DNA from: Reichenbachiella agariperforans
GTDB taxonomy: Bacteria; Bacteroidota; Bacteroidia; Cytophagales; Cyclobacteriaceae
Length of the DNA: 64,000 bases
Direction of reading: 5' to 3'
NCBI RefSeq assembly: GCF_900142205.1
Contig: NZ_FRAA01000001.1
Location: 650,803-714,802 of the forward strand
Shown: positions 1-64,000 of the stretch, in pieces
How positions within the stretch are numbered: position 1 is the first letter of the stretch
Layout of the letters: each line of letters starts with the position of its first letter
Translations under genes and position numbers: made by a program
Notes under the pieces: generated by a model
Seen by the model: the letters and a program-made list of their open reading frames with translations, nothing else
The model's database searches: none
Told to the model about the DNA's origin: nothing

Positions 1-996
1 CGGGAGCTTAAAAAGCCCGTTTATGTAGTGGCCAACAAAGCTGACAACCAGACGCTAGATCTACAGTCTGCAGAGTTTTACGGTTTGGGACTGGAAAGTG
101 AAATATACCCTGTATCCTCTGCAAGTGGCTCTGGCACAGGAGACCTCCTTGACAAAGTCGTGGAGCACTTCCAAGACGATGATCTAGAAAATCCTGAAGA
201 AGGAATTCCAAGAATCTCTATTTTGGGAAGACCCAATGCGGGAAAATCGTCATTCCTCAATGCGCTATTAGGCAAAGATCGATCTATAGTTACCGACATA
301 GCTGGTACGACGAGAGATGCCATCCATACTCGCTACAAATTATACGGGAAGGATTTTATCCTCACCGATACGGCAGGGATTCGAAAGAAAAGCAAAGTAA
401 GAGAAGACATAGAATTCTACTCTGTACTGCGTGCGATACAGTCGCTTCAGGACAGTGATGTATGCGTCATTATGATTGATGCGACTCGTGGTTTCGAAGC
501 GCAAGACATGAGTATCATTGCACTCGCGGATAAGTACAAAAAAGGCATCATGATCATGGTCAACAAGTGGGACCTGATCGAAAACAAAGAGAGTAATACT
601 GCAGAACATTTTAGGAAAGAAATACTCGAGAAGCTAGGCAATCCACTATCCTATATTCCGATAATTTTCACCTCGGTCACTACCAAGCAGCGTATCTTCC
701 AGGCGATAGAACTAGCGATAGAGGTCTATGACAACCGTACCAGACGTATCCCTACTTCTGAGCTGAATGAAGCCTTGCTGCCAGAGATCGACAGGAACCC
801 ACCGCCAGCGCTCAAAGGAAAATATATCAAGATCAAGTATATCACGCAGCTCCCAACCAGAACTCCATCATTTGCGTTCTTCTGCAACCTACCGCAGTAC
901 ATCAAGGAACCTTATGAAAGATTTTTACTCAACAAATTGAGAGGCTACTTCAACTTTCAGGGAGTGCCAGTCAAAATTTATTTCCGTAAAAAGTAA
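1..996 (+). CDS. der: Ribosome biogenesis GTPase Der (EngA), 3' part
   Basis: Partial gene: the frame is open to base 1, and about 332 residues remain of a family usually near 435. Der is a double-GTPase protein needed for assembly of the 50S ribosomal subunit. The first GTPase domain is represented only by its NKAD G4 motif near the left edge. The second is complete: P-loop GRPNAGKSS, G2 in DIAGTTRD, G3 DTAG and G4 NKWD. The C-terminal KH-like domain runs to the end, with the usual PTRTPSFAFFCN stretch and a basic tail. The real start is outside the window, so the internal GTG at 28 is not a start. The stop is immediately followed by the SprT-like gene, suggesting co-transcription. Identification is secure. 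Confidence 0.97.
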   Translation, partial: RELKKPVYVVANKADNQTLDLQSAEFYGLGLESEIYPVSSASGSGTGDLLDKVVEHFQDDDLENPEEGIPRISILGRPNAGKSSFLNALLGKDRSIVTDIAGTTRDAIHTRYKLYGKDFILTDTAGIRKKSKVREDIEFYSVLRAIQSLQDSDVCVIMIDATRGFEAQDMSIIALADKYKKGIMIMVNKWDLIENKESNTAEHFRKEILEKLGNPLSYIPIIFTSVTTKQRIFQAIELAIEVYDNRTRRIPTSELNEALLPEIDRNPPPALKGKYIKIKYITQLPTRTPSFAFFCNLPQYIKEPYERFLLNKLRGYFNFQGVPVKIYFRKK

Positions 997-1617
997 TTGT
1001 CAGACGAAAAGCATAGAACAGCCTTTGCACGGCACCTACCAGAAGGTGCCGTAGACTATGTCATGGGACTCTGGAAGGAACTCAAATTCCATTTTAAAAT
1101 CACACCCAACCGACAAACAAAATATGGAGATTATCGCTATGATCCCAATACAAGGAAACATAGCATATCTGTCAATGGCACACTAAACATTTATGCCTTC
1201 CTCATCACTTACATCCATGAGGTAGCGCACAAAACAAACTACGACCTACACCAAAACCGTGTAGACCCACACGGCAAAGAATGGAAACATCAGTTCAAAA
1301 AACTCATGATCCCTATGCTCAGAGAGGAGATCTTTCCGATGGATATCCTAGCTCCTCTTGCCCGTCACATGAAGAATCCAAAGGCAACTAGCGTATCAGA
1401 TCCTGAGTTATTCAAAGCACTAAGAAAGTATGACAAACCGTCTACTGATGTATTCTTAAGCGACATTGAGACGGGGCACAAGTTCCTATTCAGAAAGAAA
1501 ATCTATCTGAAGGTACAACAAAAAAGAACCCGCGTACTCTGTGAAGCCATTGACACAGGCAAACAGTATCTCATCTCTAGCAGCGCTCCCGTACAGCAGT
1601 TCAAGAATAGCAAGTAG
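997..1617 (+). CDS. SprT-like zinc metalloprotease domain protein
   Basis: A 206-residue cytoplasmic protein with no signal peptide. HEVAH at residues 74-78 is the HExxH zinc-binding/catalytic motif, and DPHGKEW near residue 92 supplies the usual third histidine of SprT/Spartan-like domains. The C-terminal 50 residues match in shape the SprT tail, but only one cysteine is present, so there is no classical zinc ribbon. The likely start is TTG at 997, abutting the der stop codon; the next candidate methionine (VMGLW) would cut into the domain. Zero spacing to der argues for one transcript. The family is linked to DNA-protein crosslink proteolysis in eukaryotes; the bacterial role is poorly known, so function here is only a family-level inference. 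Confidence 0.85.
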   Translation: MSDEKHRTAFARHLPEGAVDYVMGLWKELKFHFKITPNRQTKYGDYRYDPNTRKHSISVNGTLNIYAFLITYIHEVAHKTNYDLHQNRVDPHGKEWKHQFKKLMIPMLREEIFPMDILAPLARHMKNPKATSVSDPELFKALRKYDKPSTDVFLSDIETGHKFLFRKKIYLKVQQKRTRVLCEAIDTGKQYLISSSAPVQQFKNSK

Positions 1618-1693
1618 AGCAATATATCTCCCAAATCGGGTGTAATCCAGTAATTCCCATTTGTTTCCAGAATTGCGTTTTATTTTTACGGAG

Positions 1694-1792
1694 ATGAAGA
1701 TTTTGATCATAGAAGACGAACCCGAACTATCCAACTTTGACTCCCCCAAAAACCAGACTCAAGTTAATAAGGTAGATGAGCATGAGACATAA
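1694..1792 (+). pseudogene. Truncated N-terminus of an OmpR-type response regulator
   Basis: A short frame (33 codons including the stop) begins MKILIIEDEPELSNF, which is the canonical first beta-strand and acidic pocket (EDE) of a CheY-like receiver domain. After about 15 codons the similarity ends abruptly and the frame continues as low-information sequence to a stop at 1792. An AT-rich leader and an ACGGAG ribosome-binding-like sequence precede the ATG, so the 5' end of a real gene seems preserved. No remaining receiver, DNA-binding domain or partner histidine kinase follows. The simplest reading is the remnant of a two-component regulator gene deleted or split by a rearrangement. Too short to be certain. 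Confidence 0.55.
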
Positions 1793-1806
1793 GCACAAAG
1801 TGTCTA

Positions 1807-1830
1807 CAACCTAGTTAGGTTGCGGGGTTT
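1807..1830 (+). terminator. Hairpin with short T-tract
   Basis: Arms CAACCTA and TAGGTTG form a perfect 7-bp stem around a 2-base loop (1807-1822), followed by CGGGGTTTT. This looks like an intrinsic terminator for rightward transcription. It lies just past the truncated response-regulator remnant and about 190 bases after the SprT-like gene. The loop is too small to be ideal, so the fold would probably open by one pair. Confidence 0.4.
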
Positions 1831-1907
1831 TGATATAAGTCTAAAATGATTTTGATATATATCTAAATAATTTTAGACTTATATCATTTTAACTTTAGAT
1901 ATATATC
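1831..1907. repeat. Two interleaved inverted repeats, AT-rich
   Basis: Arm A (1831-1847, 17 bp) has its exact reverse complement at 1870-1886. Arm B (1854-1867, 14 bp) has its exact reverse complement at 1894-1907. The order A-B-A'-B' means the two hairpins cannot form together in the same strand, so they are mutually exclusive or pseudoknot-like. Each B arm also contains a self-complementary AGATATATATCT core. The layout could be tandem operator sites for a dimeric regulator or an old mobile-element end. No function can be assigned from sequence alone. Confidence 0.7.
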
Positions 1908-2146
1908 TTTTTATCGTAAGGTAATGTGGAGTCAAACAGCATCACGTTATATGTACACCCTCTTGTGCCCAATTACTAACCTGAGTTCGATTCTAAATAA
2001 CAGTTGCCCTGAAGGTCAAAGCTATTTTAGCACCCCCTAAGGTTTATGTGCTATCACGGAATAAACTATAAGACAAAATCACATTGCAAAAACCTTGAAG
2101 CAGGTAGGTCTGATGACTCAAAGATTAATCGAACTCAGATTCTAAG

Positions 2147-3556
2147 TCATTGTGGTTTAACCAATGCGAATTCATATCCATTACATGGATTGAATAGACG
2201 ATAGATCACCAGTCCTTCTTGTATCGGCCAGAGAGAGATATAGACTTCTCCACCACCGAATAGCTCATTGGTCAAGGTTCTTAAATTTTGCTCGTCGGTT
2301 GCATCGACTTCTGTGGGATTGCTATAGTGAAACTCCTCATTCAAGATCACATGGATATAGTTACCCGCAACAGTAGCAGTCTCATAACCTCGGTAGTGGG
2401 TTTGTTCCACGCCATTTTCATCCTCGAATATAATCCCAAAAGCATAGTCGATTTCTGCTGAGTCCAGTCCATAATCAAACAAAATCCAATTGGCCTCAGG
2501 GTACAACTGACCAATCGTCAAATCCTCTCCCGTCAAGGAAAACCCCGTACTATCTCCAGCATAAAACACATTAATAGAGTAGGGGGAGTCAGGCTCTGGC
2601 TCGAAGGTCAGTCCTCCAGAATTGAATAGCGTATGACGCAACTCAACGGCTCCTACGTCGGGTATACTCGCAGAATAGACAGGCGCTGCTCTCATATCTG
2701 ATACACAGTACAAGTCTCCACTCTCACTGTAGTTCTCTAATTTGATCTGATCAATGTTATAATTTTTTCCTCCTAGGGTAAAAGTGATAGGCTCACTCAG
2801 TACTAGCCCTTCATTGGCAAAAGTGTAAGCTACAGTCTGATCGATAGCAACCCAACTAGCCGATGTAATCGTACGACTCTCCACGCCTAGCGCAGCACCA
2901 TCCACAGAAATGATGCGTTTGACTAAATCTATCTCCCAATAGAGTGATACATCTTCTCCAGTCAGGTACAATTGCTGCAGCGTCTGCGTCCCAAAAGGCT
3001 GATTGTACAATTCGTACGCTTCCATGTTCCCTGAGGCTTCACGAGAGAGTGCGTCGGCCGCATTAGCAGCAGCAGGCTCAAGGGTGATAACAGTAGTCTC
3101 TCCTACCGCATCCGACTTGCTATACAGTAGCAGATTACCGTCTTGTTCGTCTAGATAAAAGAACTCAAACTCTGCTCCAAACGTCGATTGATCCTGCTCA
3201 AAGAGGTAATGAAAAACAGCATACGTCTCAAAGGTCAGTTGTACCGCCAGCTGCACATCGACTCGATAGGGGATCGTCTGGTCTAGCAGCGCCCCTCCAT
3301 CGGCAGACACATCCGACTGTATACGTACCTCGTCCTCATCAAAATCTAATAGGATGTAATAAGCCCCTGCATCAGGTACAGGCTGGTAGTGTAATACCCA
3401 TCCATGCTCAGGCGCCATGAGTTTCTCTTTCAGATCGGATATCGCCTCTTCGCGACGGGTATCCGCAGAGTCCAGTTTAGCTCCATCGTCTCCTGTACAG
3501 CCTAGTATCACCAGCCAACCTAACATCGATAGGTATCGTAAGCTCTTCCTCATCAT
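2147..3556 (-). CDS. DUF4302-like lipoprotein of a SusCD locus
   Basis: A 469-residue protein with a lipoprotein signal peptide: hydrophobic N-terminus then lipobox LVILGC, so the mature cysteine is near residue 20. The rest is beta-rich, acidic and without a recognisable catalytic motif. By position and by its opening (an N-terminal helix followed by a segment reading GWVLHYQP) it fits the DUF4302 family, commonly the last member of SusC/SusD/HExxH-lipoprotein clusters. The start overlaps the stop of the upstream metallohydrolase gene by four bases, implying translational coupling. Role unknown; a surface or periplasmic accessory to the importer is the contextual guess. The family assignment is by context and general appearance rather than an alignment. 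Confidence 0.7.
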   Translation of the reverse strand: MMRKSLRYLSMLGWLVILGCTGDDGAKLDSADTRREEAISDLKEKLMAPEHGWVLHYQPVPDAGAYYILLDFDEDEVRIQSDVSADGGALLDQTIPYRVDVQLAVQLTFETYAVFHYLFEQDQSTFGAEFEFFYLDEQDGNLLLYSKSDAVGETTVITLEPAAANAADALSREASGNMEAYELYNQPFGTQTLQQLYLTGEDVSLYWEIDLVKRIISVDGAALGVESRTITSASWVAIDQTVAYTFANEGLVLSEPITFTLGGKNYNIDQIKLENYSESGDLYCVSDMRAAPVYSASIPDVGAVELRHTLFNSGGLTFEPEPDSPYSINVFYAGDSTGFSLTGEDLTIGQLYPEANWILFDYGLDSAEIDYAFGIIFEDENGVEQTHYRGYETATVAGNYIHVILNEEFHYSNPTEVDATDEQNLRTLTNELFGGGEVYISLWPIQEGLVIYRLFNPCNGYEFALVKPQ

Positions 3557-4434
3557 AGTCGTGATTGGAGTTCTGCTCTCAATTCATCTAGGTCTATTCC
3601 CGTTACTTTGAGATAGTGATCCTTGATCGAAGTGAGCTTTTCTAAAATTTTCTTTTTTCCTGCATTATCGAGTTCGCACTGTGCCGTGACACAGCTCGTG
3701 TCTTGATCTATATAGTTCGCAAAGAAATCCGCATCAAACACATAGAAAGCTACCATCTCAGCAAAGTCCTCATTGACCGAACTCGTTGCATAAGGAGAGA
3801 CAAAGCCTCGTTGTAATGCCTCTTCGTCAGTCAGGTTGTACCATGACCCAGCACTAGAATACCCCTCAGGAGATATATTTTCAAATCCAGATGGGAGTTT
3901 AAACTCCTGATGAATGATGTGGGCAAATTCATGGTAGGTCACTTGCAACTGCAGTTTGAGCCATTCGGGATCACTCAAATCATAGCCGTTGACATTTGTA
4001 TAGGTAATTCGTGCACCTGCATCTGCTGTCCCCAGCGTGACTGTACCGTCACCATTATAAATCAGCCCTCCTAAAAAAATCAACTCTGCTGGAACATATC
4101 GGCGAAAGAAATCCTCCCCATTCTCTACGGCTAGATAAGGAGCTATCCAATAATCATCCACAAAATCTAACATAGGACGCACCATTTCTAGCTTAGGAGG
4201 AGCTACATTTTGTCCTGGCTCCACATAGTTATCGACATACTTGTAACGCACCGCTATGTTATACTCATCCGTAAAATGCTCATCGATATACACATCTAAT
4301 GCAGAGGTGGGTTCATCTACTTCCTTTTCTTTTTCATTCAAAGACTCATCTTCGAAACAGGAAACCAGAGTAAGGATGAGTAAAATCATCACCACACCAT
4401 GCCAATACTTACTGTCTATCACGGTCTGTTTCAT
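3553..4434 (-). CDS. Substrate import-associated zinc metallohydrolase lipoprotein
   Basis: A 293-residue lipoprotein with a signal peptide ending in lipobox LVSC (cysteine 26). HEFAHIIH at residues 168-175 is an extended HExxHxxH zinc site, expected to bind one catalytic zinc. A later NEDFAEMVAFYV segment resembles the conserved acidic helix following the zinc site in this family. These proteins are known from Bacteroidota as companions of SusC/SusD pairs and are suspected peptidases or hydrolases acting on the imported substrate. Here the gene sits one base from the SusD stop and overlaps the DUF4302-like start by four bases, so all are probably one operon. Substrate is not known; a peptide or protein is more likely than a glycan because no glycosidase accompanies it. 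Confidence 0.88.
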   Translation of the reverse strand: MKQTVIDSKYWHGVVMILLILTLVSCFEDESLNEKEKEVDEPTSALDVYIDEHFTDEYNIAVRYKYVDNYVEPGQNVAPPKLEMVRPMLDFVDDYWIAPYLAVENGEDFFRRYVPAELIFLGGLIYNGDGTVTLGTADAGARITYTNVNGYDLSDPEWLKLQLQVTYHEFAHIIHQEFKLPSGFENISPEGYSSAGSWYNLTDEEALQRGFVSPYATSSVNEDFAEMVAFYVFDADFFANYIDQDTSCVTAQCELDNAGKKKILEKLTSIKDHYLKVTGIDLDELRAELQSRL

Positions 4435-4435
4435 A

Positions 4436-5917
4436 TCATCTAGGGTTAGCTTCTAAACCGCCGACATCCTGTGCCGACTGTGGTATTTGCAATATTTTGC
4501 GTGGATCATCTGCTGTGAGCGTAGCACTCCCCGAGTCACCATACTGGTGCGTCACTTCCATACCAAAGCGTTTGATATCAAACCACCGCATGCCCTGTGC
4601 GATAAATTCCTTTCTGCGTTCTATGAGCAAATAATTAAGTAATATCAACTGATTCGTAAAACTCGGCTCGTTATCCGCGCCAAAGAAAGTACGCAAACGA
4701 TCCAAGGTCAGTGTCAGGTCTGCTACCCCAGAATACCGCCTATCCGTGAGCAGCTGAAAATCAGCTAGAGCATCTGTCAGATTACCAGAATAAATGTTCG
4801 CTTCTATCCTATTGAACAGCACTTCTTCTCCTCTAAACATAACCCCTATGTGGTAAGGAGTACCCGTATTGGAGTTCAAACTACTGCGTTCGAAGAGGCT
4901 TTCGTATCGTAGTGGAAACAAAGCATTGAGTCCTTTGACAAAGGCAGGATTCTCCCGTTCGTCAGTCGCACCAAAAGGATTGGACGCAAATAACTGCCCG
5001 TAATAGTTCTCTTCGATTCCAAAGGCAAAATCAGTTCTCTGCATCAATGATATCTTACGCATCAGTAGCAAATTAGCTGGTTCATCGACTCCAGAATACA
5101 ACTGTGGATATCCGTCTATAGACGATTTAGCTGCTTGATATTCCGTAGAGTTAAAATCCCGTATGTAAGCTTGTGGGTTGTCTCCTAACAACTGATTGCT
5201 ATACTGTAGTGATCGTATTCTATCACCTTTATAGAGATAAAACCGACTAGCAAACGCTAAGGCTGCATTTTGATTAAAATGATATTTGCCCGAATTACTA
5301 TAGAAGGAATCATCCAGCTTTTCTAACCCCTCTACCAAATCATCCTCTATTCTACTGTAGACACGTGACACAGATAGTCGCTCATACTCCGCTAGGAAAG
5401 TGGTTTCTGGCTTGGTGACATAGGGTATACCCAAGGCAGAAGTAGACGTTTCGTAATGCTCTCCAAACATATTAACGAGCATAAAATGGCCATAAGCCCG
5501 CGTCAATAGAGCCTCTGCTTCCACAGCTAGTTTCTTGGCTTGATCTTCGTCAGAATCTACTGGAAGTTCATCCAACACCGCCAACACTTCGTTGGCATGG
5601 GCTATCGCTGCATAAGTTTCGTACCAGAAATAATCAGGTGTATCCTGTTCGTCAGGACTGGTATTCACATCCTCCCAAGCATACATCTGAGCATGAGCAG
5701 GCCTGATAGTCGTCCCGAAAGTATAAGTAAAATCATCCGTCATCCAGTCCGTAAAAGTAGGGCTAGCTACCGAGTAGGCATTGGTCAATAACTGCTGCGC
5801 CTTGTCTAGATCATTCAACTCTACACGGTTGTCAGGATTCACATCTAAGAAATCATTGCACCCTGCGAATACCAGTACGACAACCCATATGTAACGATAT
5901 GTCTTATAGTTCCCCAT
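4436..5917 (-). CDS. SusD/RagB-family nutrient-binding lipoprotein
   Basis: A 493-residue outer-membrane-anchored lipoprotein with lipobox VFAGC (cysteine 20). The mature start NDFLDVNPDN is typical of SusD proteins. The N-terminal TPR-like helices include a YAAIAHANEVL helix, and the C-terminal signature RRKEFIAQGMRWFDIKRFG is the usual one for RagB/SusD. It should form the lid of the TonB-dependent transporter encoded just upstream: the SusC stop and this start share base 5917. Cargo is not indicated, but the following HExxH lipoprotein suggests a peptide-like substrate. Confidence 0.93.
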   Translation of the reverse strand: MGNYKTYRYIWVVVLVFAGCNDFLDVNPDNRVELNDLDKAQQLLTNAYSVASPTFTDWMTDDFTYTFGTTIRPAHAQMYAWEDVNTSPDEQDTPDYFWYETYAAIAHANEVLAVLDELPVDSDEDQAKKLAVEAEALLTRAYGHFMLVNMFGEHYETSTSALGIPYVTKPETTFLAEYERLSVSRVYSRIEDDLVEGLEKLDDSFYSNSGKYHFNQNAALAFASRFYLYKGDRIRSLQYSNQLLGDNPQAYIRDFNSTEYQAAKSSIDGYPQLYSGVDEPANLLLMRKISLMQRTDFAFGIEENYYGQLFASNPFGATDERENPAFVKGLNALFPLRYESLFERSSLNSNTGTPYHIGVMFRGEEVLFNRIEANIYSGNLTDALADFQLLTDRRYSGVADLTLTLDRLRTFFGADNEPSFTNQLILLNYLLIERRKEFIAQGMRWFDIKRFGMEVTHQYGDSGSATLTADDPRKILQIPQSAQDVGGLEANPR

Positions 5918-8900
5918 TACAGTCCGATATTGAGTGAAAAGGTGATCATTTTAGGCTGTGGCAGTGCGACTCCCCCACTACTAAAGAACTCAGGATCTTG
6001 TCCATTGAGCCTATCGTCCGAATAGAGGAGCGCAAGGTTCTGTCCCTCGACGCTGAGGCTAGCATTGCGCAGTTTTGCTTTTTGTACCCATTGTTCTGGC
6101 ACTTGATAGGATAGCCTTACACTTTTGAGTCGTATATAGTCTCCATTGACGATACGAAGGTTGCTTTGGTTGTAGAGCGAATAGGCCTGCACATCCGAAC
6201 CAATATTGACCTGTCTAGAAGTCAGGATCACCGGCACATTGGTTTTGTCTTCGTCCCCAGTTGTGACCCACCTATCACGTAGCTCCCCTGGTAGAGACAC
6301 AAAATCATTATAACTCGATCTAAACGAATCATTGAGACGGATTTTATAATCAAACTTGTAAGACAAGAGTACATTGAGCGTAAAGCCTTTGTATTGGAAA
6401 GTGTTTGCAAAACCTCCTCCTCCTCTCGGTTCTGATGGCCCCTCGTATTGCAAAATACCCGCAAGATCATCTCTCTCCTGCAAGTCTATCTCTACGACTA
6501 CCTCATCGTTGGAGCCATAGAAAGTCGGTACGCCATTGCTAGTCAATCCTGCAAATCTCGTCGAAAACAACCCTCGACGAGGACCTCCCAAAACAGCCGT
6601 TCCGTTTTGATCCAAAGCATCTGCCAGACGGGGGCCATAGTCTAGGTTCGTGATGCGGTCACGAGTATAGCCGATATTGAAGTTGGTACGCCAACTGAAA
6701 GAGTTTCGCTGAAAATTGATCGTATTCAAGGTCACCTCAAAACCATGCGCCTCCATATCAGCAAAGTTGCCATACTTCAGTGACTGTCCGCCTACACCAC
6801 TCGTCAACACTTGTCCAATCAAATCAAAGGACTGTCTAAAGTAATAATCCACCGAAGTAGTCACACGACTTTCCCAAAATCCCATATCCATCCCTACGTT
6901 AAACTCCTTTAGCTTTTCCCATGTCAAATCTGCATTGCTCAGATCTTCTATGTAGAGATATGGCTCTACATCCGAAGGACGAATCGTCACATCAGACTGC
7001 AGATTAAGTATGGCACTAGCATCTGGCGGTAGATTACCCGAAAGACCGTAGGTGGCTCTTAATTTGAGTTGATCGACAAATTCCAAACGCCCCATGAATC
7101 GCTCTTGATCGATATTCCAAGCTGCACTTACATTCCAAGTCGGCAGATAACGAGCCGATTGGCTTTTGCCCAGTTGATTCGAACCATCATAGCGCCCGGT
7201 GAAGTTGGCGATATACTTGCCCTTATAGGCATAGCCCCCATTGATAAACACCCCCACGAAGCGATCTTTATTAGACTCGAAAGTGTTGATATCAATGTTT
7301 TGCAGATTAAAAAACTCTACAATATTCGGGTCAGTCACCACCACGCCTCCACTTTCGTATATCACACCCATGGCTGTAGAACTCCGCTCATCCCTATCCG
7401 AATACCTCACTTCTGTTCCCCCGAGTACATTAATGGAGTGATCCAACCCTATGTCTTTGGACCAGTTGGCACTGAATCGGCTAAAGAAAGACAGCAAATC
7501 CGTCTGGTCTAGATAGTTGAATCCACCCTGTGGCAAAACCACCACGGGATTTAACCCAGGATTATCTGGATCGCTAAATAGCAAATTGTTAGCATCTTGA
7601 AAAAACTGCGTATCATTGGCGCGGTAGGCTTCTGCCTGATTAGATCGCTCATGCACAGTATGGTCACGTTTCGTGTTGGCATAGCGCACCTGAAAAACAC
7701 CGTTGATGGATAGGTTTTTGACAGGGGTAAATTCAAAATTAGCCTGTGTCGATACATCTAGGACATTGATATCGATAAAATTATATCGGAGTTCCTCTAG
7801 GATATTGAAAGGCGCATAGTTGCGACGAAAATACTCCAGATCACCATTCTCATCGTAGGGACGCATCGACCGACTGGTATTCAGTGCAAAGCTCAGTGGG
7901 TTAATATCAAAATCACGTGTATAGGTTCCTGAGATCGGATCAAACTCACGGTTACTAGTTCCAGGAGCTTCTTGTTCTCTATAGCTTCCTGTGAGTTTCA
8001 GTCCAAAATTAAACTTATCCGACACAAAATAGTTATTGCGCGCAGTGGCAGTCAAACGCTGCACCTGATCAGCAATGGTCTGCCCATCATCCTGCAAAAA
8101 GCTAATCGAATAGTAATTGGTTGATTTTTCTGTTCCTGAGGTAAAACTCAAAGAATGCTGCTGCTGTAATCCAAAATCATTGAACAATACATCGAACCAA
8201 TCTGTATTGGCATTTTCGTACTGATTTAGAAACTGTTCATTAAGCCCCCCACCAGCGCCCCATGGGATCTCTTTCTGGTTTATCAAAACAAAATGCTTGC
8301 CCAGTGCACCGTAAGTCTGAGCCTTAGCAGCCGTAGTGATATCTATCAATCCTTTGCTATGCATTTCGCGGTAGACAGACATCTCTTCTGCCGAATTGAG
8401 TAGATTGAATTGGCTGTAGGTAGGCCGTAATTTTACCGAGAAGTTACCCGTATAGTTAACTTGAAGCGCACCGCTACGCCCTTTTTTGGTGGTGATGACA
8501 ATCACGCCATTGGCGGCACGAGCACCATAGATGGCAGTAGCCGAAGCATCCTTTAGAATCTGGTAGGACTCTATATCACTAGGATTGATATTGGCGATGG
8601 ACGAACTGATCAGGGTATTGGCATTTCCAGAGATGAAATCGTCCGTATTAACCTCTGAGAGATCTTCGAGGATCACACCATCTACCACATAGAGCGGCTG
8701 GTTGTTGCCATTGATGGATGAATTACCACGAATTCTGATTTTTGGGGAAGTCCCGAAAGTCCCCGAGACATTGTCTACAGTCACCCCTGCTACACGTCCT
8801 TCAAGCATACGACTGGCATCTGCTACCCCCTCTAGTTTCACATCATCCATTTCCAGTCTAGCTGCTGCTCCCGTAAAGAGTTTGCGATCTACCACCTGAA

Positions 8901-9234
8901 ACCCGTTGACCACCACCTCATCGAGCTGATCAGCATCCTCCACCATCGTGATCTGTAGCGGCTGACTATTTGTTACGGTGAGTTGCTGCTGTTTCATACC
9001 GAGCATACGCACGACGATCACATCACCTGCCACAGCCTGAAACCGGAAGTTCCCTTCCAAATCTGTCACTGCACCTATAGCTGTATTTTGTACTTGGATA
9101 GAAACCCCTATCAGCGGCTCTCCTTTTTCATCCAAAACCTGTCCCTGTACGGTAACTGGGCTTTGTGCAAAAGCAGCCATGCTACTCAGGATGAGTAACA
9201 TGGCTGCTAACACTTTATTTATGTTTTTTTGCAA
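5917..9234 (-). CDS. SusC/RagA-family TonB-linked outer membrane transporter
   Basis: A 1105-residue protein with signal peptide ending AAFAQ. A carboxypeptidase-regulatory-like beta-sandwich covers about residues 28-105, followed by a TonB-dependent plug with a TonB-box-like DEVVVNGF at about 105. The plug hallmark KDASATAIYGARAANGVIVI lies near residues 228-247. The remainder is a 22-strand-type barrel ending in an aromatic/hydrophobic strand (MITFSLNIGL). It forms the energy-dependent pore that pairs with the adjacent SusD protein. Full length for the family, no disruption. The gene follows the lipocalin-like lipoprotein gene by 14 bases. Confidence 0.96.
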   Translation of the reverse strand: MQKNINKVLAAMLLILSSMAAFAQSPVTVQGQVLDEKGEPLIGVSIQVQNTAIGAVTDLEGNFRFQAVAGDVIVVRMLGMKQQQLTVTNSQPLQITMVEDADQLDEVVVNGFQVVDRKLFTGAAARLEMDDVKLEGVADASRMLEGRVAGVTVDNVSGTFGTSPKIRIRGNSSINGNNQPLYVVDGVILEDLSEVNTDDFISGNANTLISSSIANINPSDIESYQILKDASATAIYGARAANGVIVITTKKGRSGALQVNYTGNFSVKLRPTYSQFNLLNSAEEMSVYREMHSKGLIDITTAAKAQTYGALGKHFVLINQKEIPWGAGGGLNEQFLNQYENANTDWFDVLFNDFGLQQQHSLSFTSGTEKSTNYYSISFLQDDGQTIADQVQRLTATARNNYFVSDKFNFGLKLTGSYREQEAPGTSNREFDPISGTYTRDFDINPLSFALNTSRSMRPYDENGDLEYFRRNYAPFNILEELRYNFIDINVLDVSTQANFEFTPVKNLSINGVFQVRYANTKRDHTVHERSNQAEAYRANDTQFFQDANNLLFSDPDNPGLNPVVVLPQGGFNYLDQTDLLSFFSRFSANWSKDIGLDHSINVLGGTEVRYSDRDERSSTAMGVIYESGGVVVTDPNIVEFFNLQNIDINTFESNKDRFVGVFINGGYAYKGKYIANFTGRYDGSNQLGKSQSARYLPTWNVSAAWNIDQERFMGRLEFVDQLKLRATYGLSGNLPPDASAILNLQSDVTIRPSDVEPYLYIEDLSNADLTWEKLKEFNVGMDMGFWESRVTTSVDYYFRQSFDLIGQVLTSGVGGQSLKYGNFADMEAHGFEVTLNTINFQRNSFSWRTNFNIGYTRDRITNLDYGPRLADALDQNGTAVLGGPRRGLFSTRFAGLTSNGVPTFYGSNDEVVVEIDLQERDDLAGILQYEGPSEPRGGGGFANTFQYKGFTLNVLLSYKFDYKIRLNDSFRSSYNDFVSLPGELRDRWVTTGDEDKTNVPVILTSRQVNIGSDVQAYSLYNQSNLRIVNGDYIRLKSVRLSYQVPEQWVQKAKLRNASLSVEGQNLALLYSDDRLNGQDPEFFSSGGVALPQPKMITFSLNIGL

Positions 9235-9248
9235 GAATATTGAATCAA

Positions 9249-9845
9249 TTAGTCGTCCGATCGCTTAAATTTAAAAACCCAATCAAATGTTGCCACTGTG
9301 AATATTCTATTGAGCTCATCGATCACATCCTGATTCGTAGGATCAGCTTCATATTGTTCAAAAAGATCATCCAGATAAGCATTAGCACCATCTGCACTAC
9401 CGTAATCAGCAACCAATTCTTCCTGAATAGCATTACTCATAAAAGTATTTGATGACTCAAAGCTAATCCATAGCTGATCGGTTTTATCTTTTACTACATC
9501 CCACTCCAAAGGATCGTCTTCGTCCTCATATGTGAGCGTCAAAATTTCCTCTTCAGATTCCCACGTTCCTTCGGCGTTATCACTAGGATTACCACTGGTA
9601 TAAGACACCTTTTCAACAAAACTTTTGTTCTTCTTAAGTTCTAATGTCCACTTATCTATCTCTAGGTTTGATAGCGTCACTATCCTGCCTTCATTGTAAG
9701 AATATGCGTCAGGAAAACCTTCATAAGTAGTCGCTTCTAACTCCCATACTCCTACAGTATGTGGTGCTGGCTCCTCATCTTCTTTACAAGAAAATAGCAC
9801 TGCTACCAGAGCAATGATTAATAATTTATGGTACAGATTTTTCAT
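9249..9845 (-). CDS. Lipocalin-like lipoprotein at the head of the SusCD operon
   Basis: The preferred start is the ATG at 9845 (MKNLYHKLLIIALVAVLFSC), giving about 198 residues and a clean lipobox LFSC. A further-upstream TTG is in frame but adds a non-signal-like extension. The mature part begins with VGVWELEATTYEG, then alternating strands with NAEGTWESEEEILTLTY, a pattern typical of small Bacteroidota lipocalin-like barrels. The C-terminal half is acidic and helical, ending in FDWVFKFKR. It is the first gene of the leftward operon, 14 bases before SusC. Function is unknown; it may bind a hydrophobic or periplasmic ligand, but nothing in the sequence proves it. Confidence 0.65.
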   Translation of the reverse strand: MKNLYHKLLIIALVAVLFSCKEDEEPAPHTVGVWELEATTYEGFPDAYSYNEGRIVTLSNLEIDKWTLELKKNKSFVEKVSYTSGNPSDNAEGTWESEEEILTLTYEDEDDPLEWDVVKDKTDQLWISFESSNTFMSNAIQEELVADYGSADGANAYLDDLFEQYEADPTNQDVIDELNRIFTVATFDWVFKFKRSDD

Positions 9846-10012
9846 AAGCGTTCTAGTTTTTAAGATAGACAATAGAATTCATAAAGACTAGATAAACTTT
9901 GCTGCTTGACTTTTCTCACAGTCCATTGGATTATTTAGCTTTATCAGTTGTAAAATATACTCAAAAGCTACTTTATCAAACGATTTTAACATTTTTCAAT
10001 CAAATACTTCAA

Positions 10013-10711
10013 ATGAAAGGAAAAGCCCTTCTCTATCTGGTAGCCCTCGCGATGCTTTGGAGCTGCAGCGCATCCAAAACTGACAAAACCGATCTATACA
10101 CTTACCGCATAGACCATATCTGGATCAATAGCTATACTGCCCCCTGCGCTAGTATCGGCAGACCCGAATGTTACATGACGCAAGTGGCAGATGGAGATTT
10201 ATCAATGGATGAATGGACAGTTTTTTATCACGATGTGGATGGATTCAAATTCGAAGATGGGTATCTCTATCAGCTCAAAGTAAGAGTCGATTTTAGCGAC
10301 ACCTCTTCAACATCTAAAGACTACATCAAGTACACTCTGTTAGAAATAGAGCAAAGATTGAGAGACTATAGTTTGGATTTAGGAGAGCACTGGGACATTA
10401 CTATGCTGGAGGGGGATTCTATCAACCTTCCAGTAGGACAAAAGCAACCGTACATCAAGTTCAATACGATCGGTGAGATGGTGATAGGGCACTCCAGTTG
10501 CAACAGTTTTTCTGGACCATACACATTAGATATGATCAACAAAATCAAAATAGGGCCAATAGTAAGTACTCGAAAAATGTGTCCTGATTTGAGTATAGAG
10601 ACTTCACTCCTAGCTCAGTTTGGTCAGATCACTGAATACAGTGTCAAGGACAGCATCCTCTACCTCAAAGACTCCAACGGAAAAGTTAGAATCACTGGAA
10701 AGAGTATATAA
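10013..10711 (+). CDS. META/DUF4377-like lipoprotein
   Basis: A 232-residue lipoprotein from the ATG at 10013; an open extension to 9899 lacks signal-peptide character. The signal peptide ends LWSC (cysteine 18). The first half (IDHIWINSYTAPCASIGRPE, then a cysteine and FEDGYLYQLKVRV) resembles DUF4377. The second half has the META/HslJ pattern: a W-D-I start, IGEMVIGHSSCNSFSGPY, and ISTRKMCPD-like ends, which in HslJ-type domains surround conserved cysteines. Such proteins are envelope lipoproteins of uncertain function, in some bacteria linked to stress or antibiotic tolerance. It is transcribed away from the lipocalin-like gene and towards the DUF5686-type gene, with a bidirectional hairpin after its stop. 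Confidence 0.75.
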   Translation: MKGKALLYLVALAMLWSCSASKTDKTDLYTYRIDHIWINSYTAPCASIGRPECYMTQVADGDLSMDEWTVFYHDVDGFKFEDGYLYQLKVRVDFSDTSSTSKDYIKYTLLEIEQRLRDYSLDLGEHWDITMLEGDSINLPVGQKQPYIKFNTIGEMVIGHSSCNSFSGPYTLDMINKIKIGPIVSTRKMCPDLSIETSLLAQFGQITEYSVKDSILYLKDSNGKVRITGKSI

Positions 10712-10718
10712 TAGAATA

Positions 10719-10760
10719 TTCATGAACCTATAAGATTTAAAAACCTTATAGGTTCATGAA
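10719..10760. terminator. Bidirectional terminator hairpin
   Basis: A perfect 16-bp stem (10719-10734 with 10745-10760) encloses a 10-base AT-rich loop. It lies between two convergent genes, 8 bases after the rightward stop and 16 bases before the leftward stop. The stem core AACCTATAAG/CTTATAGGTT is of the type often seen at Bacteroidota gene ends. No long T-tract follows, so it may stop or stabilise both transcripts rather than act as a textbook terminator. Confidence 0.75.
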
Positions 10761-10775
10761 GCCTGCCCTTTCTGG

Positions 10776-13352
10776 CTAAAACTCGATTCTGACCTTCATC
10801 CGTAGTGCCCACCCCTGCGGCGCATTAGGTCGCTCTAGGTAGCTGATTCGCTTGACCACATCTAAGCGCATAAATTTAAATATATTAGATACCCCAATAC
10901 TCGCCTCCATATAGGGGTCGCGTGTCAAAGCATAAGTGGCTTGTTCTCCATCTGCATGACGTGGATATGGTGCTAGGTCGTCGTGCAAGTCTGGGTTATT
11001 CACGTCGCTAAGCGATCCCCAGAGCATTTTGTAGCCTATGATCGAGCGAAGCTTTAGTTTCTTGATCAACGGCACTTTGTTTAAAATATAGCCATTGAAG
11101 AAATGCGTCACCTGAAAATTGAACTGCTGATCACTGACGAACTCTAAATAGTTCATCATGTTGAAAGCATAGGTGAGATAGGAATAGGATTGATTGCCCC
11201 GTGGCAAAGTCAATAGTGGATAAGGCACCTTTCCCCAAAGCTGGGTATAGCCTACGTTGACATCTGTAAACCCAAATGGAGACACATAAAAACGCTTCGA
11301 TACGTTGACCTGAAATCTATCGTAGGAGTAATCTGCATCGAACACCCCTTTAAATCCATGCCAATACTTGAACTGAACAACTGGATACTCATTCGGGATA
11401 GAAACCATACCTGTCCGACCCTGATAGAATTTCTCATTGGGACCAAAACGAAGACCTGCTGTCAACTCAGTGACTTCTATCTCTTGGGCTTTACGTTCAT
11501 CCTCGTCTTTGATGGTCGTATCTATCACACCTGGCTCAAAACTAAGCACGCCACCTGGACGCAGGTTTTCAATACTTCCACCTATAGAATAAGAAAAACC
11601 ATATTTCAATCTACGTCCAAAACTCATCCCCATACGCTCGGTATAGATCATCTTGTCATTGACCCCTCGGCGAAAAGAGCTAAACGCATTCGCGTCCAAC
11701 GAGTACTGTAGATTTTCGCCTGGGTTCATGAGGTCATTGGCATAATAGACTCGGATATGATCGAGTCTACTTTCAGTAAAATAATGTGACACGACACCTG
11801 CATACTTCCAAGCCTCATCTTTTAGTCCATAGGCTCCATAACCTTCTATCTGCCAGCGACGGCTAAACTTTTCGGTCGTCATACCACCAAACCGAAACCG
11901 TGTCCCCTCGATTTGATTCCAAGACACAAAAGCACCTACAGGCCCAATAGACCATTTGTTAAAATCTTGATATCCGATCACGAGCAAAGTCATTATGTTC
12001 ATAAGCCGCTTAAAAGCAGGCAATTCTTCTACTTCCTCATTGAGTGCATATACTCCTTTCTCTGACTTGGACAACTCCATATGCCGTGCACCATCCCAAA
12101 ACTCATCAGATTGGTCACCTACCAGATTCACTTCCTTGACTAGTTCATTGCCCGTATAGATTGTATCAACGCGCTGTTGATTATAGATTAGATCATTATA
12201 AGACACTGTCCGCCGACCAAATATACCAAGCCCATTACCGTCGATTACACTAAAATCCATACTCACTTCATCAGTTTTAAGTACATATGCATCATACTCG
12301 TTCTTTTTGAACTCCTGCTTGATAAACATATCCTCTACAAAGTTGAGGTTGATATCATCCGCTATGCGCATATCTATCTTTTTGACCGCATAGGCCGAAT
12401 CAGTCGTAATAAACACATTGCCAATAAATGCCAAACTGTTTTTGTTCCGAGGTTGAAAAGATAGTTTGAATAGCTTTTCATCGTTTTCGACCAATGTATC
12501 TGCAATATAAAACTGGTAAGTCAGTGGTGCCAGACTAGAAATGGGACTCACAAAACGCTGAGAGAGTATGCTCATGTTGTTGTCGTAGATATCGACATCC
12601 TGATAGAGCTTGTCTAGGATATAAGAGATTCCCTGATTGTCAAAATAATCTTCGAATCCAGTCAATTTGGTTCCGAGGCGATATTCTACCTCACGTTCAG
12701 GGTTCTTTCGATAGTACACCTGCGAACTTGTCTCACGCAAGAAAATAGGCAGGTAAGTTTTGCCATTGATATCTGAAGTATCTACATAATCGAATACCAC
12801 CTGAAAATCACGCATGATTCGCTTTTCTTTGAAGTCCTCAGGAATATTATTAAAATCGAATTCTACCTTTTCATACTTGTTGTATTCATAGTAGTCTAGA
12901 CTCTCCATACGATTTTTCTCCTTGTTGTCTATGACCTTCTGTATGATGGTCACCGCAGGATTTTCTTTGTTTCGATAACGTAACTTTTTGCTACTAATCG
13001 TTACAGCCTCGAGTTCTAAACTCCCTTCGGTCAACTGAAAATCAATCTTCTGAGAAGCACCCAAAGTCACAGGTCTTAACTGTGGATCATAACCTATATA
13101 GGATGCCTTGAGCGAGGTAGTGGCTTGGTCAGATTCGATGTAAAAAATCCCATCACTATTGGATGTAGTTCCTATTGTAGTGCCTTCAAAAGAGATATTG
13201 ACAAAGGGTAACACCTCTCCAGTCTCAGCATCGGTGACTACTCCCCTAATCCTCGTGACATTCTGAGCAGATGCCGCGAGTGATAGTATCATCCCAATGA
13301 TAAAAACTGTGATATAGGTTAGTCTCAAATTTATTATTTTTTTGCTCCTCAT
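10776..13352 (-). CDS. DUF5686/carboxypeptidase-regulatory-like outer membrane protein
   Basis: About 858 residues from the ATG at 13352; an upstream ATG at 13388 would add 12 non-signal residues. The signal peptide ends LAASAQ. A carboxypeptidase-regulatory-like domain follows (RIRGVVTDAETGEVLPFVNI), then a long region with the DUF5686 pattern (KENPAVTIIQKVIDNKEKNR, YYEYNKYEKVEFD) and a C-terminal stretch of amphipathic strands consistent with a beta-barrel, ending MKVRIEF with a terminal phenylalanine. Such proteins are widespread in Bacteroidota outer membranes; their function is not established. No TonB plug is present. It stands alone, convergent with the META lipoprotein gene. Confidence 0.85.
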   Translation of the reverse strand: MRSKKIINLRLTYITVFIIGMILSLAASAQNVTRIRGVVTDAETGEVLPFVNISFEGTTIGTTSNSDGIFYIESDQATTSLKASYIGYDPQLRPVTLGASQKIDFQLTEGSLELEAVTISSKKLRYRNKENPAVTIIQKVIDNKEKNRMESLDYYEYNKYEKVEFDFNNIPEDFKEKRIMRDFQVVFDYVDTSDINGKTYLPIFLRETSSQVYYRKNPEREVEYRLGTKLTGFEDYFDNQGISYILDKLYQDVDIYDNNMSILSQRFVSPISSLAPLTYQFYIADTLVENDEKLFKLSFQPRNKNSLAFIGNVFITTDSAYAVKKIDMRIADDINLNFVEDMFIKQEFKKNEYDAYVLKTDEVSMDFSVIDGNGLGIFGRRTVSYNDLIYNQQRVDTIYTGNELVKEVNLVGDQSDEFWDGARHMELSKSEKGVYALNEEVEELPAFKRLMNIMTLLVIGYQDFNKWSIGPVGAFVSWNQIEGTRFRFGGMTTEKFSRRWQIEGYGAYGLKDEAWKYAGVVSHYFTESRLDHIRVYYANDLMNPGENLQYSLDANAFSSFRRGVNDKMIYTERMGMSFGRRLKYGFSYSIGGSIENLRPGGVLSFEPGVIDTTIKDEDERKAQEIEVTELTAGLRFGPNEKFYQGRTGMVSIPNEYPVVQFKYWHGFKGVFDADYSYDRFQVNVSKRFYVSPFGFTDVNVGYTQLWGKVPYPLLTLPRGNQSYSYLTYAFNMMNYLEFVSDQQFNFQVTHFFNGYILNKVPLIKKLKLRSIIGYKMLWGSLSDVNNPDLHDDLAPYPRHADGEQATYALTRDPYMEASIGVSNIFKFMRLDVVKRISYLERPNAPQGWALRMKVRIEF

Positions 13353-13596
13353 ATATACAAACCACTCGCACCCAAAGAGGGAACCCACCTAGTCTGTCAT
13401 GAATTATGCAACAGGTCTTATGTACGGATTGTTTCGACACAAAGACACATCTTATGCGAAATTGGTGTCTTTTATTTTATAAAAACTTATTTGCATCCAG
13501 AATTTATTGATCTCTTCTCAAAAATATCAGCTATTGATCTGGCCTAGTCGGACATTGTCAGTTTTCTTTTTACTTTCGCCTGACTAACAAACTAAC

Positions 13597-14169
13597 TTGA
13601 CACTTACATCTACACATAGCCTCTTTGACCTACAAAACGAAAAGCACTTTGAAACTGTGTTCAAATCGTTTTTTCAGCCACTGTGTAGGTTTGCCTTCCA
13701 ATATGTTAAAGATAGTGATACAGCCGAAGAAATCGTACAGGAGACTTTCACAACGCTATGGCACAGAGCCCATGATATAGAAATCAAGACCTCTGTCAAG
13801 TCATATCTGTATGGGGCAGTACGAAACGCATCCCTCAACCATCTCAAGCATCAAAAGGTCGTACAGGCTCATCAGGACTATGTCATGCGTGATTCTGAGG
13901 CCGACCAACAGGATTTTTTAGAACTGGATGAGCTACAGGAGAAAATCAATAAGGCCATACAACAGATGCCAGAAAAGTGTCGAAAGATATTCGAGCTCAG
14001 TCGCTTCGAGGAAAAGAAATACAAAGAGATCGCTGAAGAACTCAACCTGTCAATCAAGACAGTAGAGACCCAGATGAGCCGCGCGCTGAAAATCATGAGA
14101 GAAGCACTGGGTCAGTATCTCTCCAGTTGGATAATGTGGATGATATATTTAGGACAAAAATTTTTGTAA
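13597..14169 (+). CDS. ECF-type RNA polymerase sigma-70 factor
   Basis: A 190-residue sigma factor. Region 2 spans about residues 20-90 (FQPLCRFAFQYVKDSDTAEE then VQETFTTLWHR) and region 4 about 120-175 (MPEKCRKIFELSRFEEKKYK followed by the helix-turn-helix EIAEELNLSIKTVETQMSRA). Region 3 is absent, as in ECF sigmas. The predicted start is a TTG at 13597; no upstream ATG in frame was seen, so the exact N-terminus is uncertain. The FecR anti-sigma gene starts 33 bases downstream. In Bacteroidota such pairs usually respond to an STN-bearing TonB receptor; here the third gene is an STN protein without a plug. Confidence 0.95.
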   Translation: MTLTSTHSLFDLQNEKHFETVFKSFFQPLCRFAFQYVKDSDTAEEIVQETFTTLWHRAHDIEIKTSVKSYLYGAVRNASLNHLKHQKVVQAHQDYVMRDSEADQQDFLELDELQEKINKAIQQMPEKCRKIFELSRFEEKKYKEIAEELNLSIKTVETQMSRALKIMREALGQYLSSWIMWMIYLGQKFL

Positions 14170-14202
14170 GGGTAAAATGAAGGCTAGTTGTCAAATCTAT
14201 AG

Positions 14203-15204
14203 ATGAGCAAGGAGAAAGGACATATCGTGAGTGAAGAAATGCTGTACCGTTACTGGGCAAATGACCTCAGTAAAACAGACAGGGATGTAGTAAGCCAATG
14301 GGCACTAACATCCCCTAGCAATCAGCGTCAATTAGATGAGGCTGAGGTTTTCTATCTGGATATGAAAGCCCTAGCTACCTTAGATGATAAAAACACTGCG
14401 CAAACAGACAAAGCCTGGGAAAAATTTAAATCCCAAAACCTACTCTCTAAAAAGCCTCCACACAAAAAGCATCAACCACTACCTACTCAATACCTGAAAT
14501 ATGCTGCGGGACTTTTGCTCCTACTCATGGCAGGCTGGTGGTATATCAGCTCAGACAGTAAACAACTAGAGATAGCGACTCTAGAAGACACACAAGAACT
14601 TCAACTAGCGGATGGATCTAACATCACACTAAACCAGCACAGTAAGCTCTCTTATCCTGAGACCTTCGGAGATTCTGAACGCAAAGTTTCTCTCAAAGGA
14701 GAGGCCTATTTTCAAGTGGCTGCCAATAAGGCACAGCCCTTTGTCATTACTCTCAATCAAGCACAGGTCACAGTCATAGGAACAGCCTTTAACATAGACG
14801 CAACCTCAGCGGATCACATATCCGTCAGTGTAGATGAAGGAACCGTACGCTTCTCTACAATCTCAGAAGAAGTATTATTGCACGCTGGGGAGAGTGGCTC
14901 GCTAGACCTCTACGCAAAATCACTCACCAAACTGGCAGTTCCCGAAACACCTACTCATAACTTCTGGAGGACCAAAAGCCTTTCGTTCCAAAACACACCA
15001 CTGGATCAAGTCGCTACTGCACTACATGACAGCTATGGATTGAACATCCAGCTCAGTAATCCAGCGCTAGCCACATGCAGCATTACGGTTCACTTCGAAA
15101 ACGAAGAACTAGATAATATTCTCGATATTATCTCCAGTACCTTAGACCTAAAAGTCACCAAAACCGAACAATCCTACTACCTATCTGGCGATGGCTGTCA
15201 CTAA
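14203..15204 (+). CDS. FecR-family anti-sigma factor
   Basis: A 333-residue inner-membrane protein. The cytoplasmic N-terminal part (about 1-95, with EEMLYRYWANDLSKTDRDVV) would hold the sigma factor. One transmembrane helix lies at about 99-115 (YAAGLLLLLMAGWWY). The periplasmic FecR domain follows (about 120-230, including KVSLKGEAYFQVAANKAQPF and TVIGTAFNIDA), and a C-terminal DUF4974-like domain occupies about 255-330 (FQNTPLDQVATALHDSYGLN). It is expected to receive a signal through its periplasmic part from an STN domain. Its stop overlaps the next gene's start by 14 bases, which strongly ties it to the STN-repeat protein. Confidence 0.95.
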   Translation: MSKEKGHIVSEEMLYRYWANDLSKTDRDVVSQWALTSPSNQRQLDEAEVFYLDMKALATLDDKNTAQTDKAWEKFKSQNLLSKKPPHKKHQPLPTQYLKYAAGLLLLLMAGWWYISSDSKQLEIATLEDTQELQLADGSNITLNQHSKLSYPETFGDSERKVSLKGEAYFQVAANKAQPFVITLNQAQVTVIGTAFNIDATSADHISVSVDEGTVRFSTISEEVLLHAGESGSLDLYAKSLTKLAVPETPTHNFWRTKSLSFQNTPLDQVATALHDSYGLNIQLSNPALATCSITVHFENEELDNILDIISSTLDLKVTKTEQSYYLSGDGCH

Positions 15205-16954
15205 ATACCTTCTTGTCCTTTTATTTATAATAGGTTTGGGCGACCTATCTATCGGACAGTCCAGAGAACCTATCACCATAGAGTTCGAGCAAACGCCACT
15301 CCGAGAGGCGCTGCAAGCCATCGACGCACTCCCTCAGGTCAAACTATCCTACAATCCTACTGCACTGCCATCTGGCACGGTAATTAATCAAAGCTTCGTA
15401 CAGGTCAGCATTGACGAAATCCTACAAACCTTACTCGGCGACCAATACGAACTCAAACACATCGGTGACTACATCATCATCCAAAAGACCAGCAAACAAA
15501 AAGAAAAACACACCTATAAAATCAAAGGAGACATCAAAGATGCCGAAACTGGAGAAAAGCTAACAAACGTCACCATCTACGAGATCAATACGCTAGACGC
15601 TACGCTCTCCGATGAAAAAGGAGAATTTGAACTAGAAGTCAATGCCAAAACAGAACTTGCCACTTTTGCGATTAGTCGCAAAAACTACCAAGACACCATC
15701 GTCCAGCTCAGTGATCTGCAAACCTTACAGAGTGACCTAACACTCTCTCCTAACACGCTCTCCACTCCTGACGATGCGGATACAGATAGACTAGCTATAG
15801 AATTCAACCGACTCGTTCGGTTCTTTACCAGTAAGAAAAATAGAAAAAACACCGAAAACGTCACAGAAACACAGGATCGCTACTTCCAATTTTCGCTCAT
15901 ACCTGCAGTCGGCACCAACATGAGCATGGGAGGACAGGTACGGCACAAGCTTTCATTCAACCTACTCGCAGGCTACTCCTATGGACTGGACGAAGGGTTT
16001 GAACTCGGTGGCGTGTACAACATCAACCGACACAATGTATCAGGTGCACAAATCGCTGGTTTTGGCAATACGGTTGGCGGTAGTGCTTCTGGTTTTCAGA
16101 TGGCAGGATTCATCAATACCAGCCGAGACTATGGGCAAATCGCACAGATCGCTGGCTTCACCAACATCGTCACAGATAGTTTATCAGGCTTTCAGCTATC
16201 TGGGTTCTCCAATATCTCAGGCAAACTGGACGGAGCACAGATTTCAGGTTTCTCCAATGTTGCCAAAGGCCGAGTAGATGGATTCCAACTGGCAGGATTT
16301 AGCAACCACAGCCGCAGCGTAGATGGTATGCAACTCTCAGGAGTCATTAACACCACTAACGAGCTCGAAGGTGTGCAATTAGCAGGACTAATCAACGTCA
16401 CCAAGATCCTAAATGGCACACAAATTAGCGTCATCAACTACGCAGACAGTGTCGCATCTGGCATCCAACTGGGACTCATCAACATCGTCAAGAAGAATGG
16501 CTATATCGAAGCTGGTATCGAACACAGCGACCTCTTCCCTGTAGGATTTACGGTTCGCTCTGGCATTCACAAGTTCTACAATGTATTCTCCGTCAACACG
16601 CAGTTTAGGGACAAAAGACTTTGGGCTGGTGGTTTTGGTTTTGGGTCTCAACTCTCCCTCTACAAAAACCTATTCGCCACCGTAGAGGCACGTGCTCACT
16701 ACCTCGGAAAATGGGAAAACCCTATAGAAACCTTCAACCTACTGACTCGCCTACACATCAACCTCGGCTATCAACTACTCAACAATCTGTCCATCACTGG
16801 TGGTCCAGTGATCAACATATACATCGCCGAAGAAACAGGAGAAGGCACAGGTCAGTATGGCTATGATATCGCACAGTCTCCATTCTACAACGAGATCGAA
16901 GAAGGTCAGTCCGTACAGCTCTGGCTAGGCTATGAATTTGCTATTCGGTTTTAG
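15191..16954 (+). CDS. STN-domain protein with GxQxxGxxN surface repeats
   Basis: A 587-residue exported protein: signal peptide to about residue 23 (LSIGQ). An STN domain follows (about 28-100, ITIEFEQTPLREALQAIDAL), as in secretins and TonB transducers. A carboxypeptidase-regulatory-like domain spans about 110-190 (KIKGDIKDAETGEKL). Then come about ten tandem repeats of roughly 15-16 residues around GxQxxGfxN (about 285-435; DNA 16043-16500), resembling LA_2272-type surface repeats. The C-terminal 150 residues alternate like outer-membrane strands and end LGYEFAIRF. There is no TonB plug. Its start lies inside the FecR gene, so it is the likely outer-membrane partner of this sigma/anti-sigma pair. 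What it senses is not evident. Confidence 0.82.
   Translation: MAVTKYLLVLLFIIGLGDLSIGQSREPITIEFEQTPLREALQAIDALPQVKLSYNPTALPSGTVINQSFVQVSIDEILQTLLGDQYELKHIGDYIIIQKTSKQKEKHTYKIKGDIKDAETGEKLTNVTIYEINTLDATLSDEKGEFELEVNAKTELATFAISRKNYQDTIVQLSDLQTLQSDLTLSPNTLSTPDDADTDRLAIEFNRLVRFFTSKKNRKNTENVTETQDRYFQFSLIPAVGTNMSMGGQVRHKLSFNLLAGYSYGLDEGFELGGVYNINRHNVSGAQIAGFGNTVGGSASGFQMAGFINTSRDYGQIAQIAGFTNIVTDSLSGFQLSGFSNISGKLDGAQISGFSNVAKGRVDGFQLAGFSNHSRSVDGMQLSGVINTTNELEGVQLAGLINVTKILNGTQISVINYADSVASGIQLGLINIVKKNGYIEAGIEHSDLFPVGFTVRSGIHKFYNVFSVNTQFRDKRLWAGGFGFGSQLSLYKNLFATVEARAHYLGKWENPIETFNLLTRLHINLGYQLLNNLSITGGPVINIYIAEETGEGTGQYGYDIAQSPFYNEIEEGQSVQLWLGYEFAIRF
16043..16500 (+). repeat. Tandem GxQxxGxxN-coding repeats
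   Basis: About ten degenerate units of 45-50 bases within the STN-repeat gene, each encoding variations of GAQIAGFGN / GFQLSGFSN / GVQLAGLIN plus a variable 6-8 residue turn. The regular period with alternating hydrophobic and small residues suggests a stacked beta-helix or solenoid. Confidence 0.8.
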
Positions 16955-17102
16955 AGGGTGTTTTTAGTTATTGAGCTGTTGATAACAGATACATATAGAG
17001 ATACATATTTCTACTAGCTATGATTTTTGCTACTCTAACAAGCTTCCAGATCACTTTCTTCGATAAGAATCTGACAATTATTTCACTCCGCTTACAGCTA
17101 AC

Positions 17103-18068
17103 TTATTTAATTGCAGCAAGCACTTCATTGTTATAGTTTTCAATCAATTCTCCTCTAAATTCATTTACAAAATTATGATGTTGAGTTTGCACCTCTAACA
17201 TTTTAGTTATCAGACGATTAATTGTAGAGTATCTAGACAATTTGAGTTCTTCATCAGTTAGTCCCCCACCCTCTAAGGTGAACAATATATCATGTAAAAC
17301 CTGTCTACTAAAATATGTATATGTCCTCAATGTCACCAAGTCACAGTAGTTCATCCAGTCATTATCATCAAATTCAATTTCATTCAAAACCTCTATTCCA
17401 ATTTCTTCAAAACGCTGGATTGCTTCATCCGAAGTTTTAAGCTCCTTTTCAATATTATCAATTCGATGTAACAATCTAAGATCGACTTTTTCAAAAACTG
17501 CCGTTACCCCCCAAAACCTATTTCTAGCGTCATTCATGAAGAACCTCTCTATACTAGACATAGTATCTGATTCCGTTCTATAGGATTTAAAAAAAATCCC
17601 TTCCAAGCTTATAGCATCCACTTCAAAGTATAATTCTTCGATCGGGTTGCCTCGACTGATCTGTATGAGTTCGGGCTTATTTATAAAATCATACACATGC
17701 TGAAATTCATGAATAATTATCCCTTCAACAAGTAATGGAAAAGGATCATACGCATCAATAAGAAATCTTCCAAAGCTAAAATTGATCTCTCCACCTTCTA
17801 AAATATCCGCAGAAGCACATCCAGAAATCCCGTAGTTTAAATTCTCGTCGAATACTACTGAAACCTCTCCCTTTCGAATCTTTTCTAATGTAAAACTGAA
17901 TGATCGGACAACATACTCGCTTCCAGGCTTAGTCCTATTGATTTTGCTTTCGAGAGACAGCAAAATATGATTGATTTTCATAAAACCATTATTCTGATGT
18001 TCGACACTAGAATAACAGCTAAATACATGTGTTAAAAAGAGGAAAAGGCACAATAGTAATCTGAGCAT
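17103..18068 (-). CDS. Putative HExxH metallopeptidase-like lipoprotein, uncharacterised
   Basis: A 321-residue protein with a short signal peptide and a possible lipobox FSC (cysteine 18). HEFQH at residues 120-124 sits in a hydrophobic helix (VEGIIIHEFQHVYDFI), consistent with a gluzincin-like zinc site. A downstream ELYFEVDAISLEG helix could supply an acidic third ligand. The C-terminal half is helical and charged with no recognisable domain. Base composition is lower in GC than the flanking PUL genes. No family was recognised, so the peptidase call rests on the single motif. Neighbours do not clarify its role. Confidence 0.6.
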   Translation of the reverse strand: MLRLLLCLFLFLTHVFSCYSSVEHQNNGFMKINHILLSLESKINRTKPGSEYVVRSFSFTLEKIRKGEVSVVFDENLNYGISGCASADILEGGEINFSFGRFLIDAYDPFPLLVEGIIIHEFQHVYDFINKPELIQISRGNPIEELYFEVDAISLEGIFFKSYRTESDTMSSIERFFMNDARNRFWGVTAVFEKVDLRLLHRIDNIEKELKTSDEAIQRFEEIGIEVLNEIEFDDNDWMNYCDLVTLRTYTYFSRQVLHDILFTLEGGGLTDEELKLSRYSTINRLITKMLEVQTQHHNFVNEFRGELIENYNNEVLAAIK

Positions 18069-18312
18069 AGCGATAGTTGGTGATTGGTTTAAATCTCGTT
18101 TACAAATTAGGAAATATCTTCGACTACCAAGGTAAGCTCCCCATTAAGTATATTATAAATCAAAATTGTATTGAGGCTCAATCCGTGATTTTAAAATGCA
18201 AACACAGACAGCTACCTACAGAAAAAAATTGGGTAAAGCGTTTAAATAATCAAATTTAGACGTGTTTACTCATGCTAGATAATAAACATGAATAAGTAAT
18301 ACCAAGTGATAA
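18069..18312. other. AT-rich intergenic region, no gene seen
   Basis: A 244-base AT-rich gap between two leftward genes. A small TGAT-A-ATCA hairpin followed, on the minus strand, by an adenine/thymine run lies at its left end near 18305-18325 and may terminate the short membrane-protein operon. Nothing else recognisable. Confidence 0.4.
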
Positions 18313-18702
18313 TCACCAAAAAAAATGAAAAGGGTAGAGTATGTCAGCTTTTCGATGCTTGACAAGGATGTCAAGCCAATCAATTAATTGCTTAGACAAT
18401 AGGCTTTTGAATTGAAAAGCATGCGCCAATTGAATATCCCAAAAATAATTATCTCCGCCATGAGGCAGACGAAACAACCAAGGGATCTGAACAGAGACTA
18501 GATACTCTGTAGGGGTAGTGTGTGTAAAACGACTATGAACAAAATGAGAAGTATACTCGCCTGACTCATGAGAATTGAAATTGTAAAAATCCTGGGATTG
18601 ATAAAAACACACCGATACCATCACCACGACATATAGAGCCAAAAGCAAAGTAACAGGTAGTATTTTTTTTGTGTTCCTCAATTTCAGAATCAGCTTATAC
18701 AA
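18313..18702 (-). CDS. Small membrane-anchored protein, unknown
   Basis: A 129-residue predicted protein with one N-terminal transmembrane segment (ILPVTLLLALYVVVMVSVCF, about residues 14-33) and an aromatic-rich remainder with many histidines and phenylalanines. It begins at a TTG 13 bases after the stop of the larger membrane-protein gene on the same strand; no ATG is available in frame, so the start is uncertain. Not recognised. It could be a genuine partner of the upstream membrane protein, or a fragment. Confidence 0.4.
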   Translation of the reverse strand: MYKLILKLRNTKKILPVTLLLALYVVVMVSVCFYQSQDFYNFNSHESGEYTSHFVHSRFTHTTPTEYLVSVQIPWLFRLPHGGDNYFWDIQLAHAFQFKSLLSKQLIDWLDILVKHRKADILYPFHFFW

Positions 18703-18714
18703 AAGATTAATTGA

Positions 18715-19266
18715 TTAACATGGAGTGGTGGCTTTACTCGAAAAAACTCGCGTATGAATCACAAAACCAACTATAACCAATAGCAAGCCAATTATGTTCG
18801 TAATTGTGGTGAAATACCCAACAAACAACACCAACATTCCTGACAACAATTTTCGTTCTGTGTAGTTAACCAACTCCATCGCGGATAGGCTCTGAATATT
18901 ACGAGAATACTTATACAACTCTTTATCAATATCCAGTTGTGCAATTACTATCCATACTACCGAAATTTTCAAAATCAATAGCCCCATTGTATTAATGACT
19001 GGATGATGAAACATATCCAATGGTAAAAACAAAAAATACAAGTCTGGTGCTATGGCATATATCACCGTCATGATTCCAAAAACAGAAAAAATAGCCCAAT
19101 ACCAACCTCCTATCCGTTTGAGTCTATTGTAGCGTGCCACGTCTTCGATATTTCTGGTTTCTAATTTTACAGAAATCATTTTTCTGAATTGTGACCAAAA
19201 TACCATGAGCCAAGTTGTGACCACCATAAAAGCGAGTAAATACATTTGCAAAGTGGGATCTGTCAT
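18715..19266 (-). CDS. Four-helix integral membrane protein, unknown
   Basis: A 183-residue hydrophobic protein with about four predicted transmembrane helices: residues 6-24 (LQMYLLAFMVVTTWLMVFW), about 55-75, about 90-112 and about 145-172. Short charged loops separate them, including VKLETRNIEDVARYNRLKRI after the first helix. No catalytic motif or known family was recognised. It forms a likely two-gene unit with the 129-residue protein downstream. The AT-rich composition and the adjacent insertion-sequence remnant suggest an acquired or rearranged patch. Confidence 0.6.
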   Translation of the reverse strand: MTDPTLQMYLLAFMVVTTWLMVFWSQFRKMISVKLETRNIEDVARYNRLKRIGGWYWAIFSVFGIMTVIYAIAPDLYFLFLPLDMFHHPVINTMGLLILKISVVWIVIAQLDIDKELYKYSRNIQSLSAMELVNYTERKLLSGMLVLFVGYFTTITNIIGLLLVIVGFVIHTRVFSSKATTPC

Positions 19267-19414
19267 ACATTATTAATTTAAGTGAAACATATAATTAGAT
19301 TCGCAATCTAAAAAAATCATTGACTACCTACTCTAAAGTAGATCAAACAAAAATACGCCCTAGATACTTCCTATAGTTTAAATCGGTCGGTAAATAAACC
19401 TGACCTTTCACAGG

Positions 19415-19440
19415 TTAAACCCGCATTATTCATTAGGATA
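19415..19440. repeat. Left terminal inverted repeat of IS remnant
   Basis: Matches the right end (20283-20309) in inverted orientation with a few mismatches and one single-base gap; shared core ATTATTCA-TAGGA. Confidence 0.6.
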
Positions 19441-20276
19441 CTTGAAAGGAGGACTTAGATTATTGATTTGAGAGAAAATCCCGTCCATCCACGGTCTTTT
19501 TTTAACTAGCAATGAGATTTTCAACAGCTTCTTGTTGGTATGATTTACCGTCCACGCTCCTAATGCAAAGCAATAGGATTTGAGTGTTTTTAAGGTGGCT
19601 CGATTGTGGTGGTTGAGGGCAAAGGTTTCTTGCATGAAGAGTTTGCAACTGCTACTGTCAGTGGTATTACCAGGTCTGAGCCAAGCATTGGCCACCATTC
19701 TGGTTTGCCCCACAAAAGCCATCAAAGGATGATGTGAGTTCCTTCCTCGTTTGTTAGGGTTGTAGCCTTTGGCACTACCTTGTTGATCTCTATACCGAGT
19801 GATCACAGTGCTGTCAAAATCTACTGTTATATTGTCTACCCCAATTTGATCGAAAAACCAGTTTTGAAGAACAGGGAAAACTTCCGTATTTCTCTTCTGT
19901 GAAAACTTTCCAAAAAAACGACTATATGTGCTTTGAGATGGCATTTGATTCAATCCGAAAATCGATTGTAAAACACTATCATACCTGAGCCAATCACAAT
20001 GAATATAACGACTCGCGCCAGTCCAAATACTCAGCCAAAATGAAGTGACAATATCAGCTGGCGCATAGCCACGGTTAGACCCAGAGGCGCTGGTAAATCA
20101 AGACTACCTAGATAATCCTTAATACCTGTCTGATCTAAAAACCTTTTCATCAAGCTCATCCCTCCATAAGGAGTGACTGGCTTGTCTGAATATTCTATTG
20201 GAAGATTAACCATTTGGGTGTAGTTTGATCTACCTAAAATTCTCCCAAAACGAACTCCTTTCAAACTTTTAAACAC
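19426..20276 (-). pseudogene. IS1380-family transposase, frameshifted and internally deleted
   Basis: Two open pieces in different frames together resemble an IS1380-type DDE transposase. The N-terminal piece (20031-20276) contains VTPYGGMSLMKRFLDQTGI. Between the pieces a shifted frame still reads GYAPADIVTSFWLSIWTGAS, locating the frameshift near 20070-20095. The second piece (19426-19953) contains NQMPSQSTYSRFF, the first catalytic aspartate region VDFDSTVITRYRDQQGSAKG, and then jumps to the C-terminal KKRPWMDGIF tail. About 280 residues remain of some 430-450, so the middle of the catalytic domain is missing. Imperfect terminal inverted repeats flank it. It cannot transpose by itself. Confidence 0.85.
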
Positions 20277-20282
20277 TATCTC

Positions 20283-20309
20283 TATTTCCTATTGAATAAT
20301 CAGGGTTAA
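20283..20309. repeat. Right terminal inverted repeat of IS remnant
   Basis: Inverted, imperfect copy of 19415-19440. It starts just beyond the first codon of the remnant transposase reading frame. Confidence 0.6.
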
Positions 20310-20357
20310 TAGAGTTTGGACTTTCCTTGGAGCTGAACGTCAGTAATAACTTATAAT

Positions 20358-21905
20358 CTATTGTATCTCCAATACCACCACAGAAGCAGGAGGAAGCGTC
20401 AACTCAACATTTCCCTCTTTCACCTTAAAGTCTTTAAATTCTTCTGGTGCTACATGACTAGGTATTTCAAAAGTATTGTGATCCTGAATTTTTCCAGATG
20501 CCAATACTTCACCTGATATTTGAGACTTCTTGACTCCACTAAAAGGCACTCTTATCTTGTATGATTGACTCGCATCGATATTGACAATTGACAGGTGTTT
20601 CTTTCCATCCAAATCCTCAGAAGCAGAGGCTGAAATAGCGGGTAGTTCTGCATCACCCTTTACGTAACTTGTGTTATTGATTTCCAGAGGCATAAGCGTC
20701 GCATCATGATGTACAGTATACATCCTCATCACGTGATAGGTGGGCGTTAGAATCATTTTCTCTTCATCCGTCAGGATCACCGCCTGTAACACATTAACAG
20801 CCTGAGCTAAGTTGGCCATCTTCACTCTATTGGCATGGTTGTTAAATATGTTTAGTGTCATACCTGCAATCATCGCGTCACGCATTGTATTTTGCTGAAA
20901 GAGGAAACCTGGATTGGTTCCTTCTTCTACATCATACCATCCACCCCATTCATCCACTACTAGGTCGATCTTTCCTTCTGGGTCATACTTGTCCATTACT
21001 TCTATATGCTTGGTCACGAGTTCTTCCATCTCATAGGCTCGCTGCATAGTGATGAAATACTGCTCCTCCGAAAACTCTGAAGCAGACCCTTTGTTGTCCC
21101 AATCAATTACCGAATAATGATGCAAGGCAATCCCATCAATCAATCGAGCTGGTATTTTCTTCATCAAAGTTTCTGTCCAGTCATAGTCTCCACTGCTGGC
21201 ACCAGAGGCAATTTTTTGAATCCCTTCGTTACTGGTCCATCCACCCATATAGGTGGCGTATTGTCGGTATACATTGGCATAATAATCAGCCGTCATATTA
21301 CCCCCACAGCCCCAGGCTTCATTGCCTACACCCCAGTATTTGACATTCCAAGCATCTTCTCTCCCATTCTCTCTTCTCAGATCAGACATAGGACTTACTC
21401 CGTCATTATTGACATATTGCATCCAGTCAGCAAACTCCTGCACAGTTCCGCTACCTACGTTTCCAGACAAATAAGGTGCTGTCCCCAATAGCTCACACAT
21501 ATTCAAAAACTCATGCGTACCGAAACTATTGTCCTCGGTCACATCTCCCCACCAACGATTGACAATGGTTGGTCGCTCTTCTTTAGGTCCTATACCATCC
21601 TTCCAATGATAGGTGTCTGCAAAACAACCTCCCGGCCAACGCAAGTTTGGAATTTGAAGCTCTTTGAGTGCTGCTACTATATCATTTCTGACTCCATCGG
21701 TATTGGGGATTTTCGTTTCTTTATCCCCAACATAAAAACCGTCGTAAATACATCTACCCAAATGCTCTGCAAAATGTCCATAGATATGTTTGCTAATCAC
21801 TGGGCCTTTTGATTCTGTATCAATTTTTATGCTTACTTCTTTTTGAGCAAACACTGCTAATGACAAGCCACAGCCCGCTATTATTAATCCTATCCTTCTC
21901 ATCAT
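20358..21905 (-). CDS. GH51 alpha-L-arabinofuranosidase
   Basis: A 515-residue exported glycosidase with signal peptide ending AVFAQ. It hydrolyses terminal alpha-L-arabinofuranosyl side chains of arabinoxylan or arabinan with retention. GH51 hallmarks are clear: IYGHFAEHLGRCIYDG near 41-56, LRWPGGCFADTYHW near 88-101, acid/base Glu196 in GVGNEAWGCGG, and nucleophile Glu319 in VVDEWGGWYDV. The C-terminal beta domain ends in VVLEIQ. Full length for the family. It is the last gene of the leftward xylan locus, 15 bases after the GH10-T9SS stop, and next to the IS remnant marking the locus boundary. Confidence 0.97.
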   Translation of the reverse strand: MMRRIGLIIAGCGLSLAVFAQKEVSIKIDTESKGPVISKHIYGHFAEHLGRCIYDGFYVGDKETKIPNTDGVRNDIVAALKELQIPNLRWPGGCFADTYHWKDGIGPKEERPTIVNRWWGDVTEDNSFGTHEFLNMCELLGTAPYLSGNVGSGTVQEFADWMQYVNNDGVSPMSDLRRENGREDAWNVKYWGVGNEAWGCGGNMTADYYANVYRQYATYMGGWTSNEGIQKIASGASSGDYDWTETLMKKIPARLIDGIALHHYSVIDWDNKGSASEFSEEQYFITMQRAYEMEELVTKHIEVMDKYDPEGKIDLVVDEWGGWYDVEEGTNPGFLFQQNTMRDAMIAGMTLNIFNNHANRVKMANLAQAVNVLQAVILTDEEKMILTPTYHVMRMYTVHHDATLMPLEINNTSYVKGDAELPAISASASEDLDGKKHLSIVNIDASQSYKIRVPFSGVKKSQISGEVLASGKIQDHNTFEIPSHVAPEEFKDFKVKEGNVELTLPPASVVVLEIQ

Positions 21906-21920
21906 ATGTTTATTTTTCTA

Positions 21921-24086
21921 TTAATTCGATCGTACTATCACTCTAGAAACATTTATCATTGTTTTGTTAGACAACTTCAATAGGTAGATACCTTCGTCCA
22001 AATCGAGTTCAAGACTAGTATCTTGAATCAGCCCGCCATACGTTTCTTTATAAAGCAATTGCCCTCCCAAATCAAAAATTGAGACTTGATCAAAGGAATC
22101 ATTGCTGCGGATATTCAGAGTATTTGTGGTAGGGTTTGGATAAATCAATGTGCCTCTAGCTGCATGTGTTCCTACACTCAATACCTTATCAAGGTAAATC
22201 GCAACCAAAACAGACACTACATTCATCCCATCACTCACCTGTACAGTGAGTTCGTGAACAGGAGTCTCTTCTCGATCCAGTTGAAATGGATTGTTGAGTA
22301 AGATTTCGCCACTTTCCTGATTCATCCCGAATATCGCTAGGTGATTACCAGCAGTAATCTTATAACTGAGCGCTGCTCCCTCAGGATCTATGGCAGATAC
22401 AGTACCAACTACCACACCTCCAAGGGCATTTTCGGCCAAATGAAATGTATGGTTTTCCACTTCTGGCACTTTATTCAGCTCACTATCTATCTGGATTTTT
22501 TCTATTCCAAAGGCTCTTGCTGTAGCTCCAGTTTCGGCAGCCAAGGTTCCTGGAAAATAGGACAGCGTGGCATAATCAAAAATGGAAACTTGTTTATCCA
22601 ATTCAAAAACCAAAACGGTAGGATCTCCTTCCTTGACCGTCACACGATTGATCCCTACTCCGTTATCTGCAAAAACCCTAAAGTCCGCCTTGTCCAATGT
22701 CCCTGAATCAATGCTCTGATCAAAAGTCACTTCTAGCACATTCAAATCAACCAAACTGGCTTGAACAAATTCTAGCGCCTTGAGCTCTGCATCCCCTTCG
22801 TGAAGTTCGTAGACCGCACCATCATTGACCTTCTTTAGGGGTATATTAAATTCCTTCCATTTCTCTCCAAACTTAACCTCTACCCGATAGTCTCCATAGT
22901 AAGCATCAAAATTGATCGTTTCTGCCCCTCCCAAAATATAATCAAAGTTAGTCGCCCATAGCTCTTGGGTGAGATATAGCAAAGTATCAGCTGCCAATTT
23001 GGGGGTATGATCTGCAGTGAAAAAACCTGTATTTTCCCTCCAGGCACCCGCATCGCTCAATCCCCAGCTAATCATACCATTGATCGAGGGATGTGAAAAA
23101 GCCACCGTGGCTACTTTGATAAAATCTTCGGCCTGTTGCGCTTCAGTCAAATCTCCACCATAGTCATATTCGGTCAATCTCATGGGAAGGCCTACTTCTG
23201 CTATCTTGTTGACTTGCGTCACAAAATCGTTGATATCCGGACGACAGCAATCCCAAAAATGTGCTTGTAATCCAACACCTGTTACCGGAGCTCCCTTATC
23301 TATCATGTCGTTTATTAGGGTCACATATTCATCCGCATCGCCCCATCCAAACTCTACATTGTAATCATTGACATAGAGTTCAGCATCTGGGTCAGCCTCT
23401 CGTGCCCAGATAAAGCTCTTCCAATTGAGGGAATCTCCGTACAACTCTTGTGTATAGGTGGCATGTAGTGGTTCATTTATCACATCATATTCTTTGATCA
23501 CGCCTTTGTATTTGGTGACTTCACGCTTGATCCGATCTTCACATTCGTCATACACGGCTTGTGCAGCCCCCAAATTGGTCACCCACTGTGGCATGGCATG
23601 ATTATCTCCTTCAGCACCTCCCCATAGCAAGGTGTGAGCCCTCAATTCCCAACCTACACTTTGGGTCCATTCTACCGCATGATCAAAATTGGTATAGTCT
23701 GGGCCATTGCCATATGGGTCTATTCCGCTCCATTTGAATGAGTTCCCCGACACTCCATAGTTGAAATACTTGTACATAGCGGCTTTCATCCATTGAGTTT
23801 CGGTTGGCACATCCGTATCTATATCTCCTTCATAGAAGTCAAACGACATCCCAAACGGGTATTCATGCTTGGCCATTCGAACCTTCACTTCGCCCGTATA
23901 GGCTTGACCATTTATATCATATATTTCAATCCCAAACTCGCCACGTCTTAAAGTATCTATGCGCTCCTGCGCTTGATCATACCACTCTTCTGTGGATTGT
24001 GACTGTACCTGATGGGCAAACAACAAAACAAAAAAAAGCCACAAGGTACCTAGGACTCTAGTTTTTGATAAAATCTTAGTATTCAT
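21921..24086 (-). CDS. GH10 endo-beta-1,4-xylanase with cadherin-like and T9SS domains
   Basis: A 721-residue secreted protein. After the signal peptide (to about residue 30) comes a short beta segment, then a GH10 barrel to about 385 with acid/base Glu205 in EYDVINEPL and nucleophile Glu306 in RLTEYDYGG. The region 430-540 looks like a SwmB/Big-type beta domain (LEVTFDQSIDSGTLDKADFR). Residues 545-640 are cadherin-like (SAIDPEGAALSYKITAGNHL). Residues 650-721 form a type A T9SS sorting domain (YPNPTTNTLNIRSND and GIYLLKLSN). It should be exported by T9SS to the cell surface. The position in the barrel of GGAEGDNHAMPQW replaces the usual WHSQ region, so this is a divergent GH10 (perhaps acting on decorated xylan). 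Confidence 0.93.
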   Translation of the reverse strand: MNTKILSKTRVLGTLWLFFVLLFAHQVQSQSTEEWYDQAQERIDTLRRGEFGIEIYDINGQAYTGEVKVRMAKHEYPFGMSFDFYEGDIDTDVPTETQWMKAAMYKYFNYGVSGNSFKWSGIDPYGNGPDYTNFDHAVEWTQSVGWELRAHTLLWGGAEGDNHAMPQWVTNLGAAQAVYDECEDRIKREVTKYKGVIKEYDVINEPLHATYTQELYGDSLNWKSFIWAREADPDAELYVNDYNVEFGWGDADEYVTLINDMIDKGAPVTGVGLQAHFWDCCRPDINDFVTQVNKIAEVGLPMRLTEYDYGGDLTEAQQAEDFIKVATVAFSHPSINGMISWGLSDAGAWRENTGFFTADHTPKLAADTLLYLTQELWATNFDYILGGAETINFDAYYGDYRVEVKFGEKWKEFNIPLKKVNDGAVYELHEGDAELKALEFVQASLVDLNVLEVTFDQSIDSGTLDKADFRVFADNGVGINRVTVKEGDPTVLVFELDKQVSIFDYATLSYFPGTLAAETGATARAFGIEKIQIDSELNKVPEVENHTFHLAENALGGVVVGTVSAIDPEGAALSYKITAGNHLAIFGMNQESGEILLNNPFQLDREETPVHELTVQVSDGMNVVSVLVAIYLDKVLSVGTHAARGTLIYPNPTTNTLNIRSNDSFDQVSIFDLGGQLLYKETYGGLIQDTSLELDLDEGIYLLKLSNKTMINVSRVIVRSN

Positions 24087-24190
24087 TAGTCTAATCTAGT
24101 TTTGGTTTGCTATGCATACATGTCCTATTATTAAATAAAGACCTCCTCAGTAAAATCTACCCCTTTCTTTACCTACTTTTTCATTCCATA

Positions 24191-27100
24191 CTATTGCAGT
24201 AGTACCTTCCACGCACCACTATCCGATTTCAGAAAGTAAATTCCTGGATTGGTGGTATCGAAAGAAATGGATGTGATCCCTGTGATATCATTGAACCCCG
24301 TCTTTCTGACTGGGATCTGATTACCTTGTAAGTCATAGGCGAAGAACTGCTCCCCCATCGAGGTATTGGTGATATATACCTCGTGAGAATGGCTTGGTAC
24401 CGGGTAAACATTATGTTTCACTTTGACACTAAGTCCATTGCCATTAAAGTACTTCTCTGCTAATGCAAATGCATCTCTCCCGATCCTTCCTCCCATCATT
24501 CTTCCAGACAGGTCGTCAGCTGGTGGATGGATACCACCCCAAATTCGGGACAAGCTACATTGATCGGATGCATCGCGATAGGTCGCCCATTGCAAAACTA
24601 CATCTTGACTTGGTCCCTCTTCAAACACCAAAAATTTATTCTTTTTGGCTGTAAATTCTCCCATCCCTCCTGGGAAATAGTCACTTCCTGTCAAGCGCGT
24701 AAGCACTTCAGCTGCGGCTCTGGAATACGTCGAATGACCCGACACATACCCCGCAAAAGGAGGTGTCACGAATGATGGGCGTTGATAAGGCCACCAATTC
24801 TCAGCAAGAATCCAATCCACTCTAGCCTCATCCTTCTCTGGATCATCGATGTAATCATGCCCCTTCCAAGCAAAAAGTTTAATTTTTCCTACATGTTGGT
24901 TTTCATGACCTGCCAACGGGTCTCCTACTTTGACTACTTCGATATACCCCTCTATCAACGGTATACCGTCCGAATGGTAGTTGTCAAGAGATGGGTCAGT
25001 GCATTGTCCCTGATCTGCCATATAGCGGATAGCCGAGATCGGTCGTATAAAATCATACCACCCTTTGACTCCCCAAGAGGCTATAGCTGCATCATGCATA
25101 GCACCTCCTAGCGTGAAATAAGCCTTTACATCCCACTCCAACGGATTAATTACTCCATCCTGCCCCTTGAACTTTCGCTCAAAATCAGGATGATCATGTA
25201 CATAGTTTAGTATAGTAAACCAATGACCAGGTGGTGTTTCAGAGTCTGGCCCATCGGCCCAAAACTCTGCTAAAACTCTGGCATAATCTCCTCTAGCTAC
25301 TATTTGGGGTTGATACGCTTGTCCCGTGACAGGATTCACTGATCGCCCCTGACCAATATCTCCACCTTCAAATAAATCATAAAAACCTTCGTAATCAGAC
25401 AGCTCTGAAGGCAGGTCATGAAAGTCGACACTACCAATGCCTCGTGGAGAAATATCCCACATCACGCCATCACTGGGGTCTAGGTGTGAACTCCAAATAG
25501 CGACCAACGAGAAGTTCCACTTGTACACATCTACATCTGAAGAAGCCATTTTAGCCTGATTGATCTTGGGTGGCGTGCCTGGATCGTGATATACAATGTA
25601 TTCATTGCCATTACGACTATAATGAGTGGCGCTTTCTTCCCTAAGGCTAAATGGTTTCACATTGCCCCACTCAGGACTCAGAAAAGAAGGTGTATTACCT
25701 GATATCGGATTACCAGCCTGATCGATGAACACCTGAAACTGTAGTGGCTGCCATCGATTCGGGTTTTCTATAGTAGGGTTGCCTGGCAAAACAGGTACCA
25801 GCGGAGCATTGACAGGTTGGTAGTATTCGTTGGAGTATTGATTGCTTTCATTCGCACCATCAATTAAGCCATATTCTATCATGGATTGAGCAATGAAATT
25901 GCCCAAAGCCGCTGGATCTCCTCCTCTATAATCCGAGAAGTTGTTGTAGGGGTCATAGCCCAAGAGAAGCATTAGTTCATCAAACCTATCTTGAGTGACT
26001 TTCTGATTAGGTGAATGCCTAAACCTATAAGTCAAAAGTCGATAAGCCGCATAACTGATCGCTATATCTAAGGCTTCTCCTTTTTCTATCAATGACTCAA
26101 ACCCATCAAAACTATTGTTATAGTTATATAATTGTTTTCCAATCAAATAAGGGTCTGCCCCACCACTGATAATAGCCCAGGCATCATACATCACTATGCT
26201 TGCATGAAAAAGGTTCCTTGCATGGACAGTAGGTCTGGCGAAATCCACACGAATAGCCGACAACAAAGCCTCATTCCACAGACGAGCAACAGAGACATCA
26301 TAATCCACCTCGTCCGATACTATGGCTACATCCAGTGCTATCTCTTGACTGTAGCATTTTCCCTTTTCGGTCACTGCTACTTGTCCATACTGTCCTATAC
26401 CCCATTGTACAGTGATCGATTCGGTACCCTGACCATGTAGAATATGTCCGTTACTTACTGTCCATTGATAGTCATTACCCTGCACTTTGGGATAAGAGTA
26501 TGTGAATGTACTCAAAGGACCTACTAACACTCGCCCACTAATGGGGTTTGATTTTAAATACTCACATGATCCATCATCAAAAGTTGCGGTCACCTCATAA
26601 TTACACGAATTAGGATCTGTGCAACCTGATATTTTATCACTTGATAAGCTCAGCGTTTGATAACCTATTCCTTCGGTCACGTGGATAAAAGAATTAACTG
26701 GAACATCATCATACCTGTCAATGATACCTGATGTCCAAGCAATGACCACCTCATCAATTGACTCAATATTTGCAAGACCAAAATGTACTGGTATTTGATT
26801 TTGCATCATTAGTCCTGCACCCTGATAGTAACGTTTGTACATCTTACCTCCAGCCTGTAAAGTCACCAATGTACCGATAGCATCTCGATTAGACTTAACC
26901 CCCTCTAGGTCAATCTTTACCCAATTTTGTCCCCCTTCATTGCCCCCTGAGATCACTTGGTTTTCATAAAACCCTAATGCGCCTGCAGTTCGTCCTATCA
27001 ATACATCCAAATCACCATCATTATCATAGTCAAATACCGTCAAGCCATTTGAAATAGAACTCTTTCCAAAAGCACTTTGCTCGGAATGATCCAAAAACAT

Positions 27101-28213
27101 CATCCTCCCCGTCTCCAGTGTGTTTTCATAGTATCTGTCCTGATCATTGTTATAGTATCCATTAGCCACTACCAAATCCATGTCTAGATCATGATCAAAA
27201 TCTGCAAATCCGCACCCCCAGCCCCAGCCAGTCAAAAACACATCAACCTCTTTAGATACATTTTGAAATACCCCTCCACTGTTGCGAAACAGGGAACTTT
27301 CGTTAATATTAGTCACATATAAATCCAAGGAGCCATCATTGTCATAGTCTGCATAGGCGACTCCCATACCGTCCATAAACTTGTCAGACACACCGTACGC
27401 TTCGGCTTGATCTACAAAATACCCTGTCCCATCATTAACATACAGTTCATTGCTCGCTCCAAAATCATTGGCAATGTAAAAATCCTGATGACCATCCTCA
27501 TTTACATCTAGCGGAATAGCCGTCCAGGCAGAGCGCCCACTATCCTTAACACCCGCTTCCTCTGACACTTCAGTAAAAGAAGTACCCCCGTTGTTTCTAT
27601 ACAATTTGCCCCTGCAACTGGACACGGTAATCACCCCAGAAACATATAAATCAAGAAAAGAATCGTTGTTATAATCAAACCAGAGACCTACGACATTGAT
27701 ACATTCATTTGTATCAATGATGCCCATCTCAGTCGTGACGTCAGTAAACGTTCCGTCCCCATTATTTAAGTACAGTTCTAGATAGATAGAGTTCGTTAGG
27801 AACAAATCGGCATAGCCGTCATTGTTAAAATCTCCCCATGAAGCTCCCATTTTTTCACCAAATGGATGTGGGCTTTGGGGTCTGTTTACAGAATAATCAT
27901 GGGTACTTTGAATACCCGACTGTGTTGTTACATTAGTAAATGTACCGTCATTATTGTTTTGAAAAAGCTGACTGGAAGCGGGGTTTTGCCCATCCCAACG
28001 GGTCACAGCAAACACATCTAAGTCTCCATCATTGTCATAATCGGCTACTGCTACTCCATTATTATTAGATACCTCCGATAGCTTGCTCTGAAGACCTATT
28101 TCTTTGAATTGCTGTGCCTGAAGAACTGATCTACCAGCCAAAAACAAAAAAAGTAAAGTTATAAAACACTTTAGGTTAGTTTTCTTCCATATTGTCCATC
28201 TCATCTTTCTCAA
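24191..28213 (-). CDS. VCBS/UnbV-vanadium haloperoxidase fusion with T9SS tail
   Basis: A 1340-residue secreted protein. After the signal peptide come several VCBS/FG-GAP repeats (DYDNDGDLDVF and similar Asp-rich calcium loops, about 40-420), an ASPIC/UnbV domain (AIGTLVTLQAGGKMYKRYYQ, about 440-510), one GCTDPNSCNYEVTATFDDGS motif (about 525-545) and a PKD-like segment. Residues about 640-1250 form a vanadium-dependent haloperoxidase/PAP2 domain with FIRP, FAGYVSGHSTYSRA (about 1150) and SRIWGGIHPPADD (about 1223), the Arg-Pro, Ser-Gly-His and Arg-His vanadate/phosphate-binding sets. It ends in a T9SS-type domain (VYPVPSHSHEVYITN). Haloperoxidase or phosphatase activity is inferred from motifs. 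The setting inside a xylan locus is unusual. Confidence 0.85.
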   Translation of the reverse strand: MRKMRWTIWKKTNLKCFITLLFLFLAGRSVLQAQQFKEIGLQSKLSEVSNNNGVAVADYDNDGDLDVFAVTRWDGQNPASSQLFQNNNDGTFTNVTTQSGIQSTHDYSVNRPQSPHPFGEKMGASWGDFNNDGYADLFLTNSIYLELYLNNGDGTFTDVTTEMGIIDTNECINVVGLWFDYNNDSFLDLYVSGVITVSSCRGKLYRNNGGTSFTEVSEEAGVKDSGRSAWTAIPLDVNEDGHQDFYIANDFGASNELYVNDGTGYFVDQAEAYGVSDKFMDGMGVAYADYDNDGSLDLYVTNINESSLFRNSGGVFQNVSKEVDVFLTGWGWGCGFADFDHDLDMDLVVANGYYNNDQDRYYENTLETGRMMFLDHSEQSAFGKSSISNGLTVFDYDNDGDLDVLIGRTAGALGFYENQVISGGNEGGQNWVKIDLEGVKSNRDAIGTLVTLQAGGKMYKRYYQGAGLMMQNQIPVHFGLANIESIDEVVIAWTSGIIDRYDDVPVNSFIHVTEGIGYQTLSLSSDKISGCTDPNSCNYEVTATFDDGSCEYLKSNPISGRVLVGPLSTFTYSYPKVQGNDYQWTVSNGHILHGQGTESITVQWGIGQYGQVAVTEKGKCYSQEIALDVAIVSDEVDYDVSVARLWNEALLSAIRVDFARPTVHARNLFHASIVMYDAWAIISGGADPYLIGKQLYNYNNSFDGFESLIEKGEALDIAISYAAYRLLTYRFRHSPNQKVTQDRFDELMLLLGYDPYNNFSDYRGGDPAALGNFIAQSMIEYGLIDGANESNQYSNEYYQPVNAPLVPVLPGNPTIENPNRWQPLQFQVFIDQAGNPISGNTPSFLSPEWGNVKPFSLREESATHYSRNGNEYIVYHDPGTPPKINQAKMASSDVDVYKWNFSLVAIWSSHLDPSDGVMWDISPRGIGSVDFHDLPSELSDYEGFYDLFEGGDIGQGRSVNPVTGQAYQPQIVARGDYARVLAEFWADGPDSETPPGHWFTILNYVHDHPDFERKFKGQDGVINPLEWDVKAYFTLGGAMHDAAIASWGVKGWYDFIRPISAIRYMADQGQCTDPSLDNYHSDGIPLIEGYIEVVKVGDPLAGHENQHVGKIKLFAWKGHDYIDDPEKDEARVDWILAENWWPYQRPSFVTPPFAGYVSGHSTYSRAAAEVLTRLTGSDYFPGGMGEFTAKKNKFLVFEEGPSQDVVLQWATYRDASDQCSLSRIWGGIHPPADDLSGRMMGGRIGRDAFALAEKYFNGNGLSVKVKHNVYPVPSHSHEVYITNTSMGEQFFAYDLQGNQIPVRKTGFNDITGITSISFDTTNPGIYFLKSDSGAWKVLLQ

Positions 28214-28299
28214 TCATGCCGTGAGATGAAGACACATTTCACCCCTTAAAGACTATAAAGACTTGAACATCAAAAAGTATCCCTTCGTTTGGATTTTTT

Positions 28300-29679
28300 T
28301 TACTTATCCCAATACCGGTGTGCCCAAGCAATCCATGTACTCCAATTGGGCCCTGTGGAATGCCCTCCTGCATGTTGACGAAAGGCAATTTCACCGTTGA
28401 TCAACGGAAAGCCTAAAACTGGAAAATCATTTGTTCCCAATCCTTTTGCGCCAAGCAATTGATAAACTGGTTGAGCATGTACACCTGCCAAAAACATCCC
28501 TTTGGCATCAACCCATTGTCCTTCTATGAAGTGAGAGCCCGCACTGATAAAAACTGGTCTTGGAGCGCAAAGCGTGATCAATTCATGTGCATCTACTGGC
28601 AAGTCATCGATTGTTAGTGAACTTGCGTACTTGATGAAATTGCCACAAAACCAGTGATACTCACTCGAAGATGCTAAATTTTCTACCTGTTCGCCGAAAT
28701 TTCTTCGCATGATAGATGCTCCACCTTCCCCAGAAGACCCAATAAAACCCAATGAAATACGAGCATCAAATGCCATCGTGACTAAAGCTGCTTTTCCGTA
28801 CCTTGATGTTCCTTCTATGGCTATTTTTTTTTGATCCACATCAGCATCTTTCTCAAAATAGTCTAATGCGCGACTCGCTCCCCAAGCCCATGCTCTGAGC
28901 ACACCCCACTCCTCTGGTGCGCGAGCAGCACCTTTATTGACTAACCCTATGATGCCTGACTTTAGTCCAGCTCCATGATCAGCTTGAATACTAGATGGTA
29001 CCAGGATCGCATAACCCCATCCTTGTGACAAGAGTTGTTGCTTCCACAAGGGCTCATATGCGGACATGAAATAATTGGGTTCTGGTGCTCTCTTGCCAAA
29101 GGGCCAATTGATAAAACCAAACTCCATCACCACTGGCACTGGACCTGTTGCCTCCTTAGGCGTGCCCACTACCAATTCTATTTCAACTTTTATTTCGGGG
29201 AAGGCAGAATTGTCTACTATCCCAAGCATTGTTTTTTCTTGAACAGGAAATGATCCTACTATGGTATCTTTCACAGATTTGACCACCCAGTTGACTTTAG
29301 GCAAGGTCTCGGGTAGTCTCCCATATACTTCTGATTCAAAATCATTCACGATTTCGGATCGTCGCTTTGCCCACCAATCTTTCTGGTTTGTCACCTTCTT
29401 GCCATCAGAAAACATCAATGGGTTAGGTAAACTATAAGATCGTACGTTAGACTCATCAGTATTGGCTGCATTGGCAGCTAAAGGATCACCAGATGGGCCA
29501 GGTCTATTCTCGATCTCAATGGATAAAGACTTCTTCATCTCCTGAAAATCCAGATAAGAGTAACGATTGATACTGTCTCTGTCTGCTTGAGCAAACTGTG
29601 CTTGCACCGCATGAACACCTCCGCCAATTACGCAAAGTAACATTAGTAAAACCACTATTTGATTTTGTCTCCTGATCAT
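28300..29679 (-). CDS. CE15 4-O-methyl-glucuronoyl methylesterase (glucuronoyl esterase)
   Basis: A 459-residue exported alpha/beta-hydrolase with a signal peptide ending AVQAQ. Glucuronoyl esterases cut ester bonds between the glucuronic acid side groups of xylan and lignin alcohols. Catalytic Ser292 lies in EGTSRYGKAA, the CE15 GxSRxGK motif. An acidic residue follows in SSGEGG (Glu318), a substrate-contact tryptophan lies in EYHWFCGNF, and the catalytic histidine is in RQHAGGHS near 436-440. Full length for the family. The gene is positioned between the haloperoxidase fusion and a GH43 gene. Its presence suggests growth on lignified or glucuronoxylan plant material. Confidence 0.93.
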   Translation of the reverse strand: MIRRQNQIVVLLMLLCVIGGGVHAVQAQFAQADRDSINRYSYLDFQEMKKSLSIEIENRPGPSGDPLAANAANTDESNVRSYSLPNPLMFSDGKKVTNQKDWWAKRRSEIVNDFESEVYGRLPETLPKVNWVVKSVKDTIVGSFPVQEKTMLGIVDNSAFPEIKVEIELVVGTPKEATGPVPVVMEFGFINWPFGKRAPEPNYFMSAYEPLWKQQLLSQGWGYAILVPSSIQADHGAGLKSGIIGLVNKGAARAPEEWGVLRAWAWGASRALDYFEKDADVDQKKIAIEGTSRYGKAALVTMAFDARISLGFIGSSGEGGASIMRRNFGEQVENLASSSEYHWFCGNFIKYASSLTIDDLPVDAHELITLCAPRPVFISAGSHFIEGQWVDAKGMFLAGVHAQPVYQLLGAKGLGTNDFPVLGFPLINGEIAFRQHAGGHSTGPNWSTWIAWAHRYWDK

Positions 29680-29734
29680 ATTCTTATACAGTTAATCCTC
29701 TAATCTACTTTTATTCTATATAATATGTGATTTA

Positions 29735-31090
29735 CTATTTGCTAAACATCCAATAATCAAAAAACATAATATCACTAGATGCTTTTCCTTTGAATACAAA
29801 GTATAAATCATGCTTACCATTGACATCTTTGACATCCAAAGACCGCAATGCCCAACGGTCATCCCCTCCAGTCATTGGCACTTCTATCTCGCCAATCAGC
29901 TTTCCGTCTAGTGCATCGAGCCTTACTTCCATTGTCACCCCTCCATTGTGCGTAGTGCCCACCCGTACAGTGAAACGACCAGCTCCTTCCTTTCGGAAAT
30001 CTACATTTCTGACCTTGGTATAAGCCTCATTCTTTTTGGCGGTGATGAATACGCCTACTACATCATTTTCGTATGACTTCACCCCTTCAGACCAAGCGAT
30101 GGTTTCTGCTTCATTTTTCATGTAGGGATTGATCGTACTCAAGGCTTCTTCCACACCCTTGGTCATATCCATCTGAATGATGTCCCCGTTCTTCTTGAAT
30201 TTCATCTCTTCGACACAAACCGAACGGGTAAAGCCTCCTCCTCCCGGAAGTGCCCCATTGTGATAAAAAAAGTAGGTTTTTCCTTTGAAATCAATGACGG
30301 CCGGATGGTTGGTAAAAGCCGCTCCCTGAGTAGGCATCACCACTCCTTGATATTCCAACGGACCTGTAGGATTATTGCTCGTCGAATAGCCTATATGCTC
30401 TGAGATAGGACCTGCCGCAAAAATCAAATAATACAAATTTCCTCGCTTGTACATCCAAGGCCCTTCTTCGTAGGTTGTAGGTCTTCTCGGATCTTCTTTG
30501 CTGCGTTTCCCAAAGGATTCAATGGTATTCGGAAACTGAGCAATCTCACCTTCATATGAAATCATGTCTTCATTGAGCTTGACATAGTAGCACACTGGGT
30601 TACCCCAATAGAGATAGGCTTGGCCATCGTCATCGATAAAGACCGCAGGATCTATATCTGCCATTCTTTCTGAGATCATAGGTTTACCTAATGGGTCTCT
30701 GAAAGGTCCATAAGGACTATCTGCCACAGCTACCCCTATCCCATTCATACCGCTACGAGTCGTAATGGGTACATACATGTAAAACTTGCCATTCCGCTCA
30801 ATGGCCGCTGGTGCCCAGGCGTTCATCTTGGCCCAGTCGAATGCAGTATAGTCCAGCACTGCACCATGATCTGTCCAATTGACCATGTCCTCTGATGTGT
30901 ATAACCGCCAATCGTCCATGGTAAACCAGGTGGAGTTGTCCTCATCGTGACTGGTGTATAGATAGACTTTGCCATTATAGACCATGGGCGCAGGATCTGC
31001 GGTATAGTTGGTTTGGATGATGGGGTTTTGAGCCAATCCAATCACTGGCATTGAGAAGTAAAAAAATAAAACGAACCTATTCACTTTCAT
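29735..31090 (-). CDS. GH43 arabinoxylan-active glycosidase with C-terminal CBM6-like module
   Basis: A 451-residue exported protein, signal peptide ending IGLAQ. The five-bladed propeller (about 22-310) carries the GH43 triad: base Asp32 in YTADPAP, Asp147 in DIDPAVF, acid Glu209 in YEEGPWM. The remaining 130 residues, from [20 protein letters not shown] onward, form a CBM6-like beta-sandwich. The layout is that of Bacteroidota GH43 enzymes removing arabinose from xylan, but subfamily and linkage specificity cannot be fixed by eye. It shares architecture with the GH43 at 48211-49545, and the two look like paralogues. Confidence 0.92.
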
Positions 31091-31110
31091 AAGGTTTAAT
31101 TTGATTAAAA

Positions 31111-33045
31111 CTATTGGGTCAACACAAAACCGCCCTTGCTTTGCATGGTAATAGTGATCATACCATTTCGAGCGACTTTCACTTCCTTCAAGTAAGTTTT
31201 TCCATCCTCGTCATCCCCGTATAGTTTGACCATTTGGCCTGCCAACATAGGCACTTCCAGCTTTAGTTTCTTTTCGGATGATTCTGCATTTACCCCTGCT
31301 ACATACCATTTGCCTTTTGACTTTCTGGCCAGAACGCTGTACTTGCCCGGGTAGCCATCTACAAACACTGTAGCATCCCAGGTAGTTGGCAGTGCTCTCA
31401 TAAAGTCCAATTCGAAGGCTGGTACAGCCTCCAAATTGTTAGGCGTAAGAGCAAACATCTGCACGGGATTCTGGAACAATACGCTGGTTGCCAATTGGAA
31501 AGCATCGGTGGTCAATCTTTCCTGTCCTTCCTTATTTCCTTTGTTGAGGAAATCATTGAGCACGACACCCCCAAATTCCATACTCGCCACGGCATTACGC
31601 ATAAACGGATGCAAGGAGGCATAAAAGGCTTCCTTCTCCCTCACGTCCTGCACGAAGACCAGCATCTCTGAGGCCAGCACCGCTTCACTTCCTACAAAAT
31701 TGGGATACATCTTTTCCCAGCCACGTGGTAGTGTCGCACCATGGAAGACGATCATCAAACCATACTCATTGGCGTCAGACAGTATATCCTCATAGAGCCG
31801 CATCGTTTCTTGCTTGTCTCCTCCGAAGAAATCCACCTTCAATCCCTTCACTCCAGCTTCTTTGAGCCACTTCATCTCCTTCTTTCTGGCTATAGTGCTG
31901 TTCATCTTATTGAGTGGGGTCATGAAAGCATCATTGGCAGCTCCATTGGAATTGTACCAAAGAAAAACCCCTACACCTTTGGAATCGGCATAGTCGATCA
32001 ACTTCTCCATGCGCTCATAGCCGATGTTCTTGTCCCACCAAGCATCGATCAGGATGTATTCGAAATCCATCGCTGCTGCCAGATCGATATACTTCACCTG
32101 GTCTTCATAGTTCATGCTATTGTCCTGCCAGATGATCCAGCTCCAAGTACTTCGACCCATCTGATAACCCATCGAAGCTTCATACAAAGGCTCCACCACA
32201 TCATAAGGAATGGTCGTCTCTACAATCGGCTTTAGCGACTCCCCTACCGTAATAGTCCTCCATGGCGTGACACCCGGCAGGCCAATCTGTGCACCGCTAC
32301 TACCAAAACCGTTGTTCTGTTCTGGATTAGGATATTCCACGGTATATAGACCGTCGTGGTAAGCACTCAAATGTGAGGCACAATACTGGCTACTCACACC
32401 TGTCTCGGACACTAGCACCCAGCCTTCATCTCCTACCCTAAACAAGCCAGGGAATACATAACCTTCCCTAGCATTGGTTTGATCCATGGGCACATCCGTC
32501 TGATAGCCACTTTCGTAACTCGGCGAAGTACGGGCAAAACCAGCCATTGGTCCCATCATATAGGATAGAAATGCCGTGGTTTGAGATGGAAACTTAAAAC
32601 CCGTGGCTTCACTTTCTACTACCGTAACCACTGTTTTGTCCCAAGTGGGTAACTCATACCTAAAGGCGATATCATGGTTGCTGACCTGAAAAAGCACGGA
32701 CAGTTGCTTGCCCTCTGAATTGGCCATCATGTATTTTAGGATATTGGCCTCATAGTTGACCTCCGACTGCTTGATCGTCTCCAGGCTATAAGTCTGGCTC
32801 GCTTCACCCGTAGAAGCCCCCACAAAACTCATGTCTGATGTAAAATCACCTTCGTTGGTTGTCAAGCCTAATGGTGAAGCCTCCAACATAGAGCTACCAC
32901 CATAGTTAACAGAGTAGCTTGCTTGCCCCTTGTCAATAGAAACACTAACGGTCACGCGCCCATCTGGACTAGACACAGTTTGTTTCTGTTGAGCAAAAAG
33001 TGATGATGTAAAAATTAACAGTAGAATAGTAATTGCCAGTCTCAT
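31111..33045 (-). CDS. GH97 glycosidase, retaining type
   Basis: A 644-residue exported protein (signal peptide ending SLFAQ). An N-terminal beta-supersandwich is followed by a (beta/alpha)8 barrel from about 290 ([20 protein letters not shown]) and a C-terminal beta domain. [12 protein letters not shown] gives Asp405 at the position of the nucleophile in retaining GH97 enzymes, with Glu454 in VGSEAVL as likely acid/base. The inverting SusB-type glutamate arrangement is not seen, so alpha-galactosidase or a related activity is more likely than glucoamylase-like action. The substrate would be galactosyl or similar decorations on xylan. Preceded by a 283-base gap. Confidence 0.9.
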
Positions 33046-33328
33046 TATATGTGTTTGATATGATGTTTGTCGAAATTTTATTTCTTCATAAATGCGTGAC
33101 TAACAGTTGAATCAGGAAGATGTGTAGAAAACATCCTTTTCATACAGATTCAATTTGAATATTAATAGTGTCACACCATACAGATAAAGACCAATAATTA
33201 GTTTTTTATCCCATTATGTGAAGCATTAATCCCCATCCTCCCAATACAGATTACTGTCATGATCCAATTTTAAAGGAGGAAGGAGACTAGCTAAAACAAG
33301 AGGCTAGACTTATACTTTGAGGTCTAGA
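33046..33328. other. Intergenic gap inside the xylan locus
   Basis: A 283-base AT-rich gap, among the largest in the enzyme array. Near its right end two imperfect direct copies of GAGGCTAGACT/GAGGTCTAGACT lie at about 33300-33330, just after the stop of the neighbouring esterase gene. No gene was seen; the gap could hold a secondary promoter for the GH97-and-onward part of the locus. Confidence 0.4.
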
Positions 33329-34255
33329 CTAAATAAACTCGTTCACTGTCAACCAATGGATAAAAGCATCGAACCATTTGTTACTGGTGCGATCTGGATT
33401 CCCCAGCCCAAAACCATGACCACCGTTCTGATACAGATGAAACTCAACAGGTATGCCTGCATCGTACCAAGATTTGACAACCCCAAACTGCCCCCTAAAC
33501 AAAAAATCGTCTGTGGCAATGGCGTTGAACATTGGCGGTGCATTTTCTGGTACTTCTACCTCACCCATTCCTCCATAGATAGGGCCAATGAACGCCAGCT
33601 TCATTGTTTTAGAATTCAAAGTAGAGTGCATAGTCAATCCTGCTCCGGCAGAGAAACCGATCATACCAATTCGATCAGTATTCACTCCCCATTCCTCGGC
33701 TCTATCCACTATCATAGCATAAGCAGCCTCCGCATCTTCCAGCTGATCAGAAAGGTCGCGACGAGGCAGTTCTGAAGCGGTTTCTTTAGAATCATCGGTC
33801 ATTGGACCTCTCGGACGGTTCATCCATGCGGTGAAGTCCTCTAACTTGTCAGGCGTAGGGTGCAATCTGTATTTCAATACAAACGCAGCAATCCCCTGAT
33901 CAGCCAATGCTTGAGCTACCTCCCAGCCTTCATTGCCTAACGACAACCAACGAAAGCCACCCCCTGGTGTCACGATTACCGCTGTCCCATTGGCCTTGTC
34001 GGGATCGGGCAAGAAAGGCGTGAGTGTAGCTTTGGTAATGTTTCGGGCCATTGGGTCGCCCCACTGCTTAAACCAAGTCTCTGATGCAGGTTGGTCTTCC
34101 ACACCTCCAGTGTTCAGTGGTATGGCATTGGAGTCTTTAGGTGCATCCAGAGGGTAAATCGTTCCATCCTGAGCTCCTACAAAAAAAGGAATTAATAGTG
34201 ATAGGCTCAAGAACAATGTCCTGAGCAAGTAATTAGTCAATCTGTTCATAATCAT
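33329..34255 (-). CDS. Alpha/beta-hydrolase esterase, probable acetyl xylan esterase
   Basis: A 308-residue exported alpha/beta-hydrolase, signal peptide ending FVGAQ. VTPGGGFRWLSL near 95-106 is the oxyanion loop of BD-FAE/Axe-like esterases, Ser202 in IGFSAGAG is the nucleophile, the acid lies in AIATDDFL, and the histidine in NGGHGFGLG near 281. Proteins of this type in xylan loci usually deacetylate xylan or xylo-oligosaccharides. Feruloyl esterase activity is an alternative. It lies between the two GH97 genes. Confidence 0.85.
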   Translation of the reverse strand: MIMNRLTNYLLRTLFLSLSLLIPFFVGAQDGTIYPLDAPKDSNAIPLNTGGVEDQPASETWFKQWGDPMARNITKATLTPFLPDPDKANGTAVIVTPGGGFRWLSLGNEGWEVAQALADQGIAAFVLKYRLHPTPDKLEDFTAWMNRPRGPMTDDSKETASELPRRDLSDQLEDAEAAYAMIVDRAEEWGVNTDRIGMIGFSAGAGLTMHSTLNSKTMKLAFIGPIYGGMGEVEVPENAPPMFNAIATDDFLFRGQFGVVKSWYDAGIPVEFHLYQNGGHGFGLGNPDRTSNKWFDAFIHWLTVNEFI

Positions 34256-34301
34256 TAAGTTTTAAAAAGTGGATAATATTTTAATAAGCTGTCTCTTTCA
34301 A

Positions 34302-36230
34302 TTAATCAATGACCGGAATCAAAGAAACCACAAAACCTCCCCTCCTTAGCATCTTGATATCAAGTGAATCTGAACGGTCCACTACCAAATATTTAGTCGA
34401 AAGCTTTTTGTCATGTACGCCATCCGCGATCAAAGTCAATTTGTATTGGGTATCTGCGGCAAGGAAGTCTAGGGACAATGTCTGTTTCTTGGATTTATCC
34501 TCTCCATTGATTCCACCGATGTACCAGTTTTCTTCTTTTTTCCGAGCGATTGTTACATCTCTCCCAGGAAATCCATCTAGCAGCTTGGTTTCATCCCATG
34601 CCACGGGCAGATCACTAAGAAAATCCTTAGCCTCAAAAGGTAAAGATTGATAACCATCCGGTCTGTCTGCCAGATGCTGAAAGGCCGACTCAAACAATAC
34701 TCCTAGTGCCTGCTCATGTCCATAGGAGGTAATGTGGGGATGCTGCGAGTTGGTAAAAGTGACGGGCGTGTAATCCATCGAGCCTACCACATTTCTGGTG
34801 AATGGAAGAATGGTATTATGAACAGGTGCTTCATAGGTGAAATCGGGAACATTATTGTACCATTCAGCTCCTCTCACCCCTTCGTAAGTCATCAGGTGAG
34901 GATAAGTTCTCTGCCAACCTCTTGGTACCAGACAGCCATGAAAGTACACCATGATTTCATACTCTGCGGCATCTTCAATAATATCCAGATAATAGTTGAT
35001 CATGTCTTGTTTCTCACTTTCGAAGAAGTCAACTTTCACCCCTACTATCCCTTTCTCCTTCAATTTCTTGAATTCTGCTACCCGGTTTTCATGCGTAAGC
35101 ATACGATCTTTTGGTGTAGCTGCTACCCAGGTATGATCCCCGCCAGAGTTGTACCAGATCAGTGGTTTCACTCCCTTGGAATGAATATACTCCAGTGCAT
35201 CATCCAGATCACCGCCGTTAATCATGGCATCCCACTCCCAGTCGAGCAAGGTGTAGGGCCAACCCATCTGGGCTGCCAAATCTGCAAATTCGGTTACTAC
35301 TTGATAATCTTTGGTTCCATGGTTATTTGACCAATAGTTCCAGGAGACAAGACCTGGCTTGATCCAGTCTGTATTCTCTAATTTATTGGGTTCAGATACG
35401 TCTTCCACCAAGGTTGATTCCACAATATCTGCCAGACTCCCGATGATGATCACTCTCCACGGCGAATGCCAGGATTCGGATATGACTGGTTCAGGTTGGC
35501 CTTGTCCCCTGCCGTTCCAATCATCAGGAAAGGAGAGTTTGTATTCGTTTTTGTTTTGATAATTGGTCAGTTTAGTCCCGCAATAATCCCGACCCAAATC
35601 GGCTTCATGCAGCAAATAAAAACAAGCACTATCGGGAGATTGAAACAGTGCCGGATAAGCCCAGTCCTGCTGCTCCTCTGAGGCGACAGTACTGCGATAA
35701 TAACCTTCATTGGCAGGATTGAATTTTTGAAGCCACCTTCTCGTACTATCAGGAATCGTGTAGGCAGTCATTTCTTCCTTCACGGTAAGGTCTCCGTCAA
35801 TTTCAGGGATCACATACCGAAAGGTTATACCATCATTATAGGCCCTGATGACCACATTCAATGGAGACTTATCTGGGAGCTGAAATTGAACCGTCACTTC
35901 TTTCGCTACATTCTGGCGATGGGCCTTTTTTCCATGGAGCATTTTGTAATCATCCCTCACTTCCCGAACCTTGCCCGATTTAACCCAACGAAGGCCTTTT
36001 GAGAAATCAGTTTTATCTGTAATCAAGCCTAAATCAATTCTTGGTAGAATTTCCGTTCTAGCCCCAGCGGTCATGTGCTCCACACGCAAAAACCATCGTC
36101 CCTGATCCTCCAAATCTTTCCAAAGACCAACCGTATTTTTCTGGTTGGGAGATTTAAGTTCTAGTCGCTGTGAACGCACATTAGCTACTATGATAGACGA
36201 AATGAAAAAGACTAAGACAATTCTTTTCAT
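34302..36230 (-). CDS. GH97 glycosidase, retaining type (second copy)
   Basis: A 642-residue exported protein, signal peptide ending VRSQ. It has the same three-domain layout as the GH97 at 31111-33045 but is only distantly similar in detail. GVKVDFFESEKQD supplies Asp401 as probable nucleophile, with an acid/base candidate in MTYEGVRGAEW. WNYWSNNHGTKDYQ and LLDWEWDA mark the barrel start. The start codon overlaps the GH9 stop by four bases, implying translational coupling. It probably acts on alpha-linked galactosyl or another alpha-glycosyl side group. Two diverged GH97 enzymes so close together suggest different linkages. Confidence 0.9.
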   Translation of the reverse strand: MKRIVLVFFISSIIVANVRSQRLELKSPNQKNTVGLWKDLEDQGRWFLRVEHMTAGARTEILPRIDLGLITDKTDFSKGLRWVKSGKVREVRDDYKMLHGKKAHRQNVAKEVTVQFQLPDKSPLNVVIRAYNDGITFRYVIPEIDGDLTVKEEMTAYTIPDSTRRWLQKFNPANEGYYRSTVASEEQQDWAYPALFQSPDSACFYLLHEADLGRDYCGTKLTNYQNKNEYKLSFPDDWNGRGQGQPEPVISESWHSPWRVIIIGSLADIVESTLVEDVSEPNKLENTDWIKPGLVSWNYWSNNHGTKDYQVVTEFADLAAQMGWPYTLLDWEWDAMINGGDLDDALEYIHSKGVKPLIWYNSGGDHTWVAATPKDRMLTHENRVAEFKKLKEKGIVGVKVDFFESEKQDMINYYLDIIEDAAEYEIMVYFHGCLVPRGWQRTYPHLMTYEGVRGAEWYNNVPDFTYEAPVHNTILPFTRNVVGSMDYTPVTFTNSQHPHITSYGHEQALGVLFESAFQHLADRPDGYQSLPFEAKDFLSDLPVAWDETKLLDGFPGRDVTIARKKEENWYIGGINGEDKSKKQTLSLDFLAADTQYKLTLIADGVHDKKLSTKYLVVDRSDSLDIKMLRRGGFVVSLIPVID

Positions 36231-38803
36231 TTGTTCTTGAGATTACTCTTCGCCAATTCTTCTGCTGCATTGGCGAGAAAAATGTACCAGGCACCCCCGT
36301 CGATGATACACTCATTTTCCCCCCAGAAAAACGGCCAATCGTCTTTATTTTCCAGATAATCCGGCTTTAGAAAAATAAGTCCAGGCACTACCCCTCCAGC
36401 TATAGTCGAGAAATCCGCTCTGTTGCTTCCATAGGCTACTTTCTTAGATTTGTTACCGACCGCATTTACGAATGACAAGTTGGAATATGGGTGACAACCA
36501 AAAATGTAATTCAGTCCGCTGTACACATCCTCTATATCCACAATGTCAGGATAGGATTTTAGAATTCGATAATTGGTAATAGACCAATTGATGGCAACCG
36601 AACTACCGCCCCATCCCCTCTTGGCAATCGGAACTCCATAGGGATTATCAGCATTTTCTTTGTCTGTATTTTCCTTATACTTCACCACATACCCTCGTAG
36701 CTTAGACTTATATGCTTCGTCCATATAGGGCAATGCCAGCAAAGCATAATCGATGTTGCGCTCCAAGGATTCATCCAAAACCTTCCAGATATTATCCAAA
36801 AAGCCCTTTTTATATTGTTCTTCTCCAGTCGTAAGGAAGAGCTGCATCATAGCAATCATATCGCTGCCCCGTCCCCATCTGGACATCACATGACCAGGTG
36901 CTTTTGCGTTTTCGTTGGCTTCTTCAAATAGACGCTTGGCGATATTGATACATTTATCTGCCAACTCATCATTGTAGCCTTTCAGTGCCCGACTCGCAGC
37001 TGCCAGTGCACCAGCCGCTCGGTAGTCCAGGAAAGAACTTCTGTTGGTGAATGCCCAACGATCATCCAGCGTACCACTCGACAAGCCATCAGATTCATAA
37101 GGCTTCAGTGATGGATTATAGGACAAATTATCCGTCTCGGTAGAGGCGTCTCCCAGGTGGTGGTATTGATGTAAATTGGGCACGACTATCCCTCTGACCG
37201 GATGGCCAATATTTTCTACCTGAGCGACAAGGTTCAACACACCATGTTCAATTTGCTGAAGGATATCCGGCTGCCCATCAGGTCGATGAATATCTACATA
37301 TTGTGTTTTTTGATCTATGTAGGTTTCATCTCTGTCTATGCCAAATGTCTCCCAAGATTCTACAAAACTGGCAATCACCAGCACATGTCTAAATGTCTGG
37401 ATATCATAATCACCAGCATCAAACCACCCTCCCACTGACATACCGGGGATACGCTCCAAAGGCTTGTACTTTGTATCTGTGGTAGCACCCTGTTCATAGC
37501 CATCAAAGTGTTTGTGATTGAGTGGTGCCTGTAGACAGTCGTCAGCAAATGGTTTTCCGTGCCAGGTACGATAGGCCTCATTTACTTCCATGTGATCCAT
37601 TTGAATAGGGAAAAACACGTCCATTGTAGGATGCCATACTTTAGAGTAAATATCATTGGCAATCTGAAAGGAATTTGTTTTGTAATCTCCGTATTGGATA
37701 TAATAAATACCTGTTTCTTGTATGGAGCTAAAGTCCAGTTGAGCATAATTGTATCTCAAATATTTCCCCCAAGGCTTCACATCAGCCTTCAGTTTCTCTA
37801 CGAACTCACCTTCTTCATTTAACTGAAAGATGGAGGCAGTTTTCAAGGGTTGATCGTTCTTGTCCAATTCTACAACAGCGACTTTCTCCTGACTAGGCAT
37901 ATAGCCCACCTGAGAGAAACCAATCACCGGCTCTCTTAGCCAATCAGTTATAGTGTTGGGCTCTACATACCAAGAAAGAACCTCCCCTGTTTTGTTGGCA
38001 GGAAGAATGCTTCGGACCACATACCATCCGTTTTGTCCCAAGTTGCGCCCGTCAAAAAGCATAATTTCATCTTCAGATTGAATTTTCACTCTGCGCTCTG
38101 GATTTTCAGGCGCGAGAATGAGATTTTTACCAGACTCTAAGGGTAGTGGTACGATGTATTCGTCCCTTCCACGATCGTCAAATGTATTGTGACCGGCAAA
38201 CTGGGGAATTTTTTGACTAGAAGATTTAGTGAGTGTGTTACTTGCCGGATACCTAGGAAAGATGCCAGGCTTTCCATCAATCAAATAGTTGCTCTCAAAA
38301 TAGGAAGAAGGTAAAAACTCCATATTAAATCCTGCCTTCCCTTCTAACTCTTTTGGCACAGGCTGATCCAAGACAACGGATATTACAAAGCCCTTTCCTT
38401 TTGGGGTCACTTTCAGTCTAGAATCGAAATCGTAAGCCTCATACCTGAGCTTAACCTCGATGGTCTTATTGGTCTTGTCCACTGTTCGGTTGATCATCTT
38501 TGGGATCAAGTCCCACTGCTCAGGTGTGTGATGCAGTCGAACCGCACCACCAGTAGCCGTTCTCACCTCATGGTGAATGAGTTCGATACCCGCCGTTTTC
38601 TCATCAAAAAACTCTCCATTGTACTCGTTAGAAAACACCAACACATTCAAACCTCTAGATTCAAAATAATCCGAGTCGTTTAGAATCAAGGTTTGTGCTG
38701 TTGTCACCTGTGCGAAAGCAAGAATGAATGAGGACATTAGGATCATCCGAGTCACTTTTACTCTTTTAATAAAAGGTGAGCATGCTGTCTTTAGTCTTTG
38801 CAT
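36227..38803 (-). CDS. GH9 glycoside hydrolase with N-terminal Ig-like domain
   Basis: An 858-residue exported protein. A basic leader precedes the hydrophobic segment, so ATG at 38746 (MILMSSFILAFAQ) is a possible alternative start. An N-terminal beta-rich extension covers about 40-290, a cellulase N-terminal Ig-like domain about 295-385 (VIGFSQVGYMPSQEKVAVVE), and a GH9 (alpha/alpha)6 barrel follows. GGWFDAGDYDIQT gives the catalytic base aspartates and GENECIIDGG near the C-terminus gives the proton donor Glu831. GH9 enzymes are mostly beta-1,4-glucanases or exo-glucosidases; in a xylan locus this one could act on mixed-linkage glucan, xyloglucan or a modified xylan. The substrate is not determined. 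Confidence 0.9.
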   Translation of the reverse strand: MQRLKTACSPFIKRVKVTRMILMSSFILAFAQVTTAQTLILNDSDYFESRGLNVLVFSNEYNGEFFDEKTAGIELIHHEVRTATGGAVRLHHTPEQWDLIPKMINRTVDKTNKTIEVKLRYEAYDFDSRLKVTPKGKGFVISVVLDQPVPKELEGKAGFNMEFLPSSYFESNYLIDGKPGIFPRYPASNTLTKSSSQKIPQFAGHNTFDDRGRDEYIVPLPLESGKNLILAPENPERRVKIQSEDEIMLFDGRNLGQNGWYVVRSILPANKTGEVLSWYVEPNTITDWLREPVIGFSQVGYMPSQEKVAVVELDKNDQPLKTASIFQLNEEGEFVEKLKADVKPWGKYLRYNYAQLDFSSIQETGIYYIQYGDYKTNSFQIANDIYSKVWHPTMDVFFPIQMDHMEVNEAYRTWHGKPFADDCLQAPLNHKHFDGYEQGATTDTKYKPLERIPGMSVGGWFDAGDYDIQTFRHVLVIASFVESWETFGIDRDETYIDQKTQYVDIHRPDGQPDILQQIEHGVLNLVAQVENIGHPVRGIVVPNLHQYHHLGDASTETDNLSYNPSLKPYESDGLSSGTLDDRWAFTNRSSFLDYRAAGALAAASRALKGYNDELADKCINIAKRLFEEANENAKAPGHVMSRWGRGSDMIAMMQLFLTTGEEQYKKGFLDNIWKVLDESLERNIDYALLALPYMDEAYKSKLRGYVVKYKENTDKENADNPYGVPIAKRGWGGSSVAINWSITNYRILKSYPDIVDIEDVYSGLNYIFGCHPYSNLSFVNAVGNKSKKVAYGSNRADFSTIAGGVVPGLIFLKPDYLENKDDWPFFWGENECIIDGGAWYIFLANAAEELAKSNLKNK

Positions 38804-38844
38804 ATACTTTTTGTTTATCTAGGTTTCTCTCTTGTAGCCATGGA

Positions 38845-41457
38845 TTAAATAAGTTCAACCTCCACTACTTTCAAATCTGCTTTGTCCGAACTGTTGCCAT
38901 AAAACAACTGATAGGTTCCAGGCATTACATCCATTTTCTCGGTTGATCTATTATAAAACTCAAATGCAGAAGCATCCAGATCTATTTCTAACTTCGTCTC
39001 TTTGCCAGCCTCCAAGCCGACACGTTCAAAGCCTCTCAGCGTCTTCAACGGGCCATCCTCATCGCCTTTTTTCCTTACATAGAGCTGAAAAATCTCAGTT
39101 CCTTCACGATCACCTGTGTTCTTAATCGGCACATTGATTTGAAGGCTTTCCCCAGCATTAATGCTTTCACTGCTCAGCTGAGCAGTGCCGATTTCAAATT
39201 GGGTGTAGCTTAAACCATAGCCAAATGGAAACAAGGCATCATCCATGAAGCGATAAGTCTTGCCTTGCATGTCGTAATCTTCGATATCACCTAACTGATC
39301 CGAACGCTTGTAGAAGGTCACCGGTAGTTTGCCGGAAGGATTGTAATCTCCAAACAACACATCAGCCACCGCTTGACCGCCTGACTCACCTGCATACCAG
39401 GCCTGTAGAATCGCATCGCAGCTTTCGGTCTCAGGAGTAAGCGCCATGGCCGATCCCGAGCAGTTAACAAAAATGACCGTCTTACCAGCATCTTTGAGTG
39501 CCTGTAAACATCTGCGCTGGACAGAAGGAAGTTCAATATTTGTTCTATCTCCCCCTTTAAATCCTGGATAAGAAACAGGCATCTCCTCGCCTTCCAGCAA
39601 AGTGGACAAACCACCCACGAAAACCACTACTTCTGTACCCTTCAGCTTGTTGATCAACTGTGCAAAATCTATATCTACTTCACGTCCAAAGTCAAACTCC
39701 AAATTGGCCTGCCAGCTGTTGAGCTGAGCATAACGGATTTCTATATTATACGTTTGACCCGCTTCCACAGTATAAGAAACCCTTCCCGGCAGTGTTCTCC
39801 AGTTGTGAGATTTGAACAAAGTCGAATCGTTAACCACCAGTTCAAAAGCGCCTGTAGCTCCACACTTGAAAACAATTTCTTCAGAAACTGATGGTGTAAA
39901 TGTGGTCTCATACTTCCCAGAGAAGCCTTCCAATTTCACTCCTGACGCAAATTCGTGCTGACCAGCAGTGGTCAGTTTCATTGGGTTGGTGATCTGCTTA
40001 CTGATTACAGCCTCGCCTGTACGGTCAGGATTGTTCCAGTAGGTGGCCTTGAATCCCTGCTTCCCTTCAAATTGGATTTGAGAAAAATAACTGACTGTGA
40101 CTTTGTCTTCTACAAGGTCGACTGCCTGATCATGCATCACAGCCCCTTCTGCCAGTTTGGATTTGATACCATCCAGGATGGTAATGGTACGGACAGGTGT
40201 TCCGTTATAGTTACCCCACAGCATCGGTTCATTGTCCGCATTAGGGCCAATGACAGCTAACTGATTGATCGATTTACTTAGCGGTAAAATGTCATTTTTA
40301 TTCTGAAGCAAGGTCATAGATTTTTGTGCCATCTCCAGCGCGAGATGTCTGTGTGCTTCACTGTTTAAGATAGAAGGAGGTATTTGCGTGTAAGGCACCA
40401 ACTCGTCAGGATCCATTTCCCCTAATTCGAATCGCCCCATCAACACACGTTTCAAACGCACATCGATCTCTTCTTCTTTTAGTAGTCCTTGTTCTACGGC
40501 TTGCGGAATCAGCTTGTAGTTATGCTTGTCCCACTGACACTCGACATCCGTACCAGCTAGCACTGCTTTGGCCGCTGCATGAACGGCGTCCGGTGAGACA
40601 TTGTGCGTGGTATAAAAATCCTGAACCGCACCACAGTCGCCCACGACCAGATGCTCATAATCCCACTCTTCTCTCAGTGTGGTTTGGAGCAGGTGATCAC
40701 TACCACAGCAGGGTTCACCATCTAATCTTTGATAAGCGCACATCACCTGCCGTACGTCTGCTTCTTGTACTAGTGCCTTGAAGGCTGGCAGATAGGTTTC
40801 CCATAAATCTCTTGGGTCTACATTGTCCAGGTTCAGTTCATGACGGCTCCATTCTGGTCCAGAATGGACCGCATAGTGCTTAGCGCAAGCGAGTAGCTTG
40901 CGGTACTTGGCATCTTCAGGCCCCTGAAGCCCCTTGACCACTTGCACCCCCATGCGAGAAGTGAGGAAGGGATCTTCGCCATAGGTTTCCTGACCTCTGC
41001 CCCATCTGGGATCACGAAAGATGTTCACATTTGGCGTCCATACCGACAAGCTCAGAAAACGCTTGTTTTCATTTCCCGCAGCGATCCACTCGTTGTACTT
41101 GGCACGCCCTTCGTCTGATACTGCATCGAATATATGATAGAGCAACTCATCATCAAAAGAGGCCGCCATCCCTATCGGTTCTGGAAAAACTGTGACATTG
41201 TCATTATTCGCATAACCATGAAGTGCTTCACTCCACCAATTAAACTTTTTAATACCCAATCTGGGTATAGCCTCAGAAATATCGCACATCAGTGCCGCTT
41301 TTTCCTCGAGGGTCATTCGAGAAATGAGATCGTCGGCACGTTCATCAAAACTCAGGTCTGGATTTTGATAATCAGGTTTGCTTTCCTGACAGGCACCAGC
41401 CCATAATACGGCTGATAGGAGAACAAATAGAGTAGCGTAGTTTAGTCTTTTCATCAT
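38845..41457 (-). CDS. GH3 beta-xylosidase-like enzyme with PA14 insertion
   Basis: An 870-residue lipoprotein: lipobox WAGAC gives cysteine 23. GH3 N-domain motifs include NWWSEALHG, TPNVNIFRDPRWGRGQETYG and CAKHYAVHSG, with nucleophile Asp274 in VVGDCGAVQDF. The xylosidase-type GH3 pattern (EALHG and GRGQETYGEDP) favours beta-xylosidase over glucosidase. A PA14 domain (FKATYWNNPDRTGEAVIS, about 455-590) interrupts the C-terminal alpha/beta sandwich, and a fibronectin III-like domain ends the protein. It would release xylose from xylo-oligosaccharides after import or at the membrane. Spacing to the neighbours is short. Confidence 0.93.
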   Translation of the reverse strand: MMKRLNYATLFVLLSAVLWAGACQESKPDYQNPDLSFDERADDLISRMTLEEKAALMCDISEAIPRLGIKKFNWWSEALHGYANNDNVTVFPEPIGMAASFDDELLYHIFDAVSDEGRAKYNEWIAAGNENKRFLSLSVWTPNVNIFRDPRWGRGQETYGEDPFLTSRMGVQVVKGLQGPEDAKYRKLLACAKHYAVHSGPEWSRHELNLDNVDPRDLWETYLPAFKALVQEADVRQVMCAYQRLDGEPCCGSDHLLQTTLREEWDYEHLVVGDCGAVQDFYTTHNVSPDAVHAAAKAVLAGTDVECQWDKHNYKLIPQAVEQGLLKEEEIDVRLKRVLMGRFELGEMDPDELVPYTQIPPSILNSEAHRHLALEMAQKSMTLLQNKNDILPLSKSINQLAVIGPNADNEPMLWGNYNGTPVRTITILDGIKSKLAEGAVMHDQAVDLVEDKVTVSYFSQIQFEGKQGFKATYWNNPDRTGEAVISKQITNPMKLTTAGQHEFASGVKLEGFSGKYETTFTPSVSEEIVFKCGATGAFELVVNDSTLFKSHNWRTLPGRVSYTVEAGQTYNIEIRYAQLNSWQANLEFDFGREVDIDFAQLINKLKGTEVVVFVGGLSTLLEGEEMPVSYPGFKGGDRTNIELPSVQRRCLQALKDAGKTVIFVNCSGSAMALTPETESCDAILQAWYAGESGGQAVADVLFGDYNPSGKLPVTFYKRSDQLGDIEDYDMQGKTYRFMDDALFPFGYGLSYTQFEIGTAQLSSESINAGESLQINVPIKNTGDREGTEIFQLYVRKKGDEDGPLKTLRGFERVGLEAGKETKLEIDLDASAFEFYNRSTEKMDVMPGTYQLFYGNSSDKADLKVVEVELI

Positions 41458-41486
41458 GTTTTAATCAATGCAGATTAACGAACAAA

Positions 41487-41518
41487 GGAGGGTCACGAAC
41501 ATAAGTCCAGAACCCTCC
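41487..41518 (-). terminator. Intercistronic hairpin between GH43 and GH3 genes
   Basis: A perfect 7-bp GC-rich stem (GGAGGGT at 41487-41493 with ACCCTCC at 41512-41518) around an 18-base loop, 27 bases past the GH43 stop and 30 bases before the GH3 start, read leftward. Only a short T-run follows, so it is more likely an attenuator or mRNA-end protector than a strong terminator. Confidence 0.4.
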
Positions 41519-41544
41519 AATTTTTTCAGGTTGAGAACTACCGA

Positions 41545-43308
41545 TTAGGGCAGAGTAGTGTTGCCTGATGTGGCATACAAACCAATCATGGCACCTGTAA
41601 ATCCACCAGCTACATTGGTAGACAGTATATCTCCAGAGACTGCTGCACCCAGGTCTTGAAAATCTTCACCATCCAGCGCATAACTGAATATATAATCGTC
41701 TCCTTCAGCACTTACCTTGAGTTGTATCGACTTTTTCAAATCAATACTCGTACTAGCAATCACCTTAGAGCTAGTCTCACGATCTCTCCTTCTGCCTTTG
41801 GTCTCTGTACGCTCCAAAACCAGCATATAATCTCCTCCTTTTTTGGTCACACCAAACACATAATTCGAGCCTTCGTTTTGGTAACAAGTAAGTCCAGCCA
41901 AATCCTTCTCTGACTGAGGCTTGTACTTCATCTCTGTTGTAAAAGTGAAAGCCTTGTGCATTTGTCTGTGAAACAAGGTTGATGTAGGCTTGAGCTCTTT
42001 GATGTTGGTATCAAATGGATCAATGGACAGACCTTTTTTTCCTGTAGAAATAAATTCCTCCCTCGGACCTCTCAATCCAATCCATCTGTAGTCCAATTGA
42101 TCAGAAGTAAAATCTTCGGTATAAGTGAAATTTCCATTAGGGAAAAAGCCATCCTTTCCTGTTTTGTTCTCCACTCCGGCAGGCATAGCCAATGTAGGTT
42201 CCATTGGCACCAAACCATTCTCGAATACCGGGAACGTACCAGACCAGTCTACAGGTAGGATGAAAGTCTCGCGCCCCGTATTTACCCGGTCTTCTTCATT
42301 GGGACGAATACCCAAGAATACGCCATAATATTTTCCATCAGGCCCTAATACCAAATCGGCATGCCCCGCCCAATCCACGTTGTTTTTTCTGTCCTTTGGG
42401 AAATGTCTTTGCGTCAAGATCGGGTTACTAGGAGCTGGCACGTATGGACCTTTGGGGCTATCGCTAATAAATACTACTTCGCTATGCCAGTCTCCTGTAC
42501 CACCTTCTGCGCACATCAGGTAGTACTTCCCGTTTTTCTTGTAAATGTGCGGTGCTTCGATCCAGATGGGTTTCTTGGCCAAATCAACACCACCATTGAC
42601 GATGATTTGATCCGTACCTTTGATTATCTGGTCCTTTTCCACATCGTATTCCCAAACCTTTATCACACGATGACCACCGTAGAGTTCCTTCCCTGGATCA
42701 GGAGCATCATTGTGCACGACATAGGCCTTGCCATCATCATCGAAGAAAATCGAAGGATCGATCCCCGCAAAATCCAGCTTGTAGGGGTCGCTCCATCCCT
42801 CTTTCGGATCTTTGGTTTTCACGACGAAATTCCCCAAAGTACCTGGCAGTTTTGTACTCCCAGCAAATGCAGTGGTGATCATATAAAACGTATCGTTATT
42901 TTCATTGTAAGTGATCCCAGGTGCATATACCCCCATACTGATACCAGTATCATGAACATCTAACTGCGATGTACGATCCAACACATGCCCCAACTGAGTC
43001 CAGTTGACCAAATCATTGGAATGAAAAATCGGTACTCCGGGAAACATCGCAAAGGATGAAACCACCATGTAGTAATCATCTCCCTTTCTGGTAATCGCCG
43101 GGTCAGGGTAGCAGCCCTGTAAAATAGGATTATAAAACTCACCAGATTCCAATGGATTTTCATTGTAAACCTTATCGTTCCCTACATATTCTACTTTAGA
43201 AAACACCGGGCTGGCTAGTTTGCCTTGTTTGTCTCCTGTTCCACCCATGGCTGTCATCGAGCATAGCACCAGACAAGCCGCCAATATTCTAACTTTCACT
43301 TGATTCAT
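41545..43308 (-). CDS. GH43 beta-xylosidase/alpha-arabinofuranosidase, two-domain
   Basis: A 587-residue exported protein. The GH43 propeller carries base Asp69 in GCYPDPAITR, Asp184 in GIDPSIFFDDDG and acid Glu251 in IWIEAPHIYKK. The C-terminal part from about 400 (FTYTEDFTSDQLDYRWIGLR) is a concanavalin-like beta-sandwich typical of XynB-type GH43 enzymes, which closes the active site. Opening GEFYNPILQGCYPDPAI and SSFAMFPGVPIFHS fit beta-xylosidases acting on branched xylo-oligosaccharides. The hydrophobic N-terminus ends near MTAMGG. One of four GH43 genes in the locus and clearly distinct from the CBM6-bearing pair. Confidence 0.92.
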   Translation of the reverse strand: MNQVKVRILAACLVLCSMTAMGGTGDKQGKLASPVFSKVEYVGNDKVYNENPLESGEFYNPILQGCYPDPAITRKGDDYYMVVSSFAMFPGVPIFHSNDLVNWTQLGHVLDRTSQLDVHDTGISMGVYAPGITYNENNDTFYMITTAFAGSTKLPGTLGNFVVKTKDPKEGWSDPYKLDFAGIDPSIFFDDDGKAYVVHNDAPDPGKELYGGHRVIKVWEYDVEKDQIIKGTDQIIVNGGVDLAKKPIWIEAPHIYKKNGKYYLMCAEGGTGDWHSEVVFISDSPKGPYVPAPSNPILTQRHFPKDRKNNVDWAGHADLVLGPDGKYYGVFLGIRPNEEDRVNTGRETFILPVDWSGTFPVFENGLVPMEPTLAMPAGVENKTGKDGFFPNGNFTYTEDFTSDQLDYRWIGLRGPREEFISTGKKGLSIDPFDTNIKELKPTSTLFHRQMHKAFTFTTEMKYKPQSEKDLAGLTCYQNEGSNYVFGVTKKGGDYMLVLERTETKGRRRDRETSSKVIASTSIDLKKSIQLKVSAEGDDYIFSYALDGEDFQDLGAAVSGDILSTNVAGGFTGAMIGLYATSGNTTLP

Positions 43309-43341
43309 CTATTTATTAATTTTTGTATTCAATAATTTATT

Positions 43342-45726
<2,385 letters not shown>

Positions 45727-45730
<4 letters not shown>

Positions 45731-48195
45731 TTAGCTGCTTTTAAATTGTAGGTTTTACCTGGCTCAGTTGTCAGGTCGTATTCATATATCTTCTTCAATT
45801 CCAAACCTTTAAAGTTGGCCTCCTTAGCAATCAAAGGTTTTTTGATATTAGGTTGCTGGTAAAAAGGGTTGCTGTTCTTACCTGTCGCTTCTTCTAGTCC
45901 ATCCCCAACGAGCGGATAATAAGATCTAACTCGGCAGCCCCCTCCCAATTGAGAAGTAATTTTAACTTCTTTCGCTAAACTGCTTTCCCACTTGATATCC
46001 ACTTCAAAACCACCTCTAGCTCTTAAACCTCTTACTTCACCTTGACTCCAATCGTCTGGTAAGGCTGGCAAAACATGCAAAGCACCGTCATGACTCTGCA
46101 ATAGCATCTCTGCTATCCCTGCGGTACAACCAAAATTGCCATCGATCTGAAATGGTGGATGTGCATCGAAGAGATTAGGGTAAGTTCCTCCTTGTTCGCC
46201 CTGGGCTTGTACCGATGGACTCAACTGATCTTTGATGAGTTTCATCGCATGGTTTCCATCCAAAAGACGAGCCCATAAATTCACTTTCCAGCCCATCGAC
46301 CAACCCGTCGATTCATCTCCTCTGGCTACCAGTGAAGTCCTCGCTGCGTCAAAGAGTTTAGGAGTCTTATAGGGTGAAATCTGGTTAGATGGGTATAAAC
46401 CATATAAATGAGACACATGACGGTGATGATCTTCTGGATTGTCCCAGTCATACATCCATTCTTGTAGCTGTCCCCATTTCCCTATTTGCATCGGGGGCAG
46501 CTCCTCAAGCCTCTTGTTCAACTCAACAACCAATGCCTTGTCTGTGCCTAAAATATCGGCTGCCTGCGCCGTGCGGCTAAACAAATCAAATATCAACTGG
46601 TTGTCCATGGTGGTGCCTGCTGATACCGATGCTCTATGATCTGAATAGGGAGCGTTTTCCGGAGATATTGATGGCACGATGACTTGCCGCCCCTTGTCCG
46701 GGTCTTTGACCATAAAGTCCTGATAGAAAAGGCAAGCCTCTCTCACCACCGGATAGACAGACGTTAAGAAAGCTCTGTCACCCGAATAATCGTACTTGTC
46801 GAACAAATGCTGTGACAACCAGGCACCTCCCATCGGCCACATACCCCAAAATGCTCCATCAACAGGGCCCGTTATCCGCCAAATATCTGTATTGTGATGA
46901 GCTACCCAACCTCTGGCTCCATACATGTCTTGGGCCGTCTTCCTTCCGGTGTAGGACAAATCCTTCACCATCTCCACCAAAGGTTCATTCAAAGTCGGGA
47001 GATTGGTGATTTCAGAAGGCCAATAGTTCATCTCCGTATTGATATTGATCGTGTACTTGCTATCCCATGCTGGCTTTAGTTGGTCGTTCCATATCCCTTG
47101 CAGATTAGCTGGCTGACCACCAGGTCTGGAGGAGGAGATCAATAAATATCGCCCAAACTGGAAATAAAGGGCAGCAAGCTGTGGGTCATTTCCACTGGAA
47201 AAATCGACGATTCTTTGATCTGTAGTATTGTATGCAGAATCCGTATTGCCCAAATCCAATGTTACCCGACGAAATAGCTTCTGATAGTCAGCAATATGAT
47301 CTAGCAATAATTGGTCAAAGCCTTTTTCAACTGCGGCTTGCAGAGATTTTGCCGCTTTTTCTGAAGCATCTCCATTTAGGTCATCGTAGCGTTCAAAGTT
47401 GGAAGCTATAGAAATGTAAATGGTGGCCGCATTGGCCTTTTCCACTTCGATTTTTTGATGCTCAGTCTTTACTGTGCCTCCATCTGCTTCGATTTGTATT
47501 TGGAGCTCAAAATTCACTTGTCCTTGAACACCCTCATGGTCACTGCCACGGGCAGAAAGTACAAGACCATTGCTACCCAATGTTGACACATCAAACTCCC
47601 CGGGTCGATCCAGATTGGCCGAAAAACTCAACTCGTCAGCTTGGTCCGCCGATAACTGTACTGCCATCACCTGATCAGGATAGGACGAAAAGACCTGAGT
47701 TTGATACCCAATTCCATTTTTGGTGTATCTCGTTGTTGTGATTGCCCTATCCAAATCAAGTTCGCGGTAGTAGTTCTGATAAGCTTCATCATCACCAAAA
47801 TCCAACCTTAAATTACCGGCAGTCTGATAGGACATTCCATTTTTCCCACTAAAGAAAGTTTGATTGATGAGCTGCTGGGCTTCTTCGTATTGCTCTTCGA
47901 ATATAAGCTCACGTACACGATTCAAAGATTCCTTTGCCGCGGGATTATCATTGCGGTGGGGACCTCCTGCATAAATGGTATTTTCATTGAGCTGGATCAA
48001 TTCCTGCCCAGGTCGTCCATAGACCATTGCCCCTAATCGACCATTGCCCACAGGCAAGGCTTCTACCCAGCGCTCTGCAGGCTCGTCATACCACAGCTTC
48101 AATTCAACTGTATCCTGACTTTGTCGATCCGCACAAGACAAAAACCCAAAAATACTGGTCAAAAAAATCACCAGTAAAGAGATACCATTTCTCAT
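45727..48195 (-). CDS. GH95 alpha-L-fucosidase/alpha-L-galactosidase
   Basis: An 822-residue lipoprotein, lipobox FLSC (cysteine 21). The N-terminal beta domain starts [20 protein letters not shown], the classic GH95 opening. Residues matching those of characterised GH95 enzymes are all present: Asn384 and Asn386 in [12 protein letters not shown], Glu513 in [11 protein letters not shown], and Asp685 in FQIDGNFG. The [13 protein letters not shown] motif is also typical. GH95 enzymes invert and remove alpha-1,2-L-fucose; some act on alpha-L-galactose in complex glucuronoarabinoxylan, which fits this locus better. Fucose removal from xyloglucan remains possible. Confidence 0.95.
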
Positions 48196-48210
48196 ATTTC
48201 AACCGTTTTG

Positions 48211-49545
48211 TTATTCAAAGCGAACCCAATCCACTTTCGCTTCTCCCTTTTTCACAACCAACTTCAAATTCTGCAATCCGGAGGTTGTTGTTTTTAATTC
48301 TTCTTCGGCTTCCTGCCAATCACCATCACCAGAAACTTTGACAATAGCCAATAGCGCATCTGAAGTGGTTCTAATTTCTAAAACAGCACCCTTGCTGCTA
48401 TGTGCTTTGATCTGAACAGCCTTCAGTGTTTTCGAAAAATCGACACTGTTGTACTGCACCCAAGACCCTTTACCAGACAAGTTCAAATACCAACCCTGGA
48501 ATGTGTCCGTGGAATCATTGAAACTGATACTGGCATCCTCACTTTTACTGGAATATCTATCGATCTGTATTTTATCACTAGCTATAGTAATGCCAATTCC
48601 TCTAAGGGTAGGCGTCACTTTTCTGATCTTTCCATCAGGTTCAAAAAACAAGCTATCCGCCATGATCGATCGGCTCTTGTCAAATTGGGGTGAAAGTTCA
48701 TTGTGATGGTAAAACAGCAAGTACTGTCCTTTGTAATTGATGATAGAATGATGGTTGGTCCAGCAACCTGTAGGCGACTCATCCATGATCACGCCCTGCA
48801 CGGTAAATGGCCCCAAGGGAGAATCACCCGTTGCATATTCTAAGCGTTCGGTCTTGTTCTCTACATGTGGATAGGTCAGGTAATAAACCCCATTGCGTTT
48901 GATCATATAAGGGCCTTCTTTGTGTCCCTTTTGAGGAAGGTCTCCCAAAACAGTAGGTTCAGCTGCCAGCTCCAGCATATTTTCCTTGAGCGGAGCACCA
49001 TAGATTTGGCTTCTCGACCAGTAGAGATAGGCCTGACCGTCATCGTCTATGAACACATTCGGGTCTATTCCTTTGATACCTTCAATCGGGTTTTCTTCTG
49101 GAACATAAGGGCCCTCTGGTGAATCGGCTACCGCCACACCTACCGTAAAACCACCCTCACCTTCAGCCGCATCCTTTTTCTTTGTGGGGAAGTAAAAGTA
49201 ATATTTACCATTTCGCTCGATGCAATCGGGAGCCCACATGCTATAGCCTTTAGGATCAGCCCAGGCTACATTCTCCTGACTTACGATCATGCCATGATCT
49301 GTCCAATTGGTCAGGTCAGCAGATGAAAACACATGATAGTCTTCCATACAGAACCAACCTACACGCCCCTTGCCTTCCTCGGCCAGAATATCATGGGATG
49401 GAAACACATATACCTTATCACCAAACACACGTGCAGAAGGATCAGCAGTAAACTGATCCTGTATCAATGGGTTTTGAGCATTCAACTGCCCCAGTAGCAA
49501 CATAGCCATTGCACCGAGAATACACCTCCCTCTCTTCACTTTCAT
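48211..49545 (-). CDS. GH43 glycosidase with C-terminal CBM6-like module
   Basis: A 444-residue exported protein, signal peptide ending QLNAQ. Triad: Asp35 in FTADPSARV, Asp161 in GIDPNVFIDDDG, Glu210 in GHKEGPYMI. The C-terminal 130 residues are CBM6-like (SGKGSWVQYNSVDFSKTLKA) and end KLVVKKGEAKVDWVRF. It shares architecture with 29735-31090 but has differing loops, for example a longer insertion [18 protein letters not shown]. Probably removes arabinose or xylose side units. It lies between GH95 and GH10 genes with short spacing on both sides. Confidence 0.92.
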   Translation of the reverse strand: MKVKRGRCILGAMAMLLLGQLNAQNPLIQDQFTADPSARVFGDKVYVFPSHDILAEEGKGRVGWFCMEDYHVFSSADLTNWTDHGMIVSQENVAWADPKGYSMWAPDCIERNGKYYFYFPTKKKDAAEGEGGFTVGVAVADSPEGPYVPEENPIEGIKGIDPNVFIDDDGQAYLYWSRSQIYGAPLKENMLELAAEPTVLGDLPQKGHKEGPYMIKRNGVYYLTYPHVENKTERLEYATGDSPLGPFTVQGVIMDESPTGCWTNHHSIINYKGQYLLFYHHNELSPQFDKSRSIMADSLFFEPDGKIRKVTPTLRGIGITIASDKIQIDRYSSKSEDASISFNDSTDTFQGWYLNLSGKGSWVQYNSVDFSKTLKAVQIKAHSSKGAVLEIRTTSDALLAIVKVSGDGDWQEAEEELKTTTSGLQNLKLVVKKGEAKVDWVRFE

Positions 49546-49559
49546 ATTTCTCTTTTCTA

Positions 49560-50777
49560 TTATTTCTGATATAAGTCAATGATCTCTTGTACTACAGCTT
49601 TGGGTTGGTTTTCTCTATCGAAGAGCAAAGGGTAATCGGTACGTCCTTTGATTGGCCAATTGTTTTTCCATGAATGGTCGTCGGTCACCCCCCACAGTGT
49701 TACTCGGTCTATTTTGTCTTCATGCTTCAAAAACAGCTTGTACAGGTCCAGGTATCGCTGGTCGAATTTCTTCTGTACTTTTTTTGGCAAACCGTCCGGA
49801 TATGGATTCATTCTTTCCTCATAGCTGACATTGGTCGAAACATCCGCACCCATATCACCCCACGGCGATGGAAGAACAGTTATGTCCAGTTCTGTGATAC
49901 TCACCTTCAATCCCAATTCTGAAAAAGCCAAAATACTCTTCTCAAATTCATCTAATGAGGGATAATCCAGACCCAAGTGCCCCTGCATGCCAATGCCATG
50001 AATCGGAATCCCTGCTTCTTGTAAACTCTTGACCATGGCCACTACCCCAGCTCTACGGCCCGGGTTACTCATGGAATAGTCATTGTAGTAAAGCTCAGCC
50101 TCAGGATCTGCCTCGTGGGCAAACTGGAAGGCCAGTTTGATAAAGTCTTCTCCAATGATTTTGTAGAATTTACTCTCGCGCCAAGACCCGTCATCTTCTA
50201 TCGCTTCGTTGACCACATCCCAGGTATCAATACGACCTTTGTATCGACCAACCACTGTATAGATATGATCCCTCATTCGGCGGATCATTTCTTCTCTGGA
50301 CACTTGATTGCCATCATCATCAGTAAAAAACCATTTGGGCGCCTGCGAATGCCAAACCAAGGTATGCCCTGTAATAAACATGTCATTTTGCTCTCCAAAA
50401 TCCACGAAGGCATCTGCCCAATTGAAGTTAAACTCTCCCTTTTTGCGCTGAAGCCAGCCGCTTTTCATCGTATTGCCGGATACAATAGCATTGAAATGTT
50501 CTGTAATAATATTTTGAATAGTGGTGTCATTACCTACTATCGTCTGAGGGACATTGAGCGCTGCGCCCGTATAAAATTTGTCCCCGATCCCGTCCTTGAA
50601 AGATGTGATTTTTTGTGCTTGGGAAAAAAAAGGTATTAAAATGAATAGTAGTGCAGAATAACTCAAAGTAGTTATTCGATTATAGTCTAGGGTCAAAAGA
50701 TGCCTTAAAACTGGATTTGCACTATATCTTGATACATTATTTTGCTTCTCAGCAAGAGTAAATTTATTTGATGTCAT
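49560..50777 (-). CDS. GH10 endo-beta-1,4-xylanase
   Basis: A 405-residue enzyme with a complete GH10 barrel from about 60. Substrate-site motifs FNAIVSGNTMKSGWLQ and FITGHTLVWHSQAPKW are intact, acid/base Glu191 lies in WDVVNEAIEDD, and nucleophile Glu296 in SITELDITVLP. It cleaves internal beta-1,4-xylosidic bonds. There is an odd N-terminus: 35 polar residues precede the hydrophobic SYSALLFILIPFFSQAQ. A TTG in frame just upstream of SYSALL would give a normal signal peptide, so the annotated ATG at 50777 may be too far upstream. No sorting domain or CBM. Likely periplasmic. Confidence 0.95.
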   Translation of the reverse strand: MTSNKFTLAEKQNNVSRYSANPVLRHLLTLDYNRITTLSYSALLFILIPFFSQAQKITSFKDGIGDKFYTGAALNVPQTIVGNDTTIQNIITEHFNAIVSGNTMKSGWLQRKKGEFNFNWADAFVDFGEQNDMFITGHTLVWHSQAPKWFFTDDDGNQVSREEMIRRMRDHIYTVVGRYKGRIDTWDVVNEAIEDDGSWRESKFYKIIGEDFIKLAFQFAHEADPEAELYYNDYSMSNPGRRAGVVAMVKSLQEAGIPIHGIGMQGHLGLDYPSLDEFEKSILAFSELGLKVSITELDITVLPSPWGDMGADVSTNVSYEERMNPYPDGLPKKVQKKFDQRYLDLYKLFLKHEDKIDRVTLWGVTDDHSWKNNWPIKGRTDYPLLFDRENQPKAVVQEIIDLYQK

Positions 50778-50900
50778 TCCATAATCAGTTTACGTCTATC
50801 TAAGTGAAAGACCTTTTTCGACTTAAATACCCCTTCGGATATAAGAAAGTTTAAAAGGGGCAAATGCATGCCCCTTTCATTTGTATTTTCGATCAGAGAA

Positions 50901-52844
50901 TTATTGAACCACAATACGCTGTGAATCTTCAAACCCTTGACCACTCACCTTTAAGATATAGATCCCCTTAGGCAAGTTAGTCTGCAACTGATGCGTCATG
51001 GCTCCTGCCAGCCTTTCTACCAGTATTTGTTTGCCATCGATGCTGAAGATTTTCAGATCAAAATCCTCCTCTGTACCTAATGAGATATTCAGATTACCGT
51101 TGATGGTCGGATTAGGATACACCGACAGAGATTTCTGAAGTGATTCCGTCTGCTGATCAATGCGACGAGCGCTCGATCCCAGATAGTTGAATTTGAAGAG
51201 CTGACATCCTGTACCGTAGTGATCCCAAAGCTGCATAGACTCTGATCCGTCCATCACACAGTTCGGCACATCCCAGCCTTTGTTATTATCGATAGAGGAT
51301 AGGATACGATAGTAGCCGTTACCTGCATCTTGTACCGTCCAGGCCTGGGCTGTGTTGCCATAGTTGTCCCATAGTCGGATATCGGTACCATTAGAGGTAG
51401 ATGCACTCGCCAGGTCTACACATCTATCAGAGCTACTCGCCGCAGATATGAATCTCCAATTGCCGTTGCCTGCATCGATGGCAATCCACTGCTGGGCAAT
51501 CGCACCATTACGTCCAAAAGGTCTCAGCACTGCTCCATTTGAATCATCACCATATTGCAGGTCCAATACCAGGTTAGCATCGTTAGAAAATTCGATTTCA
51601 TAGATACCATTATTGACCAACGCCACTGGATTTGGATTAGGGTTGGAACAAGACTGTGGCAACATATAATTATTCTCACCAAACTCCCTGAACCAATGCT
51701 TCACAGGAGCTGCGCAGGCCTGCCAATCTCCTCCATAGGCAGTTGCTCCATTGGGATCTCCATGGTCCAGTAGGTTGTCCGGTGCCAGTACATTCCAAGA
51801 CACGTTCCCGGAATTGTAGAGGATATTATTAAGATTGGCTCCAAAGCCATTGCCTCCGGCTGTTCCAGTAGTCGCGGTCCCAAAGGTTCCATAGCCCGCT
51901 GGAGCCCAGTCGGTCTCCGTCACGATGATAGGCGCGATATCTGCGATAGGCTTTACATTGGTATCCCAACCAGCCTGGAAATCGGAGTAATTGCGCACAC
52001 CTCCCCAGTACCCTGGATAAATGTGTACAGCATAGCCGATGTCTCCTCCAGTAATCGGATAGTTAACATAGCCCTGATAGTGTGACTGCCAACCTGTACC
52101 AGGAATCCAAAGCATATTGTTAGCTCCATTGTTTCGGATCAGATTCACGATGGGCTGAAAGAAATTTTTTAAAGCAGCAAAATGCTCATTGCCCGTAGAT
52201 CCCCAGTTGCCATTCGTTCCTAAAATCTGAACTGGCTCATTCGCCAATTCGAACATCACATGATCTGCATTCTTCAAAGCCGGGTGCTGAGATAAATAGG
52301 TCCACACCTGGATTAGGTAATTGTGATAGGCATCCCCTACCGCAATATGCTCAGGGCAAACTCCAGGAGGCCGTAGTACCACGTACAAACCTCTCTGCGC
52401 CGCATGATTAATCAGTGGTACGATCACCTGATCGGTGTAGGTCACCAAACGATTGAAATCGAATCGCGAGATGTCGTTCTCTGGAATCGGTGCACCTGGT
52501 GTATTAGTCCAATAGGGGTCAAGGTGCAGGCGAATGTAATTCAAGTACCACCCGTCGGAGGTATCTGTCAAACGATCCATCACTGCATTGTTGTAGTTCA
52601 GACAACCCTGTACATCATAGTTGTCCCAGGTGCAGTACTGAGAACTGGAACCATACTGGCATCCATTGAACCAAGGGCTGGGTGTAATAGCGACCCCATG
52701 AAGGCTTACATTATTCCCACAATTGTCGACAAGATTTCTTCCATCCACATGAAGTGGTGGCAAAGGCATTCCGGGCCAGGCCTTCAAAACCGAAGGCAAT
52801 AACCCGATCATTAAAATGAATAGTAATAGTCTTACATTTTTCAT
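50901..52844 (-). CDS. GH5 endo-glycanase with RICIN lectin and T9SS sorting domain
   Basis: About 647 residues from the ATG at 52844; an upstream in-frame ATG at 52922 adds residues without signal character. The GH5 barrel spans about 30-400 with acid/base Glu203 in MFELANEPV and nucleophile Glu310 in IIVTETDWAP. Six or more cysteines in the first 100 residues suggest disulfides. A ricin-type beta-trefoil (CBM13-like) module follows (about 415-560, QQWIAIDAGNGNWRFISAAS). The tail is a T9SS sorting domain with YPNPTINGNLNISL and GIYILKVSG. It is a paralogue of the GH5 at 55006-57390. GH5 subfamily was not assigned; xylan or arabinoxylan is inferred from context. Confidence 0.88.
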   Translation of the reverse strand: MKNVRLLLFILMIGLLPSVLKAWPGMPLPPLHVDGRNLVDNCGNNVSLHGVAITPSPWFNGCQYGSSSQYCTWDNYDVQGCLNYNNAVMDRLTDTSDGWYLNYIRLHLDPYWTNTPGAPIPENDISRFDFNRLVTYTDQVIVPLINHAAQRGLYVVLRPPGVCPEHIAVGDAYHNYLIQVWTYLSQHPALKNADHVMFELANEPVQILGTNGNWGSTGNEHFAALKNFFQPIVNLIRNNGANNMLWIPGTGWQSHYQGYVNYPITGGDIGYAVHIYPGYWGGVRNYSDFQAGWDTNVKPIADIAPIIVTETDWAPAGYGTFGTATTGTAGGNGFGANLNNILYNSGNVSWNVLAPDNLLDHGDPNGATAYGGDWQACAAPVKHWFREFGENNYMLPQSCSNPNPNPVALVNNGIYEIEFSNDANLVLDLQYGDDSNGAVLRPFGRNGAIAQQWIAIDAGNGNWRFISAASSSDRCVDLASASTSNGTDIRLWDNYGNTAQAWTVQDAGNGYYRILSSIDNNKGWDVPNCVMDGSESMQLWDHYGTGCQLFKFNYLGSSARRIDQQTESLQKSLSVYPNPTINGNLNISLGTEEDFDLKIFSIDGKQILVERLAGAMTHQLQTNLPKGIYILKVSGQGFEDSQRIVVQ

Positions 52845-53071
52845 AGCATATAAATATTTGTTAGTTACATATTGATTTAGTTTTTGACAATAGAATGGTA
52901 TTAACAGCCATTTGCCTGTCACATTCTAGGTTAGAACCAATCAACCTTCCAAACACATGAGCAATGAAATACCTCAAGTAAGCAAGCGAACCAAATAGTT
53001 CAACTAGTTAACCAAGAATTTCAATACTACTCCAACTTCCATATGACCTTCAATAAACACGGTCAACCTAG
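52845..53071. other. Intergenic gap between double esterase and GH5 gene
   Basis: A 227-base gap. A weak TGACC/GGTCA hairpin near 53043-53064 lies just past the esterase stop. It could hold a promoter for the GH5 gene; no recognisable gene or RNA was seen. Confidence 0.35.
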
Positions 53072-57390
<4,319 letters not shown>

Positions 57391-57641
57391 ATTGGAAGAT
57401 TTAAACCTGCATATTGTACACAGCATTTACACGCATGATCTAATTAGCAACACAGATGAAATAGTCATTGAATCCTTTTGAATACCTCAAATCATATCAA
57501 ACAAAATCAGATTTCGTAAATAACGGTTTTTATACTGTGATTTTTTTGATTAATAAAATCAACCCACAAACTGCATACACTAATCAGTAGATAAGCGTAT
57601 GCAGCCATGGATTAAAAAACTAAATATGAATTACTATTTTA
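57391..57641. other. Intergenic gap separating importer genes from enzyme genes
   Basis: A 251-base AT-rich gap. Near 57571-57604 an 8-bp hairpin (CTGCATAC with GTATGCAG, 18-base loop) lies 38-71 bases past the stop of the GH10-like gene in the direction of transcription, and may partly terminate the SusCD transcript so that enzyme genes are expressed from a separate or weaker message. No gene was seen. Confidence 0.45.
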
Positions 57642-59783
57642 TTACATCCCTTCCAACCCATCAGCAAAAGCTGAATAGGCAGGTTTTCTATCCAAGTCCG
57701 AATACCACAGACCCTGTATAGCATCTGTATCAAACGCACTTGAAACACTTACACCATAGCGCTGGGCTGCAGGCACATGCTCGGCGTACATATCCAAAAC
57801 GTATTTGTACATATCAGCCTGTTCCATCATCAGCTCATAACTTACTTCTGCATCACCGAGACCAACGGAGAGATCAGAGATTCTGACCAGCTTTCCTGTC
57901 TCTGCCAGCATCTGTAGCATTTCTACAATGCTCTCCTTGTTAGAGGTCACTGAGATATTCATTTGTGCGCTAATACCATCTACCGTAGCACCCTGCTCTT
58001 CGATATAAGCAACATAATCGATCAAGCCCTGACACTTGTCAAGATTAGAAGCCATGTTGCTTTCAGTGATAAACAGCTTGTCACCTTCATTGCCATATTC
58101 TCTGGCCCAGTTAAATGCCTTCACAGCATAGTCCTTGCCCAGATAGTCTTGCCAATAGAACTCTCCAGCTGGCACTTCTTCTCCTCCGCCTTTCAGGTCG
58201 CTAGGGTTGTTATCATCCATCGGATTGCTGACGACATCCCAGGCCATCACATTTTCCTTGGAGACTTCCATCACTCCTGCGATGTATGTCTCCATCGCGT
58301 AACTCAAAGTATCGTTCTTTTCCTCTGGAGTTAACTCAATGACTTGCTCACCACCACCTTCTTCGTTGTACCACCTTACCTCTATGTTGTCAAAGTAGTA
58401 GCTTGTGGCAGTACTACCCAAATTGAAAGCTATAGTATTACACTCCGAGGTCTCTGCAGAAATTGTAATTTGAACGTTGACAGAAGTCCACTCTGTAGTA
58501 GCATTGATAGCCCCGAAAAAATCCCAGTGTTTGTAAGCTCCTGGTGCCGTCTGCGCCTGAGTCGCCATAGTAGCTGCTGCATCAGCACGGACATCCATGG
58601 TCAATTGCAACTGCTGTCCTTCTTCTGTAGGAGTACCGAAGTTAAAAAACAATTGAGACTCCCAATCGTTTTCTCGAACCGCTGAGTTGGTCACAACCAA
58701 AGCTCTACCACTTCCTTCTGCTCCTTCTCCACTAGCTGTAAAAGACAAAGCCGCAGCAGCCTCATCATTGCTTTGATAGTTAGAAGCATCGTCTGTTTCA
58801 AAATCGTTTCCAGACAACAAACCCCAAGTAGGGCCTCCACCACCCTCTTCATTGAATTTATCTACAACTATATTGTCAAAGTAATAGCTGGTAGCCGTAT
58901 TACCTAGATTTAAAGCAATGGTATTACATTCAGAAGTTTCGGCTGTAACCGTGATCTCTACTTCAATTGAAGTCCATTCGGTAGTAGCATTAATAGCCCC
59001 AAAGAAATCCCAATGCTTATACCCCCCTGGTGCTGTTTGGGCTTGAGTCGCCATAGTAGCGGCAGCATCCGCCCGTACATCCATCCTTAGACGATACACA
59101 TCTCCTTCTTCTGTCGGCGTCTCAAAAGTCACAAATAATTGCGACTCCCAATCATTCTCACGAACAGCCGAATTTGTGACAACTAGCGCTCGACCACTTC
59201 CACCTGCACCTTCTCCATCCGCAGTAAAAGACAAAGCTGCAGCAGTTGCATCGTTACTTTGATAGCCAATAGCATCATCTGTTTCAAAATCCAGATTTAC
59301 TTGTTCTTCCCATTCAGGGCCTCCAGAAGCAGGGATGATAGTTGGTGCTATAGTTGCATTCAGATAGGTCGAATTTTGATTGTTATTAGCAACCAAACCA
59401 CCCCCATGAACTGACAAACCTACTCCGGTAGACGTTTCTACGAAACTCTCTAGATCTGTAGTTACAGAGCTACCATCTGCCTGCACAATCGTACCATGAC
59501 TAATGCCGACTGCCTCTATTTCGGTAAAGTTGCTGTTGACCAAGCGAGAGTTGACACCTTGCCCCATATAGTTGGACAAGTCAACTTTTGTGCCCAATAG
59601 TAACCCCTCAGCTTTGTAAGCTGTCAGTTCATTATAAGCATTGATTGCTTCTTGTTGCTCCACACTAACAGGCTTTTCGACAACATAGGCCAAATCAGTA
59701 TAATCGGCACAGGATGTTGCGCCAACAATTAGCGCAAGCATCCATACCATTTTATATGTATTTTTCATGTCCTTCATTTTCAT
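57642..59783 (-). CDS. Catalytically degenerate GH10 lipoprotein with tandem CBM insertion, probable surface xylan-binding protein
   Basis: About 713 residues (start among ATGs at 59783 or 59768) with lipobox GATSC. It has the architecture of Bacteroidota Xyn10 enzymes in which two CBMs are inserted into the GH10 barrel: first barrel part about 40-155, two near-identical 145-residue CBM4/22-like modules (about 167-315 and 330-475), second barrel part about 485-700. The catalytic barrel has decayed: WDVVNE is WDVVSN (acid/base Glu lost), the TELD nucleophile region is SDLS, QMHI is QMNI, GHTLVWHSQ is GGGLVANNNQ and NDYNL is TESNM. Hydrolysis is therefore unlikely. Next to SusC/D, it fits a surface glycan-binding lipoprotein. 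Residue numbers count from the GTG at 59792. Confidence 0.9.
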   Translation of the reverse strand: MKMKDMKNTYKMVWMLALIVGATSCADYTDLAYVVEKPVSVEQQEAINAYNELTAYKAEGLLLGTKVDLSNYMGQGVNSRLVNSNFTEIEAVGISHGTIVQADGSSVTTDLESFVETSTGVGLSVHGGGLVANNNQNSTYLNATIAPTIIPASGGPEWEEQVNLDFETDDAIGYQSNDATAAALSFTADGEGAGGSGRALVVTNSAVRENDWESQLFVTFETPTEEGDVYRLRMDVRADAAATMATQAQTAPGGYKHWDFFGAINATTEWTSIEVEITVTAETSECNTIALNLGNTATSYYFDNIVVDKFNEEGGGGPTWGLLSGNDFETDDASNYQSNDEAAAALSFTASGEGAEGSGRALVVTNSAVRENDWESQLFFNFGTPTEEGQQLQLTMDVRADAAATMATQAQTAPGAYKHWDFFGAINATTEWTSVNVQITISAETSECNTIAFNLGSTATSYYFDNIEVRWYNEEGGGEQVIELTPEEKNDTLSYAMETYIAGVMEVSKENVMAWDVVSNPMDDNNPSDLKGGGEEVPAGEFYWQDYLGKDYAVKAFNWAREYGNEGDKLFITESNMASNLDKCQGLIDYVAYIEEQGATVDGISAQMNISVTSNKESIVEMLQMLAETGKLVRISDLSVGLGDAEVSYELMMEQADMYKYVLDMYAEHVPAAQRYGVSVSSAFDTDAIQGLWYSDLDRKPAYSAFADGLEGM
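58368..59294 (-). repeat. Tandem CBM-coding repeats (two copies)
   Basis: Two direct repeats of about 440 bases (58848-59294 and 58368-58805). Their proteins share long identical stretches such as SAVRENDWESQLF and KHWDFFGAINATTEWTS, while the DNA differs mainly at third codon positions. They are separated by a short Gly/Glu-rich linker. Confidence 0.85.
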
Positions 59784-59793
59784 AGTTTGCACA

Positions 59794-60885
59794 TTAATTC
59801 ACTATTGGCGTAAAAAGTTCTATGTCCACACCACGATTTCTGATGACCAAAGTATCTATAGTACTATAGTGCACAGTCTCCGTATCTATTACACCTGCGT
59901 CCTGATAATCAATCTCTACATCATACCCAACTTCGTAGTTTAGATACAAACCATCTCGATCCTGATCACCCCAGCTTTTAACTTCACCATCCTCTACGAA
60001 CTGTCCAGTGCCTGTTGCCACAAAATTATATACTCTTACAGAGTCATTGACCTGATAAGTATCATTCAACGCAGACACAGTGATGTTAAGATCATCATCC
60101 ACAGTCAGGTTCATTTCCAGATTAAGATTCTGTCCTTCCTTATTCTGATAATCCAAAGGAAAATGAACTTCGGTCATGGAGCGAGTAGTCAATTGCCATA
60201 CCGCATCATCCTCAACATACTGCTGATGACGAACTTCTGTAGTGTTGACACCATCTTTGGTGACTTCATCAACACCTCTCCTTAGGTAGTATCCATGCCA
60301 TGGATTGATGTACTTGATCGCATACAAGATGAAATCTTTGGGCTGTACACTCCAATCACCCGCTACAGCTGGTCTTGGGTTTTCTACCTGAGGAACACCT
60401 GATAGAATAGAATCAGCTGCGGTCACATTGGACATTTGCACAGGGATCACGTAGGTGTTTCGAATCGCCTCCGGATCAGCAAAGAAAGCCTCTGTCAATT
60501 GCACCTCAACTCCACCTGTCAACTCCCCTTTCTTGATGACGATTTGATCATCAGAAAGAGAATAATAGGTAGTTGGCATGATCAACAGATCTGTACCATT
60601 ATCGAATTGTAGATCCTGTGCATAATTATTATCAACAGAGATATCTACAGTCACATCATGCGGGTTGCTATATACACCACCTGTGGTGGCCATGATCTTG
60701 CATTTCCACTCATTGTCTAGTGTCGTATCAAATATATCATCCCCTAATACAATAGTCCTGACAGGATATTGATAGGAAAAATATACCGACTGATACTCAA
60801 AGTCATTAAACTCCCAGTCCTTGTTGTGACAAGAGGTCAATCCAACCAGTGCAGTACTAAATAATATTAAAAATATCTTTTTCAT
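59794..60885 (-). CDS. DUF1735-like lipoprotein of a SusCD locus
   Basis: A 363-residue lipoprotein, lipobox GLTSC (cysteine 19). Mature start HNKDWEFNDFEYQSVYFSYQ and the DVTVDISVDNNYAQDLQFDNG/ PTTYYSLSDDQIVIKKGELT stretch are typical of the DUF1735 (BT_3987-like) beta-sandwich; the second half (AGDWSVQPKDFILYAIKYIN, WHGYYLRRG) resembles the DUF5627 type. Such proteins are found right after SusD and are considered accessory surface glycan-binding proteins. The next gene (the GH10-like lipoprotein) begins about 10-25 bases downstream depending on its start. No catalytic motif. Binding of xylan is inferred from context. Confidence 0.82.
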   Translation of the reverse strand: MKKIFLILFSTALVGLTSCHNKDWEFNDFEYQSVYFSYQYPVRTIVLGDDIFDTTLDNEWKCKIMATTGGVYSNPHDVTVDISVDNNYAQDLQFDNGTDLLIMPTTYYSLSDDQIVIKKGELTGGVEVQLTEAFFADPEAIRNTYVIPVQMSNVTAADSILSGVPQVENPRPAVAGDWSVQPKDFILYAIKYINPWHGYYLRRGVDEVTKDGVNTTEVRHQQYVEDDAVWQLTTRSMTEVHFPLDYQNKEGQNLNLEMNLTVDDDLNITVSALNDTYQVNDSVRVYNFVATGTGQFVEDGEVKSWGDQDRDGLYLNYEVGYDVEIDYQDAGVIDTETVHYSTIDTLVIRNRGVDIELFTPIVN

Positions 60886-60905
60886 AATTCTTTTCTTTTA
60901 TTGAA

Positions 60906-62669
60906 TTACCATCCCATATTTTGCTCTAAAGCACCATACTTGAGCATTTCATTGAAAGGCACCGGACCATAGATCATATAATCATCGAACACCCTATTTT
61001 CTACAGAAATAACTTGGTGATTTCCATTTTCGATGCGTACACCTAGTGCAGCCTCTGTCAAATCCTCTTCCCATCTACGCAAATCCCAAAAACGGAAACC
61101 TTCAAAGCATAACTCTAATCTTCTTTCGTTCTTGATCAATTCGCGCATATCTTCGGTACTACCTTGAGCCAGTGTCAGGTAAGGGTCAGTTCCTGCTGTA
61201 CCCAATCCTGCTCTTTGGCGAATCGCCGAGATCACATCTACTGCAGAGTAAGCGTTGCCTCCTGTACCGGTAGGCCCAAATGCTTCGTTGGCTGCTTCTG
61301 CATAGATGAGGTAAATTTCTGTATAGCGAATATGAGGATCCAGGTGCGCTTGTCCATTGGTCGCATTTGGATCCAAATTCACATCACTTCTGAGCAGTTT
61401 GCGCAAATAGTAACCTGTTCGAGTAGCATTTTCACTTTGGTTTAAGCCGTCATTGGTATCACCGTCAACAGCTGTATTAACGACACCTCCACTAGCACCA
61501 AAAGTATCTCCATTCACAATGATGAACTGGCGCAACCTCGGGTCTCTGCCGGTATAAGGATCCGATGGATCAAAACCGCTCGAAGGATCCGTGATTGGGT
61601 ATCCATTGTCCATAGGGAAAGCATCTACCAGGTTTTGGGTAGGATTGACAAGTCCATTTCCAAACAAAGTTGGAGGGTAGTTGTCTGCTTCCAAATCGCT
61701 GTTCACATCTGCAATACTGGTTCTCCATAGTATTTCATCAGGGTTGACTCCCCCTCCTACGTCTGAGATGCTGACATCATCAAACCAAGTCACTCCATCA
61801 GCTGCTAAACCAGCCACTCCACCATTTAGATCAATGACTTCTGCTGCATAAGCAGCCGCATCCGCCCACGTCGTACTGTTATTGGCACTGAATGCAGGAC
61901 TAGTCGCCATGAGTGCCGCCTGTGCACGCACCGCACGAACGATTCGTCCAGAGATCAACAGTCGGGCATCATCCCCAAACACTCTTTCATAGTCTGGTAC
62001 TCCTGCTCCTTCTGCCACGTACTTCTCTGGAATTAGGGACTCATCACCAATATTGGTATAGTCATCGGGCAACAAAGCTAAAGCTGCCTCAGAATCAGCG
62101 TAGAACTGCTGCATACACTGCTCGAAAGTAGCTCTAGGCACATTAAACTCTGAAGACAAATTTTTAGATCCCAAAACAATAGGTACACCTAAGAGTTCAC
62201 CTCCATTGCTCATGCCTCCATGTGCTTGAAGCAAATAGTACATAAACAAAGCTCTAAGCCCATAGATTTCGCCCGTGATCCGATCCTGAAACATCTCATT
62301 GACGACAGGCGTCTCAGAGAATTTCACAGAATCCACCGTTTCCAACATCAAGTTGAGGTATTGGATGGCCGCTCTAGAATTAGACCATTGCTCCATTGGG
62401 TTGTTGTTGGCTGCCCACTGGCCTGTCCCCAAAGCATAGAAATTATCATCTTGGTCATTGGAAACGGCATTGTCAGTAGCCATGTCACTCAGGTCATTGC
62501 CGATGGTGGGTATCCGTCCATAGCCGTTTTGAAGCAAACCATGAGCAAACCGAGGCTCATTGAATCCCTCTTCCAGCCCACGGTTGTTTTCGATCGCAGG
62601 CTCTATCAGGTCATCACATCCTACTAGGACAAAGATGATAGCTAGATATATTAATATATTCTTATTCAT
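60906..62669 (-). CDS. SusD/RagB-family glycan-binding lipoprotein of the xylan locus
   Basis: About 587 residues with lipobox LVGC (start ATG at 62669; another ATG three codons upstream). SusD hallmarks: TPR-like helix GEIYGLRALFMYYLLQAHGG near 135, a large glycan-binding insertion, and C-terminal signature NERRLELCFEGFRFWDLRRW. It should cap the SusC transporter encoded upstream and bind xylo-oligosaccharides. The spacing to the SusC stop is about 20 bases, and DUF1735 lipoprotein follows 20 bases downstream. The SusC/SusD/DUF1735/GH10-like order equals that of known xylan loci in Bacteroidota. Confidence 0.94.
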   Translation of the reverse strand: MNKNILIYLAIIFVLVGCDDLIEPAIENNRGLEEGFNEPRFAHGLLQNGYGRIPTIGNDLSDMATDNAVSNDQDDNFYALGTGQWAANNNPMEQWSNSRAAIQYLNLMLETVDSVKFSETPVVNEMFQDRITGEIYGLRALFMYYLLQAHGGMSNGGELLGVPIVLGSKNLSSEFNVPRATFEQCMQQFYADSEAALALLPDDYTNIGDESLIPEKYVAEGAGVPDYERVFGDDARLLISGRIVRAVRAQAALMATSPAFSANNSTTWADAAAYAAEVIDLNGGVAGLAADGVTWFDDVSISDVGGGVNPDEILWRTSIADVNSDLEADNYPPTLFGNGLVNPTQNLVDAFPMDNGYPITDPSSGFDPSDPYTGRDPRLRQFIIVNGDTFGASGGVVNTAVDGDTNDGLNQSENATRTGYYLRKLLRSDVNLDPNATNGQAHLDPHIRYTEIYLIYAEAANEAFGPTGTGGNAYSAVDVISAIRQRAGLGTAGTDPYLTLAQGSTEDMRELIKNERRLELCFEGFRFWDLRRWEEDLTEAALGVRIENGNHQVISVENRVFDDYMIYGPVPFNEMLKYGALEQNMGW

Positions 62670-62690
62670 TTCTTTCAATTTTTGTCCTAC

Positions 62691-64000
62691 TTAAAACATT
62701 GCTCTTAGTCCCAAATTGTAGAATCTGGTTTGTGGCGCACTGCCAATATTCATTTCCAGAATCTCACGATTAGGAGAGATAGTCAATAGGTTGGCTCCAT
62801 TGACATAGATACCGAGCTCTCGAATAAAGCTGTCAGGCCCTCCCAATAGGCTTTCAGGAAAATCGTAAGAAATCTGCACTCTAGACAAGTCAAAGCGATC
62901 AGTACTATACATCCAGAAATCAGAGTTTCTGAAATTATTGGCACCATTCAATGTCGTCAAACGAGGAAATGTCGCCGAGTTCTGCGTGTCCTCTGTCCAT
63001 CTTCCTCGAACTTCTTCAGAGTATTTGTCCTGACCATTGACCCAGAAATAATTGTTGTTCTTCATCCCATAAGCACCAGAGCGGTATGTTCCCAATGCGA
63101 AGAATGTGAAGTTTTTGTAATTGGCCGTGAGGTTAAAACCCATCGTCAAAGGAGCACCCGACCAACCCGCTCTACCCAAGTAAACTTCGTCCTGCGCATT
63201 GATGATTCCGTCATTGTTTTGATCCTTGTACTTGAGATCACCTGGTTGTACTTCACCCAATGCGATTTGATCTGGTGAATTTTGAATATCTGTAGCATCT
63301 GCAAAGAAGCCTAGATTTTCCAACCCCCAAATTGCGTCCAAAGGTTGTCCCTGTCTGTTTTGGTAAGCGTCCTCATACATCTCCGCGCGCTGGCTTGCTT
63401 CGGTAGTATAATAGATCCCTGACACACCTAAAGATAGTGCTAGCTCTCCCACATTTTGGTTCAGTCTTAGGTTAAAATCAACCCCCATCCGATCATCATT
63501 GTTGTAGTTCGTATATGGAACAAATGACCCACTAGGGTAGCCATTGGAAACAAAATAACTAGGAAACAGCACATTGTTTTGGACAGCAATACCAGATGTC
63601 TGACTGGCAAAAAACGACCCCTCAAAAACTATGGCATTGTCAAAAAGTGCAAAATCAAGACCCAAGCTCAACTCTCTTCTTTGTGGATAATCCAAATTAG
63701 GGTTAGATCCTCTTCGAGAGTCTGTACTTTGGTTAGAAAAACCATCCTTCCAAGTCACCCATGCTCCATCGGTCTGGTTATAAACTTGCTGATATAGATA
63801 GTAATCAGATGCGTCATCTTCATTATTTACATTTTGAATATCCAGATCAGTATTTAGAATACCACCCGAAACACTTAGTTTCAAATTGCTAAGAAAAGAT
63901 ACATCCTTCAGAAAAGCCTCCTCGCTCAAACACCATCCTAGCGTAGCTGTAGGAGAAATACTCTGACGGTTGTCCTCTGGTAACTTGGCCGAATGCACCA
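62691..64000 (-). CDS. SusC/RagA-family TonB-linked transporter, C-terminal part
   Basis: Partial: the reading frame is open to the right edge, so only about 436 C-terminal residues of a roughly 1000-residue protein are in the window. The sequence shows outer-membrane barrel strands (ELSLGLDFALFDNAIVFEGS, KNFTFFALGTYRSGAYGM) and an EF-hand-like DQNNDGIINAQDE loop typical of SusC extracellular regions. It ends in FYNLGLRAMF with a C-terminal phenylalanine. It forms the pore of the xylan oligosaccharide importer with the SusD encoded downstream. The start, plug and TonB box lie outside. Confidence 0.94.
   Translation of the reverse strand, partial: VHSAKLPEDNRQSISPTATLGWCLSEEAFLKDVSFLSNLKLSVSGGILNTDLDIQNVNNEDDASDYYLYQQVYNQTDGAWVTWKDGFSNQSTDSRRGSNPNLDYPQRRELSLGLDFALFDNAIVFEGSFFASQTSGIAVQNNVLFPSYFVSNGYPSGSFVPYTNYNNDDRMGVDFNLRLNQNVGELALSLGVSGIYYTTEASQRAEMYEDAYQNRQGQPLDAIWGLENLGFFADATDIQNSPDQIALGEVQPGDLKYKDQNNDGIINAQDEVYLGRAGWSGAPLTMGFNLTANYKNFTFFALGTYRSGAYGMKNNNYFWVNGQDKYSEEVRGRWTEDTQNSATFPRLTTLNGANNFRNSDFWMYSTDRFDLSRVQISYDFPESLLGGPDSFIRELGIYVNGANLLTISPNREILEMNIGSAPQTRFYNLGLRAMF

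Follow-up and report, generated by a model that had tools for sequence, protein, structure and literature searches.

What does a xylanase-like lipoprotein do when the residues that would cut xylan have been replaced? This question is raised by a gene of Reichenbachiella agariperforans in the stretch of 64,000 nucleotides analyzed here (the window). With a probability of roughly 0.8, judged from its sequence and by analogy with characterized proteins, we consider it to encode a surface glycan-binding lipoprotein derived from a Xyn10C-like xylanase, in which the inserted CBMs would bind xylan and a non-cutting barrel would serve as scaffold. The gene and its parts are as follows.

57642 to 59783, minus strand: Xyn10C-like pseudo-xylanase lipoprotein, 713 aa (P0001; ORF, Pfam, alignments)
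59709 to 59783, minus strand: signal peptide with lipobox ATSC and Cys25 (read by eye, and alignment)
59340 to 59651, minus strand: N-terminal part of the GH10 barrel, aa 45-148 (alignment)
59376 to 59405, minus strand: GGGLVANNNQ, aa 127-136, in place of GHTLxWHxNQ (MAFFT alignment)
58848 to 59303, minus strand: inserted CBM copy 1, aa 161-312 (CBM_4_9 at 163-295, Pfam)
58362 to 58817, minus strand: inserted CBM copy 2, aa 323-474 (BLAST, position conservation)
57651 to 58349, minus strand: C-terminal part of the GH10 barrel, aa 479-711 (PF00331; Foldseek, 3w24)
58224 to 58226, minus strand: acid/base position 520, Glu replaced by Asn (3w24 and MAFFT alignments)
58053 to 58067, minus strand: TESNM in place of NDYNL (MAFFT alignment)
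57957 to 57959, minus strand: position 609, the QMH histidine replaced by Asn (MAFFT alignment)
57873 to 57875, minus strand: nucleophile position 637, Glu replaced by Asp (3w24 and MAFFT alignments)

The reading frame, opened by an ATG at 59783 and closed by a stop codon at 57642, is uninterrupted over its 713 codons; an alternative GTG start at 59792 would lengthen the protein by 3 aa. The Pfam model Glyco_hydro_10 (PF00331) matches residues 489-707 (E 3.9e-27, 95.7 bits, cut-off 22.1), and both this match and Foldseek on the predicted model place the protein among the GH10 (beta/alpha)8 barrels. The barrel is split into residues 45-148, with strands at 62-67, 88-91 and 124-127 in the AlphaFold model, and residues 479-711, and the two CBMs are inserted after strand beta3, a Xyn10C-like trait. 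A lipoprotein signal, as in surface glycan-binding proteins, is indicated by the lipobox and by Cys25, which is invariant in two alignments (18/18 rows of A1 and 27/27 rows of A2). An earlier sequence-only reading of this DNA had proposed both the Xyn10 layout (lipoprotein, GH10 barrel, two CBMs) and an intact frame, and Pfam and alignment bear this out on the minus strand. The CBM copies share 84% identity over 143 aa by BLAST (77% over 164 aligned positions) and are closer to each other than to their best same-position counterparts in seven other proteins (59 and 64%); the copies of another relative, L071, are likewise more alike than same-position counterparts elsewhere. Such mutual likeness would point to duplication or gene conversion. 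The best PDB match of this CBM type is weak (4mgq, E 1.9e-4), and its ligand is without structural precedent.

Fourteen active-site positions, picked from established GH10 biochemistry, were then read off the alignments, which comprised a phmmer alignment of the C-terminal half to 3w24 and a MAFFT alignment of the whole protein, 56 relatives and six further GH10 proteins. The window protein is altered at 12 of the 14, retaining W515 and Q607, and lacks both catalytic glutamates of a GH10 xylanase (N520, D637). Besides the replacements listed above, WDVVNE reads WDVVSN, QMHI reads QMNI and SELD reads SDLS, so the motif changes claimed from the sequence are present and lie at homologous positions. 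The same reading had asked whether the catalytic glutamates might sit at displaced positions; this was rejected, as no shifted glutamate was seen in either alignment, and the non-catalytic state that it proposed agrees with the residues lost. In relatives about as close (for example L081-L084 and L033-L036, 42-53% identity), all 14 positions are unchanged, which argues that the changes are not noise of divergence.

Relatives were collected by searching 295 genomes from the family to which the window belongs, by one scan of genome contigs (27 loci) and by profile searches of the order, phylum, family and class. From 101 rows, L059 (truncated) and L091 (without GH10 sites) were excluded, leaving 99 in the tree, of which two are outgroups (L002, L090) and 97 are members of the protein family. 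These 97 rows fall into 75 with 0-2 of the 14 sites changed (hereafter intact) and 22 with 6-13 changed (degenerate), with none at 3-5. Such frequencies are biased because each search started from the window protein or from a profile built on degenerate members, and scoring was limited to the two or three best first-look candidates of each genome. In 20 of the 22 degenerate members one or both catalytic glutamates are lost, and in 19 the nucleophile, replaced by D, G, A, S or N; the acid/base glutamate is retained in 14 and elsewhere replaced by N, Q, D or G. Two members, L071 and L104, retain both glutamates, and some of the 22, these two by name, may still be active. In the 295-genome draw (E 1e-40 or better, at most three candidates per genome), 18 of 41 Xyn10C-like genes were degenerate, spread over 11 genera of the window's family. 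Each of the 18 is matched by the Pfam GH10 model (E 0.001 or better), the window protein far over the cut-off, so annotation would probably label them xylanases. A later sample of 123 genomes from the order of genome G1300 (Bacteroidales, by its tree neighbors) yielded 18 aligned ORFs, nine of which entered the tree, the rest being repeats, truncated copies and one single-domain GH10 (L195); seven of the nine show 0-1 changes, L190 shows 11, and L189 shows five, including the acid/base position.

The retained glutamates bear on whether the window protein might still hydrolyze a glycan, perhaps one other than xylan, through Asp637 and an unrecognized acid. Aspartate does place a carboxylate at the nucleophile position, one or both glutamates persist in some degenerate relatives, and active-site mutants of the Xyn10C-like enzyme Pm25 are described as keeping activity two to three orders of magnitude lower (PMC7848910). 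Even so, we consider residual hydrolysis highly improbable, since the window protein combines an acid/base Asn with Asn519 to Ser, H609 to Asn, W681 to Ser, Y575 to Ser, H128 to Gly, W132 to Ala and H133 to Asn.

If the enzyme is lost, the gene might simply be decaying, the protein drifting without function. The window protein does stand on a long end branch (0.69 and 0.57 changes per column in two trees), and no full-length relative was found in seven other genomes of its genus. Against decay, the frame of 713 codons is open, 67 of 92 barrel positions and 49-50 of 52 CBM positions are retained, and the degenerate clade of the window protein, with 18 members, spans 11 genera of the family. In addition, dN/dS is low in the two related degenerate pairs that were measurable out of 13 (barrel 0.053 and 0.074, CBMs 0.060 and 0.108; the window gene is not among them), which shows that these pairs are under purifying selection, at a barrel dS of 1.21 and 1.85 (overall 1.2-1.9) that is near saturation. 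Decay is thus very unlikely, and the pseudogene reading was rejected on the conservation of the frame and of barrel and CBM positions and on the dN/dS of related pairs, in line with the earlier claim that the gene is not decaying. As a separate observation, one genome of the genus (G212) carries a 650-aa ORF (L091/L170) that matches the window protein mainly in the CBM part (residues 208-471, E 9.7e-5); when aligned, it lacks the GH10 active-site motifs.

A comparison of what is kept and what is lost points to a binding lipoprotein with a barrel scaffold. The barrel reference set comprised the 92 positions at which 97% or more of 57 intact members agree; by construction, intact members keep at least 98% of them, and degenerate members retain 58-76. 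Cleft positions are among those most often lost, being retained in 1 (Y575), 2 (H609, H128), 3 (Q607, E637, N519) or 4 (W681) of the 22, and thirteen barrel positions (L53, G64, G104, Q136, W544, K583, D602, K631, G677, W693, R699, K700 and Y703) are kept in all 22 and offer a testable map of a scaffold or docking surface. CBM positions are mostly retained in the 20 degenerate members with inserts of type A or B. Type A units keep 49 (window copy 1), 50 (window copy 2) and 47 (L131) of 52 conserved positions; those of L071 keep 42 and 44, so CBM retention is not uniform. Type B inserts keep 60-66 of 66 positions in 17 degenerate members. Among degenerate members of type B (16 rows) the p-distance is 0.454 for the barrel and 0.325 for the CBMs, whereas intact ones (21 rows) differ in the opposite direction (0.290 and 0.345); L104 was omitted from one distance comparison. 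Two degenerate members from different families, L115 and L133, carry a third insert type (C), which is absent from the intact members of the set.

The fold was modeled, as the sequence-only reading had suggested, and the sequence proved compatible with a GH10 fold. The AlphaFold2 model, built on a 27-sequence alignment, has a mean pLDDT of 85 and a pTM of 0.55, and, of the 24 blocks of ten residues that begin at residue 481, 18 reach a pLDDT of at least 88. In Foldseek, the top matches by E-value were multidomain GH10 xylanases with poor overall rmsd, and several single-domain GH10 xylanases matched at 2.0-2.6 A over 230-250 columns (3w24, rmsd 2.0 over 230). As the alignment behind the model consists of intact relatives, this shows compatibility with the fold, not folding, and the fold may be carried over.

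The idea of an inactive GH10 protein that binds xylan is not new. BACOVA_03431 of the Bacteroides ovatus locus PUL-XylL, which the sequence-only reading did not mention, is described as a surface lipoprotein with GH10 similarity that has lost its nucleophile, is inactive on xylans and binds xylan, and its authors, writing in 2015, called it the only natural inactive GH10 described so far (PMC4491172). Like the window gene, it has lost the nucleophile; by locus tag it neighbors BACOVA_03430, and both PUL-XylL and the window cluster contain two SusC/D pairs and GH95, GH97 and GH43 proteins. The window gene shows the same combination of a lost nucleophile with an adjoining BACOVA_03430 homologue and SusC/SusD; the two proteins are likened by description and neighbor gene, with binding measured for BACOVA_03431 only. 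Among the full texts searched, the locus tag BACOVA_03431 occurred in PMC4491172 alone, and no survey of degenerate Xyn10C-like proteins was found in the literature searched, mostly without subscription papers. What is new is that the degenerate state is widespread in at least one bacterial family, occurs in others and probably arose several times.

An architectural parallel is offered by Pm25, BACOVA_04390 and BACINT_04215, which share with the window protein a CBM-interrupted barrel after beta3, a surface signal peptide and the susC-susD-unk arrangement (PMC7848910). Unlike the window protein, Pm25 has both putative catalytic glutamates, and Pm25 and BACOVA_04390 cut xylan, if slowly. The E546A mutant of Pm25 still binds xylan, mostly via its CBMs and much like the CBM tandem (PMC7848910). 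Because this mutant and BACOVA_03431 bind xylan, we infer that the window protein would do so too. The main binding site might be the barrel cleft rather than the CBMs, the cleft having adapted to a chain that is intact or highly decorated. BACOVA_03431 binds xylans (PMC4491172; likened without regard to its CBM content), the CBM-free Pm25 barrel still binds xylans, if more weakly, and xylohexaose as well as or better than single CBMs (Kd 1.5 mM against 1.8 and 4.7 mM; PMC7848910), and a recurrent replacement, NDY to (N/S)ES, occurs in 15 of the 18 main-clade rows. We regard cleft binding as possible though rather doubtful, for cleft residues vary from lineage to lineage and CBM positions hardly at all, and polymer binding by Pm25 is dominated by its CBMs, with no binding of wheat bran by its CBM-free barrel (PMC7848910). 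Loss of hydrolysis with retention of binding, the CBMs presumably contributing most, is the reading that best suits the degenerate members. A caution comes from Segatella copri GH26B, like the window protein a predicted surface glycoside hydrolase of a PUL with both catalytic residues changed, which is conserved in 62 further genomes; according to the portions consulted of PMC12704710, hydrolysis was not found and none of the glycans tested was bound. GH26B differs in its family (GH26), in that those portions mention no CBM insert, and in having no ligand found.

The surroundings of the gene carry the argument further.

59794 to 60885, minus strand: lipoprotein, homologue of BACOVA_03430 (PDB 3N91; Pfam, PDB search)
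60906 to 62678, minus strand: SusD-like protein (Pfam)
62691 to 64000, minus strand: SusC-like protein, extending past the window (ORF, flanking sequence L208)
49560 to 50777, minus strand: intact single-domain GH10 with WDVVNE and ITELD, in the same cluster (Pfam, alignment)

The neighboring lipoprotein matches 3N91 at E 1.5e-77, its sole PDB match up to E 1, and consists of DUF5627 and BT_3987-like_N, which we take to be the domain formerly named DUF1735; the SusC/SusD and DUF1735 neighbors named in the sequence-only reading are thus present. The order susC-susD-unk lies directly upstream of the window gene, as in Xyn10C-like loci, and a second SusC/SusD pair lies further upstream, beyond the window (L208). 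Among 76 loci examined, SusC, SusD and the lipoprotein precede all 22 degenerate genes. For intact genes, SusD and the lipoprotein were found at 46 of 54 loci (of the 46, one duplicates a protein that had entered the count, and one lies on a contig that stops short of SusC), and in the fetched stretches of the other eight nothing similar to the window's SusC, SusD or lipoprotein was present. This shared position indicates that the degenerate protein occupies the place of a Xyn10C-like xylanase, and the survey of SusCD loci agrees with the surface PUL lipoprotein position proposed earlier. The lipobox pattern matched 18 of the 22 degenerate members, and the other four have the aligned Cys. At one locus (L206, 8859-13661), a single PUL holds both states: a degenerate Xyn10C-like gene, with an acid/base Asp and the nucleophile Glu kept, and immediately after it an intact one.

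From these data we infer the following for the window protein. The ancestor would have been a Xyn10C-like surface xylanase of a xylan utilization locus, and its two inserted CBMs would now hold xylan at the outer membrane. The barrel would support the CBMs and may dock on the SusC/SusD complex, an idea taken from the glycoside hydrolase and SGBP lipoproteins docked on SusC/SusD in utilisomes (PMC7618045). Surface exposure would match the location reported for BACOVA_03431 and BACOVA_04390; BACOVA_03430 (PDB 3N91, by the legend of the paper) bound none of the xylans tested (PMC4491172). Cutting would be left to other enzymes of the cluster: the intact GH10, a T9SS-tailed GH10 at 21921-24086 (catalytic motifs in place, by eye) and GH5 and GH43 proteins. 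The GH5 proteins include two with T9SS tails. The cluster also encodes GH95, GH97, GH3 and GH9 proteins, an arabinofuranosidase, a glucuronoyl-esterase-like protein and other esterases, a content that fits complex xylan. A GH5 neighbor was considered as the compensating enzyme and rejected as not specific, since in the fetched stretches it also adjoins intact copies and is absent from several degenerate loci.

How often the degenerate state arose was addressed with several trees. In the first (67 rows, active-site columns removed), 18 degenerate rows formed one branch (100/98), with the caution that the long branches L001 and L071 meet there. In the 99-row tree, the 22 degenerate rows require four changes, two of them forced by well-supported branches, and an AU test did not reject a single degenerate clade (p 0.13). 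A quick tree (LG+G4) of SusC, SusD and the lipoprotein requires five changes, four forced by supported branches, and here a single clade was rejected for 22 rows (p 1.4e-80) and for the 19 left without L065, L066 and L072 (p 5.4e-7); the remaining 15 rows of the main clade were not rejected as one clade (p 0.62). This test presumes that the three neighbors travel with the xylanase gene. For L065, L066 and L072, the neighbors fall among intact loci of another genus and the xylanase among degenerate ones; these PULs are probably recombined mosaics. A quick tree with the nine Bacteroidales rows gave five changes by lost glutamates and three by the number of changed sites. Trees that need more than one change, together with the neighbor-gene rejection, make several origins likely, and the varied residue replacements and insert types fit several losses. 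The degenerate state therefore probably, not certainly, arose several times.

We hold it an even bet that Bacteroidota have repeatedly and independently turned the surface xylanase at the Xyn10C-like position in xylan loci into a non-cutting xylan holder, with the barrel kept solely for docking the CBMs on SusC/SusD. If so, the setting of the utilisome to "cut or hold" would shift readily in evolution, and GH10-profile annotation would miscall many such proteins as enzymes. The degenerate proteins amount to an experiment of nature that could show what a PUL gains from a surface endo-enzyme.

Two further proteins of the window deserve mention. The GH95 protein at 45727-48195 has as its best PDB match 4UFC (E 1e-263), which we take to be the L-galactosidase BACOVA_03438. 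Where PMC4491172 names Thr370, Asn372 and Asn374, the window protein reads T-I-N-I-N by eye, so that it may act as an alpha-L-galactosidase on complex xylan. Finally, a 1340-aa ORF at 24191-28213 within the xylan cluster has FG-GAP and UnbV_ASPIC repeats and, after them, the haloperoxidase-like domains VCPO_2nd and DUF6851.
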